Shown piece by piece: positions 1 to 64,000 of a stretch of DNA of 64,000 nt (positions are counted from its first letter, which is position 1; every line of letters starts with the position of its first letter). Origin of the DNA: Bacteroidales bacterium (GTDB lineage Bacteria; Bacteroidota; Bacteroidia; Bacteroidales; UBA932); NCBI GenBank assembly GCA_017546605.1, contig JAFYSH010000014.1, positions 124,001-188,000 on the forward strand, written 5' to 3'. The translations under genes were made by a program, and so were the position numbers. Below the pieces are notes generated by a model. That model searched no databases. It was not told where the DNA came from and worked only from the letters and a program-made list of their open reading frames with translations.

Positions 1-308
1 ATCAAGCTGTGGCAGCAGTTGTTCGCGCCAACGAACATTCCTTTAGGTCGAATTTTGCACAAGGAGGAAAGGCCTTTGCTTATGATTTGACTACACCCGA
101 AGGACGTACGGCTGCAAGTCTTGCGGTGCAGGCAACCCGCTCGGTGGGGCTCTTTTTTGCGGGGGTGGATCTGTTGTTCCTGCCTGATGGCCAGTGGACG
201 GTTTGTGAGGTGAATGGAAATGCGGGTTTCCGGACCATCTCGTCGGTTTCTAATTTTAATTTGCCCAGAGTTTTGCTGGAGGCTTGTTTGCGGGAGATAC
301 GTCGCTAG
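1..308 (+). CDS. RimK-type ATP-grasp ligase, C-terminal fragment
   Basis: The last ~101 codons of a gene that starts left of the window; the frame is open to base 3. The segment FRSNFAQGG and, further on, FAGVDLLF followed by CEVNGNAGF match the end of the RimK-like ATP-grasp fold, in which the Asp and the ExN residues bind Mg-ATP. The family forms amide bonds between a carboxylate and an amine, as in RimK glutamylation of ribosomal protein S6 or LysX. The N-terminal, substrate-defining half is missing, so the substrate cannot be named. The gene ends at a TAG and converges on rplI, sharing a hairpin terminator with it. Family is fairly sure, specific function unknown. Confidence 0.75.
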   Translation, partial: QAVAAVVRANEHSFRSNFAQGGKAFAYDLTTPEGRTAASLAVQATRSVGLFFAGVDLLFLPDGQWTVCEVNGNAGFRTISSVSNFNLPRVLLEACLREIRR

Positions 309-320
309 ATAGCGCTAAAT

Positions 321-364
321 AAAAGAAAAGGGGCAGATAATTTTATCTACCCCTTTTCTTTTTA
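321..364. terminator. bidirectional intrinsic terminator
   Basis: Long inverted repeat: AAAAGAAAAGGGG and AGATAA, a short TTT loop, then TATCT and CCCCTTTTCTTTTT. A and T runs flank both sides, so it can stop the rightward ATP-grasp transcript and the leftward ribosomal-protein operon. Confidence 0.85.
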
Positions 365-376
365 TGTGTTAAATGC

Positions 377-832
377 TTATGCTTCTTCAGCAACAACTTC
401 TACTTGAACAGTAGCTTTGATGTCTTTGTAGCATTTTACAACTGCTTCGTAAGTACCAACTTCTTTCAAAGCATCTGCACCTTTGATGGTGATGTTCTTG
501 CGGTCAATTTCGTAACCGAGAGCAGCCAAAGACTCAGCGATTTGAATGTTGTTTACAGAACCGAATGACTTGCCGCTTTCGCTAACTTTGGTAGCGATCT
601 TCACGAGAAGACCTTCCAATTTGCCAGCCAATACAGTTGCGTCATCACGAAGTTTTGCTTCTTTGTGAGCACGTTGTCTGAGGTTTTCAGCGTGTACTTT
701 CTTTGCAGAGGGAGTTGCCATGATGGCCATTCCTTGCGGAATCAAGTAATTCACGGCATAACCGTTTTTAACCGTTACGATGTCATCTTTGTGACCGAGG
801 TTGGCTACGTCTTGTTTCAAAATGATTTCCAT
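377..832 (-). CDS. rplI: 50S ribosomal protein bL9
   Basis: A 151-residue protein starting MEIILKQDVANLG, the typical bL9 start. The N-terminal domain includes the conserved NGYAVNYLIPQGMA stretch (about residues 23-36), which corresponds to the NYL.P.G.A signature. A charged connecting helix and a C-terminal domain follow. bL9 binds 23S rRNA near the L1 stalk and helps keep the reading frame. Length is normal for the family. It is the last gene of the leftward rpsF-rpsR-rplI operon, 17 bp after rpsR, and ends just before the shared terminator. Confidence 0.97.
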   Translation of the reverse strand: MEIILKQDVANLGHKDDIVTVKNGYAVNYLIPQGMAIMATPSAKKVHAENLRQRAHKEAKLRDDATVLAGKLEGLLVKIATKVSESGKSFGSVNNIQIAESLAALGYEIDRKNITIKGADALKEVGTYEAVVKCYKDIKATVQVEVVAEEA

Positions 833-849
833 ATTCTCTCCTCCTACAA

Positions 850-1122
850 TTATTTCAACAAGTCAGTTACATAAGGAAGCAAAGCCAAGTGTCTTGCACG
901 TTTAACAGCTTGAGCAACTTTGCGTTGGAATTTCAAGGAAGTACCAGTCAGACGACGGGGCAAAATCTTACCTTGTTCGTTCAAGAAACGTTTCAAGAAT
1001 TCTGCGTCTTTGTAGTCAACGTATTTGATGCCTACTTTTTTGAAACGGCAGTATTTTTTCTTTTTAACCTCAACTGTCGGAGGGTTCAAATAACGGATTT
1101 CGTTGTTAGTTACATTTGCCAT
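850..1122 (-). CDS. rpsR: 30S ribosomal protein bS18
   Basis: A 90-residue basic protein. The core [19 protein letters not shown], followed by [19 protein letters not shown], is the bS18 signature. bS18 binds the platform of the 30S subunit as a heterodimer with bS6, encoded immediately upstream (16 bp gap). The N-terminal ~20 residues vary, as is usual. Part of the rpsF operon. Confidence 0.97.
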
Positions 1123-1138
1123 AATTTTACCTCCTCAA

Positions 1139-1480
1139 TTATTTTGCTTCTTGTTTGTTAGCGCGTCTGCGTTCTGCATAAGCGATTGAATGTTTGTCCA
1201 TTGCGAAAGTCAAGAAACGAATGATGCGCTCATCGCGGCGGTATTCGGTTTCAAATTTTGCAATGAAAGCAGGTTCTGCTTTGAATTCGATCAAGTGATA
1301 GAATCCAGTTGTCTTCTTTTGGATCGGGTAAGCCAATTTACGAAGGCCCCAATCTTCTTCGTGAACGATTTCACCACCATCGGCTACAATCAGTCCACGG
1401 AACTTTTCTACCGCTTCCTTCATCTGAGCTTCAGACAAAACGGGAGTTGCAATGAAAACGGTTTCGTACTGTTTTAACAT
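1139..1480 (-). CDS. rpsF: 30S ribosomal protein bS6
   Basis: 113 residues with the ferredoxin-like bS6 pattern: [17 protein letters not shown] at the start, then [18 protein letters not shown] in the middle. It is the first gene of the leftward operon and partner of bS18. In many bacteria the bS6:bS18 complex binds the mRNA leader; here the ~50-nt leader lies beside a hairpin at 1508-1534 (see the promoter entry), but I do not see a clear CCG-loop binding motif, so that control is not shown. The C-terminus ([10 protein letters not shown]) is short and basic, without the long acidic tail of E. coli S6. Confidence 0.97.
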
Positions 1481-1507
1481 ACTGATTATTATTAATTTGT
1501 TTAAAAA

Positions 1508-1534
1508 AGCCCTTCTGGGGTTTCCAAAAGGGCT
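1508..1534 (-). terminator. hairpin plus T-run between pepD and rpsF
   Basis: On the minus strand: AGCCCTT, TGG, loop, CCA, AAGGGCT, then TTTTTT. It is a good intrinsic terminator for pepD. Its upstream arm lies directly after the rpsF -7 element, so terminator and promoter share DNA. Confidence 0.75.
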
Positions 1535-1535
1535 G

Positions 1536-1566
1536 CAAAGTTAGTAATTATTTAGTAATCTGCAAA
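1536..1566 (-). promoter_or_regulatory. promoter of rpsF-rpsR-rplI
   Basis: Minus-strand TTTG (1563-1566), 19 bp, then TAACTTTG (1536-1543): a full match to the Bacteroidota -33/-7 consensus. The predicted start is near 1530, giving a leader of about 50 nt. Confidence 0.85.
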
Positions 1567-1573
1567 TAATTAT

Positions 1574-3028
1574 CTATTTCAGAGGGGCTTTCTCCAGGGC
1601 TGTTACCACGAAGTTCCACCATTTTTCTACGGTAGGAATGCATACGCGTTCTTCCGGAGAGTGAGGAGAACGGATGGTCGGACCGCAGGAAATCATGTCC
1701 CAGTTCGGGTAGATACCGCCAAGGATACCGCATTCAAGACCTGCGTGAATTGCTTTCACAGCGGGTTCGATGCCGTACAATTCGCGGTAAGTTTCTTTCA
1801 TGGCTTTCAGGATCGGAGATGCCATGTTGGGTTGCCAACCTGAGTAGCCGCCAGTCAGTGCAACGGATGCACCAGCCAGTTCAAAGACTGCGCGAATGGA
1901 TTCACTCAAGTCTGCTTTTGCTGAGTCAATGGAACCGCGCATCAAGGTTTTTACAACGAGGGTGCCGTTTTCTGATTTGACAATCGCCAAGTTGTTGGAG
2001 GTTTCCACGAGGTTGTCCATAGCCAAACTCATGCGGTCAACGCCATTGGGACAGCCATAAACAGCACGCATTGCGTTGAGGGCAACCCGTTGTTCAATTG
2101 CAGGACCTTGGCAGTTGCAGGGATTCATGAAGATTTCCAAGCCGGGATCTACCGGTCCGTATTCGTTTTTGGCTTCGGCCAAGGTGCGAGCAACCAAAGC
2201 TTCTGCTTCGGCCACGCGAGCTTCCGGCAGCGCTACATAGGCAACGGCTTCGCGCGGGATGGCGTTGCGCATATTACCACCTTCGATGCAGAGTAAGCGT
2301 GCATCCATGTCTCGCAAGAAGGGCAGGAGCAAGCGAACCATGATTTTATTGGCATTACCACGACCTTGGTTGATTTCCATACCAGAGTGACCGCCCCGCA
2401 AGCCTTTTACATTCAGTTCGCGGGTTACATAGCCAGCAGGAACTTCTTCTTGGTTGTATTGGAAGGTTGCTGTAACGTCCAAACCGCCGGCGCAACCTAC
2501 GTACAATTCACCTTCGTCTTCGGAGTCGAGGTTGATGAGGATGTCGCCTTGCAAAATGCCCGGTTGGAGTGCACGTGCACCGGTCATGCCGGTTTCTTCG
2601 TCAATGGTGAACAAGGCTTCAACGGGGCCATGTACCAATTCTTTATCTTCCAGGACAGCCATTGCTACAGCGCAGCCCAAACCATTGTCTGCACCCAGGG
2701 TGGTACCGGTTGCCCAAACCCAGTCTTCGATGATGCGGGGCTCAACCGGATCATTGTCCCAATCGTGTACTTTGTCGTTGTTCTTTTGGGGAACCATATC
2801 AATGTGGGCTTGCAGGATGATTCCTTGGCGGTTTTCCATGCCCACAGTAGCCGGTTTGCGGATGATAACATTGCCCACTTCGTCCTTGATGGTTTCGAGG
2901 CCAAGTTTTTGGCCAAACTCAACCAGGTACTCAACAGCTTTGGCCTCGCGTTTGGACGGACGGGGAATTTGAGTCAACGCATAGAAATTTTTCCATACGG
3001 ACTTCGGGTTCAAATCTTGAATGTTCAT
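1574..3028 (-). CDS. pepD: aminoacyl-histidine dipeptidase (M20 family PepD)
   Basis: 484 residues, the normal length for PepD. It cleaves Xaa-His and other dipeptides in the cytoplasm with a two-zinc centre. Visible M20 metal and catalytic residues are H75-x-D77 (QAHIDMV), D114 (LGADNGLG), E144/E145 (IDEETGMTG) and the LDSEDEGELYVGCAGG stretch after residue 167. The lid domain with GLRGGHSG follows. Upstream there is a 50-bp gap to the DUF4831 gene with only a near-consensus -7 (around 3066-3077), so it may be transcribed alone or by read-through. The POT transporter further upstream could supply its peptide substrates. Confidence 0.95.
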   Translation of the reverse strand: MNIQDLNPKSVWKNFYALTQIPRPSKREAKAVEYLVEFGQKLGLETIKDEVGNVIIRKPATVGMENRQGIILQAHIDMVPQKNNDKVHDWDNDPVEPRIIEDWVWATGTTLGADNGLGCAVAMAVLEDKELVHGPVEALFTIDEETGMTGARALQPGILQGDILINLDSEDEGELYVGCAGGLDVTATFQYNQEEVPAGYVTRELNVKGLRGGHSGMEINQGRGNANKIMVRLLLPFLRDMDARLLCIEGGNMRNAIPREAVAYVALPEARVAEAEALVARTLAEAKNEYGPVDPGLEIFMNPCNCQGPAIEQRVALNAMRAVYGCPNGVDRMSLAMDNLVETSNNLAIVKSENGTLVVKTLMRGSIDSAKADLSESIRAVFELAGASVALTGGYSGWQPNMASPILKAMKETYRELYGIEPAVKAIHAGLECGILGGIYPNWDMISCGPTIRSPHSPEERVCIPTVEKWWNFVVTALEKAPLK

Positions 3029-3078
3029 GGTTTGATAATTAGAATATTATAATTACGTATGATTACAAATTAATTTGC

Positions 3079-4173
3079 TTATTTGATGACAGCTCCGATC
3101 GGGAAGCTCAAGGTTTCTCCCATTTGATAGACCGGAATTCGTGTTTGCAGCAGGACTTGTCGGCCATCGGACAGGCGGGCTGTGCAAATTGAAGGAATAC
3201 GGTAGGTGATTTCCGGTGTGGGTTTCTTGGGAGGAATGCCGTCGCCCAAGTGCTGTTTAATGGCATCTTCGGAGGTTTCCGGGATGAGTTCCAAAACGAC
3301 CGGTCGGCCAGCAATGTTGTCTGCCGGCAGGATGCCTTCGTCTTCCGAGATGCGGAATGCAATTTGGAGTTGACGTTCTTTGGTTTCTTCCGGAACAACA
3401 TCGAAACTCAAGGTTTCAATGGCTTCGGTGTATTCGCCCAAGAAGAGGGAGAGGTATTCGGCTTCCAGACGGTTGATTTCCGAGATTGCAGCTTGCAGGG
3501 CATTGCCGCTGAAGGTGGCATCGGTATCACCGGTGATGATTTGGATACGTTTTTTGCGAAGGTCAAAAATGAGTTGGGCAGCTTCTTCGGCTTTTGCTTC
3601 CAGGCTTTTGGAAACGACTTGGCTTTGTGTTACGGGAACCTTTTCAAATCCGTTGCCGGAACGCACGCTGCGGTACATCGTGGATTCTGCTTCGGTCAGG
3701 TTCGACGTCATCCCTTTGATTTGCATGTGCATCGGGTGTGTCGGAGTCGGGAAGCGCCATGTCTGCTCGCTGGCCGGTGTGTCATCTGACAGCATAACCA
3801 AGCCTTGGCTAGAAAACTCAAAGAATGCAGCGATGGCTTCCGGTTTTTTTAGGGCGGAAAGGTCAGCGATCATGCGCAATTGGGGATCTGCTTCCAAGGT
3901 GGGAATCAGACGAACGGTTTGCAGGCGGTAGCTGATGGTATTGCTTTCAGGAGCATCGATGCCCAGGTATTTCTTTGCAAAACGAGCATAAGGACCGGCT
4001 TGATAACTTTCCCGGACAGCCTCTACTGTAATCCGAACAGAGGTTCGGGGCAAGGTGTAGATGATGGATCCGTTCAGGTTTTCGGCAGCACGTTCTTGCG
4101 CAAAAGCCGGTTCTTGGCCGGAAGTGATAAAGGCCATTGTTGCGAAGGCCCATAATAGCGCTAACTTTTTCAT
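3079..4173 (-). CDS. DUF4831 family secreted protein
   Basis: 364 residues with a signal peptide (MKKLALLWAFATMAFITSG, likely cleaved after AFAQ near residue 26). The following LPRTSVRITVEAVRESYQAGPYARFAKKYLGI segment is what I recall as typical of DUF4831 proteins, found in Bacteroidota and of unknown function. No catalytic motif is evident and no further membrane segment; the body looks beta-rich with a helical middle around residues 195-215 (AKAEEAAQLIFDLRKKRI). It lies 15 bp after the acyltransferase gene, so the two are probably one transcript, and the protein probably acts in the periplasm. Role unknown. Confidence 0.8.
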   Translation of the reverse strand: MKKLALLWAFATMAFITSGQEPAFAQERAAENLNGSIIYTLPRTSVRITVEAVRESYQAGPYARFAKKYLGIDAPESNTISYRLQTVRLIPTLEADPQLRMIADLSALKKPEAIAAFFEFSSQGLVMLSDDTPASEQTWRFPTPTHPMHMQIKGMTSNLTEAESTMYRSVRSGNGFEKVPVTQSQVVSKSLEAKAEEAAQLIFDLRKKRIQIITGDTDATFSGNALQAAISEINRLEAEYLSLFLGEYTEAIETLSFDVVPEETKERQLQIAFRISEDEGILPADNIAGRPVVLELIPETSEDAIKQHLGDGIPPKKPTPEITYRIPSICTARLSDGRQVLLQTRIPVYQMGETLSFPIGAVIK

Positions 4174-4188
4174 AGGGTATTTGTTTTC

Positions 4189-5118
4189 TTATTCTTCAAA
4201 GTAATGCAATAATTTTTCTTTGGTAATGTCTCTTTTCCAACGCTTGTGGCTCCAGAGCCAAGCTGAGGGGGTACGTTGGATACTCTCTTCCAGGAGTTGG
4301 GCAAAGCGGTGGGTTACAAAACCGGGTTCTTCTTGGGCTGCGTTAGGGGTGATTACGGTAAATGTAAAGTGGTAGTAACCCCGTTTGCGACGATCAATTT
4401 CGGTGTAAAAGACGGGGAGTTCCAAGCGTGTAGCCAGGTATTCCGGTCCATTGATCATCGATGTAGGCTGGTTTAGGAAATTCATTCCGTATTTGGCACC
4501 ACCTCGGGGTGATTGGTCCGCAATGAAATAATACATACCTTTCCCATCTCGGTGTTTGACCAAGTGGCGGAATACTTCTGCTGACTCGATCAACGTGCAT
4601 ACTTTTTTCTTGCTCCGCAACATTCGGACCAAACGATCGCCAATGCCTTTTTGTTTTTTGTAGATGAAAAAATTTTCGGACGCATCCAGGTCAATCCCAA
4701 AGATTTTGGAGTACGGTCCCATTGAACAGCAGATTTCCCAGTTTCCAAAATGGCCTAAAACGGAAATTAGATTTTTACCTGTTCCGAAAAGAGTTTGAAT
4801 TGCTTCCGGGTTCTCAAACGATACGTGGCGATTGATTTTCGCTCTGCTTCGGGTTAGTGACCAAATCATTTCCACAAAAATATCCAAGAAATCGCGGTAG
4901 AACGCTTTAGCAATGCGTCGTATCTCGGGGTATTTCTTTTCGGGGAATGATCGGGAAAGGTTGGTGATGACAACAGTTTTCCGGTAGTGGAATACGTTGT
5001 ATAGAAGAAAAGCTCCAAGATCAGCAATGGCGTGGTGGATACGCAAGGGAAGAAGCGAGACCAGGTAGATCAAGCCGACCAAGGGGTAATATAGGAGGTT
5101 TTCCAGTAGTCGTTTCAT
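4189..5118 (-). CDS. lysophospholipid/lipid A acyltransferase (LpxL/HtrB family)
   Basis: 309 residues from the ATG at 5118. The catalytic HX4E motif is HFGNWE (H123, E128), and ADQSPRGG later in the chain is the second conserved block. An N-terminal hydrophobic segment (residues about 9-25) anchors it to the inner membrane. The family adds a secondary acyl chain to Kdo-lipid A, or acylates other lipids, from acyl carrier protein. The reading frame extends 23 codons further upstream to 5187, but a consensus -7 (TAACTTTG, 5146-5153) lies inside that extension, so the shorter start is chosen. Followed closely by the DUF4831 gene. Confidence 0.9.
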   Translation of the reverse strand: MKRLLENLLYYPLVGLIYLVSLLPLRIHHAIADLGAFLLYNVFHYRKTVVITNLSRSFPEKKYPEIRRIAKAFYRDFLDIFVEMIWSLTRSRAKINRHVSFENPEAIQTLFGTGKNLISVLGHFGNWEICCSMGPYSKIFGIDLDASENFFIYKKQKGIGDRLVRMLRSKKKVCTLIESAEVFRHLVKHRDGKGMYYFIADQSPRGGAKYGMNFLNQPTSMINGPEYLATRLELPVFYTEIDRRKRGYYHFTFTVITPNAAQEEPGFVTHRFAQLLEESIQRTPSAWLWSHKRWKRDITKEKLLHYFEE

Positions 5119-5145
5119 AGAAATGAATGAATCAAAGTCAACAAG

Positions 5146-5153
5146 CAAAGTTA
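5146..5153 (-). promoter_or_regulatory. -7 element for the acyltransferase gene
   Basis: Minus-strand TAACTTTG, a perfect -7 match, ~27 bp before the ATG at 5118. No good -33 at the usual distance. It sits inside the longest possible reading frame and so decides the start. Confidence 0.65.
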
Positions 5154-5196
5154 CCAACTTTTTAACAAATCGGGGCAGTATTTTCATAAAATTTAA

Positions 5197-5204
5197 TATC
5201 TTTG
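5197..5204 (+). promoter_or_regulatory. -7 element for the POT transporter gene
   Basis: Plus-strand TATCTTTG with no convincing -33. It leaves a leader of about 50 nt before the ATG at 5261. Confidence 0.6.
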
Positions 5205-5260
5205 TCCGTCTGTAACTTGACGAGAAACATTTTATTTACTAACTAATACCATTTAAAAGT

Positions 5261-6928
5261 ATGTCATTCATTACGAATCTTTGGGAGACCAATCGTCCGA
5301 TGATGATTCTGCTCGCCATTCTGATTGTAGTCATACCGTTCTTGGTTTTCTACATCAACAAAGCAAGAAAAGAACACCCTAAGGGCTTGATCGCTGCAGC
5401 ATTGAGTAATATGGGTGAACGTTTCGGTTATTACATTATGAACGCCGTACTCCTCCTGTTCATTTGTTCAAAATTCGGTATCAGTGATGATGCTGCAGGT
5501 TGGATCTATGCGGTTTTCTATTTCCTCATTTATGTACTCAGTCTTCCCGGTGGTGTCATCGCAGACCGTACGCAAAATTACAAAGGCACCATTATCACGG
5601 GTCTTTGCGTAATGGCTTTGGGTTACGGTATGTTGTCCATTCCTGTGTTTGCTGAAGCAGCTGGTTTCTCATGGGTATTGGTATTTACTTGTGTGGCGCT
5701 GTTCATCATTGCGATGGGTAACGGTCTTTTCAAAGGTAACCTGCAAGCGGTTGTTGGTCAAATGTATGACAACTTTGAAGCGGAAGCAGCGAAAAAAGGT
5801 CCCGAAGCATTGGCTGAAGCCAAATCGAAACGTGACACTGGTTTCCAAATCTTCTATGTGTTTATCAACATCGGTGGTGTGATAGCCCCTTTCGTAGCAC
5901 CCTTGCTCCGTAGCATGTGGTTGAATTTGCACAACCTTTCCTACAACGCAGACCTTCCGCGTCTTTGTCATAAATTTATCGAAGGTGCTGAATCCATGAG
6001 CGCTGTTGACCAAGCAAACTTGACTTCTTTGGCAGCAGAAGTTGGCCATTCAGGTGAAGTGACTGCTGAGTTTTGCAGCCAATACTTGAATGTATTCAAC
6101 ACCGGCGTTCACTATTCATTCATCGCTTCTGTGTTGGCAATGTTGATTTCATTGGTGATCTTCTTCATTGTGAAAAACCGTCTTCCTAACCCGGCTAAGA
6201 AAGAGAAGAAAGCCGTTGAAGAATACAGTGCCGAAGAAAAAGCAGCTAACGCAAAAGAAATCAAGCAACGCCTCTACGCTTTGTTTGCAGTATTGGGTGT
6301 TGCCGTATTCTTCTGGTTCTCATTCCACCAAAATGGTCAATCCCTTTCTGTATTTGCGCGTGACTTCGTTGCAACCGCTGCAATTCCGCCGGAAATTTGG
6401 CAATGTATCAACCCCTTGTTTGTGATCTTGTTGACCCCGGTGATCATGTGGGTATTTGCGGCATTGAGCAGAAGAGGCAAAGAAGTTTCTACTCCTCGTA
6501 AGATTGTGATTGGTATGTTCTTGGCGGCTTGTGCTTATATTTTCTTGGCGCTTATCGCGATTGTGAACAACTATCCTTCTGGAGAAGAATTCAAAGGCTT
6601 GGCTGACGCAATTAAGATCTCCATGAAATGTAACCCGATGGTCTTGATCTTGACTTACTTCTTCTTGACTGTTGCGGAATTGTTCATTTCACCGCTCGGA
6701 CTTTCTTTCGTGTCAAAGATCGCTCCCCGTCACTTGCAAGGTATTTGCCAAGCATTGTGGTTGACTGCTACCGCAATCGGTAACCTGTTCATCGCGATCG
6801 GTGTGACCATGTTGAATACTTTCCCGGAACAATGGATGTGCTGGGCTGTATTTGCTGTATTCTGTCTCATTTCTATGGGCGTCATGTTGGGTATGGTAAA
6901 ATGGTTGGAACGCGTAACTAACGCGTAA
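5261..6928 (+). CDS. POT/PTR family proton-coupled peptide transporter
   Basis: 555 residues of largely hydrophobic sequence with 12 or more predicted membrane helices. The diagnostic ExxERFxYY-type motif is SNMGERFGYY (residues 49-58), followed by the GGVIADR loop, which fits the conserved motif after helix 2. POT proteins import di- and tripeptides with protons across the inner membrane. It is longer than typical bacterial members (~460-500), with a hydrophilic stretch around residues 215-260 and a charged loop near residues 305-330 (KKEKKAVEEYSAEEKAANAKE). It is a single-gene transcript with its own promoter and a downstream hairpin terminator. Next to pepD it suggests peptide feeding. Confidence 0.93.
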   Translation: MSFITNLWETNRPMMILLAILIVVIPFLVFYINKARKEHPKGLIAAALSNMGERFGYYIMNAVLLLFICSKFGISDDAAGWIYAVFYFLIYVLSLPGGVIADRTQNYKGTIITGLCVMALGYGMLSIPVFAEAAGFSWVLVFTCVALFIIAMGNGLFKGNLQAVVGQMYDNFEAEAAKKGPEALAEAKSKRDTGFQIFYVFINIGGVIAPFVAPLLRSMWLNLHNLSYNADLPRLCHKFIEGAESMSAVDQANLTSLAAEVGHSGEVTAEFCSQYLNVFNTGVHYSFIASVLAMLISLVIFFIVKNRLPNPAKKEKKAVEEYSAEEKAANAKEIKQRLYALFAVLGVAVFFWFSFHQNGQSLSVFARDFVATAAIPPEIWQCINPLFVILLTPVIMWVFAALSRRGKEVSTPRKIVIGMFLAACAYIFLALIAIVNNYPSGEEFKGLADAIKISMKCNPMVLILTYFFLTVAELFISPLGLSFVSKIAPRHLQGICQALWLTATAIGNLFIAIGVTMLNTFPEQWMCWAVFAVFCLISMGVMLGMVKWLERVTNA

Positions 6929-6951
6929 TTCGTCCGATCCCTATAATTATG

Positions 6952-6985
6952 AAAAAGGCTGGCGTTCACACGTCAGCCTTTTTTA
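6952..6985. terminator. bidirectional intrinsic terminator
   Basis: GAAAAAGGCTGGCGT, loop TCAC, then ACGTCAGCCTTTTTT. The stem has one mismatch and A/T runs on both sides; it serves the POT gene and the convergent secreted-protein gene. Confidence 0.85.
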
Positions 6986-7001
6986 TCGTTTGTTTTTTAG
7001 T

Positions 7002-7811
7002 TTAGAAAGAATAGCTGATTTGCAGCCCGCTGTTGAGACCGCAGATAGGAGAATATTCGGTAACACTGGCAAACCACCAGTCTCCGCGGCTACAGTCATT
7101 GTGTCTGTGTCGGATGCGGGTACCCAGACTGAGACTGAAAAATGCGTCAAAGTAGGGGTTTTTCTGTGCAGTTTGTTCGTCGTAATAGGACAAGCCGGCC
7201 TTTAATCCGATAAAGGGGGCAACCCTTTTGGGAGAGCAGGTCACGCGAAGGTCTGTAAAGACTGGAATGGCGAGGCCGTCGATCGTACGGAAGCCCACGC
7301 CACCACCGGCAAAGACATACGGGCCGAAGTGATAGCCAGCAATGCAGTCTACGCCCAATACGGGACTTACATTTGCTGCGAGATCCACCCGGAGTCCAAA
7401 TCCCTTCGGGTCTCCCAAATATTGTCTGCCATCGGGGTGTTTCTCCAGGCGTGTCCCTATGATCCAGATGGGAATACCGGTTAATAGAGCGCCGAAGTCG
7501 GTCAACAGGATTGTCTCCATCCTGGTTTTTTGTTGGCGAGAAATATTGCCTCCAATCATAATGAAAGGCGTGAGAGGGCCATTGGAAATCATGGACATGA
7601 TTCCAATGCTTGTCAATGTCTGGCCGATGGTCATCAGGGAGTTTCCTGCAAATTGGGTCTGCGATTGTTCCTGCTGGTTGGATTCAAATTCCAAAGTTTG
7701 AATTGTTTTTGATTCTGGTTGAACCGGTACTGCAAATTGTCCCCATATGTTGTTGGGAGCACATGATAGTACAATAATGAAACAAAAAGAGAGAATCAAA
7801 GAATGTTTCAT
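7002..7811 (-). CDS. uncharacterised envelope protein, paralogue of the 16.8 kb protein
   Basis: 269 residues with an N-terminal signal sequence (hydrophobic to about residue 16; Cys17 might be a poor lipobox). Two hydrophobic stretches follow at about 57-88 and 101-120. The C-terminal half is beta-rich and ends in Phe after SGLQISYSF, as outer-membrane beta strands often do. It shares clear landmarks with the protein at 16792-17568: YLGDPKGF (131-138), GYHF (159-162), GTRIRHR (230-236), and a closing Gly-rich strand. I do not recognise a named family. It lies 45 bp after rimM with no consensus promoter, so it may be read through from rpsP-rimM. Function unknown; envelope location is inferred. 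Confidence 0.8.
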   Translation of the reverse strand: MKHSLILSFCFIIVLSCAPNNIWGQFAVPVQPESKTIQTLEFESNQQEQSQTQFAGNSLMTIGQTLTSIGIMSMISNGPLTPFIMIGGNISRQQKTRMETILLTDFGALLTGIPIWIIGTRLEKHPDGRQYLGDPKGFGLRVDLAANVSPVLGVDCIAGYHFGPYVFAGGGVGFRTIDGLAIPVFTDLRVTCSPKRVAPFIGLKAGLSYYDEQTAQKNPYFDAFFSLSLGTRIRHRHNDCSRGDWWFASVTEYSPICGLNSGLQISYSF

Positions 7812-7856
7812 AATTGATTTATATGATTATTGACAATTTTTTAAAGAAAGTATAAT

Positions 7857-8363
7857 CTACAACCCTTCAGGGATGGAGAGGACGAGGACTTTGTTTTCTT
7901 CGTCAAGGCCACAGATCAGGTCTTCGTGGAAGGGGTAGAGGGCTTCTTCGCCTTCGGGAGTTTCAACCGCTAGGCAGAGGTTGCCACCGAAGTTGTGAAG
8001 ATCTCGAATCGTACCACGAAGTTGTTCTTCTCCGTCGTACAAGGTGTATCCGATCAAGAAAATGGATTCTTCACCATCCTCCTCCATGCGGTCTTTGGGG
8101 AGGTAGATTTTCATCTTGGCCAACTCGTCTGCGGCAGATAGCGAGTCAATGCCTTCGAATTTGACGCGGGCGCGATTGCCCCGGAAATCGATCGATTCAA
8201 AAAAGAAAGGAACCGGTAATCCCTCAAAAAAGAAGAATACCGGTTCATTGATGTCCAAATCTTCCGGCATTTGAGGAAAAATGGAGATCATAACCTCCCC
8301 CTCTGTGCCGTAGGATTTTATTACCTGTGCAATCGGCAAGAAATGATCGTTGGCCGAAAGCAT
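7857..8363 (-). CDS. rimM: 16S rRNA processing protein RimM
   Basis: 168 residues. The N-terminal domain starts FLPIAQVIKSYGTEGEVMI, the usual RimM opening (hGKI...HGlkGevkv), and the C-terminal PRC-barrel is around IFLIGYTLYDGEEQLRGTI. RimM binds uS19 and helps mature the 30S head. It lies 5 bp after rpsP, the usual neighbour in many bacteria, and must be co-transcribed with it. trmD and rplS, often in this operon elsewhere, are absent here, as is common in Bacteroidota. Confidence 0.95.
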   Translation of the reverse strand: MLSANDHFLPIAQVIKSYGTEGEVMISIFPQMPEDLDINEPVFFFFEGLPVPFFFESIDFRGNRARVKFEGIDSLSAADELAKMKIYLPKDRMEEDGEESIFLIGYTLYDGEEQLRGTIRDLHNFGGNLCLAVETPEGEEALYPFHEDLICGLDEENKVLVLSIPEGL

Positions 8364-8368
8364 GCTGG

Positions 8369-8902
8369 TTACGCTTCAGGATTTTCAGCGGTAGCTTCTG
8401 CTTCAGCAGCTTGTGCAGCGGCTTCAGCGGCAGCAGCAGCTTCTTCAGCTTTACGTTGAGCAATAGCTTCCGCTCTTTCGCGGTTTACTTTTGCTTCAGC
8501 TTCCAAACCTGCTTTCACGAGTTGTTTCTTTTCGTCGGTAAGTTGTTGTTTACGACCAGCCAACTTCGCGTCTTTTTCTGCTTTCCAAGCATTCCATTTT
8601 TGTTCCGCTACTTCTGCGGTGAAAGCACCTTTCTTTACACCACCTTCCAAGTGCTTTTTCAACAATACACCTTCGTAAGACAAGATACGACGGCAAGTGT
8701 CGGTCGGTTGAGCACCATTGTTCAACCAAGTCAAAGCACGGTCAACATTTACGTTGATGGTTGCAGGGTTGGTGTTGGGGTTGTAAGTACCGATGCGTTC
8801 GATAAAGCGACCATCCCGGGGTGCGCGGCTATCGGCTACTACTACGTGATAGAAAGCATAATCTTTCTTACCGTGGCGGGACAAGCGAATTTTAACAGCC
8901 AT
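8369..8902 (-). CDS. rpsP: 30S ribosomal protein bS16 with long C-terminal extension
   Basis: 177 residues. The first ~80 are standard bS16 ([39 protein letters not shown], then [15 protein letters not shown]). The remaining ~95 residues form an extension rich in Lys, Glu and Ala, ending in an Ala/Glu run (about residues 150-177), probably helical or disordered. Typical bS16 is 80-90 residues; extended forms are known in Bacteroidota. bS16 binds 16S rRNA early in 30S assembly. First gene of rpsP-rimM. Confidence 0.95.
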
Positions 8903-8964
8903 TTTAAATGGTTTTTAAAAGTTAATAAATCAATAACTTCCTTATCTTCTCGAGAAAAGGCGCG

Positions 8965-8972
8965 CAAAGATA
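8965..8972 (-). promoter_or_regulatory. -7 element of rpsP-rimM
   Basis: Minus-strand TATCTTTG. The predicted leader is about 57 nt. The -33 region falls inside the terminator hairpin of the upstream HAD gene; no perfect TTTG at 19-21 bp. Confidence 0.65.
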
Positions 8973-8976
8973 GCAA

Positions 8977-9013
8977 AAAAAAGAGACAATTCACTCAAAA
9001 TCGTCTCTTTTTT
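8977..9013 (-). terminator. terminator of the cyclophilin-HAD operon
   Basis: Inverted repeat AAAAAAGAGAC / GTCTCTTTTTT with a 15-nt loop, giving a T-run on the minus strand. It sits immediately upstream of the rpsP -7 element. Confidence 0.75.
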
Positions 9014-9063
9014 AATTAACCTAAAATTTAACCTATGAAAAACTATCTTCATGTTCTGATGAT

Positions 9064-9825
9064 TTAATTTTCAAAGTTCGTGCCAAAGTCCAGTAGGTGG
9101 TTGGTGAGTACTTCAATATTTTCGTATTTCAATAGGTTGGGGTGATCATATTCTTCAATTACCTCGACAAACCAGGTGTATTGGGAAGGGATGTAGCAGG
9201 ATTTTCCGCCCAACTCCAATACCGGTGCAATGTCTGATTTGAAGGAGTTGCCGACCATTAGTAGTTCTTCGGGTTGGCAGCGCATCGTTTTACAGAGCCG
9301 TTCGTAATTGAGCCGGTCCTTTTCCACCATGATTTGGATGTGGTCAAAATAGGATTCCAGGCCCGATGCGTTGAGTTTGTCCATTTGTTCTTGCAGGTCC
9401 CCTTTGCTGGCCAGGACCAGTTGCCAGTGCCCGGCTTCTTGTAGGCGGGATAAACAAGCCTTTACCTGGGGAAAGAGCTCGTTGTGGGGCGTCATCAGGT
9501 ATTTACCAAAATCGGCGATGGTTCGGACTTCTTCTGCAGAGAGTGACCGGTTGTGTTCGGGGCTGTTGGCTTCCTTGAGTTGTAGGGCACATTCGTACAT
9601 GCATAGGGTAAAGGCTTTGGCCCCATAGCCAAAATGAGGCAACATCCAGTTTTTTTCCAGTTCCATGAGTCGGGTGTAGATGCTTTCCTGGGTTCCATAG
9701 TTGGAAAAATACCGGCAGAACGATTGTTCTATCTGCCGGTAGTTCTGTTCATTGCTCCAAAGGGTGTCATCAGCGTCAAACGCCAATACCCGGACCTTGT
9801 GCATGGGCATACAGTTGATGCTCAT
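9064..9825 (-). CDS. HAD-family hydrolase
   Basis: 253 residues (246 if the inner ATG at 9804, MHKVRVLAF, is used). HAD motif I is DADDTLW (nucleophile is the first Asp), motif II is the Ser in LASKGD, motif III is a Lys near EKDRLNY, and motif IV is GNSFKSDIAPV. These fit a soluble phosphatase acting on a small phosphorylated substrate with a helical cap (residues ~25-105), but the substrate is not visible. It follows the cyclophilin gene by 10 bp and is terminated by the hairpin at 8977-9013. Confidence 0.88.
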   Translation of the reverse strand: MSINCMPMHKVRVLAFDADDTLWSNEQNYRQIEQSFCRYFSNYGTQESIYTRLMELEKNWMLPHFGYGAKAFTLCMYECALQLKEANSPEHNRSLSAEEVRTIADFGKYLMTPHNELFPQVKACLSRLQEAGHWQLVLASKGDLQEQMDKLNASGLESYFDHIQIMVEKDRLNYERLCKTMRCQPEELLMVGNSFKSDIAPVLELGGKSCYIPSQYTWFVEVIEEYDHPNLLKYENIEVLTNHLLDFGTNFEN

Positions 9826-9835
9826 TGGTGAAGGG

Positions 9836-10495
9836 TTAGTTATTGGTGACGGGAAGGATGCAGAGGATCCGTACGTCTTCCAACGGACGATCGTTGGGGT
9901 TGGTCCGTTTGGCTGCGATGGCGTCGATTACATCCAAACCTTCTACGGTTTCACCAAAGATGGTGTATTGACCATCCAAGTGCACACAGTGTTTGGGATC
10001 GTGTACCAAATAGAATTGTGAGCCGGATGATTCGCGGCGAGGATTGACAAAGTCGCCTTGACGGGCTGCCGCCAATGCACCCTTCTTGTGGGTGTAATGG
10101 GGGAGAATTTCTGCGGGAATGGTATAGCCAGGTCCACCGGTTCCGTATTGGCTGGGGTTGTCAAAGCTCTTGGTGAGCGGGTCGCCGGTTTGGATCATGA
10201 AGCCGTTGATGACTCTGTGGAAGAGGACGTTGTCATAGAATCCCTCAGAGGCGAGTTTCAAGAAGTTTTCCCGGTGTTTCGAGGTGTCTTCGTACAATTT
10301 GATACGGATGGTACCTTCGCTGGTCACCACATCCAGAAGTGTTTCCGGAGTTACGTTTTCCGGAATGAAATCGTCGTTGATGTTCATAGTCGTTTCATCT
10401 TGTTGGGCCGTTTCCCCTTGCTTGCTGGAGCGGTTTCCGCAGGAAGTAAGGGTCAAGCCAGCCACCATCATTAAAGTAAATAATTTGATACGCAT
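9836..10495 (-). CDS. cyclophilin-type peptidyl-prolyl isomerase lipoprotein
   Basis: 219 residues. The signal ends in a lipobox LTSC (Cys19), so it is a lipoprotein, probably facing the periplasm. The cyclophilin domain starts near residue 55, with FHRVINGFMIQTGDP carrying the active-site FHR..xxQxGD pattern, and FGETVEGLDVIDAIA near the end. It should catalyse cis-trans isomerisation of prolyl bonds in exported proteins. Residues 20-50 form a polar linker. First gene of a two-gene transcript with the HAD hydrolase, with a strong own promoter. Confidence 0.93.
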   Translation of the reverse strand: MRIKLFTLMMVAGLTLTSCGNRSSKQGETAQQDETTMNINDDFIPENVTPETLLDVVTSEGTIRIKLYEDTSKHRENFLKLASEGFYDNVLFHRVINGFMIQTGDPLTKSFDNPSQYGTGGPGYTIPAEILPHYTHKKGALAAARQGDFVNPRRESSGSQFYLVHDPKHCVHLDGQYTIFGETVEGLDVIDAIAAKRTNPNDRPLEDVRILCILPVTNN

Positions 10496-10514
10496 ATTTT
10501 AAATTTTTTGTTCG

Positions 10515-10522
10515 TACTTTTG
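10515..10522 (+). promoter_or_regulatory. probable -7 element of flippase-dut-murF
   Basis: Plus-strand TACTTTTG, without a convincing -33, leaving a ~45-nt leader before 10573. Confidence 0.5.
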
Positions 10523-10537
10523 TAGGCACTCGTAGCG

Positions 10538-10569
10538 CAAATTTATTACTTTTTCAGAACTCACACAAA
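10538..10569 (-). promoter_or_regulatory. promoter of the cyclophilin-HAD operon
   Basis: Minus-strand TTTG (10566-10569), 20 bp, TAAATTTG (10538-10545). Full consensus. The leader would be about 37 nt. It crosses the divergent flippase leader. Confidence 0.8.
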
Positions 10570-10572
10570 CCT

Positions 10573-12063
10573 ATGTCGCAGAAACCCTCGGGAGCCTTGA
10601 AGAAATTAGCAGGAGAAACCGCCATCTATGGTCTTAGTACCATTCTTGCCCGGTTCATCAACTTCCTGTTTGTGCCGCTTTATACCTACATCCTTTCTAC
10701 ATCGGATTATGGGGTGTTGACGGAGTTTATGGCATATATTGCTTTGCTGCAAGTGGTTTTGTTGCTGGGTCTGGAGACCGGCTGTTTCCGTTTTGCCAAC
10801 CGGGAGGGTGTCAATCCGAGTGCTGTGTTCTCAAATGCTTATCTGGCGGTTTCTGTGGTGTCGGTCGGATTTTTGCTGTTGCTGTTGGGCTTTGCAGGGC
10901 CTTTGTCTGAGAAGATGGGCTATGCCGGAAGCGAATCTTGTTTCTGGTGGATTGGCTGGATCCTGGCTTTGGATTCAACAACGGCCATCCTGTTTGCAAA
11001 ATTGCGGTATGAAGGAAGAGCCTGGCGTTTTGCTTTGATCAAGACGGCAAAGATTCTGTCGGAGACTGGAATGAACCTCTTCTTGTTCTTGATCTTTCCG
11101 GATTATGTAGCGGCCCATCCGGATAGCTGGCTGCTACAGTTCTTGCCCGCGACTCCGAATTATAGCTATCCGGTATTTGCCATCTGCTTCAGTTGTGTTG
11201 TTGCTTTCTTGTTGCTGTTGCCGGATTTGTTGCGGATCCGTTTTTGTCCGGACCGGGGTTTGACCAGGGCGATGCTCCGCTATTCCCTGCCGTTGATGTT
11301 GGCCGCTTTGCCGGGGATTGCAAATGATTTCTTGGATCGGATTCTGTTCCGCTTCTTTCATGTGGATCAGTCGTTGTGGCAATCGGATTTGGGGATTTAT
11401 CAGGCCGCTGTAAAGTTGGCCGTCATCATGTCGTTGTTTGTTCAAATGTTCCGGTATGCGGCCGAGCCGTTCTTCTTTTCGCGGGCCAAGGATCGGAATT
11501 CTCCTGAGCTTTATGCGCGCGTAATGGAGTATTTTGTGGCCTTTTGTATGTTGATCTTTCTGGGTGTTACGCTCTATATAGATCTGTTTCAATTATTGTT
11601 GGGTCGTGATTTCCGTGCAGGTATGGGTATTGTTCCAATTATGTTGCTGAGTTACTTGATGCTGGGGATGTTGTACAATGTTTCGATGTGGTACAAACTC
11701 TCGGACCGTTCCGGTTATGCCATCTGGATTACATTGGCGGGTTTGGTGGTCAGTGCTGTCATCAATATCCTCTTTTTGCCGAAGTATTCTTATTGGGCGG
11801 CAGCCTGGGGACATTTTATGAGTTATGCGGTCATGCTGCTCATAAGTGCTCTGCTGGGGAATAAATACTATCCCATTCCCTATCGGTGGGGGCGCATTCT
11901 TTCCTTGATTGCTTGGGCTTGTCTGATCTATGGGCTGTCGATTTGCTTGCCAGTGATGAATTTGGGCTTGAAGTTGACCATCCATACGGCTTTGATTTTC
12001 CTCTACATGATTATCTATTATTTTGGTTATGAATATAAAAATCGTCAACAAATCACCGTTTGA
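10573..12063 (+). CDS. polysaccharide flippase, Wzx/MATE-like
   Basis: 496 residues, very hydrophobic, with about 14 predicted membrane helices. The start ([28 protein letters not shown] is its pattern, residues 7-34) is typical of the MOP superfamily polysaccharide-export proteins, with GxxxYGLSTILxR in helix 1. It probably flips lipid-linked sugar units (O-antigen, capsule or lipid II-like) across the inner membrane. Its 3' end overlaps the dut start by ~35 bp, and dut is followed by murF, so the three are one operon; the murF link leaves open a role with peptidoglycan precursors, but the glycosyltransferase gene at 13.8-14.8 kb points as well to surface glycans. Confidence 0.88.
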
Positions 12064-12469
12064 TCTGCCTCAATATGCGACAGCAGCCGCAGCAGGTATG
12101 GATCTTCGTGCCAATCTGCAGGAGTCGGTAATTCTGGCCCCGCTTCAACGTAAAATTATTCCGACGGGATTAAGCATGGAGTTGCCGGTCGGCTATGAAG
12201 CCCAAGTTCGTCCCAGAAGTGGCTTGGCAGCCAAGCATGGGATTACCGTTTTGAATGCGCCAGGTACCATTGATGCGGATTATCGGGGCGATATCGGTGT
12301 AATCTTGATTAATCTTTCCGATACTCCCTTTGAAATCAAACCGGGAGAGCGCATTGCACAAATGGTTATTGCCCGTCACGAACAGGCCAATTGGGTTGAA
12401 GTGGACTCCGTGGAGGCTTTGGAAGAGAGTCTTCGAGGTGCGGGTGGATTTGGTTCAACAGGGAAATAA
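12029..12469 (+). CDS. dut: dUTP diphosphatase
   Basis: 146 residues from the ATG at 12029; a TTG two codons upstream (12023) is a less likely start. All five trimeric dUTPase motifs are visible: AGMDLRA (1), [10 protein letters not shown] (2), [12 protein letters not shown] (3), GERIAQMVI (4) and [10 protein letters not shown] (5). It hydrolyses dUTP to dUMP and pyrophosphate, keeping uracil out of DNA and feeding dTMP synthesis. It overlaps the flippase end by 35 bp, suggesting translational coupling, and precedes murF by 14 bp. Confidence 0.97.
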
Positions 12470-12483
12470 ATTCGCATAAGGGT

Positions 12484-13815
12484 ATGAAAATAGCTGATTT
12501 GTATCGGGTTTTTCAGCAATCGGACGGAGTGTCCAAGGATAGTCGCAGTACGGCCGGTCGGATTTACTTTGCCTTGCGAGGTGAGCGCTTTGATGGAAAT
12601 GATTTTGCGTTGTCAGCTTTGGAGCAAGGGGCGAGTGCTGTGGTTGTTGCTGCGGATAGTGGTGTAGCACAGCAAGCGGAAGTTGCTTCCTTTGTGGAGG
12701 CGGGAAAAGTCTTTGTGGCAGAGGATCCGCTCAAGACGTTGCAGGACCTTGCTCGCTATCACCGAAGTCGTTTTCGCATCCCGGTGATTGCTTTGACGGG
12801 CACCAATGGAAAGACAACGACCAAGGAGTTGGTTCGTGCAGCTTTATCGGCCAAGTATCGGGTAACTGCCACTCAGGGTAACTTAAATAATCACATCGGT
12901 GTGCCGCTAACGCTTTTGGAAATTAACTCTGACACAGAAATTGCCATTGTGGAGATGGGGGCAAGTGCACCCAAAGAGATTGCGTTACTAGCCTCAATTG
13001 CTCTGCCTACCTTTGGTCTGATTACCAATGTTGGAACGGCGCATATTCTTGGCTTTGGTTCTTTTGAAGGGGTGCAACAAGCCAAGGGTGAGTTGTATGA
13101 TTATCTGCAACGTACAGCGGACTTGGCCTTTGTGAACGTGGCCAATCCTCATTTGCAGGAAATGGCTCGGATGCGTCCGGATTTGCGGGTGCAGCCCTAT
13201 AGCTTGGATCTGGCAGGTGCTCGCGTAGCTCCAATCACTTGGGATCAGCCCTTTTTGCGCTTGTCCTTTGAGGATGGTTCTGAACTGTCAACCAAGTTGG
13301 TAGGTCATTACAATGCAGATAATGTGATGGCGGCCTTGGCTGTTGCTGACTATTTTGGGGTTCCGAGGCAACAGGCGCGTGCTGCTGTTGCTGCATACGA
13401 GCCGGCCAATAATCGGTCTCAGTTGTTGAAAACGGATAAGAACCTGCTGATTGTGGATGCTTATAACGCAAATCCATCCAGTATGGCTGCAGCCTTGGAG
13501 AGCTTTGGTCGGATTGAATCTCCTAACAAGGGGGTTATTTTGGGAGATATGCGAGAGTTGGGGGTGGTTAGCGAAACAGAACACCGCAAGGTGATGGAAC
13601 GTGTTGCAGGGATGGATTTGAAAGCAGCCTGGTTTGTAGGGGAGCTATTTGGACACTTGAATCAGACCTGGTCGAATCCCGCTATACCCGTACGATTCTT
13701 TGCAAATGTAGAGGCGCTCAAACAACACTTGAAGGAGGCCACTACGCAGCAGATGACTTGGTTGATCAAGGGATCCAATGGAATTGGGTTGCAACAAATC
13801 ATTCAGGATTTATAG
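12484..13815 (+). CDS. murF: UDP-MurNAc-tripeptide--D-Ala-D-Ala ligase
   Basis: 443 residues. The Mur ligase ATP-binding loop is GTNGKTTTKEL (residues 106-116). The N-terminal domain contains KDSR near 18-21, which binds uridine in MurF, and NNRSQLL and DAYNANPSSM (from about residue 300) are typical of the C-terminal half. It adds D-Ala-D-Ala to the peptidoglycan precursor in the cytoplasm; the D-Ala-D-Ala ligase gene is also in this window (35.6 kb). Third gene of the flippase-dut-murF operon. Its last 13 bp overlap the convergent glycosyltransferase gene. Confidence 0.96.
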   Translation: MKIADLYRVFQQSDGVSKDSRSTAGRIYFALRGERFDGNDFALSALEQGASAVVVAADSGVAQQAEVASFVEAGKVFVAEDPLKTLQDLARYHRSRFRIPVIALTGTNGKTTTKELVRAALSAKYRVTATQGNLNNHIGVPLTLLEINSDTEIAIVEMGASAPKEIALLASIALPTFGLITNVGTAHILGFGSFEGVQQAKGELYDYLQRTADLAFVNVANPHLQEMARMRPDLRVQPYSLDLAGARVAPITWDQPFLRLSFEDGSELSTKLVGHYNADNVMAALAVADYFGVPRQQARAAVAAYEPANNRSQLLKTDKNLLIVDAYNANPSSMAAALESFGRIESPNKGVILGDMRELGVVSETEHRKVMERVAGMDLKAAWFVGELFGHLNQTWSNPAIPVRFFANVEALKQHLKEATTQQMTWLIKGSNGIGLQQIIQDL

Positions 13816-14816
13816 CCCGTTTTGTTTAGCTTCAACCACTCAAAGAGTAGGAGGGTGTTGGCTAATTTGACTTGTGTCAGCTGTTCCGGTCGGGACAGCT
13901 GTTTTTTTTGTCGGTGGTAATCCATGTGGGCGTTCCATACGCTTTTGAAGAAGGTCCATTTCCCGGTTAATAAGTAAACAGCAGCAATGGCGCTATCGAA
14001 ACACATCCGCAGGAAAATCCGTCCGTTGCGGGTGGATAACGGTAGGTTCTTGTGGAGCATAAAGAGGTTGTTCCGGAAGTTGAGGTACAACTTTCTCGGA
14101 GAATTGTTTGGCAAGGTGCCTCCTCCGACGTGGTAAATTACAGATTGTGGAATCACCCAGACCTGATGATCCAGGGACTGGACGCGCCAGCAAAGATCGA
14201 TCTCCTCCATGTGGGCGAAGAACAAGTCGTCCAAACCACCGGTTTGGGCATACAAATGAGTACGAATCAGAAAGCAGGTGCCAGATGCCCAGAAAACTTG
14301 AGTGGGATAGTCGTATTGGCCGTAATCTTTTTCGATTTTGGACAGCACCCGGCCTTGACAGTAGGGGAATCCTAACCAATCTACGAATCCGCCACAGGCT
14401 CCTGCGTGTTCAAAATGGTCTCGCTGATAATAGGAGCGCACTTTGGGAGAGCAGACACCCGCCTTGGGGTGAGAATCCATGAATTGGATCAGAGGAGAGA
14501 GCCATTCATGGGTGACTTCAACATCGGAGTTCAGTAGTAAGAAATAATCATATTTCTGCTCCCATTGTTGTATTTGGGCAAAAGCCCGGTTGTAACCTCC
14601 GGTAAAACCGTAGTTTTTGTCCAGCAAGATGAGGCGAACGCTGGGATATTGTTCTCGAAGCCAAGCCACTGAGTCGTCGCTGGATCCGTTGTCTGCAACG
14701 ATGAGTGTGGCTTCCCCTGTTTGAAGTTCAGGGGTTCTTTCCAGAAGGATGGGGACAAACTGTTTTAAAAAACTGAGTCCATTCCAATTCAAGATAACAA
14801 TAGCGGTTGTTCCCAT
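13803..14816 (-). CDS. GT2-family glycosyltransferase
   Basis: 337 residues. The GT-A fold markers are VILNWNG at the start, DNGSSDDS for nucleotide binding, LLNSDVEV as the DxD metal site, and EEIDLCWR, the ED-type acceptor motif of rhamnosyl- and related transferases. The C-terminal quarter is basic with one hydrophobic segment (about residues 275-290) that may bind the membrane. It probably adds a sugar to a cell-surface glycan. The start MGTTAIVILNWNG matches family practice, yet a perfect promoter lies only 7 nt before it. 3' end overlaps murF. Confidence 0.92.
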   Translation of the reverse strand: MGTTAIVILNWNGLSFLKQFVPILLERTPELQTGEATLIVADNGSSDDSVAWLREQYPSVRLILLDKNYGFTGGYNRAFAQIQQWEQKYDYFLLLNSDVEVTHEWLSPLIQFMDSHPKAGVCSPKVRSYYQRDHFEHAGACGGFVDWLGFPYCQGRVLSKIEKDYGQYDYPTQVFWASGTCFLIRTHLYAQTGGLDDLFFAHMEEIDLCWRVQSLDHQVWVIPQSVIYHVGGGTLPNNSPRKLYLNFRNNLFMLHKNLPLSTRNGRIFLRMCFDSAIAAVYLLTGKWTFFKSVWNAHMDYHRQKKQLSRPEQLTQVKLANTLLLFEWLKLNKTGYKS

Positions 14817-14823
14817 AAATATA

Positions 14824-14854
14824 CAAAGTTAAAAAAATCCCAACATAACGCAAA
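14824..14854 (-). promoter_or_regulatory. promoter of the GT2 gene
   Basis: Minus-strand TTTG (14851-14854), 19 bp, TAACTTTG (14824-14831). Its last base is separated from the ATG (14816) by only 7 nt, so the mRNA should be leaderless or nearly so. Confidence 0.8.
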
Positions 14855-14897
14855 TTGCTGCAAATGCAATTTGTGATTAGAGTCTTTTTTTGAGTGA

Positions 14898-14928
14898 TTG
14901 ACTTGATATGTAAGAAAAATTATATTTG
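14898..14928 (+). promoter_or_regulatory. promoter of the lipoprotein gene at 15.1 kb
   Basis: Plus-strand TTG (14898-14900), 20 bp, TATATTTG (14921-14928). It leaves an AT-rich leader of ~125 nt before the ATG at 15060. The leader contains small inverted repeats (CCTC-ata-GAGG near 15018-15030; ATTGTT-t-AACAAT near 15031-15043). Confidence 0.7.
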
Positions 14929-15059
14929 CAAAAACATTAAAAAATATAAAATATATTACAAAAACTTTTCTTTGGATATAGAATACAAAAAGAGGAATGG
15001 AAATGCTGCTAACGAACTCCTCATAGAGGTCATTGTTTAACAATTTAAATTTTGTGCTT

Positions 15060-16019
15060 ATGAAACGTTTTATTCTAGCTTTGTGCGCGGCTCTTCTTAT
15101 GGTGGCTTGTGAGCCTACTGAAATATCCTCTCCTGTTGATAAAACAAAATTGTCAATAATGGCGGAGCAGGTTCACGGAACATCATCATATGTTTTGTTA
15201 GAGTTTGAAGCAGGAGAGCTGGCTAAATGGATAGAGTTTCAACTGATTTCATATTACCAATATCAGACAGAGGAGATTAATGAATCTTATTTTCGAAGAA
15301 TTCCTGTCACTTCAGAGAATGTAATGTTAAATATCCCTCAAATGGGAAATTATATGTTGGTAGCGCGAGCTGTGTCAGAAGATGGATACACCGGTGAGAC
15401 ATTATATTTGCCGATTATAGGAGCTCCTGCTGGTTTTGAGGTTATTGATATTTCTGCCATCCATTGTCGATACCGGGTTCGTGTTTTTGGAGAGGCGATG
15501 AATTTGTGGATCTATACTGATCAATCTTCCAATATGCACAAGGTAGAAGAGGAGGGGATTTTGATATTGGGAGAGGGTTTTCCTAATTCTACTGCTGCGG
15601 GTTATGTGGTCTTTGTTGGCGAAAAGGAGGTGGGTGAATATAGTTTTAGACTTCTTTCAGGAGCCTATGATTCATCACAACCATTGCCGGGTCAACCCGA
15701 GTTGAGGGTCTCAACCTATGATATGTACAGTTTAGAGTTATCCATTACTCATGCAGATAATACGATATTGAGTTTGTACACGATCCTACCAAAGTCTAAA
15801 TTGGCAGGTATGACACTGGCGGATTATTTAAAAAATCATCCGGAGGTTTTTGAATCAATGGGATACTACATGAATTCGGATAGGAAACCTATTTGTAGAG
15901 TTCCAGAAGATGGCTCTTATATAGTAATGGTAGTTCCGCTTAATAGAAATGGAAGAGAAGGTATGGGTAAGATGGTTGCGGAAGAAATTGAAATTAAAGA
16001 GGGAGTATTACTAAAATAA
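15060..16019 (+). CDS. uncharacterised lipoprotein
   Basis: 319 residues from the ATG at 15060 (nine codons inside the longest frame; the upstream codons lack a signal-like pattern and the MKRF start gives a proper lipoprotein signal). Cys17 follows LLMVA. The rest has no enzyme motif. It appears to hold three similar beta-rich modules starting near residues 28, 130 and 215 (SSYVLLEF, CRYRVRVF, YSLELSIT), which suggests fibronectin III-like domains; this is inference. Codon use is AT-rich, with ATA, TTA and AGA common, unlike neighbouring genes. The next gene follows after 12 bp. Confidence 0.75.
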   Translation: MKRFILALCAALLMVACEPTEISSPVDKTKLSIMAEQVHGTSSYVLLEFEAGELAKWIEFQLISYYQYQTEEINESYFRRIPVTSENVMLNIPQMGNYMLVARAVSEDGYTGETLYLPIIGAPAGFEVIDISAIHCRYRVRVFGEAMNLWIYTDQSSNMHKVEEEGILILGEGFPNSTAAGYVVFVGEKEVGEYSFRLLSGAYDSSQPLPGQPELRVSTYDMYSLELSITHADNTILSLYTILPKSKLAGMTLADYLKNHPEVFESMGYYMNSDRKPICRVPEDGSYIVMVVPLNRNGREGMGKMVAEEIEIKEGVLLK

Positions 16020-16031
16020 ATGCAGTGAGTT

Positions 16032-16664
16032 ATGAAGTATCTAAATCGTTCGTCATTAAGTGTTATTTGTCTCTTTCTTGTTGGGTTGACTTATGCCCAG
16101 GGGGATATTAAACCTCTTAAAAACAAGCAGCATTCGTTGGAGTTGGCATATGGAACTCCTAGTATTGTGGCATATTTGGAGACGCCAGGCAGTAGTGAAG
16201 TCGAAGGGTTTTATTATCCGAAAGGGCAAAAGGTGGAGGATGTTTATCATCATCCAAACATAAACCTGTCCTATGTTTATTCTTGGGCTGAAAGATGGGA
16301 TTTGGTAACACTGGCAAATATTCACTTGAATTCTTATAAAGTGATGCAATATCCGGAAAAAGAAGGCTATGTTCCTCCAGAAGGATCTTATCAGATGGAG
16401 TATGATTGGACTCAAGAACCGGCACTTCTGAGACAGGAAAGGCAAATCAAAGGTTCGCTTACTTTTGCAGTCCGTTACCATTGGCTATTGCGGGAACAAG
16501 TGAGTTGTTATTCTGCTTTAGGAATTAGTTTATGGGTTTTTCCACTACCTTATATAACGCCAATAGGTGTCCGGTTTGGTAAAGGTAGAATATATGGACT
16601 TGTAGAGGCGAATATCTCCGCTGCAAACATGATCGGTATGGCTGGATTGGGTGTTCGCTTGTAA
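16032..16664 (+). CDS. uncharacterised secreted protein, possible small outer-membrane barrel
   Basis: 210 residues with a signal peptide (hydrophobic to about residue 20, probable cut after TYAQ, residue 22). The mature protein alternates hydrophobic and polar residues (HSLELAYG, NINLSYVYSWAERW, IKGSLTFAVRYHWL, MIGMAGLGVRL), as in outer-membrane beta-barrels of about 8 strands, and ends in an aromatic-poor GVRL. I do not recognise a family. It lies 12 bp after the lipoprotein gene, so the two probably work together; AT-rich like it. Confidence 0.7.
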   Translation: MKYLNRSSLSVICLFLVGLTYAQGDIKPLKNKQHSLELAYGTPSIVAYLETPGSSEVEGFYYPKGQKVEDVYHHPNINLSYVYSWAERWDLVTLANIHLNSYKVMQYPEKEGYVPPEGSYQMEYDWTQEPALLRQERQIKGSLTFAVRYHWLLREQVSCYSALGISLWVFPLPYITPIGVRFGKGRIYGLVEANISAANMIGMAGLGVRL

Positions 16665-16791
16665 TCCGCCAATAAGATAAAATTTATGTAGGAGTATTCG
16701 ACTCGGATAATCCTGTCGTGGAGACAAGATCTTCAGATGGTGATTGTTATGATAAATTTTATAGAATATTAACCTATAAACTTCCATAGTT

Positions 16792-17568
16792 ATGAAGAAA
16801 CATTATATCCTTTTAGTTAGCGTTTTTCTGATGTCTATGGTCAGTTCTCATACGACCTATGCACAATATGTAACTGAGGATACACAATTGGCTCCGACCA
16901 ACTTTAGCTACGATGTTGGGCAGAGTCTGGTGTACTTTGGAGGCGGTGTTGCTGTCTTTGGCGCCGGTGTTTTGGCTGCTCAGTATGTTTACGATGTGAC
17001 TCATCCCAACCCTGCGGAAGATGCAGGAACCCCTGTCTTGCCGATTGTTGGTTATGCGGGATTGGTAACAGGAGGGATTCTTGCGGTGATTGGAGCCCAG
17101 TTCTGGTACAAAGGAGCGCAGCGATTGGGTGAACGGGTCGGCTTGCAGTACATTGGCGATCCGACCGGTTATTCTACGCGTTTTAGTATGTCGGGTGGCC
17201 TCGCCCATCCGATATCTATGAACCTGGTTCGTGGTTATCATTTTAATCATCATCTCTTTTTTGGGGTGGGTGCAGGATTGCAGTTTTTCAACAAGCCCTC
17301 TATGCCGGTTTACTTGAATTTTGAGTATTCTGCTTTGAAGAGACGAATAACCCCGTACATTAGTGCAAAGCTAGGGGGAAATTTCTTGTTTAGTGATTCA
17401 TCGGAACGTGATCAAATGGTTGTGGGATATGGGGGCGTGGAGATTGGAACACGTATTCGTCATCGGACCAAGGATGCGGGACATGGAGCCTGGAGTTTGG
17501 CTATGTTTTATGAAAGCAGTGAATTTTTGGGAGGAAACGTTGGAGTGAGCTTGGGCTATGCATTCTAG
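16792..17568 (+). CDS. uncharacterised envelope protein, paralogue of the 7.0-7.8 kb protein
   Basis: 258 residues with a signal peptide likely cut after TYAQ (residue 25). Two hydrophobic, Gly-rich stretches (about 46-66 and 83-104) are followed by a beta-rich half with YIGDPTGY (120-127), GYHF (148-151), GTRIRHR (219-225) and a final GVSLGYAF. Each landmark has a counterpart in the protein at 7002-7811, in the same order, so the two are paralogues. No known domain recognised. The 127-bp gap before it (16665-16791) has no consensus promoter that I can see. Ends with its own hairpin terminator. Confidence 0.8.
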   Translation: MKKHYILLVSVFLMSMVSSHTTYAQYVTEDTQLAPTNFSYDVGQSLVYFGGGVAVFGAGVLAAQYVYDVTHPNPAEDAGTPVLPIVGYAGLVTGGILAVIGAQFWYKGAQRLGERVGLQYIGDPTGYSTRFSMSGGLAHPISMNLVRGYHFNHHLFFGVGAGLQFFNKPSMPVYLNFEYSALKRRITPYISAKLGGNFLFSDSSERDQMVVGYGGVEIGTRIRHRTKDAGHGAWSLAMFYESSEFLGGNVGVSLGYAF

Positions 17569-17590
17569 CCACGGATGGATCTAAAAACGA

Positions 17591-17624
17591 AGCGGCTCTT
17601 ACTGAAAAGTAGGAGCCGCTTTTT
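17591..17624. terminator. bidirectional intrinsic terminator
   Basis: AGCGGCTC T TACT, loop GAAA, AGTA G GAGCCGCT, then TTTTT. A-rich on the other side, so it can serve both the paralogue gene (+) and gcvP (-). Confidence 0.88.
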
Positions 17625-17644
17625 ATGAGGGTTGCTCGGTGGGA

Positions 17645-20470
17645 TTATTCTACAACCGGTACCAGGTTGCGGTCGCCGTAACCGTTATCTACTCGGGCAA
17701 CGTAGCACCAGAATTTGTTCTCGCGAATCCATTCCAGCGGGTAGGCGGCCACTTCGCGGCCGTAGGCGTGGTTCCACTCGTTGGCGCAAACTTCTTCTGC
17801 TGTGTGCGGAGCCATCTTGACCGGGTTGTCGTTCTTGTCGTAGGTGCCATCGGCAATCGCTTGGCACTCTTTCAGGATTTGCTTCATGGTGTCGATGAAT
17901 CGATCCAATTCCGCTTTGTTTTCACTTTCGGTAGGTTCAACCATCAAAGTTTCGTGTACCGGGAAGGAAAGGGTGGGCGCATGGAAACCGTAGTCCATCA
18001 GACGTTTGGCGATGTCTGTAGCGTCAACACCGTAGGCAGATTTGAAGTGTTGCAGGTCAACGATGCACTCGTGGGCTACACGGCCAGTAGCTCCGGTGTA
18101 CAAAGTGTTGTAGTCCGGAGTCAAGCGGGTAGAAATGTAGTTGGCATTCAGGATTGCCAATGAGGTAGCCGCGCGGAGACCATCGGCACCCAGCATCTTG
18201 ATGTAAGCGTGCGTGATGGGAAGCAACAGCGGGCTTCCATAAGGAGCAGATCCAACTGCTGTGATGTTTTCACCGCCACATTCCGGAACCATCGGGTGAC
18301 CCGGCAAGTAAGGAGTCAAGTGTTTGGCTACGCAGATCGGGCCAACACCAGGACCACCACCACCGTGGGGCATTGCAAAGGTTTTGTGCAAGTTCAGGTG
18401 GCAAACGTCAGCACCGATGAAGCCGGGGTTGGTAATGGCAACTTGGGCATTCATATTTGCACCGTCCATAAATACTTGTCCGCCATTTTCGTGGATGATG
18501 TTGCAGATTTCGCGGATCTTCACTTCAAATACACCGTGGGTGGACGGGTAGGTGATCATGATACCAGCGAGGTTGTCGCGGTTGGCAATTGCTTTTTCGC
18601 GCAATTCTTCCACGTTGATGTTGCCATGGTCATCGCAGCCTACCAAAACAATATTAAAGCCAGCCATTGCGGCACTTGCGGGGTTGGTTCCGTGTGCAGA
18701 GGTCGGGATAATGATGATATTGCGGTGGCCCTGTCCATTGGCTTTTTGGTAATTGCGGATGGTCAACAGACCGGCATATTCACCGGCAGCACCTGAGTTC
18801 GGTTGCAGTGAGCAGGCGTCAAAACCAGTGATGATGGCCAGGTCGCGTTCCAATTCGTGAATCATTTCCAAGTAACCCTTTGCTTGTTCTTGGGGAGCAT
18901 AGGGGTGAACATTGGTCAATTCACTCCAGCTAAGCGGCATCATTTCTGCAGCTGCATTCAATTTCATGGTGCAAGAACCCAGCGGAATCATCGAGTGGGT
19001 CAAGGAGATGTCGCGACGTTCCAATTTCTTGATGTAACGCATCATCTCGGTTTCCGAGTGGTATTTGTTGAAGATCGACTGGGTCAAGATGGCGGATTCA
19101 CGGGCCATCGGAACAGCAATTTCTCCAACACAAGCACAAGCTTGGGTAGATACTTCAAAAATGGCCAGAATTTGTTGGGCTTCTTTGCAGTCGGTCAATT
19201 CGTCGCAAGAGATTTGTACTTGGTCGGCAGCCGGATAATAGAAGTTGAAGCCGGCAGCTTCTGCACGTTGGCGGATCTTCGCTGCATCTACACCGATGAT
19301 GCGGATGGTGTCGAAATACTCGTTTGTTGCCAATTGGTAACCAGCCGCTGTTAGTTTTGCTCCCAATGCGTGTGCGTATTTGAAGGTCTTGGCAGCAATG
19401 CTACGGATTCCTTCCGGTCCGTGGTAAGCGGCATACATACCGCTCATGATGGCCATCAACGCAGTTGCAGTACAGATGTTGGAAGTTGCTTTTTCGCGTT
19501 TGATGTGTTGTTCACGAGTTTGAAGCGCCAAGCGGTAAGCGGGTTTTCCGTGACGGTCGATGGACAAACCGATGATACGGCCCGGGATGTTCCGTTTGTA
19601 GGTGTCGCGGGTTGCCATCCAGCCGGCGGTCGGACCACCGAAGCCCATCGGCAAACCGAAGCGTTGAGCGGTGCCGACAGCGATGTCTGCTCCCCATGCA
19701 GCGGGTTCTTTCAGGACTGCCAATGCCAACAGGTCGCAATAAGCAGAAACCAACATACCAGCTTCGTGTGCTTTTTCGCAGAACAGGGTGTAGTCGCGAA
19801 CTTCACCGTCGGCTGCGGGGTATTGCAACAAGGCGCCGTACATCATTTCGCCAAAGCCGGCTTCCAATTGTTCTTTCCAGTCTCCGATTACCAGTTCGAT
19901 GCCCAAGCCGGCTGCACGGGTGACCAATACTGACAGCACTTGCGGGAAGATGTTTTTGTCAACAAAGATTTGGTTTTTACCTTTCTTGATTGCATCACGG
20001 GAGCGCAACTCGAACATCATCCGCATAGCTTCAGCTGCGGCAGTCGCATCGTCCAACATCGAGCAGTTGGCCATGCCAAAGCCGGTCAAAGAAGAAATCA
20101 TGGTTTGGAAGTTGATCAACGCTTCCAGACGGCCTTGGGATATTTCAGCTTGGTAAGGAGTATAAGAAGTGTACCAAGAGGGATTTTCAAAGATATTGCG
20201 CAAGATGACCGGCAAGGAAGCGGTTCCATACCAGCCCAAACCGATCATTGAACGGAAGTTTTGGTTTTGAGCAACCATCTTTTTCAGACGGGTCAGGTAT
20301 TCTTGTTCGCTCAAGGCCGGGTCCAAAGCCAAAGGCTCATTCAACAGAATGTCTTTGGGGAAGGTTTGTCCGATCAGTTCATCCAACGATGCGGCACCCA
20401 CTACGTCGAGCATTTCTCGAATCTCGGCTTCACGCGGGCCATTGTGTCTTTGTGCAAAGTTTAATGCCAT
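17645..20470 (-). CDS. gcvP: glycine dehydrogenase (decarboxylating), P protein
   Basis: 941 residues, full-length, single-chain (homodimeric type) P protein. The PLP-binding lysine is in LHKTFAMPHGGGGPG in the C-terminal half, and GSCTMKLN, typical of the family, precedes it. The N-terminal half carries SSLTGFGMANCSMLDDATAA in register with the family. It decarboxylates glycine and passes the aminomethyl group to GcvH lipoate. gcvH and gcvT are not in the window. Single gene with its own -7 element. Confidence 0.97.
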   Translation of the reverse strand: MALNFAQRHNGPREAEIREMLDVVGAASLDELIGQTFPKDILLNEPLALDPALSEQEYLTRLKKMVAQNQNFRSMIGLGWYGTASLPVILRNIFENPSWYTSYTPYQAEISQGRLEALINFQTMISSLTGFGMANCSMLDDATAAAEAMRMMFELRSRDAIKKGKNQIFVDKNIFPQVLSVLVTRAAGLGIELVIGDWKEQLEAGFGEMMYGALLQYPAADGEVRDYTLFCEKAHEAGMLVSAYCDLLALAVLKEPAAWGADIAVGTAQRFGLPMGFGGPTAGWMATRDTYKRNIPGRIIGLSIDRHGKPAYRLALQTREQHIKREKATSNICTATALMAIMSGMYAAYHGPEGIRSIAAKTFKYAHALGAKLTAAGYQLATNEYFDTIRIIGVDAAKIRQRAEAAGFNFYYPAADQVQISCDELTDCKEAQQILAIFEVSTQACACVGEIAVPMARESAILTQSIFNKYHSETEMMRYIKKLERRDISLTHSMIPLGSCTMKLNAAAEMMPLSWSELTNVHPYAPQEQAKGYLEMIHELERDLAIITGFDACSLQPNSGAAGEYAGLLTIRNYQKANGQGHRNIIIIPTSAHGTNPASAAMAGFNIVLVGCDDHGNINVEELREKAIANRDNLAGIMITYPSTHGVFEVKIREICNIIHENGGQVFMDGANMNAQVAITNPGFIGADVCHLNLHKTFAMPHGGGGPGVGPICVAKHLTPYLPGHPMVPECGGENITAVGSAPYGSPLLLPITHAYIKMLGADGLRAATSLAILNANYISTRLTPDYNTLYTGATGRVAHECIVDLQHFKSAYGVDATDIAKRLMDYGFHAPTLSFPVHETLMVEPTESENKAELDRFIDTMKQILKECQAIADGTYDKNDNPVKMAPHTAEEVCANEWNHAYGREVAAYPLEWIRENKFWCYVARVDNGYGDRNLVPVVE

Positions 20471-20513
20471 AAGAAATATTGTTTAAAATTGAATAATTCG
20501 TTTCTACAGACTA

Positions 20514-20521
20514 CAAAGATA
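20514..20521 (-). promoter_or_regulatory. -7 element of gcvP
   Basis: Minus-strand TATCTTTG, 43 bp before the ATG. No TTTG at the expected -33 place. I see no glycine riboswitch-like paired structure in the short leader. Confidence 0.6.
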
Positions 20522-20565
20522 ATTTTTATTGATTAACTTTACCGAATAAACGAAAACACTTTTTT

Positions 20566-21822
20566 ATGGAAATGCAGTTTTTTAGTGCGATACCGGATTT
20601 TTTTCACCGTCATTTGAAGGCAGTGGGTATTCCGGAAGTATGGGCTGGATGGGGTGATCAGATTTTGTCCTTGGCTTTTATCGCCTTATTGATCTGGTTG
20701 CTGACGGTGGTTATTGATGCGTTGGTGAACCGTTTCGTGAAACGTTTGGTTCATTTAACCTCGGCCAAGTGGGACGATGTCTTTTTCGAAAACCGTGTTT
20801 TTCACAAGGCGGTCTATCTGCTCCCTTCCATCCTGTTGTATTCGGCATTGCCTTTTGCCATCCGTAGTGAGTCGGGTGTGGAGTTCTTCCGCAAGGTGCT
20901 GGATATTTACATCATCATTCGTTTTGTGATTTTGATCAGGTCTGTTTCCAGGTCTTTGTCCGAGATTTATTCCAAAAAATCCTCGTACATCAATAAGCCG
21001 GTGCTGGTGTTTTTTCAAGTCATCAATGTGGCGGTTTATTTCATTGCCGGATTGTTGATTCTCAGTGTTTTGATCAACCAACCGATGGGAACGCTCATTG
21101 CGGGTCTTGGAGCTTCGATGGCGATCATTGTATTGGTGTTCAAGGATACATTGTTGGGCTTGATTTCTGGTTGGCAGTTGACATCCAATGACTTGCTTCG
21201 TGTGGGTGATTGGATTACGGTGCCGAAGTACGGGGCGGACGGGGATGTTATCGAAATCAACCTCTATTCTGTGAAAGTGTGTAATTTTGATAAGACCATT
21301 ACAACGTTGCCGCCTTATGCGCTGATGAGTGAATCGTTCCAGAACTGGCGTGGAATGATTGATGCGGGAGGACGTCGTATCAAGCGGGCTGTCAATATTG
21401 ATATGAAGTCGGTCAGGATGTGTGATGAGGCTTTGATGGAGCGCTTTTCAAAGATTGAGATCATCAAGAACTACTTGGTGGAAACACAAGCTCAGCTGGA
21501 TCGTTATAACGAGCAGCGCAGTTCCGATAGTCAAGAAGTGCCGAATGTGATACGTCAGACGAACTTGGGCGTATTTCGGGCTTATGTGACAGCTTACCTC
21601 CAACAGCATCCGCAACTAAAGCATGATATGACCACAATGGTGCGACAGTTACAGCCGACTGAACGGGGATTGCCCATGGAGGTGTATTGCTTTGTTGATG
21701 GAACACAGTGGACACATTACGAGAACGTGCAGTCCGATATTTTTGACCACATTCTGTCAGTGTTGCCAATCTTTGATTTACAAGTTTATCAGTTCCCTAC
21801 GGATCCGATGGTGTTACCATAG
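20566..21822 (+). CDS. MscS-family mechanosensitive channel (YbdG-like)
   Basis: 418 residues. About five membrane helices (residues ~30-55, 80-100, 108-128, 143-168, 172-200) precede the MscS pore helix and beta domain: GTLIAGLGASMAIIVLVFKDTLLGL is its pattern (residues ~179-203), then DLLRVGDWITVP. The family opens under membrane tension to release solutes. The extra helices and the long C-terminal cytoplasmic domain fit YbdG/MscM-like members better than minimal MscS. A near-consensus TAACTTTA lies at 20534-20541. The last 9 bp overlap the convergent PAP2 gene. Confidence 0.9.
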   Translation: MEMQFFSAIPDFFHRHLKAVGIPEVWAGWGDQILSLAFIALLIWLLTVVIDALVNRFVKRLVHLTSAKWDDVFFENRVFHKAVYLLPSILLYSALPFAIRSESGVEFFRKVLDIYIIIRFVILIRSVSRSLSEIYSKKSSYINKPVLVFFQVINVAVYFIAGLLILSVLINQPMGTLIAGLGASMAIIVLVFKDTLLGLISGWQLTSNDLLRVGDWITVPKYGADGDVIEINLYSVKVCNFDKTITTLPPYALMSESFQNWRGMIDAGGRRIKRAVNIDMKSVRMCDEALMERFSKIEIIKNYLVETQAQLDRYNEQRSSDSQEVPNVIRQTNLGVFRAYVTAYLQQHPQLKHDMTTMVRQLQPTERGLPMEVYCFVDGTQWTHYENVQSDIFDHILSVLPIFDLQVYQFPTDPMVLP

Positions 21823-22911
21823 GTAGCAGCATTTGATGCCCAGTCCGACGGCAGTTTCGGTTTGGTATTGCGGAAGGTATTGCAGGTTGGCGTAGAGTTG
21901 AGTCATCAAATGGGGGCGAATCCGGTAGCCAAGACCGGCTTCTACCATCAAGCCCATTTCCCAGGGCCGGTTGCCGGGTAATGCTTGCGAGGTGTATTCA
22001 ATGGCCAGGGAAGAGCTGGTTTCCAGGCGGATTGTTTCGGTGAGTGAGTAGCCGTAAACAATGCCGGTGTTCAGACCGTTGCGTAGCGATCCTTCCGCGT
22101 AATCCATGCTGCATTGCACGACCCCCCCCCAATTGGGTGAGAAGTACCAATTGCATTGAATCAGCCATTGGTTGCCCCACTTCCCATTTCCGGCAGTATC
22201 TTCCAGATAAATGGGTCCCATTCCAATCGCCAGGTAGTTGTTTTTCTCGTAGGTGTCATCCGATTGGGTAGTAAATCCGTCGGAGGTAGCCTCGTTAAAA
22301 ATCAGTTCGCTGAATACATAGCCCAATTCCGTTGAGAGAATTCCAATTCCAGCCCCGCATAGGAGGTCTGAAAACCAGTGTTTGTTGTTGGTAATCCGGC
22401 TCAAGGCGGTGGCTGTGGCAACAGCATAGCCTCCAAAGCCGATCCAGGGTGACAAACTGCTACCGTACTCTTTGTTCAACATGGTAGCGGTCATGAATGC
22501 CGTGGCGGTATGGCCCGATGGAAAGGAATTGTGGCGGGACTGGTCAGGTCGTTCGCGAGAGATGGTGTATTTCAGACTATTGACCATGAGAGCATTCAAG
22601 GCGATGGCAAAAGCATCACTCACGAGCATTTTGGGCCAACTGCTTGCGCTTGGAACTCCTGTCGCCTTCAATCCCAACATAGCCGCTGCCGGCAGGTATT
22701 GCAGGTAGTCGTCGTAGTGGTAGCGGAAGTTTGGCAGATAGTCTTGGCGGAAATCGTAGGTATTGATGTCGAAGTTGCTATTTGCTACAAAGGCGCTGGT
22801 GAGAATCAAACCGGATGCGATCCCAATGGAGCTGTAGTCGGTCTCTGCCGATAAGGAGGTTGTACTGAGTAGCAGGCTAACTAGCCAGGTGAGTGTAATG
22901 ATTTTTTTCAT
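21814..22911 (-). CDS. PAP2 lipid phosphatase fused to a beta-barrel-like domain
   Basis: 365 residues with a signal peptide (cut near SLSA, residue 22). The three PAP2 phosphatase motifs are KYTISRERP (KX6RP), FPSGHTA (PSGH) and SRITNNKHWFSD (SRX5HX3D). After about residue 205 comes a ~160-residue region of alternating hydrophobic strands ending CCYLW, which looks like an outer-membrane beta-barrel. It starts at the rodA stop (ATGA overlap), making it the seventh gene of the elongasome operon; dephosphorylation of undecaprenyl pyrophosphate is a reasonable guess, lipid A phosphate another. A run of nine G on the coding strand (22122-22130) lies in the barrel part. Confidence 0.88.
   Translation of the reverse strand: MKKIITLTWLVSLLLSTTSLSAETDYSSIGIASGLILTSAFVANSNFDINTYDFRQDYLPNFRYHYDDYLQYLPAAAMLGLKATGVPSASSWPKMLVSDAFAIALNALMVNSLKYTISRERPDQSRHNSFPSGHTATAFMTATMLNKEYGSSLSPWIGFGGYAVATATALSRITNNKHWFSDLLCGAGIGILSTELGYVFSELIFNEATSDGFTTQSDDTYEKNNYLAIGMGPIYLEDTAGNGKWGNQWLIQCNWYFSPNWGGVVQCSMDYAEGSLRNGLNTGIVYGYSLTETIRLETSSSLAIEYTSQALPGNRPWEMGLMVEAGLGYRIRPHLMTQLYANLQYLPQYQTETAVGLGIKCCYLW
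22122..22130 (-). repeat. homopolymer G9 tract inside the PAP2-barrel gene
   Basis: Nine consecutive C on the plus strand, that is G9 in the coding strand, encoding part of NWGGV near residue 262. Slippage would shift the frame within the barrel-like domain and leave the phosphatase motifs intact. Confidence 0.8.
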
Positions 22912-24341
22912 CGTCTCCAGCGTTCAAGGTCCATTCGTACATACATAAATAACAGTACCGTAAAGGCAAGTAGGGAGGATCCTCCGTAACTGATCAAAGG
23001 GAGGGGTATTCCGATTACTGGCATCAAACCGATGGTCATACCAATGTTAATGAGTATGTGCATGAAAAAGATGGCCGCGACGCAATAGCCGTAAATACGG
23101 ATGCTGGCTTCTTTCTGTCGCTCAGCGGTGATGAGTAGTCGGGTGATGAGGATGAAGAAAACGGCCAGCAGACCGAAACTACCCAAAAATCCCCATTCTT
23201 CGCCCACTGTGCAGAAGATAAAGTCCGTACTTTGTTCCGGTACAAATTTGAATTTGGTCTGGGTTCCTTCCAGGAATCCTTTGCCGGAGAAACCACCGGA
23301 TCCAATTGCAATCATCGATTGGTTGACGTTGTAACCGATGCCGTGCGGGTCGTCTCGGATACCCAGCAGGTTTTCAATCCGAGCTTGGTGGTGGGGTTGC
23401 AGTACTTTGTCGAAGATAAACTCCACACAGAAAATCAGGATTAAGGAGGCAATCAGTCCTCCTACAAACCATTTCATTTTTTTCTCTTTGCGCCGTATCA
23501 GGCGGACGATCCAGTAGAGGCAAAAAGCGGAAAGAAGGAGGGCCATCAACAGATCGCTCCCCATTTCAGCAAGTGGTGCGAGCCACGGTAGGGTGATTAG
23601 GCGGGGAAGGAATGCCAGCAGGACGATGGCGATCAGGTAGCCGGGGATACAGATTAGGGGTTGCCGTGCTTGCCCCCCGCGAAGCAATCCAAAGATGCCC
23701 AGCAGGACGAGCATTGATACAAAGGGGGAGAATTTTAAGGTCAAGATGAACAACAGGATCACCAAGCCCAGGAAGAAGATGATCCAGCCAGTGAGTCCTT
23801 CTCGATAGAGGACAAAGAGAAAACCGACATACACGAGGATGGTTCCCATTTCCGGTTCCAGGATAATGAGTCCTGCCGGAATACCCAAAATCAGCAGCAC
23901 TTTGAGCAGATCGTGCCAGCGGTTGATCTTGAAGTTGTAGTGGCTCATCACGGTAGCCAATCCCAGGGATGTGGTAATTTTGGATAGTTCTGAGGGTTGG
24001 AAACTCACGGACCCCAGGGAAAACCACGACTTGGACCCGTTTACCTCCTTCCCGAATACCAGAACACCGACCAGTAGGATCAGTACCCCCAAGTACAATA
24101 GCCAAGTTGTGGACAGGTACCAACGGGGATTGATGAAGAAGATCAAAGCGCAGGCTACCCCGATGCTGATGCTAATCCAAATGAATTGCATACCTGCCTT
24201 GGTTCCCAAGTTCAGCATACCGGATGCTTCCTCTGAGAAGGACGAAGCATAGATGTTGATCCAGCCAAAAAAAGTCAGCAGTAGGTAGCAGATGACAATG
24301 ACCCAATCGATGTGTCGGTAGGATAGTTCGCTTTGTCTCAT
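22908..24341 (-). CDS. rodA: rod-shape SEDS glycosyltransferase RodA
   Basis: 477 residues with about 10 membrane helices. SEDS signatures include GSGGFSGKGFLEGTQ and FVPEQSTDFIFCTVGEEWGF, followed by PLISYGGSSLL near the C-terminus. RodA polymerises lipid II into glycan strands with PBP2, encoded directly upstream with adjoining start/stop. The central loop region (about 235-300) is longer than in E. coli RodA (370 residues), with extra hydrophobic segments; longer forms are usual in Bacteroidota. Confidence 0.95.
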   Translation of the reverse strand: MRQSELSYRHIDWVIVICYLLLTFFGWINIYASSFSEEASGMLNLGTKAGMQFIWISISIGVACALIFFINPRWYLSTTWLLYLGVLILLVGVLVFGKEVNGSKSWFSLGSVSFQPSELSKITTSLGLATVMSHYNFKINRWHDLLKVLLILGIPAGLIILEPEMGTILVYVGFLFVLYREGLTGWIIFFLGLVILLFILTLKFSPFVSMLVLLGIFGLLRGGQARQPLICIPGYLIAIVLLAFLPRLITLPWLAPLAEMGSDLLMALLLSAFCLYWIVRLIRRKEKKMKWFVGGLIASLILIFCVEFIFDKVLQPHHQARIENLLGIRDDPHGIGYNVNQSMIAIGSGGFSGKGFLEGTQTKFKFVPEQSTDFIFCTVGEEWGFLGSFGLLAVFFILITRLLITAERQKEASIRIYGYCVAAIFFMHILINIGMTIGLMPVIGIPLPLISYGGSSLLAFTVLLFMYVRMDLERWRR

Positions 24342-26188
24342 TATTTTTGGGCCTTGACTTTGTTCAATAAATTCGCTTCGACAATCCGATCTTCAATCCA
24401 TTTCTTGGATTTGCTGATGGTGTCATTCAAGTATTTTTCGACCATTAGACCGGCAGTGGGAGCCGCCCACGATCCACCGGCACCGGCATTTTCCATATAG
24501 ACAGCAACGGCAATTCGGGGATTATCCTTTGGAGCAAAGCAGACAAAGACGGAGTGGTCGTCACCGTGAGGGTTCTGCGCAGTTCCGGTTTTTCCACAAA
24601 CATCCAGGTCTTTTGTTGCAGCCAATCGGCCGGTGGCACCGGATCCGGGAGGCGAGTTGACCGCCATGTGCATGCCTTCGATTACGGGTTCAAAGTGCAC
24701 GGGGTTGATCAAGGTGTGAATAGCTTCCCGATATTTGGGATCCAGGTCTTCTGGATTTTCCGGTTTGATGATGTGCGGAATGAAGTAGTGGCCCCGGTTG
24801 GCAAGGATTGCCCCCAAGTTGGCCAAGTGTAGCGGGGTACAACCCAATTCCCCTTGTCCGATGGACAGGGAGATGACGGATAGTGCGCTCCAGCCTCTTT
24901 TGCCATAGGTGCGGTTGTAGAGCGCCGTGTTCGGAACATAGCCCGCTTGTTCAGCCGGAAAATCACTGCCAAGCTTTTTGCCGAATCCAAAACTTTGAAC
25001 CATTTCCCGCCAGTGGGTGAAAGCGGCTTGGATGGAATCGTGTGCAGGATTGTGCAGAATATCGCGGAACAACTCGCAATAGTAGGCGTTGCAGGACATC
25101 ATAATGGACTGTCTGAAATCCAGCGGGGTCGGGTGGGTGTGACAGCCGACCCGGATACCAGATGCACGGAATCCATCGTAGCAGCCGTGTTTGGAGGTGG
25201 TCTTGACCACACCGTCTTCCAAACCGATGAGTGCATTGACCAGTTTGAAGACTGAACCTGGCGGCTGGGGTGACATTACTGCGCGGTTGAACATTGGCTT
25301 GAGCGGGTCCGATGAGATTTTGCCGTAGTGTTTTCCAATTTCGGCCAAAATGGAAACGTGTATCCCCGGGCTGGAGACCATGGATAGGATTTCACCCGTC
25401 GTGGGTTCAATGGCGACGATGCTGCCGACCTTGTTCTGCATCAAGTATTCGCCATATTGTTGCAGTTCGGCATCAATGGTGGTGATCACATCTTCTCCCG
25501 GGACGGCCGCTTTGTCAAATTCGCCATTGCTGTATGAATCCTGGATGCGGTTGTGAACGTTTCGCAGGAAGATGTTATAACCCTTTTCTCCTCGCAACTG
25601 CTCTTCACAAACCAATTCCAGGCCGGTTTTCCCCGCATAGTCTCCACTTTGATATTCGGGATGCTTTTTCAGGTAGCTGGCATCGACTTCTGATACATAG
25701 CCCAACAAGTTGCCACCGGCATTGTAGGGGTAACTGCGGATGGTGCGGGGGACAGCGGTGAAGCCAGGAAAGTGGTGACTCATTTCCAGAAAATGGCTGT
25801 ATTGGTCTTGGGTGACCTGCTTAAGGAAGGTCTTGCTTTGGAAACCGATGCGGCTGCGATACCGTCGGTACTCGGCAAAGGTAGCATGGACATCTTCGGG
25901 GTTCAGGTCGAAGATGCGGCATAGGGCAAGTGTGTCAAAAGGCTTGACGTCATAGGGCGTGACGATGATGTCGTAAGAGTAGGCATTATCCACCAGCACT
26001 CGCCCATTCCGGTCAAGAATTCGCCCACGAACCGGGTACTTGGCGATGTATCGCAATGCGTTGTTCTCGGCATTGACCTTGTACTGGGTGTCCAGGATTT
26101 GGATATTGAACAGACGAATTAGGATGATCGAGAAAAAGATCATCATCCCCAGGATGAGCAGGCGTTGTTTGTAAAGATCTTTCCCCAT
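24341..26188 (-). CDS. mrdA: penicillin-binding protein 2 (elongation transpeptidase)
   Basis: 615 residues. One N-terminal membrane helix (about 10-28), the PBP dimerisation domain (GRILDRNGRVL near 55-65), then the transpeptidase with S312-V-F-K315 (PPGSVFKL), SCN (MSCNAYYCE) and KTG (CGKTGTAQNP). It cross-links new peptidoglycan during elongation together with RodA. Third-to-last in the purH-mreBCD-mrdA-rodA-PAP2 operon; only 3 bp after mreD. Confidence 0.96.
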   Translation of the reverse strand: MGKDLYKQRLLILGMMIFFSIILIRLFNIQILDTQYKVNAENNALRYIAKYPVRGRILDRNGRVLVDNAYSYDIIVTPYDVKPFDTLALCRIFDLNPEDVHATFAEYRRYRSRIGFQSKTFLKQVTQDQYSHFLEMSHHFPGFTAVPRTIRSYPYNAGGNLLGYVSEVDASYLKKHPEYQSGDYAGKTGLELVCEEQLRGEKGYNIFLRNVHNRIQDSYSNGEFDKAAVPGEDVITTIDAELQQYGEYLMQNKVGSIVAIEPTTGEILSMVSSPGIHVSILAEIGKHYGKISSDPLKPMFNRAVMSPQPPGSVFKLVNALIGLEDGVVKTTSKHGCYDGFRASGIRVGCHTHPTPLDFRQSIMMSCNAYYCELFRDILHNPAHDSIQAAFTHWREMVQSFGFGKKLGSDFPAEQAGYVPNTALYNRTYGKRGWSALSVISLSIGQGELGCTPLHLANLGAILANRGHYFIPHIIKPENPEDLDPKYREAIHTLINPVHFEPVIEGMHMAVNSPPGSGATGRLAATKDLDVCGKTGTAQNPHGDDHSVFVCFAPKDNPRIAVAVYMENAGAGGSWAAPTAGLMVEKYLNDTISKSKKWIEDRIVEANLLNKVKAQK

Positions 26189-26191
26189 GAC

Positions 26192-26701
26192 CTATTCTTC
26201 ACGGATGATTAGCCAGGTGAAAAGAAAGCCCAAAGCGGCATTGATGACCGTGCCAACAACGATCCGTCCCACAAGTAACGGGGAGGGTAGAATGCCGGCT
26301 CCTTCCCAAAGGATGTAGATGGAAAGGAAAAGGAAATATAGCAGCACCAGGTAAAGGAAAAAACGACCGCTTCCCATGCTGAGCTGGCACGGGTAGGGAT
26401 ATTTTTCCAGCGAGTTTTCATTGGTAAAGGCCCGGATGAGCGGATAACGGAGCAGCACCATTGCGGTCATTGCGGAAGCATTCAGTCCCAGGATTCCATT
26501 TCCCAAAAGATCCGACAGCAATCCAATGCCAAATGCAGCCAAGAGCATCGGTATTCCCCGTAATTGAATGGGCATCAGGAAGACAATAATCGGAGCCAGA
26601 ATCAGGTAGAGATTCGAATTAAGGGTCAGGTACTTGTCAATTACAGCCTGGAGTAGGATCACCAGCAGGGCAACCAGTAGAAAGTGGCGGACTTTGATCA
26701 T
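26192..26701 (-). CDS. mreD: rod-shape-determining protein MreD
   Basis: 169 residues with about five membrane helices (VRHFLLVALLVILLQAVI at the start, then LYLILAPIIVFLMPI). Sequence is weakly conserved in the family; size, topology and place between mreC and mrdA identify it. It works with MreC in the inner membrane to connect MreB to PBP2/RodA. Start overlaps the mreC stop by 4 bp. Confidence 0.9.
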   Translation of the reverse strand: MIKVRHFLLVALLVILLQAVIDKYLTLNSNLYLILAPIIVFLMPIQLRGIPMLLAAFGIGLLSDLLGNGILGLNASAMTAMVLLRYPLIRAFTNENSLEKYPYPCQLSMGSGRFFLYLVLLYFLFLSIYILWEGAGILPSPLLVGRIVVGTVINAALGFLFTWLIIREE

Positions 26702-27510
26702 AAGGATTCTATTTCGGTTTCTTGGTTGTTGTAAACAATGTACACGAAATGCAGGGAGCGGAAGTCTTCAAACAGATCCAGATAGAGGCGGTGGCTGACG
26801 CCGTCAATGAGTTTGTGGGAAGCGACCGTTCCAATGGGAATGTTTTTGGGAAAGAGCTGGGAGTAGCCGCTGGAAACAACCGTATCTCCTATCGCATAGG
26901 TGGTATGGATGGGAATTTCATCCATAATGACTTGGTTGTGGCGGACACCATCCCAACGGATTGGTCCGAACGTATTGCTTTTTGCCAATGTCCCGGTAAT
27001 GCCCCGATCGATGTCCAGGAGGGATACCACTTGGCAGAAGTGTTCGCTAACGCCATTTACGAAGCCAATGATGCCACGGGTGGTAACCACCCCCATATCG
27101 GGTCGGACCCCATCGGCACGTCCCTTGTTCAGGAAGATGACGTTGTGTTGGCGGTCCGTTTCATTTCGGATGACTTCTGCTGGGATGTATTGAAACCGGT
27201 TTTGTGCTTCCAACACCTGGGCGCTATCCCGGTACTGTTGCTCGGCTACCAGTTCGAGCAATCGTTGGTTTTGGGCTAACAACTGCTGATTCTCCCGGAA
27301 TAAGATTTCATTGATAGACTCCAGCTTATCGGCATAACGACGCCGTTCGACACGTTGCCAGCCGATTTGTTGGATCTGACGAAGTCTCAAGACGAGCTGG
27401 GTTTGCTGCAGGATGCTGTTCTTGGAAATCAATAAAACGCAAACACCCTCCAACAAGAGGAAGGTGATTGCGATCGCAAAAATTTGTAGAAAAGATGTGT
27501 GTTTTCCCAT
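26698..27510 (-). CDS. mreC: rod-shape-determining protein MreC
   Basis: 270 residues. One membrane helix (about 11-28), a coiled coil (about 55-95, LESINEILFRENQQLLAQNQ), then the beta-rich periplasmic domain with NVIFLNKGRADGVRPDMGVV and DTVVSSGYSQLFPKNIPIG, the MreC hallmarks. It scaffolds the elongasome and activates PBP2. 8 bp after mreB. Confidence 0.94.
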   Translation of the reverse strand: MGKHTSFLQIFAIAITFLLLEGVCVLLISKNSILQQTQLVLRLRQIQQIGWQRVERRRYADKLESINEILFRENQQLLAQNQRLLELVAEQQYRDSAQVLEAQNRFQYIPAEVIRNETDRQHNVIFLNKGRADGVRPDMGVVTTRGIIGFVNGVSEHFCQVVSLLDIDRGITGTLAKSNTFGPIRWDGVRHNQVIMDEIPIHTTYAIGDTVVSSGYSQLFPKNIPIGTVASHKLIDGVSHRLYLDLFEDFRSLHFVYIVYNNQETEIESL

Positions 27511-27518
27511 CGTGACGT

Positions 27519-28538
27519 TTACCGCATCAAGAATGAGTAGTGGGACGATCCTTTCAAGGCTAGGCTGGTGCCTCGAGCGACTGCGCGCAAAGGATCGTTG
27601 GCCACGTGGAAGGGAATGTTGATCTTTTCATACAGCCGTTTGTCCAGTCCACGAAGCAAAGCGCCACCTCCGGTCAGGAAGATGCCTTTTTCTACGATGT
27701 CTTGATAGAGTTCCGGCGGAGTTTGTTCCAAAACTTGCAGGATGGCGGTTTCGATCTTGGCCAGGGATTTGTCCAAGCAGTGGGCGACTTCCGGGCTGGT
27801 TACGCCAATCTCTACCGGGTGAGCTGTCATCAGGTTGGGTCCGCGTACGATGAAGGGTTCGGGTTGTTCTTCCAGGTCCGGAATGGCTGATCCGATGCGG
27901 ATTTTAATCTCTTCAGAGGTCAGTTCGCCCACCTTGATGTTGTGCTGTTGACGCATATATTGTTGGATTTCGGAGGTGAATACGTCCCCCGCAACCCGAA
28001 TGCTTTGGCTGCACACGATGCCGCCCAATGAGATGACGGCAATTTCTGTGGTACCCCCTCCGATGTCCACCACCATGTTACCAGCAGGAGCTTCTACATC
28101 CAGGCCGATCCCCATCGCAGCAGCCATGGGTTCAAAAATCATATAGACATCGCGTCCCCCTGCGTGTTCTGAGGAGTCGCGGATCGCCCGGATTTCCACT
28201 TCGGTACTTCCGGAAGGTACGCAGACAACCATCTTGATGCTCGGGGTAAAGAGCGAGCGTTTGGGGTTGATCATCTTGACGAAGCCCTTAATCATGTGTT
28301 CGGCTGCATGGAAGTCTGCAATAACTCCGTCTCGCAACGGGCGTACGGTTTTGATGTTGGGGTGGGTCTTCTCGTGCATCAATCGGGCACGTTGGCCAAA
28401 TGCAATCGGTTTTCCGGTGTTTTGGTCAAATGCGATGATGGAGGGTTCGTCCACTACAATTTTATCATCAACCAGGATGACGGTATTTGCCGTTCCCAGG
28501 TCAATGGCCAGTTCTTGGGTAAGGAAGGAAAATGCCAT
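27519..28538 (-). CDS. mreB: actin-like cytoskeletal protein MreB
   Basis: 339 residues, normal length. Phosphate loops LAIDLGTANT (10-19) and VVDIGGGTTEIAV, and the adenosine motif LTGGGALLRGLD, identify the actin-like fold. It has the short N-terminal membrane-binding stretch MAFSFLT. It forms ATP-dependent filaments that guide RodA/PBP2. Second gene of the operon, 14 bp after purH. Confidence 0.97.
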   Translation of the reverse strand: MAFSFLTQELAIDLGTANTVILVDDKIVVDEPSIIAFDQNTGKPIAFGQRARLMHEKTHPNIKTVRPLRDGVIADFHAAEHMIKGFVKMINPKRSLFTPSIKMVVCVPSGSTEVEIRAIRDSSEHAGGRDVYMIFEPMAAAMGIGLDVEAPAGNMVVDIGGGTTEIAVISLGGIVCSQSIRVAGDVFTSEIQQYMRQQHNIKVGELTSEEIKIRIGSAIPDLEEQPEPFIVRGPNLMTAHPVEIGVTSPEVAHCLDKSLAKIETAILQVLEQTPPELYQDIVEKGIFLTGGGALLRGLDKRLYEKINIPFHVANDPLRAVARGTSLALKGSSHYSFLMR

Positions 28539-28552
28539 GGTATCGGAACGGA

Positions 28553-30070
28553 TTAGTGTTTGAAATGACGTTTACCGGTAATGACCATTGCCATATCGTG
28601 CGCATTGCAGTAGTCAATGCTTTCTTGATCTCGGATGGATCCACCCGGGTGGATGACGGCTGTAATGCCGGCCTTGTCTGCGATTTCCACGCAGTCCGGG
28701 AACGGGAAGAATGCGTCGGATGCCATCACAGCACCGTTGAGGTCAAATCCGAAATGGTTGGCTTTTTCAATCGCTTGTTTCAAGGAATCTACGCGGGAAG
28801 TTTGGCCCACTCCGCTGGCCAGCAATGTGCGGTCTTTTGCCAAAACGATGGCGTTGGACTTGGAGTGTTTTACCAAAATATTTGCGAAGATCATATCGTC
28901 AATTTGAGCAGCGGTCGGGGCCAATTGGGTAGCCGTGTTCAGTTCTTCCGGTTTTTCCACGTGGCTGTCGCGTTCTTGTACCAAGGCACCACCGAGCAAT
29001 GAACGGAATTTTACCGAAGACAAGGCGATGTTGTCGTTGACCAGGATGATGCGGTTCTTTTTGCCTTTGAGGATGCGCAAGGCTTCTTCTTCGTAGCCGG
29101 GAGCCACGATTACTTCAAAGAAGATTTTATCAATGTCTGCGGCAGTGGCAGCGTCAATGGGACGGTTGGCCACGATGATGCCTCCGAATGCAGAAACCGG
29201 GTCGCCAGCCAACGCTGCTTTCCATGCGTCCAAAAGGGTGGGACGTACGGCGCAACCGCAAGCGTTGTTGTGTTTGATTACTGCTACGGCGCAGTCTTGG
29301 AAGTCTGCTATGAGTTCCATAGCGGCTTCTACATCCAGCAAATTATTGTAGGACAATTCCTTGCCATGGAGCTGTTTGGGAAGGGTGTCTGCAGCGCCAT
29401 AGAATCGTGCCGGCTGGTGCGGGTTTTCACCATAGCGCAACGGCATGCTTTCGCAGATGCTTTCACTGAAGGATTCCAGTCCTTGATCTTGGTTGAAATA
29501 ACGATAGATCATGGTGTCGTAGTGAGAGCTGGTTTGGAAAGCGTAGGCAGCAAACCATTTGCGGTCGGCCAAGGTGGTGCAACCGTCTTGGTTAACCAAC
29601 AATTCGTACAGCTTTGCATAACCGCCTTGAGCAGGAACAATGACTACGTCCTTGAAGTTTTTGGCAGCAGCACGAATCAATGAGATACCTCCGATGTCAA
29701 TCTTTTCAATGATGTCGGCTTCGGAAGCATTGGCTGCTACGTATTGTTCGAAAGGGTACAAGTCCACGATGACCAAGTCGATCGGGGGAATGTCATAGCT
29801 TTCGCTTTCCACCAGGTCGCCGGCATCATCCCGGCGGAACAGAATGCCACCGAAAATTTTGGGGTGAAGGGTTTTGACACGGCCGCCAAAAATGGACGGG
29901 TAGCCGGTCAAACTTTCAACTGTGGTAACGGGGTGGCCCAACGATTGAATGAAATCGTAGGTTCCTCCGGTGGAAATAATTTCAACGCCCAACTCAATGA
30001 GCTTGTTTACAATCTCTTCCAGGCCATCTTTGTGATAAACGGATATCAAGGCCCGGTTTATTTTTTTCAT
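28553..30070 (-). CDS. purH: bifunctional AICAR transformylase/IMP cyclohydrolase
   Basis: 505 residues from the ATG at 30070; a start six codons earlier (30088) is possible, but the inner ATG has GGAG six bases upstream, one of the few Shine-Dalgarno matches in the window, and MKKINRALISVYHKDGL fits the family. N-terminal IMP cyclohydrolase domain (ISTGGTYDFIQ; GGRVKTLHPKIFGGIL), then transformylase (RYGENPHQPARFY; NACGCAV; SDAFFPFPD). It makes the last two steps to IMP. It heads the mre operon, an arrangement seen in other Bacteroidota. Confidence 0.96.
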   Translation of the reverse strand: MKKINRALISVYHKDGLEEIVNKLIELGVEIISTGGTYDFIQSLGHPVTTVESLTGYPSIFGGRVKTLHPKIFGGILFRRDDAGDLVESESYDIPPIDLVIVDLYPFEQYVAANASEADIIEKIDIGGISLIRAAAKNFKDVVIVPAQGGYAKLYELLVNQDGCTTLADRKWFAAYAFQTSSHYDTMIYRYFNQDQGLESFSESICESMPLRYGENPHQPARFYGAADTLPKQLHGKELSYNNLLDVEAAMELIADFQDCAVAVIKHNNACGCAVRPTLLDAWKAALAGDPVSAFGGIIVANRPIDAATAADIDKIFFEVIVAPGYEEEALRILKGKKNRIILVNDNIALSSVKFRSLLGGALVQERDSHVEKPEELNTATQLAPTAAQIDDMIFANILVKHSKSNAIVLAKDRTLLASGVGQTSRVDSLKQAIEKANHFGFDLNGAVMASDAFFPFPDCVEIADKAGITAVIHPGGSIRDQESIDYCNAHDMAMVITGKRHFKH

Positions 30071-30126
30071 TTCGTTCTCCAATGACATAGGCTGTAATTT
30101 TAATCGCGTAAAATTAGCAAAAACAA

Positions 30127-30158
30127 TTGAAAAAACTTTGCATTATCGCGTATATTTG
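30127..30158 (+). promoter_or_regulatory. promoter of ispD
   Basis: TTG (30127-30129), 21 bp, TATATTTG (30151-30158), leaving a ~14-nt leader before the ATG at 30177. Confidence 0.65.
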
Positions 30159-30176
30159 CAGCACAAGAGATGAAAA

Positions 30177-30860
30177 ATGATGAAACGATACGCGATCATA
30201 ACTGCAGGGGGAACTGGAACCCGGATGGGGGCGGACAAACCCAAGCAATTGCTGGAATTGGATGGAAAGCCGGTTTTACGCTGGACGATGGAATTGTTTC
30301 AGCGATTGGTGGAGCCGGTTGAACTCATTGTGGTGATGAACGAAGGGATTCGGGAGGAGTGGAAGGCCTATTGCCGAGTTGCTCAGTTCCGGATGCGGCA
30401 TCGTTTGGTGACGGGAGGGATTACCCGTTTTCATTCGGTTAAAAACGGTTTGCAGCACGTGGAAGAGGGTGCTCTGGTGGCCGTGCACGATGCTGTTCGT
30501 CCGTTTGCAACGGTTGAATTGATCGAAGCGGCGTATCAAATGGCAGCCTTGCAAGGAAGTGCCATTCCGTATGTTGATGTGGTGGACTCCTTGCGTAGCC
30601 GGAAGCCGGATTGCGAGGGGCGTTTGTTGACCGAACCCGTGGACCGTTCGTTGTTCATGGGGATACAGACACCACAGGTTTTTCGTTCTACCTGGTTGAA
30701 GGAAGCCTATCAGCGTCCGTATCAAACTTCTTTTACGGATGATGCTTCCGTAATGGAAGCAGCCGGTCATGCTTTGTCTTTTTTACCGGGCAGTCGTTTT
30801 AATATCAAACTGACCACGCCAGAAGACTGGCAGTTGGCGCAGTTATTCATACATCGTTAG
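30177..30860 (+). CDS. ispD: 2-C-methyl-D-erythritol 4-phosphate cytidylyltransferase
   Basis: 227 residues. AGGTGTRMGADKPKQLLEL is the CTP-binding GxGxRM...PKQ motif; HDAVRPF, then FMGIQTPQVF and TDDASVME complete the IspD pattern. It couples MEP to CMP in the non-mevalonate isoprenoid pathway; the next-but-one enzyme, IspF, is encoded at 53.9 kb. The pathway supplies undecaprenyl carrier and menaquinone. 5 bp from convergent topA. Confidence 0.95.
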   Translation: MMKRYAIITAGGTGTRMGADKPKQLLELDGKPVLRWTMELFQRLVEPVELIVVMNEGIREEWKAYCRVAQFRMRHRLVTGGITRFHSVKNGLQHVEEGALVAVHDAVRPFATVELIEAAYQMAALQGSAIPYVDVVDSLRSRKPDCEGRLLTEPVDRSLFMGIQTPQVFRSTWLKEAYQRPYQTSFTDDASVMEAAGHALSFLPGSRFNIKLTTPEDWQLAQLFIHR

Positions 30861-30865
30861 ACGGC

Positions 30866-33166
30866 TTATTTCTTTCCTTTTGCGTCAGCCTCTGCAATGA
30901 TTTGTCGGCAATCCGACAAAGTCAAGGTCTCCGGTGAGGTTCCTTTGGGGATTTTGTAGTTGTTTTTGCCTTGTTTGATGTAGGGGCCATAACGACCGTT
31001 CAGTACTTGAATGCCAGCTTCTTCGAAATTCAAAATCTCTTTTTTGGCGTTCTTTTCTGCATGTTCCTGAATCAGGGTAATTGCTTCGTCAAGGGTGACG
31101 GTGTACGGGTCGTACTTCTTGCCCAAGGAAACGAAGCTGGTGCCATATTTTACATAAGGTCCGAAGCGGCCTTTGGAGGCAGAGATGGCCATTCCGTTCC
31201 ATTCGCCCAATTGGCGAGGCAGTTCAAACAGTTGTAGGGCTTCTTCCAGGGAAATGCTTTCAATGAGTTGTCCCTTGGCGAGGCTGGCGAATTTCTTGTC
31301 AGGGTCGTCGTTGGTGCCGATTTGTACCAGGGGTCCGAAGCGGCCAATGCGGACGATGACCTCTTTTCCGGTCTTGGGGTCGGTTCCGAGCACCCGTTCT
31401 GCTTTGGTTGGAGCGGCTTCTTGGGTCGTGTCTTCTACCAATTTGTGGAAAGGTCCGTAGAACAGGCGGATGGTGGGTACCCATTCTTGCTTTCCAGCGG
31501 CAATGGCATCGAAACTTTCTTCCACGTGTGCCGTGAATCCATAATCCAAAATGTCCGGAAAATGGAATGCCAGGAAATCGGTTACCACGATGCCGATGTT
31601 TTCAGGGCAGAGTTTTCCTTTTTCTGATCCGAAAGTTTCTTGTCGGGTTTGGCTGGTAATGACGCCGTTCTTGAGAACGAGTTGGGTGATGGTGTGTTCT
31701 TCGCCCTTGCGGTCATCCTTGAGGATGTAGCCACGCTGTCCCAAGGTGGAAATGGTGGGAGCATAGGTGGATGGTCTTCCGATACCCAGTTCTTCCATTT
31801 TCTTTACCAGGGAAGCTTCTGTGTAGCGCAGCGGGTGAAGAGTATATCGTTCGGTAGCTTGAATTTCAAGTACCTTCATTTCTTGGTGTAGGGACAGAGG
31901 AGGCAACAAAGTGTCTTCTTCGTCGTTGTCGGTTTCGTCATCGTTTGACTCGATGTAGAGTTTGAGGAAACCGTCAAAGAGAACTTGTTGTGCTTGGGAG
32001 GTGAAGTCCTCGCGTACACCTTCTGCCGAAAGGGTTAGGGTGGTCTTTTCCAGTCGGGCATCCGCCATTTGGGAGGCAACGGTGCGCTTCCAGATCAGGC
32101 TGTACAACTTGCGTTCAGCGACCGTTCCTTCGATGTTTTCCTGTTCGATGTAAGTGGGACGGATGGCTTCGTGGGCTTCTTGGGCTCCTTTGCTATGGGT
32201 TTTGTATTGACGGGGGTTGGAGTAGTCTTCGCCAAACTGCTCGATGATGCAGGCCTTTGCGGAGTTGATGGCCAGTTGTGACAGGTTGGTGGAGTCTGTA
32301 CGCATGTAGGTAATCAAACCGGATTCATACAGACGTTGTGCCAGGCTCATAGTTTGGCTGACGGAGAAACCAAACTTCCGTGCTGCCTCTTGTTGGAGGG
32401 ATGAAGTGGTGAAAGGAGGGGCCGGGGTGCGGCTGGTTTCCTTTTTGTCAATTCGGGAAATTTGGAAGGAGGCTTGGCTGCAAGCTTCCAGCAATTGTTG
32501 GGCTTCGTTCATCGAAGTCAGGCGATGGGAAACACTGCCTTTGATCTTGGTGCGGGCGGGGGTTCCTTCCGGGTGGAAGAAGCCTTCGACTTTGAAATAA
32601 GGTTGGGCCTTGAAATTCATAATTTCCCGTTCCCGGTCTACAATCAGACGTAGGGCTACGGATTGTACGCGGCCGGCTGAAAGGGAGGGTTTGATCTTTT
32701 TCCAAAGGATGGGAGATAGCTCGAAACCAACGAGCCGGTCCAGTACGCGGCGGGCTTGTTGGGCCATCACCAGGTTCATGTCAATGCCCCGCGGGTTTTC
32801 GATGGCCTGCAGGATGGCGTTCTTTGTAATTTCATGGAATACAATTCGTTTCGTTGTCTCCGGGTTTAGGTTGAGCGTTTGTTGCAAATGCCAGGCAATC
32901 GCTTCTCCCTCCCGGTCTTCATCGGAAGCCAGCCAGACGGTTTTGGCTTTTTTGACAGCGGCTTTCAATTCGGCAACCACTTTCTTCTTTTCATCCGATA
33001 TGATGTATTCCGGTTCAAAATCATTCAGGGTATCGATCCCTAAGTTTTTCTTGGCCAAATCGCGGATGTGACCAAAACTGGATTTGACGGTATATTGCTC
33101 TCCTAAAAACTTTTCAATAGTCTTAGCCTTGGCCGGTGACTCGACGATAACTAAATTCTCTCCCAT
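30866..33166 (-). CDS. topA: DNA topoisomerase I
   Basis: 766 residues. Toprim domain at the start (VESPAKAKTIEKFLG; SDEDREGEAIAWHL), active-site Tyr in ITYMRTDSTNLS, and the IA fold through ELGIGRPSTYAPTI. The C-terminus carries no C4 zinc fingers; instead there are three repeats of the type GRFGPLVQIG, GRFGPYVKYG, GRYGPYIKQG (about residues 610-740), the Toprim_Crpt kind. It relaxes negative supercoils. A promoter with TTTG, 21 bp and TTACTTTG (33191-33223, minus) lies upstream, one mismatch from consensus. Confidence 0.96.
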   Translation of the reverse strand: MGENLVIVESPAKAKTIEKFLGEQYTVKSSFGHIRDLAKKNLGIDTLNDFEPEYIISDEKKKVVAELKAAVKKAKTVWLASDEDREGEAIAWHLQQTLNLNPETTKRIVFHEITKNAILQAIENPRGIDMNLVMAQQARRVLDRLVGFELSPILWKKIKPSLSAGRVQSVALRLIVDREREIMNFKAQPYFKVEGFFHPEGTPARTKIKGSVSHRLTSMNEAQQLLEACSQASFQISRIDKKETSRTPAPPFTTSSLQQEAARKFGFSVSQTMSLAQRLYESGLITYMRTDSTNLSQLAINSAKACIIEQFGEDYSNPRQYKTHSKGAQEAHEAIRPTYIEQENIEGTVAERKLYSLIWKRTVASQMADARLEKTTLTLSAEGVREDFTSQAQQVLFDGFLKLYIESNDDETDNDEEDTLLPPLSLHQEMKVLEIQATERYTLHPLRYTEASLVKKMEELGIGRPSTYAPTISTLGQRGYILKDDRKGEEHTITQLVLKNGVITSQTRQETFGSEKGKLCPENIGIVVTDFLAFHFPDILDYGFTAHVEESFDAIAAGKQEWVPTIRLFYGPFHKLVEDTTQEAAPTKAERVLGTDPKTGKEVIVRIGRFGPLVQIGTNDDPDKKFASLAKGQLIESISLEEALQLFELPRQLGEWNGMAISASKGRFGPYVKYGTSFVSLGKKYDPYTVTLDEAITLIQEHAEKNAKKEILNFEEAGIQVLNGRYGPYIKQGKNNYKIPKGTSPETLTLSDCRQIIAEADAKGKK

Positions 33167-33190
33167 ACTACATATTTGTCAAAAACGCTG

Positions 33191-33223
33191 CAAAGTAAAA
33201 TACAAAGAGCTATAAATACCAAA
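33191..33223 (-). promoter_or_regulatory. probable promoter of topA
   Basis: Minus-strand TTTG (33220-33223), 21 bp, TTACTTTG (33191-33198), one base off the -7 consensus; leader about 19 nt. Confidence 0.5.
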
Positions 33224-33230
33224 TTTTTGT

Positions 33231-33238
33231 TACTTTTG
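33231..33238 (+). promoter_or_regulatory. -7 element of pbp1A-ddl-prmC
   Basis: Plus-strand TACTTTTG, 17 bp before the ATG at 33256; no clear -33. Confidence 0.5.
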
Positions 33239-33255
33239 CTTTTTATTATAGGTAT

Positions 33256-35622
33256 ATGAAAGCATCGAAAAAGAACTATATCACACGCCTTTTCTGGGTG
33301 TTGTTCTCCCTGCCTTTTGGACTGATTGTCTTGTCATTACTCTTTGTTTCGATATTTAGTGACCTTCCTTCTTTTGAGGAATTGGAAAATCCGAAGACTT
33401 ATTTGGCGACGGAATTGATCGCAGAAGACGGTGAAGTGTTCAATACCTGGCACATTGAGAATCGTACGTATGTCCAATTCGAAGACCTCTCCGAGAACTT
33501 GGTCAATGCCGCTTTAGCGACGGAGGATATCCGGTTTTACAGCCACTCGGGTATTGACTTTCGGGGCCTGGCGCGTGTGGGCGTAAAGACTTTGCTGATG
33601 GGAAATTCCAGTTCCGGAGGGGGTAGTACCATTACCCAGCAATTGGCCAAGAGTCTGTTTCCCCGGGATACCTCCCGCAACCGATTCCCGGGTGAAAAAC
33701 ATGCCAAACTGGTGGGAAGCAAACTGAAAGAGTGGATTACGGCGGTCCGTTTGGAGCGGAATTATACGAAAAATGAGATCTTGAGCATGTATATGAACAC
33801 GATCTTTTTCGGTAGCAATGCGTATGGTATCAAGGCCGCTTCCAATACGTTCTTTGGTAAGGATCCCATTCACTTGAATGTTGAGGAGAGTGCTACGCTG
33901 GTGGGAATGGTCAACAAGCCGACGCGTTACAACCCGGTCATCAATTACGACAAGTCGTTAAAACGTCGCAATCACGTGTTGCGCCAAATGGAAAAATACG
34001 GTTTTTTGACCGAGGCAGAACATGATTCAATCGCGCAGCTGCCTATTACACTGCATTATCGCCGTCAGGATCATACCAGCGGCATTGGCTCGTATTTTCG
34101 GGATATGTTGCGCCGTTATATGAGTGCATCTGAACCCAATCGTCGTCGCTATGCCAATCGTGAGGATTACAACGCAGATCTTCAACTCTGGGAGGAAGAT
34201 CCTTTGTACGGTTGGTTGAATAAGAATTTCAAGCCGGACGGAAGCAAGTATAATTTGGACAAAGACGGTCTGAAGATCTATACCACGCTGAATGCAACGA
34301 TGCAACGTTATGCAGAAGAAGCGGTGGTGGAACACTTGGGTGGCTACTTGCAACCAGCCTTTTTCCGCGAATTGAAGCGTAAACCGAACGCACCCTTTGC
34401 AATGGATGTCCCGCAAGAATTGACGGAAACCGTGATGCAACAAGCTCGTCGGTGGAGTGACCGATATATGTCCATGAAGGAGGATGGGGCCAGCGAGGCC
34501 GAAATCCAGAAAGCCTTTAACGTTCGTGCGAAGATGCGGGTTTTCTCGTGGAACAAGCAGGGGTATGTGGATACGGTGATGACCCCGAATGATTCCATCC
34601 GTTATTACAAGTCCTTTATGCGGGCGGCATTGATTGCGATGGAGCCGCAAACCGGAAACATCCGGGCCTATGTAGGGGGACCGGACTATAAATTCTTTAA
34701 GTATGACAATGCCCGTCAGTCGAAGCGTCAAGTGGGATCTACCATCAAGCCATTCCTCTATACCCTGGCCATGCAGGAGGGATATACCCCCTGTGATAAG
34801 GTGATCAACGTGCCGCAAACCTTTATTGTGGGGGATACAACCTGGACCCCGCGAAGTACGGACAAAGAAGATTGGATTGGAATGACGGTAACGTTGAAGT
34901 GGGGGTTGACCAAGAGTAGTAACAACATCACTGCCTACCTGATGAAACAATTTGGGCCGCAGGCCATGATCAATATGTGTCGTAAGCTGGGTATTACGAC
35001 CTATTTGCCCCCGTATCCTTCGTTGTGTGTCGGGCCAGCTGATATCTCGGTACTTGAAATGGTGAGTGCCTACAACACGTATCCTAGCCGTGGAGTGTAT
35101 GTCAGCCCGATGATGGTGACTCGGATTGAGGACAATGCTGGAAACGTGCTGGCCAACTTCTCTTCCCGCAAACGGGAAGCGATCAGTGAATCGACCGCAT
35201 ACTTGATGGTCAATTTGATGCAAGGGGTAGTCAACGAGGGTACTTCGGTTCGTCTTCGTAGCCGCTATGTTCCGGAAGGGGCATTGGCCGGAAAGACCGG
35301 AACCACGAATGACCAATCGGATGGCTGGTTCATTGGTTATACTCCGAAATTGACGGCTGGAGTTTGGGTGGGTGCCGAAGATCGCCAAGTCCATTTTGAG
35401 ACTTTGTCCATGGGGCAAGGGGCCAATATGGCATTGCCGATATGGGGTATTTTTATGAAGAAAGTGATGGAAGATGGTACGCTGGGAATTCGGACAACGG
35501 ATCAATTTGTGGCGCCGGCCGGCTGGTCGTTGAGTTTGGATTGTGACGGTAGTGATGCGGATGCGTCTTCTTCCGGACAAAAAGAACAGAATTATTTTGA
35601 TGATGGGGAATCCTTCTTTTAG
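33256..35622 (+). CDS. mrcA: class A penicillin-binding protein 1A
   Basis: 788 residues. Short cytoplasmic tail, one membrane helix (about 13-35), GT51 transglycosylase with ATEDIRFYSHSGID (catalytic Glu) and GGSTITQQLAKSLFP, then the transpeptidase with GSTIKPF (SxxK), SSN (TKSSNNI) and KTGTTND. It both polymerises and cross-links peptidoglycan. It lies 3 bp before ddl and so shares its transcript. A Ser/Asp-rich tail ends the protein (SDADASSSGQ). Confidence 0.95.
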   Translation: MKASKKNYITRLFWVLFSLPFGLIVLSLLFVSIFSDLPSFEELENPKTYLATELIAEDGEVFNTWHIENRTYVQFEDLSENLVNAALATEDIRFYSHSGIDFRGLARVGVKTLLMGNSSSGGGSTITQQLAKSLFPRDTSRNRFPGEKHAKLVGSKLKEWITAVRLERNYTKNEILSMYMNTIFFGSNAYGIKAASNTFFGKDPIHLNVEESATLVGMVNKPTRYNPVINYDKSLKRRNHVLRQMEKYGFLTEAEHDSIAQLPITLHYRRQDHTSGIGSYFRDMLRRYMSASEPNRRRYANREDYNADLQLWEEDPLYGWLNKNFKPDGSKYNLDKDGLKIYTTLNATMQRYAEEAVVEHLGGYLQPAFFRELKRKPNAPFAMDVPQELTETVMQQARRWSDRYMSMKEDGASEAEIQKAFNVRAKMRVFSWNKQGYVDTVMTPNDSIRYYKSFMRAALIAMEPQTGNIRAYVGGPDYKFFKYDNARQSKRQVGSTIKPFLYTLAMQEGYTPCDKVINVPQTFIVGDTTWTPRSTDKEDWIGMTVTLKWGLTKSSNNITAYLMKQFGPQAMINMCRKLGITTYLPPYPSLCVGPADISVLEMVSAYNTYPSRGVYVSPMMVTRIEDNAGNVLANFSSRKREAISESTAYLMVNLMQGVVNEGTSVRLRSRYVPEGALAGKTGTTNDQSDGWFIGYTPKLTAGVWVGAEDRQVHFETLSMGQGANMALPIWGIFMKKVMEDGTLGIRTTDQFVAPAGWSLSLDCDGSDADASSSGQKEQNYFDDGESFF

Positions 35623-35625
35623 AGC

Positions 35626-36606
35626 ATGAATATGAAAAAATCTACAATCGCTTTGGTATATGGAGGGTATTCCTCCGAAATGGAAATCTCAAAACAGAGT
35701 GGCAAGAATGTGTCGGACCACTTGGATCGGAATCGTTATGAGGTCTATGAAGTTTTGATCGCACCTCAAGGGTGGCATGTGCTGATTCAAGGTCGCGAAC
35801 CGATTGCCATTAACAAATCGGATTTTTCATTCGAGTTGGATGGAACACGGATTCGTTTTGATGCCGCATTCTTGATGATACACGGAATCCCTGGCGAGAA
35901 TGGACAGTTGCAAGCGTATTTTGATATGATTGGCTTGCCCTACACTGGCTGTTCTTCTTTGGTTTCAGCCTTGACTTTCAGCAAATACGCCTGCAAAGCC
36001 TATGTGCGGGATACGGGGGTTGCGTTGGCAAAAGACCGGATGTTGTACCGTGACAGCACCTGGACCGTGGAAGAACTCGTGGACCAATTAGGCTTGCCGA
36101 TGTTTGTAAAACCGAACGATGGGGGAAGCAGTTTTGGAATTACCAAGGTAAAATCGGCGGACCAGCTGGAAGACGCTATTCGGAAAGCCTTCCAAGAAGG
36201 GGACACCGTGTTGCTGGAGTCTCAAATTGTGGGTCGAGAACTGACTGAAGGGGTGTATTTTGATGGACAAAAAGCCGTGGCGTTGCCGATTACGGAAATT
36301 GTTACGGAACGGGAATATTTTGATTATGAAGCCAAGTACTTGGGTTTGAGTAAAGAAATTTGTCCGGCGCCGATTGATGAAGAATTGCGTCGTTTGGTGG
36401 AACAAACTACGTTGAAGATCTTTGCCCATTTGGGAAATCGTGGCTGGATGCGGATTGATTACATATATGATGGAGAGCGTCTTCACTTGTTGGAAATCAA
36501 TCCGACACCGGGTATGACCGAAGCATCTTTGGTACCGGTGCAGTTGAGAACTGCGGGTATTTCTATGGAAACCTTTACCTCCCAATTGTTGGATCAATTG
36601 TTATGA
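35626..36606 (+). CDS. ddl: D-alanine--D-alanine ligase
   Basis: 326 residues (324 if the second ATG at 35632 is used). ATP-grasp fold: YGGYSSEMEISKQSG at the start binds the first D-Ala, MFVKPNDGGSSFGI is the ATP-binding strand, and LEINPTPGMTEASL has the Mg-binding ExN. The inhibitor-loop Ser/Tyr region is present. It makes D-Ala-D-Ala used by MurF (12.5 kb). Starts 3 bp after pbp1A; its TGA overlaps the next ATG (ATGA). Confidence 0.96.
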   Translation: MNMKKSTIALVYGGYSSEMEISKQSGKNVSDHLDRNRYEVYEVLIAPQGWHVLIQGREPIAINKSDFSFELDGTRIRFDAAFLMIHGIPGENGQLQAYFDMIGLPYTGCSSLVSALTFSKYACKAYVRDTGVALAKDRMLYRDSTWTVEELVDQLGLPMFVKPNDGGSSFGITKVKSADQLEDAIRKAFQEGDTVLLESQIVGRELTEGVYFDGQKAVALPITEIVTEREYFDYEAKYLGLSKEICPAPIDEELRRLVEQTTLKIFAHLGNRGWMRIDYIYDGERLHLLEINPTPGMTEASLVPVQLRTAGISMETFTSQLLDQLL

Positions 36607-36971
36607 ACCTGAGAGTTTTAGCATTGCTTTCCTTGAGTTGTCTGCTGATACTGGCAGACTTGTCGGCTCAAGAACGGCAGGGGGTTCCCAAAGATCCGAA
36701 TGTCATCTTGGGAAAGGTCTTTTTGGATGAGAACCGAAACGGCCTTCAGGATGAAGATGAGCCCGGCTTGGCGGGTGTTGAGGTGAATGATGAGTGGACA
36801 ACCGTTTCTACGGATGAAGCAGGGTATTTTAGTTTGCGCCTTCAATCCGACTCCCATTATGTCCGTTATACCCTGCCGAAGGGTTATTCCCTGGTCAATA
36901 CCTTGTGTTTGGATGTGAGTCGTCCCGAGAATCGTCAGCTTCGCCTGGTGATGGTACCTGTAATTCAATAA
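36603..36971 (+). CDS. small secreted protein with SdrD_B-like domain
   Basis: 122 residues. A signal peptide (about 1-22, cut near LSAQ) is followed by one beta-sandwich module. The stretch GKVFLDENRNGLQDEDEPG and the next residues, LAGVEV, form the Ca-binding-like start of SdrD_B/Cna-B-type domains, and GYFSLRL is the next landmark. Nothing catalytic. Its ATG overlaps the ddl stop, and it precedes prmC by 3 bp, so it is produced with the peptidoglycan enzymes; its job in the periplasm or cell surface is unknown. Confidence 0.78.
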   Translation: MNLRVLALLSLSCLLILADLSAQERQGVPKDPNVILGKVFLDENRNGLQDEDEPGLAGVEVNDEWTTVSTDEAGYFSLRLQSDSHYVRYTLPKGYSLVNTLCLDVSRPENRQLRLVMVPVIQ

Positions 36972-36974
36972 GGT

Positions 36975-37880
36975 ATGATGAATGCGACTACCTATGCTGA
37001 TGCGGTTCGCGAAATGACCCGGCAGCTGGAATCTGCTTACACACAACAAGAAGCAAAAACGTTGGCCTTGCGCTTGTTTTCCAGCCGTTTGGGCGTGCCG
37101 GAATATGCTTGTTGGACGGATGCGGACAAGCCAGTATCGGAAGCGATTTGGGCGCAGTGGTGTGGAGATGTATTGCAATTGTTGCGGCACCGGCCTTGGC
37201 AATATGTGGTAGGAGAGGCTTATTTTGATGGACACTCCTTTTTGGTCAATGAAGCCGTATTGATTCCACGACCTGAGACTGAAGAATTGGTTCGTTTAGC
37301 AGCGGATCGAGTGGAGCGACGTTGGGGATCGCGGGTTTCGTGGTTGGATGTGTGTACGGGTTCCGGTTGTATTGCATGGTCTTTGGCTGCCCGTTTTCCG
37401 GAAGCATCTGTTTGTGCCGTTGATTGGTCGCAGGCGGCCTTGTCTTTGGCGGCGCATCAGCCCATTTCTTCGGAAGAATGTCCTGTTCGTTCTCCTTTTT
37501 TTCTGCGTGCTGATGTTTTGCAAGGGGTGCCGGAAGATTTGATGCAGGAAACCAACCTGCCTGCACCGGGCACGTGGACTGCCCTGGTGAGTAATCCTCC
37601 CTATGTTCGGGTTTCTGAGCGCGATCAAATGGCGGCTTCGGTGTTGGACTATGAGCCGGAAATGGCCTTGTTTGTACCCGACGAAGACCCTCTGCTATTT
37701 TACCGCGCCTTGATGGACTGGGCAAAGGTCTTGCTTTGTCCGGGTGGCCAGGTATTTTGGGAGATTAATGAGGCTTTGGGCGAAGATCTTTGTGCGATGC
37801 TGCGTTCGGAGGGCTTCAGGGCTGTGGAACTGCTTGAAGATTTTCGCGGGCGTCCCCGTTTTGTCTTATTTGAAAAGTAA
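36975..37880 (+). CDS. prmC: release factor glutamine methyltransferase
   Basis: 301 residues. N-terminal helical domain, then SAM-binding LDVCTGSGCIAWSLA and the catalytic NPPY (SNPPYVRVSERD), as in PrmC/HemK, which methylates the Gln of the GGQ loop in RF1/RF2. The segment VLIPRPETEELV, just before the SAM motif, is diagnostic. Last gene of the pbp1A operon; the final 15 bp overlap the convergent radA. Confidence 0.94.
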   Translation: MMNATTYADAVREMTRQLESAYTQQEAKTLALRLFSSRLGVPEYACWTDADKPVSEAIWAQWCGDVLQLLRHRPWQYVVGEAYFDGHSFLVNEAVLIPRPETEELVRLAADRVERRWGSRVSWLDVCTGSGCIAWSLAARFPEASVCAVDWSQAALSLAAHQPISSEECPVRSPFFLRADVLQGVPEDLMQETNLPAPGTWTALVSNPPYVRVSERDQMAASVLDYEPEMALFVPDEDPLLFYRALMDWAKVLLCPGGQVFWEINEALGEDLCAMLRSEGFRAVELLEDFRGRPRFVLFEK

Positions 37881-39254
37881 GCGGCAAAGAGCACTAATAT
37901 CAGCCACTTCCACAATGCGGATGCGGTTGAAACGGGAACTTTGCGTCAGTTGATTGAACGAGGAGATGTAGATTTGCTCAAAACCCAGGCGTTCGGCTTC
38001 TGCAATACGTTGTTCAATCTGGCTGACCGGTCGGATTTCTCCACTCAGTCCCACTTCGGCGGCAAAGGCGATCTTTGAGCCAATCGGCAGATCAAAGTTG
38101 GAGGATAGGATGGCGCAAACAACGGATAGGTCACAAGCAGGATCACTGACCTTAAGTCCTCCGGCCACGTTGAGGAATACATCTTTGGCCGAGAGTTTAA
38201 ATCCAGCACGTTTTTCCAAAACGGCCAACAGCATATTCATTCTGCGGGTATCGAAGCCGGTGGCAGAGCGTTGTGGTGTGCCGTAGGCGGCTGTTGAAAC
38301 CAAGGCCTGTAACTCAATGAGGAACGGGCGTGTGCCGTCGATCATTGCACTGACAGCCACCCCGCTCAGGTTCTCTGCATGGCTGGGAATGAGCATTTCG
38401 GAGGGGTTGCTTACTTGTCGGAGTCCGTTGTTGCGCATTTCAAAAATCGCCAATTCTGCTGTCGATCCGAACCGATTTTTGATGGAGCGTAGGATGCGGT
38501 AAGCGTGGCGGGTATCCCCTTCAAATTGGAGAACGACATCCACAATGTGTTCCAATACTTTTGGTCCAGCGAGTGTGCCGTCCTTGGTGATGTGTCCAAT
38601 GAGGACGACGGGAGTGTTGGAGGCCTTGGCATAGCGTAGCAGCATTGCAGCACATTCTCTTACCTGTGACACCGAGCCGGGTGATGAGTCCAGGGCTTCG
38701 GAGTAGATGGTTTGAATGGAGTCGATGATCAGCAGTTGGGGTTGCAACTTTTGGGCTTGTTGCAGGATGTTTTCCAGCAGCGTCTCACCTAGAATCAGGC
38801 AGTTGTCGTGCAGTTGATCGGGGCTCAGACGTTCAGCCCGTAGCTTGATTTGTCGAGGAGATTCTTCTCCAGAAACATAGAGTGTTTTCAGCGAAGGACA
38901 GTGCAATGGGATTTGTAGCGAGAGTGTGGACTTCCCGATACCGGGCTCTCCTCCGATGAGGATCATCGAGCCTTCCACCAAACCGCCCCCTAATATGCGT
39001 TCTACTTCTTCGTTGCCAATTTGAATGCGACTTTGGGCCGTCATATCAATGTCTTTCAACGCCAGTGGTTGGGCTTGTTCGCAGTCTAACAAAGAACGGA
39101 CCCTACCTCCAGCAGATGACGTAGCAGAAGATTTGGGTGCCACCGGTTCTTCCACCAACGTATTCCATTCCCCGCAAGCCGGGCATTTTCCCATCCATTT
39201 TGCACTTTCGTTTCCGCACGATTTGCAGAACCATGCTGTCTTTGCTTTTGCCAT
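37866..39254 (-). CDS. radA: DNA repair protein RadA
   Basis: 462 residues from the ATG at 39254 (MAKAKTAWF, the normal RadA start). N-terminal zinc finger (CKSCG...CPACGEW), RecA-like ATPase with Walker A GGEPGIGKST, the RadA-specific KNRFG motif (SIKNRFGS) and a Lon-like C-terminal domain. It promotes branch migration in recombination. Frames extend nine codons further upstream, but the -7 TACATTTG at 39262-39269 lies there. Only 7 nt separate that element from the ATG. Confidence 0.95.
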   Translation of the reverse strand: MAKAKTAWFCKSCGNESAKWMGKCPACGEWNTLVEEPVAPKSSATSSAGGRVRSLLDCEQAQPLALKDIDMTAQSRIQIGNEEVERILGGGLVEGSMILIGGEPGIGKSTLSLQIPLHCPSLKTLYVSGEESPRQIKLRAERLSPDQLHDNCLILGETLLENILQQAQKLQPQLLIIDSIQTIYSEALDSSPGSVSQVRECAAMLLRYAKASNTPVVLIGHITKDGTLAGPKVLEHIVDVVLQFEGDTRHAYRILRSIKNRFGSTAELAIFEMRNNGLRQVSNPSEMLIPSHAENLSGVAVSAMIDGTRPFLIELQALVSTAAYGTPQRSATGFDTRRMNMLLAVLEKRAGFKLSAKDVFLNVAGGLKVSDPACDLSVVCAILSSNFDLPIGSKIAFAAEVGLSGEIRPVSQIEQRIAEAERLGFEQIYISSFNQLTQSSRFNRIRIVEVADISALCRLLFK

Positions 39255-39278
39255 AGTGTTACAAATGTAGTACATTTG
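39247..39278 (+). promoter_or_regulatory. promoter of the serine hydrolase gene, overlapping a radA -7
   Basis: TTTG (39247-39250), 20 bp, TACATTTG (39271-39278). The sequence 39262-39278, CAAATGTAGTACATTTG, is a perfect palindrome giving back-to-back -7 elements; the left half serves radA on the minus strand. Confidence 0.7.
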
Positions 39279-39304
39279 CATTGGAACTCATAATTTTCTG
39301 AAAA

Positions 39305-40843
39305 ATGAAACGGATTTGCCGGATCGCCTTGTTGGGCTTTGTTTTTAGTTGGATCTTTGTGCAGCCGATCTCGGCGCAGTCATCATCGCAACCGGATTGG
39401 GATGTGGCGGATTTGATGCATTACATTGAGGATGTGCGGCAGACTTGGCGGATCCCGGGCTTGTCGGTCGCTGTGGTTGCGGGCGATACGACGATGTTTG
39501 CTGCAGGTTTTGGTTCTTTGCGGAATGATACCTATCAGCCGACACAGGCTCAGACCCTCTATCACATTGGCTCGGTTACCAAGTCATTTACCGCAGCTAT
39601 TGTGGCATCCATGGTGGATGAGGGGCTTTTGAAATGGGAGGATCGGTTGATTGATCTGCTGCCGGAATTTGTTTGGCCGGATCCTTGGGTACGCGAGCGG
39701 ATGTTGGTGCAGGACCTTTGTTTGCATAGCACCGGTTTGCGAGGACAGGCCGGAACCTACCTACCCAATTTGGGTTATGATCGGGATGCAATTTGTCAGA
39801 TGATTGGCCGGATGGATCTCTCTTATACCTACCATCAGAATTTTGAATACAACAATGTAACCTTCTTGGTGATCAGTCAATTGATTGAGAAATTGACGGG
39901 CCTTTCCTGGGAAGAGAATCTCCAGAAGCGTATTTTGGATCCGTTGGGGATGAAACGTACGACCACCGGAGCTGCAGGGTATCTGAGCCAGCAGCATCGG
40001 GCTTCTTTGCAACACGAGTTTCTGTTTGATGCGAAAGACACCATCCGAACTCGAATTCTGGAAGGAGATGATCGTGCTTTGAACTGGCTCACGGTGGTGG
40101 GGCCTGCCGGAGGTATTTGTTCGGATGTGGAGGAGATGACCCAATGGCTGCGTCTGCACCTGAACGGAGGAGAAGTAGACGGTGTTCGGGTCTTGTCTCA
40201 GGAGAGTGTGCAAGCTTTGCATCGGGGTCGTACGGTGGTTTCACAAGATGGTACCTACATCCGTTTATACGGGCTGTGTTGGTACGTTGAGCAGAACAAC
40301 GGATACCGAGTCATCTTTCACACAGGAACGACTTGGGGACATACTGCGATTTGTGCGTTTGTACCCGAAATGGGCTTGGGACTGATGGTCCTTTGCAATT
40401 CCGAAGTCAGCGAAGGAGCGCGTTATTCGATCATGCGCCGTATCATCGATGCATATCGGGGTGCCCCGGAAAAAGACTGGAATCGGGAGTACTACGATGC
40501 TTGGGTAAATCGTCAATTTGCGGCTCATCGGCGTGCTGAAAAGGCTCCAGAAAAAGAACCATATGAACGCTATTCCAACGACTGCCTCGTGGGTGAATAT
40601 GTGAAAGATGATCTGTTTGGCGGAGCTTGGATTTACGAGGATCAGGGCCGTTTGTGGATAGCAATTGGTAAAAAATCCTGGTATCGACCTTTGGATTTTG
40701 AAGCCGAATTCGGGTATTATTTCTGGTCGGATGGACACCGTTTTCCGGTACATTTTGAGTTGGGAGATGATGGAAAAGCAAAAAACCTCAACGTGGAATT
40801 CAATTATCGCGATGAGGGCTTTGGAGGATGGACTCGAAAATAA
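39305..40843 (+). CDS. secreted serine hydrolase, class C beta-lactamase fold
   Basis: 512 residues with a signal peptide (cut near ISAQ, residue 25). Catalytic S90-V-T-K93, Y180-N-N182 and HTGTTWGH (in place of KTG) define the beta-lactamase/DD-peptidase-like fold (PF00144). A C-terminal beta domain (after about residue 390) with ESP-like strands resembles DUF3471. It could be a peptidoglycan D,D-carboxypeptidase, an esterase or a D-amino-acid peptidase; the fold alone does not decide and I would not call it a resistance enzyme. 9 bp from the convergent lipoprotein gene. Confidence 0.88.
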   Translation: MKRICRIALLGFVFSWIFVQPISAQSSSQPDWDVADLMHYIEDVRQTWRIPGLSVAVVAGDTTMFAAGFGSLRNDTYQPTQAQTLYHIGSVTKSFTAAIVASMVDEGLLKWEDRLIDLLPEFVWPDPWVRERMLVQDLCLHSTGLRGQAGTYLPNLGYDRDAICQMIGRMDLSYTYHQNFEYNNVTFLVISQLIEKLTGLSWEENLQKRILDPLGMKRTTTGAAGYLSQQHRASLQHEFLFDAKDTIRTRILEGDDRALNWLTVVGPAGGICSDVEEMTQWLRLHLNGGEVDGVRVLSQESVQALHRGRTVVSQDGTYIRLYGLCWYVEQNNGYRVIFHTGTTWGHTAICAFVPEMGLGLMVLCNSEVSEGARYSIMRRIIDAYRGAPEKDWNREYYDAWVNRQFAAHRRAEKAPEKEPYERYSNDCLVGEYVKDDLFGGAWIYEDQGRLWIAIGKKSWYRPLDFEAEFGYYFWSDGHRFPVHFELGDDGKAKNLNVEFNYRDEGFGGWTRK

Positions 40844-40852
40844 ATCCTTCCG

Positions 40853-41950
40853 TTAAGCAATCAGTCCTGTCCACGGGCGAGTGCCCGGGGTCCAGGGAAT
40901 CAAATTGATCTCTCCCCGAAAGTGGGCATCTTCGTGTTTGAAGATGGATCGAAGTTCTATTACCACGAATAGTGCCATTCCAAGTTCCTCTTTGATGCTT
41001 TCAAAATCAGCAGTATTCAGGCCCATGAGGGTGATCATGGTGAGGAGTTGTTCGTCCGTCAGGTTATTCAGAAAGTTGGCGATGTGGTCAAAATAGTTCA
41101 ATAACAGCTCCTTATCCAGGTAGATACACAGTTGTTCTCCGGTCAAGTTGTAGTTCAACGCCAATTGATGGAATGGCGGTTCAGGCGGGACCGGTTGTGC
41201 AGATTTTACAGCCAATTGGAGCAACTCGTACAGAATGGATTTTCGGGCATAGATATACAGCTGGCCATTGGTGTAGTATTGGGCTATTCCTTGGATATCG
41301 CTGCTTTGAACACCCGATTCTTCGATCAGTTCTGGAGCCAAACTCAAGTTGAGGTAGCCGGATTCAGAGAACTCAACGGCGCCCACAATCATTCCGGAAT
41401 AGGCAAGTAGGGTATTGAGTTCGTTGGTGGGTAACGGCTCTCCAAAAAAGTTGGCATCATCTGGAATCTGGACTTCAATCCGGATATCAGGCACATTGAC
41501 AGATAAGTCCATAAAGGCTCCGTCCTGTTCTGCCAACATCCATTTGCCAGTGACATCATAATCCGCTACGTATTCAATCCTAAGGTCCAATCGATTGTTC
41601 TTGACGATGCCGTGCAACTCAATTTTATATTGGGCGAACTTGTGTTTCCCATCGAAGGTGTAATTGGTGCCTTGGGTGTTGCTTGTTTTGCAAACCAAGC
41701 TGACGGACGGATCGTCTTGTAGAATGCTTTGGAGTGAGACAAGTACTAAGTATTCGCCCATCTGAGCGATTTCCACCTTGCATCTTTCCAGGTCCACAGC
41801 CTCCCATTGTACGGAGTTGATTCGGATTTGGAGTCGGTCTCCGGAAAATTCCTGGAGTTTGTCATTGTGGAACAGATCCTCCAAGCCGCAGGAAGAAAGT
41901 CCTATTATACATATGATTGCTAGTAAACTGTGCAATAATTTCGATTTCAT
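40853..41950 (-). CDS. uncharacterised lipoprotein
   Basis: 365 residues from the ATG at 41950 (14 codons inside the longest frame, chosen for its signal peptide MKSKLLHSLL and lipobox LSSC, Cys21). It recalls Bacteroidales lipoproteins of the DUF4925 type (GDRLQIRINSV, then YKIELHGIVKNNRLDLRIEYV), but I cannot confirm that. The middle is beta-rich; the C-terminal third (about 270-340) is helical. It follows malQ by 29 bp and may be the last gene of that operon. Confidence 0.72.
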   Translation of the reverse strand: MKSKLLHSLLAIICIIGLSSCGLEDLFHNDKLQEFSGDRLQIRINSVQWEAVDLERCKVEIAQMGEYLVLVSLQSILQDDPSVSLVCKTSNTQGTNYTFDGKHKFAQYKIELHGIVKNNRLDLRIEYVADYDVTGKWMLAEQDGAFMDLSVNVPDIRIEVQIPDDANFFGEPLPTNELNTLLAYSGMIVGAVEFSESGYLNLSLAPELIEESGVQSSDIQGIAQYYTNGQLYIYARKSILYELLQLAVKSAQPVPPEPPFHQLALNYNLTGEQLCIYLDKELLLNYFDHIANFLNNLTDEQLLTMITLMGLNTADFESIKEELGMALFVVIELRSIFKHEDAHFRGEINLIPWTPGTRPWTGLIA

Positions 41951-41979
41951 CTTACCAACTTGATTAAAGTTTTTGCTTC

Positions 41980-44397
41980 TTATAAGATGCAATTTTTGGT
42001 CAATCGTTTCAACGTGTTGTTGAATTTTTCATTCGCCAGTAACTTTTCCAAGCTGCAGTGCATCCGGTAATTCCAGATATGATGGGGGTTGTCAGGACGA
42101 TTGATGCGTTCCTGATCAGGATGGGAGTGACGCAAGTGCGTATCGATGGATACCCAGTCTTGCCAAGGAAGGATGATCCACATGGCCGGGCTATCGAGGT
42201 GTTCTTGGAGAATGGATCGGCAGGTAGTCGCAGGGCAATCCTTGGCGCGCGGATGGGTTTCCTTCCACCAACCACGCAAGGTGCTTGTATCGTGTGTGCC
42301 GGTTGTACAGACACAGCGGTACGGGTAATGGCGTGGATTGGCCAGGCTTAGACCGGGTTGCTTGGGCATACGTTGTACCTCAAGAGTGGCAATGCGCAAT
42401 CGCTGCAAGACATCCGGAACGCAGGTAGGGATCATGCCCAGATCTTCGGCACAGGCTTGCAGGTCTGTTGCAGCGATGAGTTCTGGAAGTTTTTCCAGGG
42501 CTGAGGCTTCCCAACAAGCATCGTTCCGACGGTAGAAAAAGTCGTCGTAAAGTTGGTGGTAGATCCGCTGTTGCTCCGAGGGTAGCGTTTGGTAGCAACT
42601 GGTTTTAAGCGCATGGATGAATGGGTGCACAAGGGCTGGATTCCACGGATCTTGAATCCACAAGTCGGCACATTGAAGGGTTGAGGAATCAAGGCCGGCC
42701 TGTTGCAATTCCTCAGGCGAATAGGGTAGGGCGGGATAAAAGTGTCCCCGCAACCCTTGTGTTTCAGGACGAGGGATTTCCCAGATCCGGAAGAAACCCA
42801 AAATGTGATCGATCCGGTACAAGTCGAAGTGGTCTGCCATCCGCGTAAAGCGACGTTTCCACCATTGATAGTGGTCGTTGGCCATGGCTTGCCAGTTGTA
42901 GGTGGGAAAACCCCAGTTTTGTCCATTTTCGGCAAAGGCATCCGGAGGGGCCCCTGCTTGCATTTGCCGATGGAAGAATGCGGGAGTTGTCCATGCTTCC
43001 ACGCTGTTGGGGGTAATTCCAATCGGAATGTCTCCTTTGATCACCACCTTGTGCTGATGGGCAAAGGTGACGGCTTCTGAAAGCTGTTGATCCAGCCAGA
43101 ATTGAACCAGGATGTGTAGTTGCATGGCTTTGGCGAACGATGGATGTCGCTTCATCAGCCGTTGGGGGAGATCCGAGCTGTAGGTAGCATCGTCACCCCA
43201 TTCCTGGAAATTGGCGGTTTGGAAGTGGTCGCGTAGGGTACAGAAGGCTGCGTAGGGTAGTAACCAGTCTTGGTGTTGTTGTACAAACTCTTGATAGGCT
43301 GCGCTTTCTCGTACTGAGTCCCCCAAGCGTTCGGACAGAGATCGCCAGCAATTCCATTTCAGTTGAAGTACGGCTGCATAATCCACTTGTTCCAATTGGT
43401 TCAGCCGTTTTTTCTCATCTTCCCAGGTGGAATCTTGCGCAATGGCATCCGGATTTCCATAAATGGGGTGCAAGGCCATGACGCTAATGCCGCTGTATGG
43501 GTAGGAATCCCGATCGCTCCACGTGGCCGTTGTATCGTTGATGGGAAGCAGTTGAATGGCGTGTTGTCCCGTTTTTGCCGCCCAGCAGACGAGTTGTTTG
43601 AGGTCGGTGAAGTCTCCGATACCACAACCGTCTTCTCGTCGCAAGGAGAATACCGGTATTGCGGTACCCGTCAGCCGCGGTCGGGGGAAGGGTAGGTTGG
43701 TGGCTGCATGATCCACCAATAGAATTTGATGGTCCGCAAGAACCGGTAGTGTACATTGCCGGTTTTCTCCAGATTCCCAGTGAATGATATTTCCTTGTTT
43801 GAGGATGAATTTGTAGGTCAAGTGGAGCGGTGTAGTCCAGTCAGCCGGTAGTTGGACTTGCCAGCGGCAACCGCCAACCGGTAGCAGCGGGAGTGCTCGG
43901 CTCGGGTCCCAACTCCCCAACCGGGGGTCTTCTCCCACCACGTACGGCTGTCCTTGTTCCGGAGAGCAATTGGGGAGGGTAGCTTGTAGTAGCACGACGC
44001 GGGACTTGGGAGTGGGTGGCATCAGATCATATGCGGCCTGTGGGTAGAGGACGCGGGTGAAGGGACGGGTCAAAAAGACCGCCTCTTCGGTGTTGCCCTG
44101 CCATTGGTCCAGCAAGGTGATGGATGCCGCATCTTGCGGAATGAACAAGCGGCGTTGGGGACCAACTTCTCGAAATAGGGTGCGGTTTCCGCTGCGGATC
44201 TGGTAGGCGTAGGAGATCTCTTTTTGGGAAGCCTCCATGTCTGGCAGATCGATGGTCAGGTGCCAATAACCCCGGTTGTCGGCCTTCAACGGGAGGGCGT
44301 TTGCCGGGTTTGAATGGCCGAGGAAGGGAATGGATCCTAACAAATACAGAACTTGACCGGGATCGGCTTGATAATGAATGGAGAAATTGAGTATCAT
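41980..44397 (-). CDS. malQ: 4-alpha-glucanotransferase with two CBM20 domains (DPE2-like)
   Basis: 805 residues from the ATG at 44397, which overlaps the upstream stop as ATGA; a frame 65 codons longer would run far into the upstream gene and lacks any homology there. Two starch-binding CBM20 domains (about residues 1-85 and 130-220) precede a GH77 catalytic domain: nucleophile Asp in YRIDHILGFFR and acid/base Glu in AEDLGMIP. The layout is that of plant DPE2 and Bacteroidota MalQ, which move glucose units between maltose/maltodextrin and glycans in the cytoplasm. No glycogen or SusCD genes nearby. Confidence 0.93.
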   Translation of the reverse strand: MILNFSIHYQADPGQVLYLLGSIPFLGHSNPANALPLKADNRGYWHLTIDLPDMEASQKEISYAYQIRSGNRTLFREVGPQRRLFIPQDAASITLLDQWQGNTEEAVFLTRPFTRVLYPQAAYDLMPPTPKSRVVLLQATLPNCSPEQGQPYVVGEDPRLGSWDPSRALPLLPVGGCRWQVQLPADWTTPLHLTYKFILKQGNIIHWESGENRQCTLPVLADHQILLVDHAATNLPFPRPRLTGTAIPVFSLRREDGCGIGDFTDLKQLVCWAAKTGQHAIQLLPINDTTATWSDRDSYPYSGISVMALHPIYGNPDAIAQDSTWEDEKKRLNQLEQVDYAAVLQLKWNCWRSLSERLGDSVRESAAYQEFVQQHQDWLLPYAAFCTLRDHFQTANFQEWGDDATYSSDLPQRLMKRHPSFAKAMQLHILVQFWLDQQLSEAVTFAHQHKVVIKGDIPIGITPNSVEAWTTPAFFHRQMQAGAPPDAFAENGQNWGFPTYNWQAMANDHYQWWKRRFTRMADHFDLYRIDHILGFFRIWEIPRPETQGLRGHFYPALPYSPEELQQAGLDSSTLQCADLWIQDPWNPALVHPFIHALKTSCYQTLPSEQQRIYHQLYDDFFYRRNDACWEASALEKLPELIAATDLQACAEDLGMIPTCVPDVLQRLRIATLEVQRMPKQPGLSLANPRHYPYRCVCTTGTHDTSTLRGWWKETHPRAKDCPATTCRSILQEHLDSPAMWIILPWQDWVSIDTHLRHSHPDQERINRPDNPHHIWNYRMHCSLEKLLANEKFNNTLKRLTKNCIL

Positions 44398-45578
44398 TTC
44401 TTTTTGAGCCAGAGTTCGGGATTTTGTTTGTCGGTGCCTTTCCATAGCTGGAAGTGTAGTATGGAACCATCTTCTCCATCGTCCACCTGCCCTAATAAAG
44501 TGCCTAAAGCAACCTTGTCTCCGCTTTTGACGGATACCCGTTTGAGTTTGCAATAGAATGTAAAGTATTCGCCGTGTTGGACCAATACGCATTGGTTGTA
44601 GCCCGGCATCACCAATACCTGTTTGACAACCCCTTCAAAGACGGCATATACCTCGGCATTTTTTTCGGTGGAAATGTTGATACCGTTGTTGAATGGAAGT
44701 TTGATGTGCTTGAATACCGGGTGGTTGTGCTGACCGAACTTTTCAACCACAACGCCTCGGTTCACTGGCCAAGGAAGTTTTCCTTTGTTTTTTCCAAATT
44801 CTCCAGAAAGGGCGTAGTCGATCTGAATGCCTTTCTTGGCACTGTTTTGCTGTTCTTTGACTGCTTCTGCCAAGATGCGTTCAATTTCTTTATTCAGACG
44901 TTCGACTTCTTTTTTCTTGTCTTTGATCTGTTTTTGGAAACTCTTTTCTTTCTTTTGCAGGGATTTTAAGGTACTTTTTACACTCTTCTCCTCCTCTTGC
45001 AACTGATTTTTGGCGGCTTCTTGTTCCTTCTTGCTCTTTTCGGACTCGTCTTGCAGGACGGTTAGCTGTGCTTTTTCGTGACGGATGGCGGCTTCCGTGG
45101 TTCGGATTTCGTCGGCCTCATTGCGGATGGTCGTCTTGAAACTCTTCAAGTAGGCCCATCGCCGGTAGGCTTGGCTCAAGTCGTCACTTGAGAGCAGGTA
45201 CATGAACCACACGCGGGAATCCCGGTTCCGGTAGGCCTTGAGTATCATATCTTCGTAGTAGAACTGCAGGGTGTCCAACTTCTGCTTCAAACGGTTGATT
45301 GTCTGGTTGCATTGGTTGATTTGCTGGCGATAGGTCTGGATTTCCTGATCCAGGGTTTGGATGAGCGTTTTGCGGGACTCAATTTTTTGCTGGGTCAAGC
45401 TGAGGCTATTGAGCTGACGGCTCTGTTGATTTCGGTTTTCCGATAACTGTTTATCAATAAACTGGATTTCTTCCTCAATCTTTTTCTTTTGGGCTTTCTG
45501 CTTGGATAGGTCTTGCGCAGAAAGCAGCATGGGGAAAAGCAATAAGAAGCCCAATCCTACAAGTAATCGTAAACGCAT
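44394..45578 (-). CDS. EnvC-like murein hydrolase activator (degenerate LytM)
   Basis: 394 residues with a signal peptide (cut near LLSAQ). Residues ~25-115 and 160-255 are long coiled coils. The C-terminal ~110 residues are a LytM/M23 domain whose zinc ligands are mostly lost: NNGINI replaces HxGxD, YFTFYCKL replaces YxTxYxHL, and SILHFQLW keeps only one His of HxH. That pattern marks EnvC/NlpD-type activators, which switch on division amidases in the periplasm and do not cut murein themselves. It follows the TPR gene by 6 bp and overlaps malQ. Confidence 0.9.
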   Translation of the reverse strand: MRLRLLVGLGFLLLFPMLLSAQDLSKQKAQKKKIEEEIQFIDKQLSENRNQQSRQLNSLSLTQQKIESRKTLIQTLDQEIQTYRQQINQCNQTINRLKQKLDTLQFYYEDMILKAYRNRDSRVWFMYLLSSDDLSQAYRRWAYLKSFKTTIRNEADEIRTTEAAIRHEKAQLTVLQDESEKSKKEQEAAKNQLQEEEKSVKSTLKSLQKKEKSFQKQIKDKKKEVERLNKEIERILAEAVKEQQNSAKKGIQIDYALSGEFGKNKGKLPWPVNRGVVVEKFGQHNHPVFKHIKLPFNNGINISTEKNAEVYAVFEGVVKQVLVMPGYNQCVLVQHGEYFTFYCKLKRVSVKSGDKVALGTLLGQVDDGEDGSILHFQLWKGTDKQNPELWLKKK

Positions 45579-45584
45579 AAGCCC

Positions 45585-47264
45585 TTATTTTGAGTGTTTG
45601 TCAATCTTGAGTGCTGCGCCCAATGTCGGATCCAGACGATCGGCTTGTTCCCAATAAATCAAGGCCAAAGCTTTTTCGCCGATGGCAAATAGGGTGTCTG
45701 CGTAATGGTCCAGAATAACCGCACTTTGGTTGCCACCAAATAGCATGGCTCGCTTGAATTGTGCAATCGCTTCTTCATAGCGCCCTAACAAGTAGAGGAT
45801 CCAACCGTAGGTGTCCAGGTAGGTGGGATTGTCGGGTTCTGCTTTGACACAGCGTTGGCTCATTTCTGCAGCCTTTTGAAGTTTCTTTCCATTGAGGCTG
45901 AGGTAATAAGCATAATTGTTTAGGACCTGGAGATAATCTGGCTGGATTTTTAAGGCTTTTTCGTATTCCGCATAGGCTTTTTTGTGTTCGCCAATGCTCT
46001 GATACAGGTCGCCCAACGCAGAATGGCACATCAGACGGGCATCTGTCCGATCTTTCGGAAGGTCCCTTAGCAGGGCTTTGTATTGTTGGATGGAGCGGTC
46101 GTAGGCCCCCAACTGCCAATTGGCAATGGCTTGCAGTTGCCGGATGTCGAAATTGCCGGGCAGGTAGCCCAAACTATGCTGGCATTGTTTTTCTAAATCT
46201 TCCCAACGTTGCAAATAGTACAGTAGGTAGAGATACTGGATGTGTGGATTTAAGTGGTTGGGGTAATTTTCAATGACACGTGCGTAAAAGTTGACGCCCT
46301 CATTGGTTCGGCCCGTTTGCAGGAAATAATTACCCGTGGTGTACAGTAGGGTACTATCGGTCGGGTGTTGTTGGATGCTCTGGAGAACCAATGTGTCAAT
46401 CTGGTTTTGAAAACGGTTGCGCAGTGACGGACTGTTCAATACTTGATCGATGTATTCTGCCTTGAAGGCTGGATTCATCTGCGGATCGATCAGAAACTCC
46501 TGGATGTGCTGTAGGAAGTTGGGGTAATTCCCTTGTGTGCGGTAAGTTTCCGCCAGGCCAAAGTGCGCAGGGGTATAGGTGGGATCCAGGCGCAAAGCCC
46601 GTTCGTAACATTGGATAGCCAGGGAGTCCTGCCGTTGGTTGAGGTATAGTTCACCCAGGTAGTAGGAGTTCATCGCACTCGGATAGGTTTTTTCCAGTTT
46701 TTCCAACAGCTGGAAGGCATCTTCGTAGCGGCCTTGCATGCGGTACAGCTCAAAACGGAAATTGCTCGTCCATTCATTTTCTCCACGAACTTGGTCCAGT
46801 CGGTCCAAGGTGGCCAATGCCTGCTCATATTGTTGGGCATTGGTGTAGAGGTTCAGCAGGTCGGAGTACAAGGAGAACTTGTTGGGATGCTTGCTCAGAA
46901 GCTCTTCGTAGAGTGTTGCAGCTTGTTCGAGGTGGGTGGAGCTGGCATAGAACTTTGCCAACTCTGCCGTGTACCAATAGTTGCTGGTATCTGCATGGTG
47001 GGCTTTCTGCAAATAATGTTCTGCTTCGATCCGGTCATTTTTAAGGGCGTAGATGCGTCCTAGGTAGTACCAGGCCGCATCGTGTTGTGGTTCAAGTTCC
47101 AGCGTTGCTTCAAAAAGCTTGCGGGCTTTTTCCAGGTCTTCCCGATTGAAGGCTTGAACCCCTTCCAGGTAATAGTCCGGCCCTGTTATGGCCAGGCTGT
47201 CCTGTGCGTGGGCGGTCAGCGCGAAGAAGGACCACAGGAAAATAAAACTCACTATCGATTTCAT
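45585..47264 (-). CDS. secreted TPR-repeat protein
   Basis: 559 residues from the ATG at 47264 (three codons inside the longest frame); signal peptide cut near AHAQ. More than ten TPR units fill the protein (for example DAAWYYLGRIYAL, YTPAHFGLAETYRTQGN, LQVLNNYAYYLSLNGK), making a superhelical binding surface. No enzyme part. It is the first gene of the leftward TPR-EnvC-malQ operon and probably acts in the periplasm on a protein partner, perhaps envelope assembly; the partner is unknown. Confidence 0.88.
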   Translation of the reverse strand: MKSIVSFIFLWSFFALTAHAQDSLAITGPDYYLEGVQAFNREDLEKARKLFEATLELEPQHDAAWYYLGRIYALKNDRIEAEHYLQKAHHADTSNYWYTAELAKFYASSTHLEQAATLYEELLSKHPNKFSLYSDLLNLYTNAQQYEQALATLDRLDQVRGENEWTSNFRFELYRMQGRYEDAFQLLEKLEKTYPSAMNSYYLGELYLNQRQDSLAIQCYERALRLDPTYTPAHFGLAETYRTQGNYPNFLQHIQEFLIDPQMNPAFKAEYIDQVLNSPSLRNRFQNQIDTLVLQSIQQHPTDSTLLYTTGNYFLQTGRTNEGVNFYARVIENYPNHLNPHIQYLYLLYYLQRWEDLEKQCQHSLGYLPGNFDIRQLQAIANWQLGAYDRSIQQYKALLRDLPKDRTDARLMCHSALGDLYQSIGEHKKAYAEYEKALKIQPDYLQVLNNYAYYLSLNGKKLQKAAEMSQRCVKAEPDNPTYLDTYGWILYLLGRYEEAIAQFKRAMLFGGNQSAVILDHYADTLFAIGEKALALIYWEQADRLDPTLGAALKIDKHSK

Positions 47265-47293
47265 AGATGTCATACCAAACTTATCGTAAGTTA

Positions 47294-47323
47294 CAAAGTT
47301 AGCAAAATAGGTAATCGGTGCAA
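47294..47323 (-). promoter_or_regulatory. promoter of the TPR-EnvC-malQ operon
   Basis: Minus-strand TTG (47321-47323), 19 bp, TAACTTTG (47294-47301); leader ~25 nt. Confidence 0.75.
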
Positions 47324-47332
47324 CGAAAACTC

Positions 47333-47340
47333 TATTTTTG
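47333..47340 (+). promoter_or_regulatory. -7 element of the ECF sigma gene
   Basis: Plus-strand TATTTTTG, 18 bp before the ATG at 47359. It has no good -33 and looks weaker than its divergent partner. Confidence 0.5.
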
Positions 47341-47358
47341 CATCTATTAAGTAGTCGT

Positions 47359-47913
47359 ATGTTCGAACCTAAACTTATACTATCGGAAACGCAGTTGGTT
47401 GATGCTTGTAAGAAGGGGCATCAATCGGCTCAACGTCGGTTGTATGAGATCTATTCGGCTCGGATGTTTGCAGTGTGTTTGAAATATGCGCGAACTCGGG
47501 AAGCAGCTCGGGATTACCTGCAGGATGGTTTTGTTGCCGTATATTCAAAGATAGACACGTACACAGGAAATGGCTCATTTGAGGGATGGATGCGCAAGAT
47601 TTTTGTAAATGTCGCTTTGATGGATCTGCGGAAAAACGATGTGTTACGAGGCGCAAAAGATGTAACGGACTTGCGCGCAGATGCGCCGTTTGTGGATGAT
47701 ATGTTGAGTCGGATTGCATCCCGAGATGTATTGCGTTTGGTTGAACAAATGCCGATCCGTTATAAAGTGGTATTCAGTTTGAATGTGTTTGAAGAAATGT
47801 CGCACCAGGAAATTGCGGAAGCCCTGGGAATTACGGAAGCGGCTTCCCGCACCATCCTTCGTCGGGGACGTTTCTGGTTGCAGGAAGAAATAAAGAAAAT
47901 GAATGGAGAATAA
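47359..47913 (+). CDS. ECF-family RNA polymerase sigma factor
   Basis: 184 residues from the ATG at 47359; a start seven codons earlier (47338) overlaps the -7 element. Region 2 is ARDYLQDGFVAVYSKIDTY and region 4 is HQEIAEALGITEAASRTILRRG, a typical helix-turn-helix. It directs RNA polymerase to a small set of promoters, usually envelope-stress or transport genes. The overlapping next gene likely encodes its membrane partner. Target promoters cannot be named from this window. Confidence 0.93.
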   Translation: MFEPKLILSETQLVDACKKGHQSAQRRLYEIYSARMFAVCLKYARTREAARDYLQDGFVAVYSKIDTYTGNGSFEGWMRKIFVNVALMDLRKNDVLRGAKDVTDLRADAPFVDDMLSRIASRDVLRLVEQMPIRYKVVFSLNVFEEMSHQEIAEALGITEAASRTILRRGRFWLQEEIKKMNGE

Positions 47914-49108
47914 GGATATGAATGCAAGTTGGGAAGAATTGAGTAAAAGGCTACGGGCGGAAGCTGCCAACGATGCTATGCCGTTGGAGGAAGACTTGTT
48001 TCCTCAAATTATGGCGACTTACCAACGCAAACAACGCATTCGTAAGATGCGTCGCGTGATCGGCTGGTCGGCTGCGGCAGCCGTCTTGGTAATGGGCGTC
48101 TCTCTTTGGTTGATGCGCCAGCCGGTCGCTCAGGAAACACCTTGGGTGGCAGATGTTGTTTTGATCGAAGTGGAAGAAATGCCGATGAACGAGACGATTC
48201 GTGAACTGATAAATGAAACCCAGAAAGAATTGGTGCAAGAATCAGCGAATAAACTGATGAATGTTCCGATGGATAAGCCCATGAAGGTGTCGATCGGGCA
48301 GAAGGAGTCGGATCCGGTAGAGTCGGCCATGGATGTAGAATCCGTTACTGAGCAGGTAACAACGGATGTGGAGGAAGTTCCCGTTCAGCAGTCGCAGTCA
48401 ACTGTTTTTGTGATGGAGCCCGAAATCGGGGAGGAGCCGCGTTATTTGGCAGCTGCTCGCAGGCCTTGGCGTCTAGGGATTGCTTCCAATATTCAGGGAA
48501 CCGCAGAAGGCGGATTGAATAGCTACGATGCTCCGATGGCGGTCGCTCCAGCAGGTAGCGGTGAAGTCCGTCTGAGCAACCGCGATTTTTTGGTTCCGTT
48601 GACCACTCCGAGCTATCATTTTCCGATCTCTGTAACTTTGCAGTTGACGCTGCCTCTGGCAGAACGCTGGTCTGTGCAGACCGGGTTCTCGTACACCATC
48701 TTGCGTTCACAATATGAGGCATTGCAGAATAACCTCAAACAAGTACTGGTGGATCAGGATATTCATTATTTAGGAATTCCCCTGCAACTGAATTATCGGA
48801 TCTTGAAATATGAGCGCCTGGGCTTGTATCTGGCTGGCGGTGGTATGGTGGAAAAGGCTGTGGCCCTCAATTATGAGTTGCTGGATTTGGATGGGAAACA
48901 GAGCCAATATGCGGCTTCGGTGAAGGGAGCTCAGTGGTCGGTAAACCTGGGCTTTGGCTTGGAATACTATTTCAGCGATTTTGTGGGTGTCTTTGTGGAC
49001 CCGAGTTTGGTCTATTACTTCGATAGCAGCCAGCCGTTGAGTTTGCGGACCGAAGAGCCTCTACAATTAAAGTTGGATATCGGTCTTCGTTTTCAATTGT
49101 TTCGCTAA
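47903..49108 (+). CDS. membrane-anchored protein with C-terminal barrel-like domain, ECF partner
   Basis: 401 residues (396 if the ATG at 47918, right after AAGGAT, is used). A ~50-residue basic cytoplasmic part precedes one membrane helix (about residues 52-70), then a polar linker with Met/Pro/Glu-rich imperfect repeats (MNETIRELINETQKEL, MNVPMDKPMKVS) and a C-terminal ~200 residues of amphipathic strands (WRLGIASN, ISVTLQLTLPLAERW, LQLKLDIGLRFQLF) that look like an outer-membrane barrel. It overlaps the sigma gene and probably acts as its anti-sigma or sensor partner. Its last 42 bp overlap the convergent mlaF. Confidence 0.78.
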   Translation: MENKDMNASWEELSKRLRAEAANDAMPLEEDLFPQIMATYQRKQRIRKMRRVIGWSAAAAVLVMGVSLWLMRQPVAQETPWVADVVLIEVEEMPMNETIRELINETQKELVQESANKLMNVPMDKPMKVSIGQKESDPVESAMDVESVTEQVTTDVEEVPVQQSQSTVFVMEPEIGEEPRYLAAARRPWRLGIASNIQGTAEGGLNSYDAPMAVAPAGSGEVRLSNRDFLVPLTTPSYHFPISVTLQLTLPLAERWSVQTGFSYTILRSQYEALQNNLKQVLVDQDIHYLGIPLQLNYRILKYERLGLYLAGGGMVEKAVALNYELLDLDGKQSQYAASVKGAQWSVNLGFGLEYYFSDFVGVFVDPSLVYYFDSSQPLSLRTEEPLQLKLDIGLRFQLFR

Positions 49109-49831
49109 GTTCGACGTAAATACAAACTCATTCAGTTCCGGGCAGTTGGTGTGAAAGATTTCACGGCGTGAGCCTTCCCATTTGATACGGCCTTGATGGA
49201 TGAATGAGATCTGGTCACCAATTTCCAGCACAGAGTTCATGTCATGGGTATTGATGATGGTGGTGATGTTGTATTCTTGGGTGATTTCCGCAATCAGTTC
49301 ATCAATGTGTATGGCGGTCAATGGATCCAGACCGGAGTTTGGCTCGTCGCAGAACAGATACTGCGGATTCAAGGCGATGGCTCGAGCGATCCCCACCCGT
49401 TTCTGCATACCCCCCGATAATTCGGCCGGGTATTTTTTATGTGCATTCTCCAAATGTACCCTTTTCAGGCAGAAATCCACACGGTCTTTCTTCTCGCCAT
49501 TGCTCCAGTCGGTAAAGAAATCCATAGGAAACCGGATGTTCTCTTCGACGGTAGCAAAGTCAAAAAGGGCACTACCTTGAAAGAGCATTCCTATGCGTTG
49601 GCGGATTTTTTTCTGTTCCGATAGTTTCAAACGGTTGAATACTACCTGGTCAAAGATGACATCACCACTGTCCGGGCTGTGCAGACCGACGATTGTTTTC
49701 AACAGGACTGTCTTTCCCGATCCGCTGGCTCCGATGATCAGCGAGCATTGTCCGGGCTGGAAAGTGGTGTTGATGTCGTGCAATACCTCTTTTCCGAGGA
49801 AGGATTTGGAGATGTGTTGTACCGCAATCAT
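49067..49831 (-). CDS. mlaF: ABC transporter ATPase, MlaF-like (Mce type)
   Basis: 254 residues. Walker A GASGSGKTV, signature LSGGMQKR, Walker B LFCDEPNSGLDP and the H-loop INTHDMNSV are complete. LSGGMQKRVGIARAIALNP is characteristic of the Mla/Mce ATPases. With MlaE it powers lipid traffic between membranes at the inner membrane. Start overlaps the mlaE stop. No mlaD or mce substrate-binding gene follows; the 3' end runs 42 bp into the convergent ECF-partner gene. Confidence 0.92.
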   Translation of the reverse strand: MIAVQHISKSFLGKEVLHDINTTFQPGQCSLIIGASGSGKTVLLKTIVGLHSPDSGDVIFDQVVFNRLKLSEQKKIRQRIGMLFQGSALFDFATVEENIRFPMDFFTDWSNGEKKDRVDFCLKRVHLENAHKKYPAELSGGMQKRVGIARAIALNPQYLFCDEPNSGLDPLTAIHIDELIAEITQEYNITTIINTHDMNSVLEIGDQISFIHQGRIKWEGSRREIFHTNCPELNEFVFTSNLAKQLKTKTDIQL

Positions 49832-50574
49832 CGTAGCAAAAGTTGGGTTAAAATCAGGTTGAAAACAAGAATCAGTGCACTGCTGGTGACAATGGATTGG
49901 GTGCTGGATCGGCCTACGCCCAGCGATCCTCCTGTGGCAGTATAGCCGTAGAAGGAAGCAACGGTCGTGATGATGAAACTGAATACAGCCGTTTTGATGA
50001 TGCTGTAGGTGATATAGTGTCCCAGGAACCAGAACTGTAGACCGGTCATATAGTCCGCAACGGGGATGATACCGGTGGTATAAACGATGAGCCAGCCGCC
50101 CGCCAATCCCAATATGAAGCTCATCAGCATCAGGAAAGGATTGAGCAGGGTTGTTGCTACTACTTTGGGTAAAATCAGGTAATTGGCAGAGTTTACGCCC
50201 ATCATTTCCATCGCATCAATTTGCTCTGTAATGCGCATGCTGCCGATTTCCGAAGCGATGTTTGATCCGATTTTTCCGGCCAGGATGAGGCAAACCATGG
50301 TCGAGCAAAACTCCAGAATCAAGCTTTCTCGGGCCATGTATCCTACGTACATTTTGGGAATTAAGGGACTGACCAGGTTGAGTGCTGTCTGCATGACAAT
50401 GACGGCACCAATAAAAATGGAGATCAAGGCAATCAGTGGAATGGACTGCATGACCAGTTTGTCTGCTTCCAGAATCAGTTGCTTGCCGAAAAGGGACCAT
50501 TTTTCGGGTTTTCGGAAAACCCGTTGCATCAAAAGGATGTATTCTCCGGTCAATTCAAAGGCGCGCTTGAACAT
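49828..50574 (-). CDS. mlaE: ABC transporter permease, MlaE-like
   Basis: 248 residues, five to six membrane helices. The MlaE motif region AREISLVLEFCS-like stretch (here ARESLILEFCSTMVC, with SNIASEIGSMRITEQIDAMEMMG following) is diagnostic, since it contains the conserved EIGxMxxxEQIDAM. It is the membrane half of a Mla-type lipid transporter. First gene of mlaE-mlaF; a TACTTTTA near-consensus lies around 50597-50604 on the minus strand. Confidence 0.92.
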   Translation of the reverse strand: MFKRAFELTGEYILLMQRVFRKPEKWSLFGKQLILEADKLVMQSIPLIALISIFIGAVIVMQTALNLVSPLIPKMYVGYMARESLILEFCSTMVCLILAGKIGSNIASEIGSMRITEQIDAMEMMGVNSANYLILPKVVATTLLNPFLMLMSFILGLAGGWLIVYTTGIIPVADYMTGLQFWFLGHYITYSIIKTAVFSFIITTVASFYGYTATGGSLGVGRSSTQSIVTSSALILVFNLILTQLLLR

Positions 50575-50630
50575 ACGTTTTTTTAAAATTTTGTAAAAGT
50601 ACTAAATTTTAGGAGAATTTGACGATTTGG

Positions 50631-50662
50631 TTTGAAGTGGAAACCGGGAGTCGATAAGTTTG
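50631..50662 (+). promoter_or_regulatory. promoter of comM-tsaE-namZ
   Basis: TTTG (50631-50634), 20 bp, TAAGTTTG (50655-50662): full consensus. Seven nt separate it from the ATG at 50670, predicting a leaderless or near-leaderless mRNA. Confidence 0.82.
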
Positions 50663-50669
50663 CTGAAAA

Positions 50670-52184
50670 ATGCTAGTTCAAATCAATAGTGCGGCCTTTC
50701 TGGGCCTGAAAGTGATGCCTGTAACCATTGAGGTGTCCATTACTGCAGGAGTGGGTGTGTTTTTGGTGGGTTTGCCGGATAGTGCTGTGAAGGAGAGTCT
50801 GTTGCGGGTGACCACGGCATTATCGGCTTGTGGTTATCGGATGCCGGGGAGGCGGATAGTGATCAACCTCGCGCCAGCGGATCTGCGAAAAGAGGGAACA
50901 TTGTTTGATTGTGCCATTGCTTTGGGAATTCTGGCGGCATCGGGTCAGATTCAGTTGTCGGGTGCAGCGCATTTTTGCGTTTGGGGAGAATTGGGTCTGG
51001 ATGGATCGTTGCGTAGAATTCCGGGGGCTTTACCGTTGGCAATCTATGCAAAGCAGGCTGGCTTTGAGGCTTGTTTTTTCCCTGCGTCGGTAGAGGAGGA
51101 GGCTTCATTGATTGGAGGTATTCGGGTTTGTGGAGCCACGCATCTGAAGGAATTGATTGGCTGGTTGCAGGTGGGCGAGTATCCGGTCCGGCATCGGGAA
51201 CTGGTTCGAGAATCCGTTTTGTCCACGCAGCAAGGGGATGACTTTCAATGGGTGGTGGGCCAGGCTTTTGCAAAGCGGGGTTTGGAAATTGCGGCTGCAG
51301 GAGCGCACAATCTCCTATTGGTAGGGCCTCCGGGGGCTGGAAAGAGTTTTATGGCCCGGTGTTTGGCGTCGATCCTTCCTCCGATGAATCCGACGGAAGT
51401 GCTGGAAACAACCAAAATTTATTCCGTGGCCGGCTTAGATGCCCAGTTGTTTCTTCAAGGAAAAAGGCCCTTCCGTTCTCCGCATCATACAGCAAGTGCC
51501 GTTTCGATGACGGGGGGAGGAATGAAAGCCACACCGGGAGAAATGTCATTGGCTCACAATGGAGTGTTGTACTTGGATGAGATGATTCAGTTTTCCCCCG
51601 CGTTGTTGAACGAATTGCGTCAGCCGCTGGAGGAACGCACCATTTCGATAGCCCGGGCGCGTTATAAGGTGACCTATCCGGCTTCTTTTATGCTGGTGGC
51701 TTCGATGAATCCGTGTCCTTGTGGTTATCACGGGGATGGAACGGATCGCTGTACGTGTCAAGAAGGATCCATTCAGCGCTATTGGAGTCGCCTTTCAGGG
51801 CCCTTGCTCGATCGGATCGACCTGCAGATTTTTGTGCGTGCCGTAGATTCCCGACTTTTGGTGAATCGTGCGTTGGAGGAGTCCAGTGCTTCCATTGCTG
51901 CTCGTGTTGCGCAGGCTCGTGAACGCCAACATCGGAGATTTGCCCACGAAGGAATTCATACCAATTCGGAAATGAATAGCCAGCAATTGGCGCGGTATTG
52001 TCCGTTGACCACAGAAGGATGCGCTTTTCTGGATAAAATCATCAGTCGGTTTCATCTTTCGGCCCGGGCCTATTCCCGTATCTTGAAGTTATCTCGCACC
52101 TTGGCAGATCTGGAAGGGTTGGAGGAAGTCTTACCGAGGCATCTGTCCGAAGCAGTGGGCTATCGGTGCAAGGATGTTTTTTAA
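50670..52184 (+). CDS. comM: ComM/YifB family Mg-chelatase-like ATPase
   Basis: 504 residues. MLVQINSAAFLGLKVMPVTIEV is the normal start pattern (residues 1-22); an N-terminal Lon-protease-like domain, then AAA+ with Walker A GPPGAGKS, Walker B LYLDEM and the cysteine-bearing NPCPCGYHGD, followed by the C-terminal Mg-chelatase domain. ComM is a hexameric helicase that extends branch migration during integration of incoming DNA. First gene of comM-tsaE-namZ. Confidence 0.94.
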   Translation: MLVQINSAAFLGLKVMPVTIEVSITAGVGVFLVGLPDSAVKESLLRVTTALSACGYRMPGRRIVINLAPADLRKEGTLFDCAIALGILAASGQIQLSGAAHFCVWGELGLDGSLRRIPGALPLAIYAKQAGFEACFFPASVEEEASLIGGIRVCGATHLKELIGWLQVGEYPVRHRELVRESVLSTQQGDDFQWVVGQAFAKRGLEIAAAGAHNLLLVGPPGAGKSFMARCLASILPPMNPTEVLETTKIYSVAGLDAQLFLQGKRPFRSPHHTASAVSMTGGGMKATPGEMSLAHNGVLYLDEMIQFSPALLNELRQPLEERTISIARARYKVTYPASFMLVASMNPCPCGYHGDGTDRCTCQEGSIQRYWSRLSGPLLDRIDLQIFVRAVDSRLLVNRALEESSASIAARVAQARERQHRRFAHEGIHTNSEMNSQQLARYCPLTTEGCAFLDKIISRFHLSARAYSRILKLSRTLADLEGLEEVLPRHLSEAVGYRCKDVF

Positions 52185-52201
52185 TTCTTGGCGAGAATGC
52201 T

Positions 52202-52209
52202 TACCTTTG
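52202..52209 (+). promoter_or_regulatory. possible internal -7 element before tsaE
   Basis: TACCTTTG, 24 bp before the tsaE ATG at 52234; TTG at 52188-52190 is only 11 bp upstream, so the -33 is poor. Confidence 0.4.
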
Positions 52210-52233
52210 GTCCTGGATAGATTAGGAAAGTAT

Positions 52234-52656
52234 ATGCAGACATTTGAAATCAATGGAATCCAGTCATTGGAAGCTGTGGCCAGACAGTTTTGGTCCGCAA
52301 TATCGGAGCATCGGGTCATTGCTTTTTATGGATCAATGGGAGCTGGAAAAACAACGTTCATTACAGCCCTTTGCAAGGTGTTGGGCGTGGAGGATACGGT
52401 GAACAGCCCGACCTTTACCTTGGTGAATGAGTACGAGGCGGCCGATGGAATGCCGGTTTGGCATTTTGATTTTTACCGGATCGAACGTCCGGAAGAGGCG
52501 TTGGACATCGGTCTGGAGGAATACCTGTATGGGGACGGGCTTTGCCTGATTGAATGGCCGGAGAACATCGAACCCTTGTTGCCGGAAGATTGTCTGAAGG
52601 TGTATTTGGAGGTAGTGGGAGCTGATCAGCGACGTCTTTCGTTTGAATTACCGTAG
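52234..52656 (+). CDS. tsaE: tRNA t6A biosynthesis ATPase TsaE
   Basis: 140 residues from the ATG at 52234, chosen because MQTFEINGI and AGGAAAG before it fit, while the 20 extra codons upstream do not. P-loop GSMGAGKTT, then NSPTFTLVNEYE and HFDFYRIERPEEALDIGLEEYL, the TsaE hallmarks. It drives the TsaBD complex that makes t6A in tRNAs; the first enzyme of the pathway (TsaC/Sua5) is encoded at 58.4 kb. Between comM and namZ. Confidence 0.94.
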   Translation: MQTFEINGIQSLEAVARQFWSAISEHRVIAFYGSMGAGKTTFITALCKVLGVEDTVNSPTFTLVNEYEAADGMPVWHFDFYRIERPEEALDIGLEEYLYGDGLCLIEWPENIEPLLPEDCLKVYLEVVGADQRRLSFELP

Positions 52657-52679
52657 TGAAATCTTAAAATAAAGACGAT

Positions 52680-53885
52680 ATGAAACGATGGTTATTGGGA
52701 TTGTTGGCTTGCTTGGGGGTGAGTTGCTGTGCGACTGCGCCCGTAGCGCCGGAGACGTTTATTCAAGATGAACGCGCCGCACAGATTCAAGTTGGGGCTT
52801 TGTCGTTTGATGATTATTTGCCGTTGTTGGAGGGGAAACGTGTGTCGATTCTTTCGAACCAGACAGGCATGGTCAGTGCGACCAGTCACTTGTTGGATAC
52901 GTTGTTATCGATGGGTGTACAAGTAGTTTCGATCATGTCGCCGGAGCATGGATTCCGCGGTGATGCGGATGCGGGCGAGCACGTGAACGATGGTGTGGAT
53001 GCTAAAACGGGGATTCCGATCCGTTCGTTGTATGCAAAAGGCATCAATCGTCCCAGTGATGAGGTGATGGATGAGTTTGATGTGATGGTATTTGACTTGC
53101 AGGATGTGGGGGTACGTTTCTATACCTACAACGCAACCATGGCTCGGGTAATGGAAGCGTGTGCTGAAAAAGGCAAGCAATTCATTGTGTTGGATCGTCC
53201 TAATCCACTTGGGTTTTATGTGGACGGTCCCATCCTGGATATGAAATACAAGTCGGGCGTGGGCTGGTTGCCGATTCCGATTGTTCACGGGATGACTTTG
53301 GGTGAACTGGCGTTGATGATCAATGGAGAGGATTGGCTGAAAGATGGCATTCAATGCGATTTGACGGTGGTTCCGTGCAAACACTATACCCGTGATATGA
53401 AGTATGCATTGCCGATCAAACCGTCTCCGAACCTTCCGAACATGCGGTCAATCTATCTCTATCCGTCTTTGTGTTTCTTCGAAGCGACACCGGTGAGCTT
53501 GGGGCGTGGAACCGATGGTCCCTTCCAGTTGTACGGCCATCCGAATATGAAGGGGTACGATTTTCAGTTTACTCCGCGCAGTGTTCCGGGGGCTAAGAAT
53601 CCGCCGCAATTGGATCGTGAATGCCAAGGAGTGGATCTCCGCTATCAACCTTCGTTGGCAGCGATCAATGAAGAAGGGATTGATCTTTCGTATGTCATTG
53701 ATGCCTACAATAACCTCAACCTGGATGACCATTTCTTCCGATCCTTCTTTGAACTGCTTTTCGGCCGGGATTATGGCCGTAAGATGATCAAAGCTGGAAA
53801 ATCTGCTGAGGAAATTGAGGCAATGTGGGCAGACGATGTCGTCAAATTTAAGGAACAGCGCCGGCCGTATCTGATTTACGAGTAG
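52680..53885 (+). CDS. exo-beta-N-acetylmuramidase NamZ-like (DUF1343)
   Basis: 401 residues with a lipoprotein-type signal (Cys16 or Cys17 after LGVS). The DUF1343/GH171 landmarks are SNQTGM, SPEHGFRGDADAGE, DLQDVGVRFYTY and LDRPNPLG, with GRGTDGPFQLYGHP later. NamZ enzymes release MurNAc from the end of peptidoglycan fragments; that activity is known for the family and inferred here. Probably a periplasmic lipoprotein involved in wall recycling. 23 bp after tsaE and 10 bp from convergent ispF. Confidence 0.88.
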   Translation: MKRWLLGLLACLGVSCCATAPVAPETFIQDERAAQIQVGALSFDDYLPLLEGKRVSILSNQTGMVSATSHLLDTLLSMGVQVVSIMSPEHGFRGDADAGEHVNDGVDAKTGIPIRSLYAKGINRPSDEVMDEFDVMVFDLQDVGVRFYTYNATMARVMEACAEKGKQFIVLDRPNPLGFYVDGPILDMKYKSGVGWLPIPIVHGMTLGELALMINGEDWLKDGIQCDLTVVPCKHYTRDMKYALPIKPSPNLPNMRSIYLYPSLCFFEATPVSLGRGTDGPFQLYGHPNMKGYDFQFTPRSVPGAKNPPQLDRECQGVDLRYQPSLAAINEEGIDLSYVIDAYNNLNLDDHFFRSFFELLFGRDYGRKMIKAGKSAEEIEAMWADDVVKFKEQRRPYLIYE

Positions 53886-53895
53886 GCGGGGCTGA

Positions 53896-54390
53896 TTAGC
53901 GATAAAGTAGAATGGAGGCGTAGGTGGCTACGCCTTCTTCTTTTCCTACGAATCCCAATTTTTCGGTGGTGGTGGCTTTGACGGAAATGCAGTCCAGGGG
54001 GATGTGCAGGTCTTCTGCCAAGCAGGCACGCATCGCATCGATGTAAGGGCGTACTTTCGGGCGTTGCAGGGCGATAGTCAGGTCCACATTGGCGATTTGA
54101 TAGCCGCTTTGCTGCACCAGTTCCACGACACGGCGTAGAAGAATACGGCTGTCAATGCCTTTGAATTCAGCCGAGGTGTCCGGAAAATGTTTGCCGATGT
54201 CTCCGGCTGCAATGGCGCCCAGCAGGGCATCGCAGAGGGCGTGGATGGCAACGTCTCCATCGGAGTGTGCGACACAGCCTCGGGTATGTGGAATGGAAAC
54301 TCCACAGAGGATCAAAGGCAGGCCGTCGGCCAATTGGTGTACATCGTAGCCGTTTCCAATTCGGAAAGGGAGAGGGGTGCAGTGTTCCAT
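53896..54390 (-). CDS. ispF: 2-C-methyl-D-erythritol 2,4-cyclodiphosphate synthase
   Basis: 164 residues from the ATG at 54390; the frame runs 12 codons further to 54426, but the -7 TACCTTTG at 54424-54431 makes that impossible for this promoter. Metal ligands in GYDVHQL (Asp-x-His), HSDGDVAIHALCDALLGA and the KATTTEKLGFVGKEEG end block are intact. It closes the ring of CDP-ME-2P in isoprenoid synthesis, after IspD. Confidence 0.96.
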   Translation of the reverse strand: MEHCTPLPFRIGNGYDVHQLADGLPLILCGVSIPHTRGCVAHSDGDVAIHALCDALLGAIAAGDIGKHFPDTSAEFKGIDSRILLRRVVELVQQSGYQIANVDLTIALQRPKVRPYIDAMRACLAEDLHIPLDCISVKATTTEKLGFVGKEEGVATYASILLYR

Positions 54391-54423
54391 AACGATCGTG
54401 GTTGTGATTGTTGATTCCGCAAG

Positions 54424-54431
54424 CAAAGGTA
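54424..54431 (-). promoter_or_regulatory. -7 element of ispF
   Basis: Minus-strand TACCTTTG, 33 bp before the ATG at 54390. It excludes the longer start. Confidence 0.55.
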
Positions 54432-54444
54432 AAATAATTTATGC

Positions 54445-54452
54445 TATCTTTG
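54445..54452 (+). promoter_or_regulatory. -7 element of the mutL operon
   Basis: Plus-strand TATCTTTG, 20 bp before the ATG at 54473, divergent from ispF; no TTTG at -33. Confidence 0.6.
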
Positions 54453-54472
54453 TAGGATTAAAAATAAAGAAT

Positions 54473-54811
54473 ATGGCGGTAAATTTTAGTTTTTTCAAGA
54501 TCCCCGAACATCGTGTGTTTAATTATCAGCCTCGTTATTACGATCCCCGCAAGGAGCGTCGTGAGGCTTTGATGAAGGAGTTGAAGAAAGAGAAAGCACA
54601 ACTGGAGGGCGAAGCGTGGGAGGATGAACCGTATGTGCCTGGAAAATTAATTCGCGGAAAATTTACGGAGGCAGCAGCGCAGAACCGGCGTCAGCCTTTC
54701 AAGCCTACGACCATGCGGCTGATTACCTACATTTCCTTGGCGATTTTCTTTATTTTCTTGGTATTTTTTGGCGATATGTTCGTTGAATTGATGAATTCAA
54801 TTTATCGGTAA
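54473..54811 (+). CDS. small membrane protein upstream of mutL
   Basis: 112 residues from the ATG at 54473 (MAVNFSFFKIPEHRVFNYQPRYYDP is the opening pattern); the frame is open further upstream but the -7 element is there. A charged Lys/Glu region (about 28-52) is followed by a basic patch and one C-terminal membrane helix (about 82-105, ISLAIFFIFLVFFGDMFVEL). I recall similar small proteins next to mutL in other Bacteroidota, with no known function. 3 bp before mutL, so co-transcribed. Confidence 0.82.
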   Translation: MAVNFSFFKIPEHRVFNYQPRYYDPRKERREALMKELKKEKAQLEGEAWEDEPYVPGKLIRGKFTEAAAQNRRQPFKPTTMRLITYISLAIFFIFLVFFGDMFVELMNSIYR

Positions 54812-54814
54812 TTC

Positions 54815-56602
54815 ATGATGTTGCAAGTTCTTTCTTCACGTGTGGCGAATCTGATTGCGGCTGGCGAAGTGGTACAGCGACCGGCTTCAGTTGTCAAGGA
54901 GTTGATGGAGAATTCCATTGACGCCGGGGCGACTCGTGTCTCGGTGGAGATTTTGGATGCCGGTCGGACGTTGATCCGGATCACGGATGACGGCTGTGGA
55001 ATGTCGCCGGCAGATGCCCGATTGGCATTTGAACGGCACGCAACTTCCAAAATTGCTCAAGAAGAAGATTTGCAGGCCATCACTACGTATGGATTTCGTG
55101 GTGAGGCGCTCCCTTCGATAGCTGCGGTGGCAGAGGTGACTCTGCGCACTTGTCGAGCGGAGGATGAGACCGGTAGTGAGGTGCGTTTTGCAGCCTCGGA
55201 ATGTGTTTCTCAGGAGTTGGTACAAGCGCCCGTTGGGACGAGCATTTCCGTGAGGAATCTTTTTTACAATGTGCCGGCACGGCGTAAATTTTTGAAAGCG
55301 GACACGACGGAGTTTCGTGCCATTGTCCAAGAGTTTTGCCGGGTGGCCTTGTCCTATCCGTCCTTGTCTTTCAAACTTGTCCATAATGGAAAAACGGTGC
55401 ATCAGCTGGAGAGTTGTGCAAACCGCAAATTGCGGATCCGGGAGATTGCTGGGAAGATGATTGCCCAACAAATTACAGAAGTATCGGTGGATACATCGGT
55501 TGTCCGTGTTCACGGTTTTGTGGGTGTTCCGGAAGAGGCGCGCAAACATCAGCCGTACCAATACCTTTTTGTGAATGGTCGTTATTTTCAGAGCCGTTAC
55601 CTGTTCAAGGCCATTGCCAAGGCTTATGAAAAGATCATAGCGCCCGATCAGGTTCCTGTTTATTTCTTGTATCTGGAATGTGATCCGGCAGACGTGGATA
55701 TCAATATTCATCCGGCCAAAACGGAAGTCAAGTTTGAAAATGAATCCATGATTTTTGATATCGTCTATGCCGCGGTACGGGAGGCAGTTGGAAAGAATGC
55801 CTTTGGTCCGAGCATTGATTTTGATACCGAGGGAGCTCCGGAGATTCCGGTCTTTGACCACCATCGTCCGGTGGGTCCTCCCAAAATTGATTTTGATCCC
55901 TTGTTTAATCCGTTCAAGGAAGAAACAGCGGCACCGCAAATTCGGGGGACAGCATCCGCATCCTTGACGCCCAATCGGGAAGAGTTTGAGTACCCGTCGC
56001 GCTTGAATGATTCGATGCAAGTGGACGGCTATTCCCAATTGTTCCGGGATGAAACAGCTGGGCAGCGTCCGTTGTTACAGGTGCGCGGTCAGTATCTGAT
56101 CACAACCGTAAAGTCGGGGATTCTGTTGATTGATATCCTGCGAGCTAAGGAGCGGATCTTTTATGAACGTTATCAAGCAGCTTTATCAAAGCAAGCACCG
56201 GTAGCGCAAGCCACGATGTTCCCTCAGCAGGCTACGGTGGATCCGATGACCTGGTCGCTGATTGAAGAGCATGCTGAGAAATTGGCAAGAATGGGTTTTG
56301 ATATCCGTCTTTTTGGTGCGGATACGGTGGTCATTCATGCTTGCCCGGAGGGTTTCCCGGTGGATATTCAGGAGCCGCAACGCTTAATTGATGAAGTGGT
56401 TGTGTTGTTGGATGAGCCGGAAGAAAATTGGGCGGTACCGATTGCCGGTTTGTGTGCTGGCGTGCGGAAGGGATCGATGAATCCGGCGGAGGCACAGTTC
56501 TTGGTGGACTCCTTGTTTGCTTGTGCAGAGCCGAACTATTCCCCCCGTGGAAAAAAATGTATGACGCTGATTACATTGGAGGAATTGGCGAAATTGTTGT
56601 AA
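54815..56602 (+). CDS. mutL: DNA mismatch repair protein MutL
   Basis: 595 residues. GHKL ATPase N-terminus: ELMENSIDAGAT, DDGCGM and YGFRGEAL are intact. The C-terminal half (after about 400) keeps the dimerisation fold, but the endonuclease metal motif DQHA...E is replaced by DILRAKERIFYE, and the end block reads PNYSPRGKKC. It links MutS mismatch recognition to strand removal; nicking activity is doubtful here. The linker (about 335-405) is Pro/Asp-rich. Second gene of the operon. Confidence 0.95.
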   Translation: MMLQVLSSRVANLIAAGEVVQRPASVVKELMENSIDAGATRVSVEILDAGRTLIRITDDGCGMSPADARLAFERHATSKIAQEEDLQAITTYGFRGEALPSIAAVAEVTLRTCRAEDETGSEVRFAASECVSQELVQAPVGTSISVRNLFYNVPARRKFLKADTTEFRAIVQEFCRVALSYPSLSFKLVHNGKTVHQLESCANRKLRIREIAGKMIAQQITEVSVDTSVVRVHGFVGVPEEARKHQPYQYLFVNGRYFQSRYLFKAIAKAYEKIIAPDQVPVYFLYLECDPADVDINIHPAKTEVKFENESMIFDIVYAAVREAVGKNAFGPSIDFDTEGAPEIPVFDHHRPVGPPKIDFDPLFNPFKEETAAPQIRGTASASLTPNREEFEYPSRLNDSMQVDGYSQLFRDETAGQRPLLQVRGQYLITTVKSGILLIDILRAKERIFYERYQAALSKQAPVAQATMFPQQATVDPMTWSLIEEHAEKLARMGFDIRLFGADTVVIHACPEGFPVDIQEPQRLIDEVVVLLDEPEENWAVPIAGLCAGVRKGSMNPAEAQFLVDSLFACAEPNYSPRGKKCMTLITLEELAKLL

Positions 56603-56609
56603 ATCCAGT

Positions 56610-57263
56610 ATGAGAAATTTAACACCTGTTGTAAAAAACCTGCTCATCATCAATGTGGTGGTGTTGCTGCTTTCTTCGTTTACCGGCGATTTTATGTACC
56701 GGTATTTTTCGTTGTTTTATTTTGAATCCGAATTGTTCCATCCCTATCAGTTCATTTCCCACATGTTTATGCATGGAGGGTTCTGGCACTTGTTTTTCAA
56801 TATGTACACCCTCATGATTTTTGGAACGTTGTTGGAGAATGTTTGGGGGAGCAAGAAGTTCTTCTTGTTTTATATGGTAACCGGATTGGGGGCTGCTTTG
56901 TTGCATACGTTGGTGCAGTTCGTTGAGGTACAACACTTTCAAAGCTTGGTGGAGGCTGGAAACGTTGGCGCGATACAGTCCATTCGTCGGATTTTTATGA
57001 CTCCGACAGTGGGTGCTTCGGGAGCAATCTATGGTTTGTTGTTGGCCTATGGTATGTTGTTCCCGAACAATGTAATGGGGTTGATTTTTCCTCCAATTCA
57101 GTTGAAAGCCAAATGGTTTGTTCTGATTTTTGGAGGTATAGAACTCTTCTTGGGCGTTTCGCAATCCGGTGGGAACATTGCGCATTTTGCTCATTTGGGG
57201 GGTATGTTGTTTGGCTTGTTGCTGATTCTATATTGGAAGAAGAAAGGCAGGATGTACTATTAG
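56610..57263 (+). CDS. rhomboid-family intramembrane serine protease
   Basis: 217 residues, about six membrane helices. Catalytic Ser in GASGAIYGL, catalytic His in HFAHLGGMLFG, and HMFMHGGFWHLFFNMYTL carries the HxxxHxxxN motif of the family. It cleaves membrane proteins within the bilayer. 7 bp after mutL and 4 bp before the EEP gene. Substrate unknown. Confidence 0.93.
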   Translation: MRNLTPVVKNLLIINVVVLLLSSFTGDFMYRYFSLFYFESELFHPYQFISHMFMHGGFWHLFFNMYTLMIFGTLLENVWGSKKFFLFYMVTGLGAALLHTLVQFVEVQHFQSLVEAGNVGAIQSIRRIFMTPTVGASGAIYGLLLAYGMLFPNNVMGLIFPPIQLKAKWFVLIFGGIELFLGVSQSGGNIAHFAHLGGMLFGLLLILYWKKKGRMYY

Positions 57264-57267
57264 GCCA

Positions 57268-58344
57268 ATGAAACGTTTTTTTCTGATCAGCATCAGTTTT
57301 CGACTTGTCCTGTTGGTGGCAGCGAGTGCGTTGTTTTTGTCCTACCTCTCGTTGTTTGTCAACCCGGTCCGTTTCTCGTTGCCGGCCTTTTTCGGGCTGT
57401 TCTTCATTCCAATCGCGGGCTTGAACCTCTTGTTGTTGGTACTGGCCCTGTTGCGCAGATCTCGTTCTGTTCTGATTCCGTTGGTGGCTTTGATGCCGTC
57501 TTTGCTGTTTTTGGATTCGTACGTGCATCTGGGACAGCAGCAAGTGGATGAAATTGTCGGAACACAACCTTTGCGATTGATGACGTACAACGTTGGGAGA
57601 TTTGCGGCAGCCAAGGATCCGTTGACACGACGTGAATGTCAGCAACGGATTTTGGATGACATTCGTCAGTCGGATCCGGACGTGGTTTGCTTGCAGGAGT
57701 TTTATATTTCAGATACCAGTCGGCTGAACACGATTCTTGGGGATTATCCCTACAAGTACAAGCACTTGTTCCGCTTGAAAAATGGTGCGTGGTTTGGTAA
57801 TCTGACCGTGAGCCGTTACCCAATTCTGGATCGTGGGCGGATCAGTTTTAAGGGAAGTACCAACTTGTCCATTTGGTCCGATATTCAGTTGGCGACTCAG
57901 GTGGTCCGTGTGTACAACTGTCATCTGGAGTCGTTTAACATTTCCTTCACATCGATGATTCAGAAGTTGGGAGGAGGTGGAGATGATTTTTCGGAGGAGC
58001 TGGGGCATCTGCAATCCAAAATGACTCAGAGTAATCTTCGCCGTGTAGAGCAGGTGAATGTGGTGTTGCAACACATTGGCCAGAGCTCGTATCCGGCTTT
58101 GGTTTGCGGGGATTTGAACGATACTCCGATGTCTTATACTTACTGGCATTTGAGTCGTGGAAGGAAGGATACTTTCGAAAAAGCGGGCGAATATTTGTCC
58201 GGGACCTATGCCGCCTTCTGGCCTTTGCTTCGGATAGACTATGTATTAGTTCCAGAGAATTTTTATGTTCTGCATCATCGGACACCTCGTTTGCCTTGGT
58301 CGGACCACTATCCGGTGATTACAGATTTAAGCATTTATCCTTGA
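57268..58344 (+). CDS. endonuclease/exonuclease/phosphatase-family membrane protein
   Basis: 358 residues. Three N-terminal membrane helices (about 9-30, 38-60, 66-82), then the EEP fold outside: MTYNVGRF, CLQEF (Glu), GDLNDTPMSYTY (Asp, Asn) and SDHYPV (Asp, His) are the metal and catalytic residues. The active domain probably faces the periplasm, so nucleic acid is less likely than a phosphodiester lipid or sugar substrate; that is inference. Operon gene between rhomboid and tsaC. Confidence 0.9.
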   Translation: MKRFFLISISFRLVLLVAASALFLSYLSLFVNPVRFSLPAFFGLFFIPIAGLNLLLLVLALLRRSRSVLIPLVALMPSLLFLDSYVHLGQQQVDEIVGTQPLRLMTYNVGRFAAAKDPLTRRECQQRILDDIRQSDPDVVCLQEFYISDTSRLNTILGDYPYKYKHLFRLKNGAWFGNLTVSRYPILDRGRISFKGSTNLSIWSDIQLATQVVRVYNCHLESFNISFTSMIQKLGGGGDDFSEELGHLQSKMTQSNLRRVEQVNVVLQHIGQSSYPALVCGDLNDTPMSYTYWHLSRGRKDTFEKAGEYLSGTYAAFWPLLRIDYVLVPENFYVLHHRTPRLPWSDHYPVITDLSIYP

Positions 58345-58350
58345 TCAATT

Positions 58351-58917
58351 ATGAATTATCCAGAAATCAATGACGCTATTCGCGTTTTGCGGGATGGTGG
58401 AATTATCCTCTATCCGACCGATACCGTTTGGGGCTTGGGCTGTGATGCCACTTGTCCGGAAGCGGTTGAAAAAATATTCCGTATCAAACAGCGGGAAGAT
58501 GCCAAGAGTTTGATTACATTGGTAAACGGTAGTGATATGTTGTGCCGCTATGTGCGCCAGGTTCCTGAAATAGCTTGGTCGTTGATTGAGGTGAATGATC
58601 AGCCGATGACCCTTGTCTATCCGGGAGCGCAGGGTTTGGCACCGAAAGTGGTTGCCGAAGATGGTACCGCTGCCATCCGTATCCCGCAACATGATTTTTG
58701 TCTACAGTTGATTACCCGTCTGCAAAAGCCCTTGATTTCAACTTCTGCGAACCGTTCGGGAGGATCTACTCCTGCACGTTTTGCCGAAATCTCAGCAGAG
58801 ATTCGTGAGGCGGTTGATTGGATTGCTCCGCAACAATATGAGCAAGGCGCCACCGGCAAACCTTCTTCGTTGATGAAGTTGGGCCTGGGTGGAGAAATTC
58901 AGATTATCCGACCGTAA
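58351..58917 (+). CDS. L-threonylcarbamoyladenylate synthase (TsaC/YwlC/Sua5)
   Basis: 188 residues, single YrdC-type domain. GGIILYPTDTVWGLGCDA, IKQREDAKSLITLV, then ISTSANRSGGSTP are the family blocks. It makes threonylcarbamoyl-AMP for the t6A37 tRNA modification completed by TsaBDE. Short form without the Sua5 C-terminal domain. Last gene of the mutL operon, 9 bp from convergent rsmE. Confidence 0.94.
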   Translation: MNYPEINDAIRVLRDGGIILYPTDTVWGLGCDATCPEAVEKIFRIKQREDAKSLITLVNGSDMLCRYVRQVPEIAWSLIEVNDQPMTLVYPGAQGLAPKVVAEDGTAAIRIPQHDFCLQLITRLQKPLISTSANRSGGSTPARFAEISAEIREAVDWIAPQQYEQGATGKPSSLMKLGLGGEIQIIRP

Positions 58918-58926
58918 GAAAGAGGA

Positions 58927-59637
58927 TTAAAGCAGAGCAGCAGCGGCTGCTGCAAAAACAGCAGCGGTCTCTGCCCGCATACGCATAGTTCCGAAGGTAA
59001 CCGGGACAAAGCCGGCAGCGATGGCTTGTTGGACCTCCGCTTGGCTAAAGTCTCCTTCGGGGCCAATCAGTACAATGACCGGTCCGCTGCCATAGTTTTG
59101 TAGGGCGTTGCGGATCGGTTGTTTTTCGTATTCGTTGCCGCAGTAGGCGATGAGCTTCAGTGCGGATGAAGATGCACTTTGTTGAATGAACTCAGAAATG
59201 GGTGTTAATGAGTGCCATTTGGGAAACCAGGTCCGCAGGGATTGGCGAGCAGCAGCCAGTAAGATTTTTTCTTCCCGTTCGTCTTTGATGACTTTTCGCT
59301 CAGAGTGTTCGCAGAGTAGGGGGGTCACTTCGTCCATCCCCAATTCGGTGGCTTTTTCCAAGAACCACTCAAAACGGTCGATGTTTTTGGTGGGTGCTGC
59401 AGCAATGTGTAGGCGGAAGGGTTGCTCCCAGGCAAAATGCTCGCGGGATTCAATCAGGACCTTGGTACAGCGGCTGTCCGCTTCCAGAATGCGGCCTTGG
59501 CAACGCGTGCCCTGGCCATCGGTAACGGCGATGGGATCGCCTGCCCGATTACGCATGACTTTGATGCAGTGAAATGATTCATCGGCAGATAGTTCAACGG
59601 TGGCATCAGCCAGATTGGGAGCGGTGTACAATTCCAT
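58927..59637 (-). CDS. rsmE: 16S rRNA m3U1498 methyltransferase
   Basis: 236 residues. N-terminal PUA-like domain (LSADESFHCIKVMRNRAGD), then a SPOUT knot with VLIGPEGDFSQAEVQ (GPEGG..-type) and MRMRAETAAVFAAAAA, the typical RsmE end. It methylates U1498 in the decoding region of the 30S subunit. MELYTAPNL is a normal RsmE start; a -7 element lies only 5 nt upstream. Confidence 0.95.
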   Translation of the reverse strand: MELYTAPNLADATVELSADESFHCIKVMRNRAGDPIAVTDGQGTRCQGRILEADSRCTKVLIESREHFAWEQPFRLHIAAAPTKNIDRFEWFLEKATELGMDEVTPLLCEHSERKVIKDEREEKILLAAARQSLRTWFPKWHSLTPISEFIQQSASSSALKLIAYCGNEYEKQPIRNALQNYGSGPVIVLIGPEGDFSQAEVQQAIAAGFVPVTFGTMRMRAETAAVFAAAAAALL

Positions 59638-59642
59638 GTCAA

Positions 59643-59650
59643 CAAAGGTA
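59643..59650 (-). promoter_or_regulatory. -7 element of rsmE
   Basis: Minus-strand TACCTTTG, 5 nt before the ATG at 59637; -33 weak. Predicts a leaderless mRNA. Confidence 0.55.
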
Positions 59651-59683
59651 GCGTTTTTGCGACTTTTTAATGAGTTTTTTATG

Positions 59684-59691
59684 TAAATTTG
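59684..59691 (+). promoter_or_regulatory. -7 element of the DUF5009 gene
   Basis: Plus-strand TAAATTTG, 4 nt before the ATG at 59696. TTTG at 59656-59659 is 24 bp upstream, a bit far. Predicts a leaderless mRNA. Confidence 0.55.
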
Positions 59692-59695
59692 TCGT

Positions 59696-60883
59696 ATGAT
59701 TACAAAATTACCTCGTTACGTAGCTTTGGATGTCTTGCGCGGTATGACCGTTGCGGGTATGATCCTTGTGAATAACCCCGGTAGTTGGGGAAAGATTTTC
59801 CCGCCCTTGCGGCATGCTCCGTGGGATGGATGTACTCCGACCGACTTGGTTTTCCCCTTCTTCCTTTTTGTGGTAGGGGCGGCAATGGCCTTTTCTTTTG
59901 CCAAGTACCAGGAAGGACTCAATGTCCAATCCATGAAAAAATTGGCCAAACGGAGTCTCGCTATCTTTATGGTGGGTTTGGCACTGAATGCTTTCCCGTT
60001 CTACCCGACATCGCCTGATCCGGCCTTGAGTTTTGGTGAGAATTATGTAAACTGGCTGGGTCGCATCCGGATATTGGGCGTTCTGCAAAGAATCGCTTTG
60101 TGTTATTTTGTAGGGGGGATTTTGGCCTTGTGGCTGAAGTCGGGCCGACGGATTTTGTGGGGTATGGGCTTCCTGTTGGTGTTGCATCCTCTAATCTTGC
60201 GTTTGCTGGGAGGTCCGGCGTGGAGTACCCTGGAGGGGAATGTTGCGGGTCCGATTGATGTGGCACTGTTTGGGGATGCTCACGTTTATCATGGTTACGG
60301 AATTGCTTTTGATCCTGAAGGCTTGTTTGGAGTCTTGTCGGGTAGTGCGACCGTTTTGCTGGGTTATCTGATGGGATTGCTGATTCGGAAAACCTCGGAA
60401 AAGATGGAGGCGGTGTCCAAATTGTACACCATTGGCCTGATTTGTTTGGGGTTGGGCTCGGTGCTGAATGTGTGGGTGCCGATCAACAAGCCCTTGTGGA
60501 GCAGTTCGTATGTGTTGTACGCGGGAGGTTGGGCGATTGTGATGTTGGCTTTTTTCATTTATTGGATTGATATTCGGGGTAAGGAAAAGTTCTTTACTCC
60601 ATTCAAGGCCTTGGGAATGAATCCGTTGTTTGCGTTCGTGATGGCGGGTGTCTTTTCCAAAACCTTTAGTCGGATTATCAAGTGGACCGTAATGTTGCCG
60701 CAGGAGGATGGAACTTTTGTTGAAAAAACGTGGAGTCTGTCGTCTTGGTTCTATCAGAACTGTTGTGTTTCCATTTTTGGTGCTACCGAGATGGCGTCGC
60801 TGCTGTATGCGTTGATTTATGTGGCCATTTTTACGGCGATGGCGTTGTTGCTGTACCGAAAGAGAATTGTCATTAAACTTTAG
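59696..60883 (+). CDS. DUF5009 / heparan-alpha-glucosaminide acetyltransferase-like membrane protein
   Basis: 395 residues with about 10-11 membrane helices. ALDVLRGMTVAGMILVNNPG and WDGCTPTDLVFPFFLFVVGAAMAF are the signatures of the NagX/HGSNAT-like family (acyltransferase-3 clan), some members of which are proposed to acetylate amino sugars across the membrane. The role in this organism (wall or host-glycan amino sugars) is unknown. First gene of an operon with the phosphodiesterase and S9B peptidase. Confidence 0.9.
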   Translation: MITKLPRYVALDVLRGMTVAGMILVNNPGSWGKIFPPLRHAPWDGCTPTDLVFPFFLFVVGAAMAFSFAKYQEGLNVQSMKKLAKRSLAIFMVGLALNAFPFYPTSPDPALSFGENYVNWLGRIRILGVLQRIALCYFVGGILALWLKSGRRILWGMGFLLVLHPLILRLLGGPAWSTLEGNVAGPIDVALFGDAHVYHGYGIAFDPEGLFGVLSGSATVLLGYLMGLLIRKTSEKMEAVSKLYTIGLICLGLGSVLNVWVPINKPLWSSSYVLYAGGWAIVMLAFFIYWIDIRGKEKFFTPFKALGMNPLFAFVMAGVFSKTFSRIIKWTVMLPQEDGTFVEKTWSLSSWFYQNCCVSIFGATEMASLLYALIYVAIFTAMALLLYRKRIVIKL

Positions 60884-60888
60884 CGTCT

Positions 60889-61407
60889 ATGCCTTACATC
60901 GGATTGTTGTCGGATACGCATTGTTATTTTGATGCCGCTGTGGCCAAATTTTTTGAACCAGTGGATGAGATCTGGCATGCTGGAGACTTTGGAGATTTGG
61001 AAACGGCCCGTAAGATAGCTTCGGTCAAGCCTTTGCGGGGGGTGTATGGTAATTGTGACGGTACATCCATTCGGGAAATTTATCCTTATACCCAGTACTT
61101 TGAGTGTGGGGGAATGCGTGTCCTGATGATGCACATTGGGGGATACCCAGGACGCTATGATTTTAAGGCTTATCAGCTCATCGAGGCGCACCGGCCGGAT
61201 ATCTTTGTTTGTGGGCACTCTCATATTTTGAAGGTGGTGAATGACAAGCCCCGTAATATGCTGGTTCTGAATCCCGGGGCTGCAGGGATTTCGGGCTTTC
61301 ATCAAGTGAGGACGGCTTTGCGTTTTCGGATTGATCAAGGGCGTATTTATGATATGGAAGTTTGTGAATGGGAGAAGTCCATACGTAATCAAGAGGATTT
61401 TATTTAA
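60889..61407 (+). CDS. YfcE/MJ0936-type metallophosphoesterase
   Basis: 172 residues. Metal-binding motifs in order: LLSDTHCYFD (DxH), HAGDFGD (GD), YGNCD (GNxD in short form), HIGGYPG and CGHSH (GHxH). The family hydrolyses small phosphodiesters in the cytoplasm; natural substrates are mostly unknown. 5 bp after the DUF5009 gene and 12 bp before the peptidase. Confidence 0.92.
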   Translation: MPYIGLLSDTHCYFDAAVAKFFEPVDEIWHAGDFGDLETARKIASVKPLRGVYGNCDGTSIREIYPYTQYFECGGMRVLMMHIGGYPGRYDFKAYQLIEAHRPDIFVCGHSHILKVVNDKPRNMLVLNPGAAGISGFHQVRTALRFRIDQGRIYDMEVCEWEKSIRNQEDFI

Positions 61408-61419
61408 CACTATGATAGT

Positions 61420-63885
61420 ATGAAAAAATTGTTTTTGTTGGGTTTGTTGTGCTTGGGATGTGTTGCTTGGGTGCAGGCGCAAGAACGCATTCCGGTTACG
61501 GAACCGAATTATGAACTGGCGGAACGCTTTTCAACCAAGAAGGTCAACCAAATGGTTTTCAGTACCACCATTACACCGCGTTGGTTTAAGGAAAGTAACC
61601 GTTTCTGGTATTGGTGGAAGACACCTTATGGGGAAAATGCGTACTTGGTGGATCCTGTTGCGAAGACCAAGAAACCGATTTTTGATATGGATGAGTTGGC
61701 CATGCAGCTAACGGAAATCATCAAGGATCCGTTTGATGCGCAACATATTCCGATGCGTAATTTGCAGTTGAAAGATGATCGGACTTTTACTTTTGAGGTG
61801 CCCAGTTCTGTGATGGTGGATGAGAAGCCGAAAAAGAATACAAAGCAAGTACCGGATGCTCCGGCAAAGCCGGCTAAGAAGGTGAAAAAAACCTTCCGTT
61901 TTGAATACGATATTGCCACCCGTTCCTTAAAAGACGTGAGCGATCTGGATAAGAAGGAACATTTTCCTCGTTGGGCTTCCATTTCTCCGGATAGTAGTCG
62001 TGTTGTTTATGTGAAAGGTTTGGATGTGTATTATACCGATATGGAGAACCTGCGCAAGTGGATGGCGGATGAAAAGGATTCTACCTTTGTGGAGCATCGC
62101 TTGACCTTCGATGGTACTCCGGATTTTGCCTACGGTGGATCGGATTATCGGGGTTTTGGTGAACGGGATACCAACAAACGCTATGCTGTAAATGCCTACT
62201 GGTCTCCGGATTCCCGCTACTTTGCAACCTGTCGCTATGATATGTCCAAAGTGAAGGATTTTTGGGTAATAGATGTCTTGAGTCAGCCTCGCCCCAAATT
62301 GGAAACCTATAAATACCAGATGCCCGGAGAACCCAGTCCGGAAACTCATCTGTATTTATTTGATATGCAGTCCGATTCGAGTCGGGTGATTCGTACAGCC
62401 GCCTTTAAGGATCAGTCGTTGGATATTCTGGGCAAACCTTTTACCAAGGATCGGATGTATGCGGATTATGTTCCTACGGTTTGGTTGGGAGATGCGGATA
62501 AATTTTATCTGACACGAGTGAGCCGGGACTTGAAACGGGTGGACATTTGCGCAGTACACGTCGCTGAGGATAGTGCTCGTGTCATCCTCGAAGAGCGATT
62601 GAACACCTACGTGGAAACTCGTCCCTTGCAGGTGGTGAATCAAGGAAAGGAGTTGATCCAGTGGTCGGAACGCAATGGATGGGCACATCTGTATTTGTAT
62701 GCGGCAGATGGAACCTTGAAAAATGCCATCACTCAGGGAGCTTATCACGTTGAAAATGTGGTAGCTGTCAATGAGAAAGATCGCGTGGTTTATTTTACAG
62801 CTTGTGGAGTTAATCCGCAGGAGAATCCCTACTATATGCATTTGTATCGGGTGAATTTCGATGGCAGTCAAATGCAATTGCTGAACCCGGGCGACTATGA
62901 TAGCCGCATCGCTATTTCAGAGAAAGGGGAATTCTTCGTTAGTAGCTATTCTCGCGTGGATACAGCACCGGCCAATGCGCTGTATGACGGCAAGGGTAAA
63001 AAATTGATGGATCTGGAAGCCGCAGATCTGTCGTTGCTGATGGCCGCCGGCTACCAGTTCCCGGAACCGTTCAAAGTAAAGGCTGCGGATGGGGTTACCG
63101 ATTTGTATGGTGTAATTTATAAACCGTTTGACTTTGATCCGAACAAGTCGTATCCGGTGATTGAGTATGTTTACCCGGGTCCTCAGGTGGAGGCAACCAA
63201 TTATTTCTGGAGTAAGGGAATGAACCGGGTGGACCGCTTGGCACAAGTGGGATTTATTGTGGTAACGGTAGGTAACCGAGGTGGTCACCCGAACCGTTCA
63301 AAATGGTACCACAACTATGGTTATGGCAACTTGCGGGATTATGGCCTGGAAGATCAGAAATATGCGGTGCAACAATTGGCTGCGCAACGTCCGTATATGG
63401 ATGCCTCTCGTGTAGGTATTCATGGTCACTCCGGCGGCGGCTTTATGTCCACGGCTGCGATTCTGACTTATCCTGATTTCTACAAAGCGGCGGTATCTTG
63501 TGCCGGTAATCACGACAATAGTATCTACAATCGTTGGTGGAGCGAACAGCACCACGGTATTTTGGAAAAAATTACTGAAAAAGGGGACACGACCTTTGTG
63601 TACAACATCGATAAGAATGCTCAGCTCGCTGGGAATTTGAAAGGGCGTTTGTTGTTGGTGCATGGCGATATTGATGACAATGTGCATCCGGCGAACACCA
63701 TGCGCGTGGTCAATGCACTGATCCGGGCCAACAAACGTTTTGATATGTTGATTTTGCCGGGCCAACGCCATGGTTTTGGAGATATGGACGAATATTTCTT
63801 CTGGCGCATGGCTGATCACTTCAGTGAGTGGTTGTTGGGCACCAGCGAAAACAGCGTGGATATCATCCAGATGAACAACGACTAA
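61420..63885 (+). CDS. S9B-family prolyl/dipeptidyl peptidase
   Basis: 821 residues with a signal peptide (cut near VQAQ, residue 21). N-terminal beta-propeller (about 50-540; with RWASISPDSSRVVYV and YWSPDSRYFATCRYD) and a C-terminal alpha/beta hydrolase: nucleophile Ser in GHSGGG, Asp in HGDIDDNVHP and His in RHGFGD. It resembles DPP4/DPP-type enzymes that remove dipeptides from peptide N-termini in the periplasm, feeding uptake by transporters such as the POT protein at 5.3 kb. A Lys/Pro-rich linker lies near 135-155. Confidence 0.93.
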   Translation: MKKLFLLGLLCLGCVAWVQAQERIPVTEPNYELAERFSTKKVNQMVFSTTITPRWFKESNRFWYWWKTPYGENAYLVDPVAKTKKPIFDMDELAMQLTEIIKDPFDAQHIPMRNLQLKDDRTFTFEVPSSVMVDEKPKKNTKQVPDAPAKPAKKVKKTFRFEYDIATRSLKDVSDLDKKEHFPRWASISPDSSRVVYVKGLDVYYTDMENLRKWMADEKDSTFVEHRLTFDGTPDFAYGGSDYRGFGERDTNKRYAVNAYWSPDSRYFATCRYDMSKVKDFWVIDVLSQPRPKLETYKYQMPGEPSPETHLYLFDMQSDSSRVIRTAAFKDQSLDILGKPFTKDRMYADYVPTVWLGDADKFYLTRVSRDLKRVDICAVHVAEDSARVILEERLNTYVETRPLQVVNQGKELIQWSERNGWAHLYLYAADGTLKNAITQGAYHVENVVAVNEKDRVVYFTACGVNPQENPYYMHLYRVNFDGSQMQLLNPGDYDSRIAISEKGEFFVSSYSRVDTAPANALYDGKGKKLMDLEAADLSLLMAAGYQFPEPFKVKAADGVTDLYGVIYKPFDFDPNKSYPVIEYVYPGPQVEATNYFWSKGMNRVDRLAQVGFIVVTVGNRGGHPNRSKWYHNYGYGNLRDYGLEDQKYAVQQLAAQRPYMDASRVGIHGHSGGGFMSTAAILTYPDFYKAAVSCAGNHDNSIYNRWWSEQHHGILEKITEKGDTTFVYNIDKNAQLAGNLKGRLLLVHGDIDDNVHPANTMRVVNALIRANKRFDMLILPGQRHGFGDMDEYFFWRMADHFSEWLLGTSENSVDIIQMNND

Positions 63886-63924
63886 ATTTTAACCTTATTT
63901 ATAAACCTTTAACGACTTTACAAC

Positions 63925-64000
63925 ATGAAAAAACTGATGAAACTTTTCGGCGCGTTGGCGCTGGTGATGGGCTTGGGCCTTTCTGTGGCTTCCTGCGACA
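63925..64000 (+). CDS. lipoprotein, N-terminal fragment
   Basis: The first 25 codons are visible before the window ends. MKKLMKLFGALALVMG, then LGLSVASC, is a clean lipoprotein signal with Cys24 after VAS. Nothing else can be said. It follows the S9B gene by 39 bp without a terminator and may belong to the same transcript. Confidence 0.75.
   Translation, partial: MKKLMKLFGALALVMGLGLSVASCD

Follow-up and report, generated by a model that had tools for sequence, protein, structure and literature searches.

The genome of the uncultured Bacteroidales bacterium analysed here contains a discrete class of genes whose −7 promoter element lies 4–8 nt before an ATG start codon, and which are predicted to be transcribed into leaderless or nearly leaderless mRNAs. 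As a likely explanation, we propose two discrete promoter-to-start arrangements under the primary sigma factor (sigma-ABfr type, −7 element TAnnTTTG). Most genes would carry the −7 element at least 16 nt before the ATG and have leaders from roughly 12 nt upwards. In about 13% of all genes with an exact motif at up to 60 nt, it would lie 4–8 nt before the ATG, making them leaderless or nearly so. With initiation 4–5 nt past the −7 element, the 5′ ends of the latter transcripts would be positioned at the A of the AUG or at most 4 nt from it, with translation beginning at a 5′-terminal AUG. Motif, start codon, spacing statistics and conservation pattern can be read directly from the DNA, and from them we infer where the transcripts begin and that their translation is leaderless. 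Of the genes with a recognisable promoter, about one in eight is thus predicted to have its transcription start almost at the start codon itself, a mode of gene expression that is already known. The gene comM, for which a leaderless mRNA had been proposed in a sequence-only reading of a 64,000-nt stretch of this genome (the window), shows the leaderless geometry and would be a possible member only; if it is not one, its promoter would lack an exact TAnnTTTG.

The whole genome comprised 29 contigs with 1,682,253 bases, and genes were called with a simple coding model. The spacing d was measured between the start codon and the final G of TAnnTTTG. Since the gene caller set the start of radA at 39194 instead of 39254, the caller-based counts are approximate. 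Of 858 genes preceded by a gap, 43 had their closest motif (considered up to 60 nt) at d = 4–8, 7 at d = 0–3, 13 at d = 9–15 and 266 at d = 16–60. The distribution was thus bimodal, with a peak at d = 4–8 (17 genes at the mode, d = 4; 2.9 genes expected for d = 4–8 from base composition), a trough at d = 9–15, and a broad leadered peak from d = 16. In intervals of 5 nt, only 10 genes were counted at d = 9–13, and 34–48 genes per interval over d = 14–33 (34 at d = 14–18; 45 at d = 29–33). The class at d = 4–8 represents 43 of the 329 genes in which an exact motif lies at most 60 nt from the start; as the other 529 genes examined had no exact motif within this distance, the share of about 13% is valid only for exact-motif genes. 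Assuming 4 nt from the −7 element to the start site, a transcript with d = 4 would begin precisely with the A of the AUG.

Such a peak could also be caused by misassigned start codons, if ATGs located near transcription starts were called as starts and translation in fact began at a later Met. The starts were indeed predicted by a simple coding model, and for some of the listed genes the start codon is uncertain, among them radA, misplaced by the caller, and the gene at position 76378 on the minus strand of contig C17. The latter is at least one case of this kind; it was one of 16 genes compared with a sister species, in which no ATG is present at the corresponding place. However, 52 ATGs at d = 4–8 were in frame, compared with 6 in each of the remaining frames, and neither GTG nor TTG starts showed an excess at this distance, so the peak is restricted to ATG. 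Also, the N-termini of radA and rsmE are conserved, and in 9 of the 16 genes the starts were aligned with identical spacing in the sister species. We regard misassignment as a very improbable origin of the peak.

The pattern did not depend on gene calls. Raw counts of ATGs following the motif proved too noisy within a single genome; the counts were therefore restricted to ORFs and split by frame, and for a gene-call-free count the motif had to be followed, at distance d, by an ATG opening an ORF of at least 100 codons. Thereby, 15.2 matches per nt were obtained at d = 4–8 versus 8.1 at d = 9–15 in this genome; the corresponding values were 6.4 and 3.7 for the same-genus genome, and for 80 named Bacteroidota loci 10.4 and 3.7. 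With three decoy motifs, the peak and trough were not seen in this genome. Over 100 genomes belonging to the family, 5239 matches had spacing 4 and 3495 had spacing 11, the former being more numerous in 90 of the 100 genomes; the spacing-11 matches do not represent a pure null, as some of them are real promoters. The excess varied by genus from about 3.3-fold down to none. It was largest in one genus (g22; genomes G022, G064, G081, G095, G107 and G119), where spacing 4 was 3.3 times as frequent as spacing 11, and leaderless usage may be highest there.

For the comparison with the sister species, 818 kb of a same-genus genome were used. Nine of the 16 genes with d = 3–8 here keep a motif at d = 3–8 there, all nine with identical d, versus 2 of 86 leadered genes (d = 16–45 here) with a motif at d = 3–8 in the sister species. 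The conserved set mostly consists of housekeeping genes (RlmH, RecJ, RpoN, a metallo-beta-lactamase-fold protein, a cytidine deaminase, a MiaA-ATP-grasp fusion, an M1 peptidase, RadA and RsmE). LpxK comes near to it, with a spacing of 8 here and 9 in the sister species. The suggestion of the sequence-only reading that leaderless translation may be a regular option in this organism is strongly supported by the genome-wide spacing statistics, the frame and codon controls and the sister-species conservation: the spacing peak is discrete, in frame, specific for ATG and conserved in a sister species. In other genera, the motif of radA and rsmE is mostly located at d = 17–33, or an exact motif is absent; predicted leaderless status thus turns over between genera. 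Deep conservation of the leaderless starts of these two genes was considered and rejected, since they are mostly confined to the genus. In another genus, rlmH starts at a spacing-4 motif (G002 C28:8135).

Two further observations were made in this genome. The MiaA-ATP-grasp fusion is a 592-aa ORF (L037:2530-4305, extending into window positions 1-308) in which a MiaA-type IPP transferase and a RimK-like ATP-grasp domain are joined; its identity to the counterpart in the same-genus genome is 75%, and the spacing of 8 is conserved. On contig C28, two divergent genes located 35 nt apart (L117:13088-13122) both have the motif at spacing 4.

In Bacteroidota, translation starts without Shine-Dalgarno sequences, and how ribosomes find the start codon is still under study. 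A genome-readable leaderless class offers a test list for leaderless initiation, including radA, recJ, rsmE, rlmH, rpoN, lpxK and others. It could also improve start annotation, as a −7 element 4–8 nt before an ATG supports that start. The distance from the −7 element to the transcription start is 4 or 5 nt in Flavobacterium johnsoniae (PMC6847099), and the −7 element is located at −12 to −5 in F. psychrophilum (PMC9723704); the 5′ ends predicted here adopt this Flavobacterium distance. Leaderless minorities of about 4–13% are already known in Bacteroidota: by dRNA-seq about 3.7% of the 5′ UTRs of B. thetaiotaomicron are shorter than 10 nt (PMC7366714), 5.5% of the mRNAs of F. psychrophilum are leaderless (PMC9723704), and 87% of the leaders of F. 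johnsoniae are longer than 10 nt, hence 13% have at most 10 nt (PMC6847099). B. thetaiotaomicron belongs to the same phylum, uses the same sigma-ABfr promoter and has a leaderless minority as well, but its leaders were measured whereas ours are predicted, the predicted share is higher here (43/329), and the examples named there are transposases, sensor kinases and transporters, in contrast to radA, recJ, rsmE, rlmH, lpxK and rpoN (PMC7366714). Both Flavobacterium species share with the present genome the TAnnTTTG at −12 to −5, 4–5 nt before the start site, and a leaderless minority. In the two corresponding papers most mRNAs are leadered, and a separate peak and a trough of 5–11 nt leaders were not found described in the parts of their text considered. 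The Actinobacteria and Deinococcus-Thermus are similar in that a promoter element directly 5′ of the start codon is the genomic signature of leaderless genes, but differ in sigma factor, motif and a larger share of genes (PMC3160421). The same computational survey, which identifies only Pribnow-box-like promoters, reported genes of this kind for 1 of 37 Bacteroidetes/Chlorobi genomes (PMC3160421).

What would be new here, as a case made from sequence, is that the class is discrete, ATG-only, present phylum-wide in the loci and conserved within the genus. In addition, leaders of about 5–11 nt appear to be avoided; in the portions of the main text of the Bacteroidota TSS papers that were considered, no description of such a trough was found. 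To a wider generalization we give an even chance, namely that Bacteroidota possess an AUG-strict leaderless mode (leader of 0–4 nt) and a leadered mode (at least 12 nt), with leaders of about 5–11 nt being selected against and genes switching mode through turnover of promoters on a genus-level time scale.

Within the window, five genes had been named as leaderless cases (Table 1). The proposed spacing is present in all of them, and it is conserved in the sister species for radA, rsmE and the DUF5009 gene, but not for comM and the GT2 gene.

Table 1. Positions of the promoter-like elements and genes discussed for the window; d is the distance from the last G of the −7 element to the start codon.
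Feature	Position	Strand	Remarks
TTTG, −33-like element of comM	50631..50634	+	20 nt 5′ of TAAGTTTG
TAAGTTTG, candidate −7 element of comM	50655..50662	+	unusual G at −9; weak compared with the genome's own profile
CTGAAAA, from −7 element to ATG	50663..50669	+	predicted transcription start A50667 or A50668; in-frame TGA at 50664-50666
comM, YifB family Mg chelatase-like AAA ATPase, 504 aa	50670..52184	+	TIGR00368; conserved start
MlaE-family permease gene, divergent from comM	49828..50574	−	
GT2 glycosyltransferase-like gene	13803..14816	−	TAACTTTG at 14824-14831, d = 7; sister species d = 19
radA	37866..39254	−	TACATTTG at 39262-39269, d = 7; sister species d = 7
rsmE	58927..59637	−	TACCTTTG at 59643-59650, d = 5; sister species d = 5
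DUF5009/HGSNAT-like gene	59696..60883	+	TAAATTTG at 59684-59691, d = 4; sister species d = 4

Two of these genes are part of compact divergent promoter regions. Between radA and a beta-lactamase-like gene on the plus strand (39305), back-to-back −7 elements lie within the palindrome CAAATGTAgTACATTTG (window 39247-39278), from which radA is predicted to be transcribed leaderless (d = 7) and the beta-lactamase-like gene with a leader (d = 26). The divergent genes rsmE and DUF5009/HGSNAT-like, both predicted to be leaderless, have starts 58 nt apart (window 59638-59695). In the sister species (G001 C12, by 46185), their start codons are 26 nt apart with −7 elements separated by 1 nt, which would leave scant room for leaders if both promoters are located there.

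For comM, the start codon is secure. The product belongs to the YifB/ComM AAA ATPases (544.1 bits with TIGR00368 at a curated cut-off of 362.4), and the gene starts at ATG 50670, separated by a start-to-start gap of 95 nt from the MlaE-family gene. This ATG is preceded by an in-frame TGA (TGA-AAA-ATG), which makes a longer comM start impossible, and the same methionine is aligned in nearly all of 122 comM genes. The start proposed in the sequence-only reading (MLVQINSAAF) is thereby confirmed. Upstream of it, at 50631-50672 on the plus strand, the layout TTTG-20-TAAGTTTG-7-ATG is present, TAAGTTTG being an exact TAnnTTTG −7 element and the spacing of 20 nt lying within the 19–21 nt typical of a sigma-ABfr TTTG. 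In the window, 8 matches to TTTG-N19-21-TANNTTTG were found, with 0.9 expected from dinucleotide shuffles. If TAAGTTTG is used, a leader of 2–3 nt is predicted from the spacing known in Flavobacterium, within the 0–4 nt proposed before.

The site is weak when compared with promoters of the same genome, however, and of the earlier description as a perfect promoter with a full Bacteroidota consensus, the layout holds and the strength does not. Relative to a profile of 234 leadered promoters, the −7 element of comM ranks at the 1.7th percentile, the upstream DNA at the 2.6th and the site overall at the 1.3rd. A G at −9, as in TAAGTTTG, occurs in 2.6% of these promoters and was virtually absent in F. 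johnsoniae, where the −7 motif is TAHHTTTG (PMC6847099). Genuine promoters in this genome are AT-rich, whereas the comM spacer is GC-rich; the site hence lacks both a G-free −10/−9 (TAHHTTTG) and AT-rich upstream DNA, and its score is in the mid-range of TAnnTTTG matches inside genes.

Two readings of the comM site have to be weighed. That comM is transcribed from TAAGTTTG into a leaderless mRNA, as first proposed, seems possible to us but rather doubtful. It is in line with the full TTTG-20-TANNTTTG match, with the secure start codon and with a spacing of 7 within a class that is mostly real (43 seen, 2.9 expected), and TAAGTTTG is the top-scoring site of the divergent upstream region. Against it stand the G at −9 and the GC-rich spacer, which place the site so low among the promoters, and the missing conservation of the spacing: the motif is located 18 nt before the start in the same-genus comM, and a motif at 3–8 nt was seen in just 2 of the 122 comM genes, counting the present one. 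Comparison of upstream DNA across comM genes therefore did not support the proposed 7-nt arrangement, only 1 of 121 others having the motif at 3–8 nt, and promoter-to-start spacing, a supporting rather than a defining property, is not kept in relatives. The alternative that TAAGTTTG is a chance match, with comM being transcribed with an ordinary leader from a degenerate primary-sigma promoter or by another sigma factor, appears reasonably likely. The site scores like TAnnTTTG matches within genes, and exact motifs within 60 nt are absent from 93 of 122 Bacteroidota comM genes as well as from the 529 genes mentioned above. On the other hand, a search of 50440-50700 for another primary-sigma promoter returned no site scoring above TAAGTTTG, and an exact −33/−7 pair at spacing 20 is rare by chance. 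In figures, a spacing prior (odds of about 14) weighed with a profile likelihood ratio of 0.02 gives about 0.23 for the comM site. The −33 TTTG is found at 19–21 nt in 14% of leadered promoters versus 4% expected, an enrichment of about 3-fold, and taking it into account might lift the figure to about 0.5, with some double counting. A leader of 0–4 nt thus agrees with the geometry, while promoter strength and conservation speak against it. We conclude that comM is a weak and probably ordinary case, and it is a poor example for testing leaderless initiation.

The same octamer also occurs elsewhere in the window. TAAGTTTG with a TTTG 19 nt upstream is located 2 nt before the start of a TPR gene at 47273 (window 47276-47306), where it would set the 5′ end of the transcript inside the ORF, and a better −7 element, TAACTTTG, is present just upstream at d = 20. 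This copy is a likely decoy and very probably not the promoter of the TPR gene, which favours a chance match at comM and cautions against relying on the consensus alone. In the comM of one relative (locus L007, genome G007), TATCTTTG precedes by 4 nt an ATG from which the protein is 5 residues longer at its N-terminus than usual, and an ACG is present where other comM genes carry ATG.
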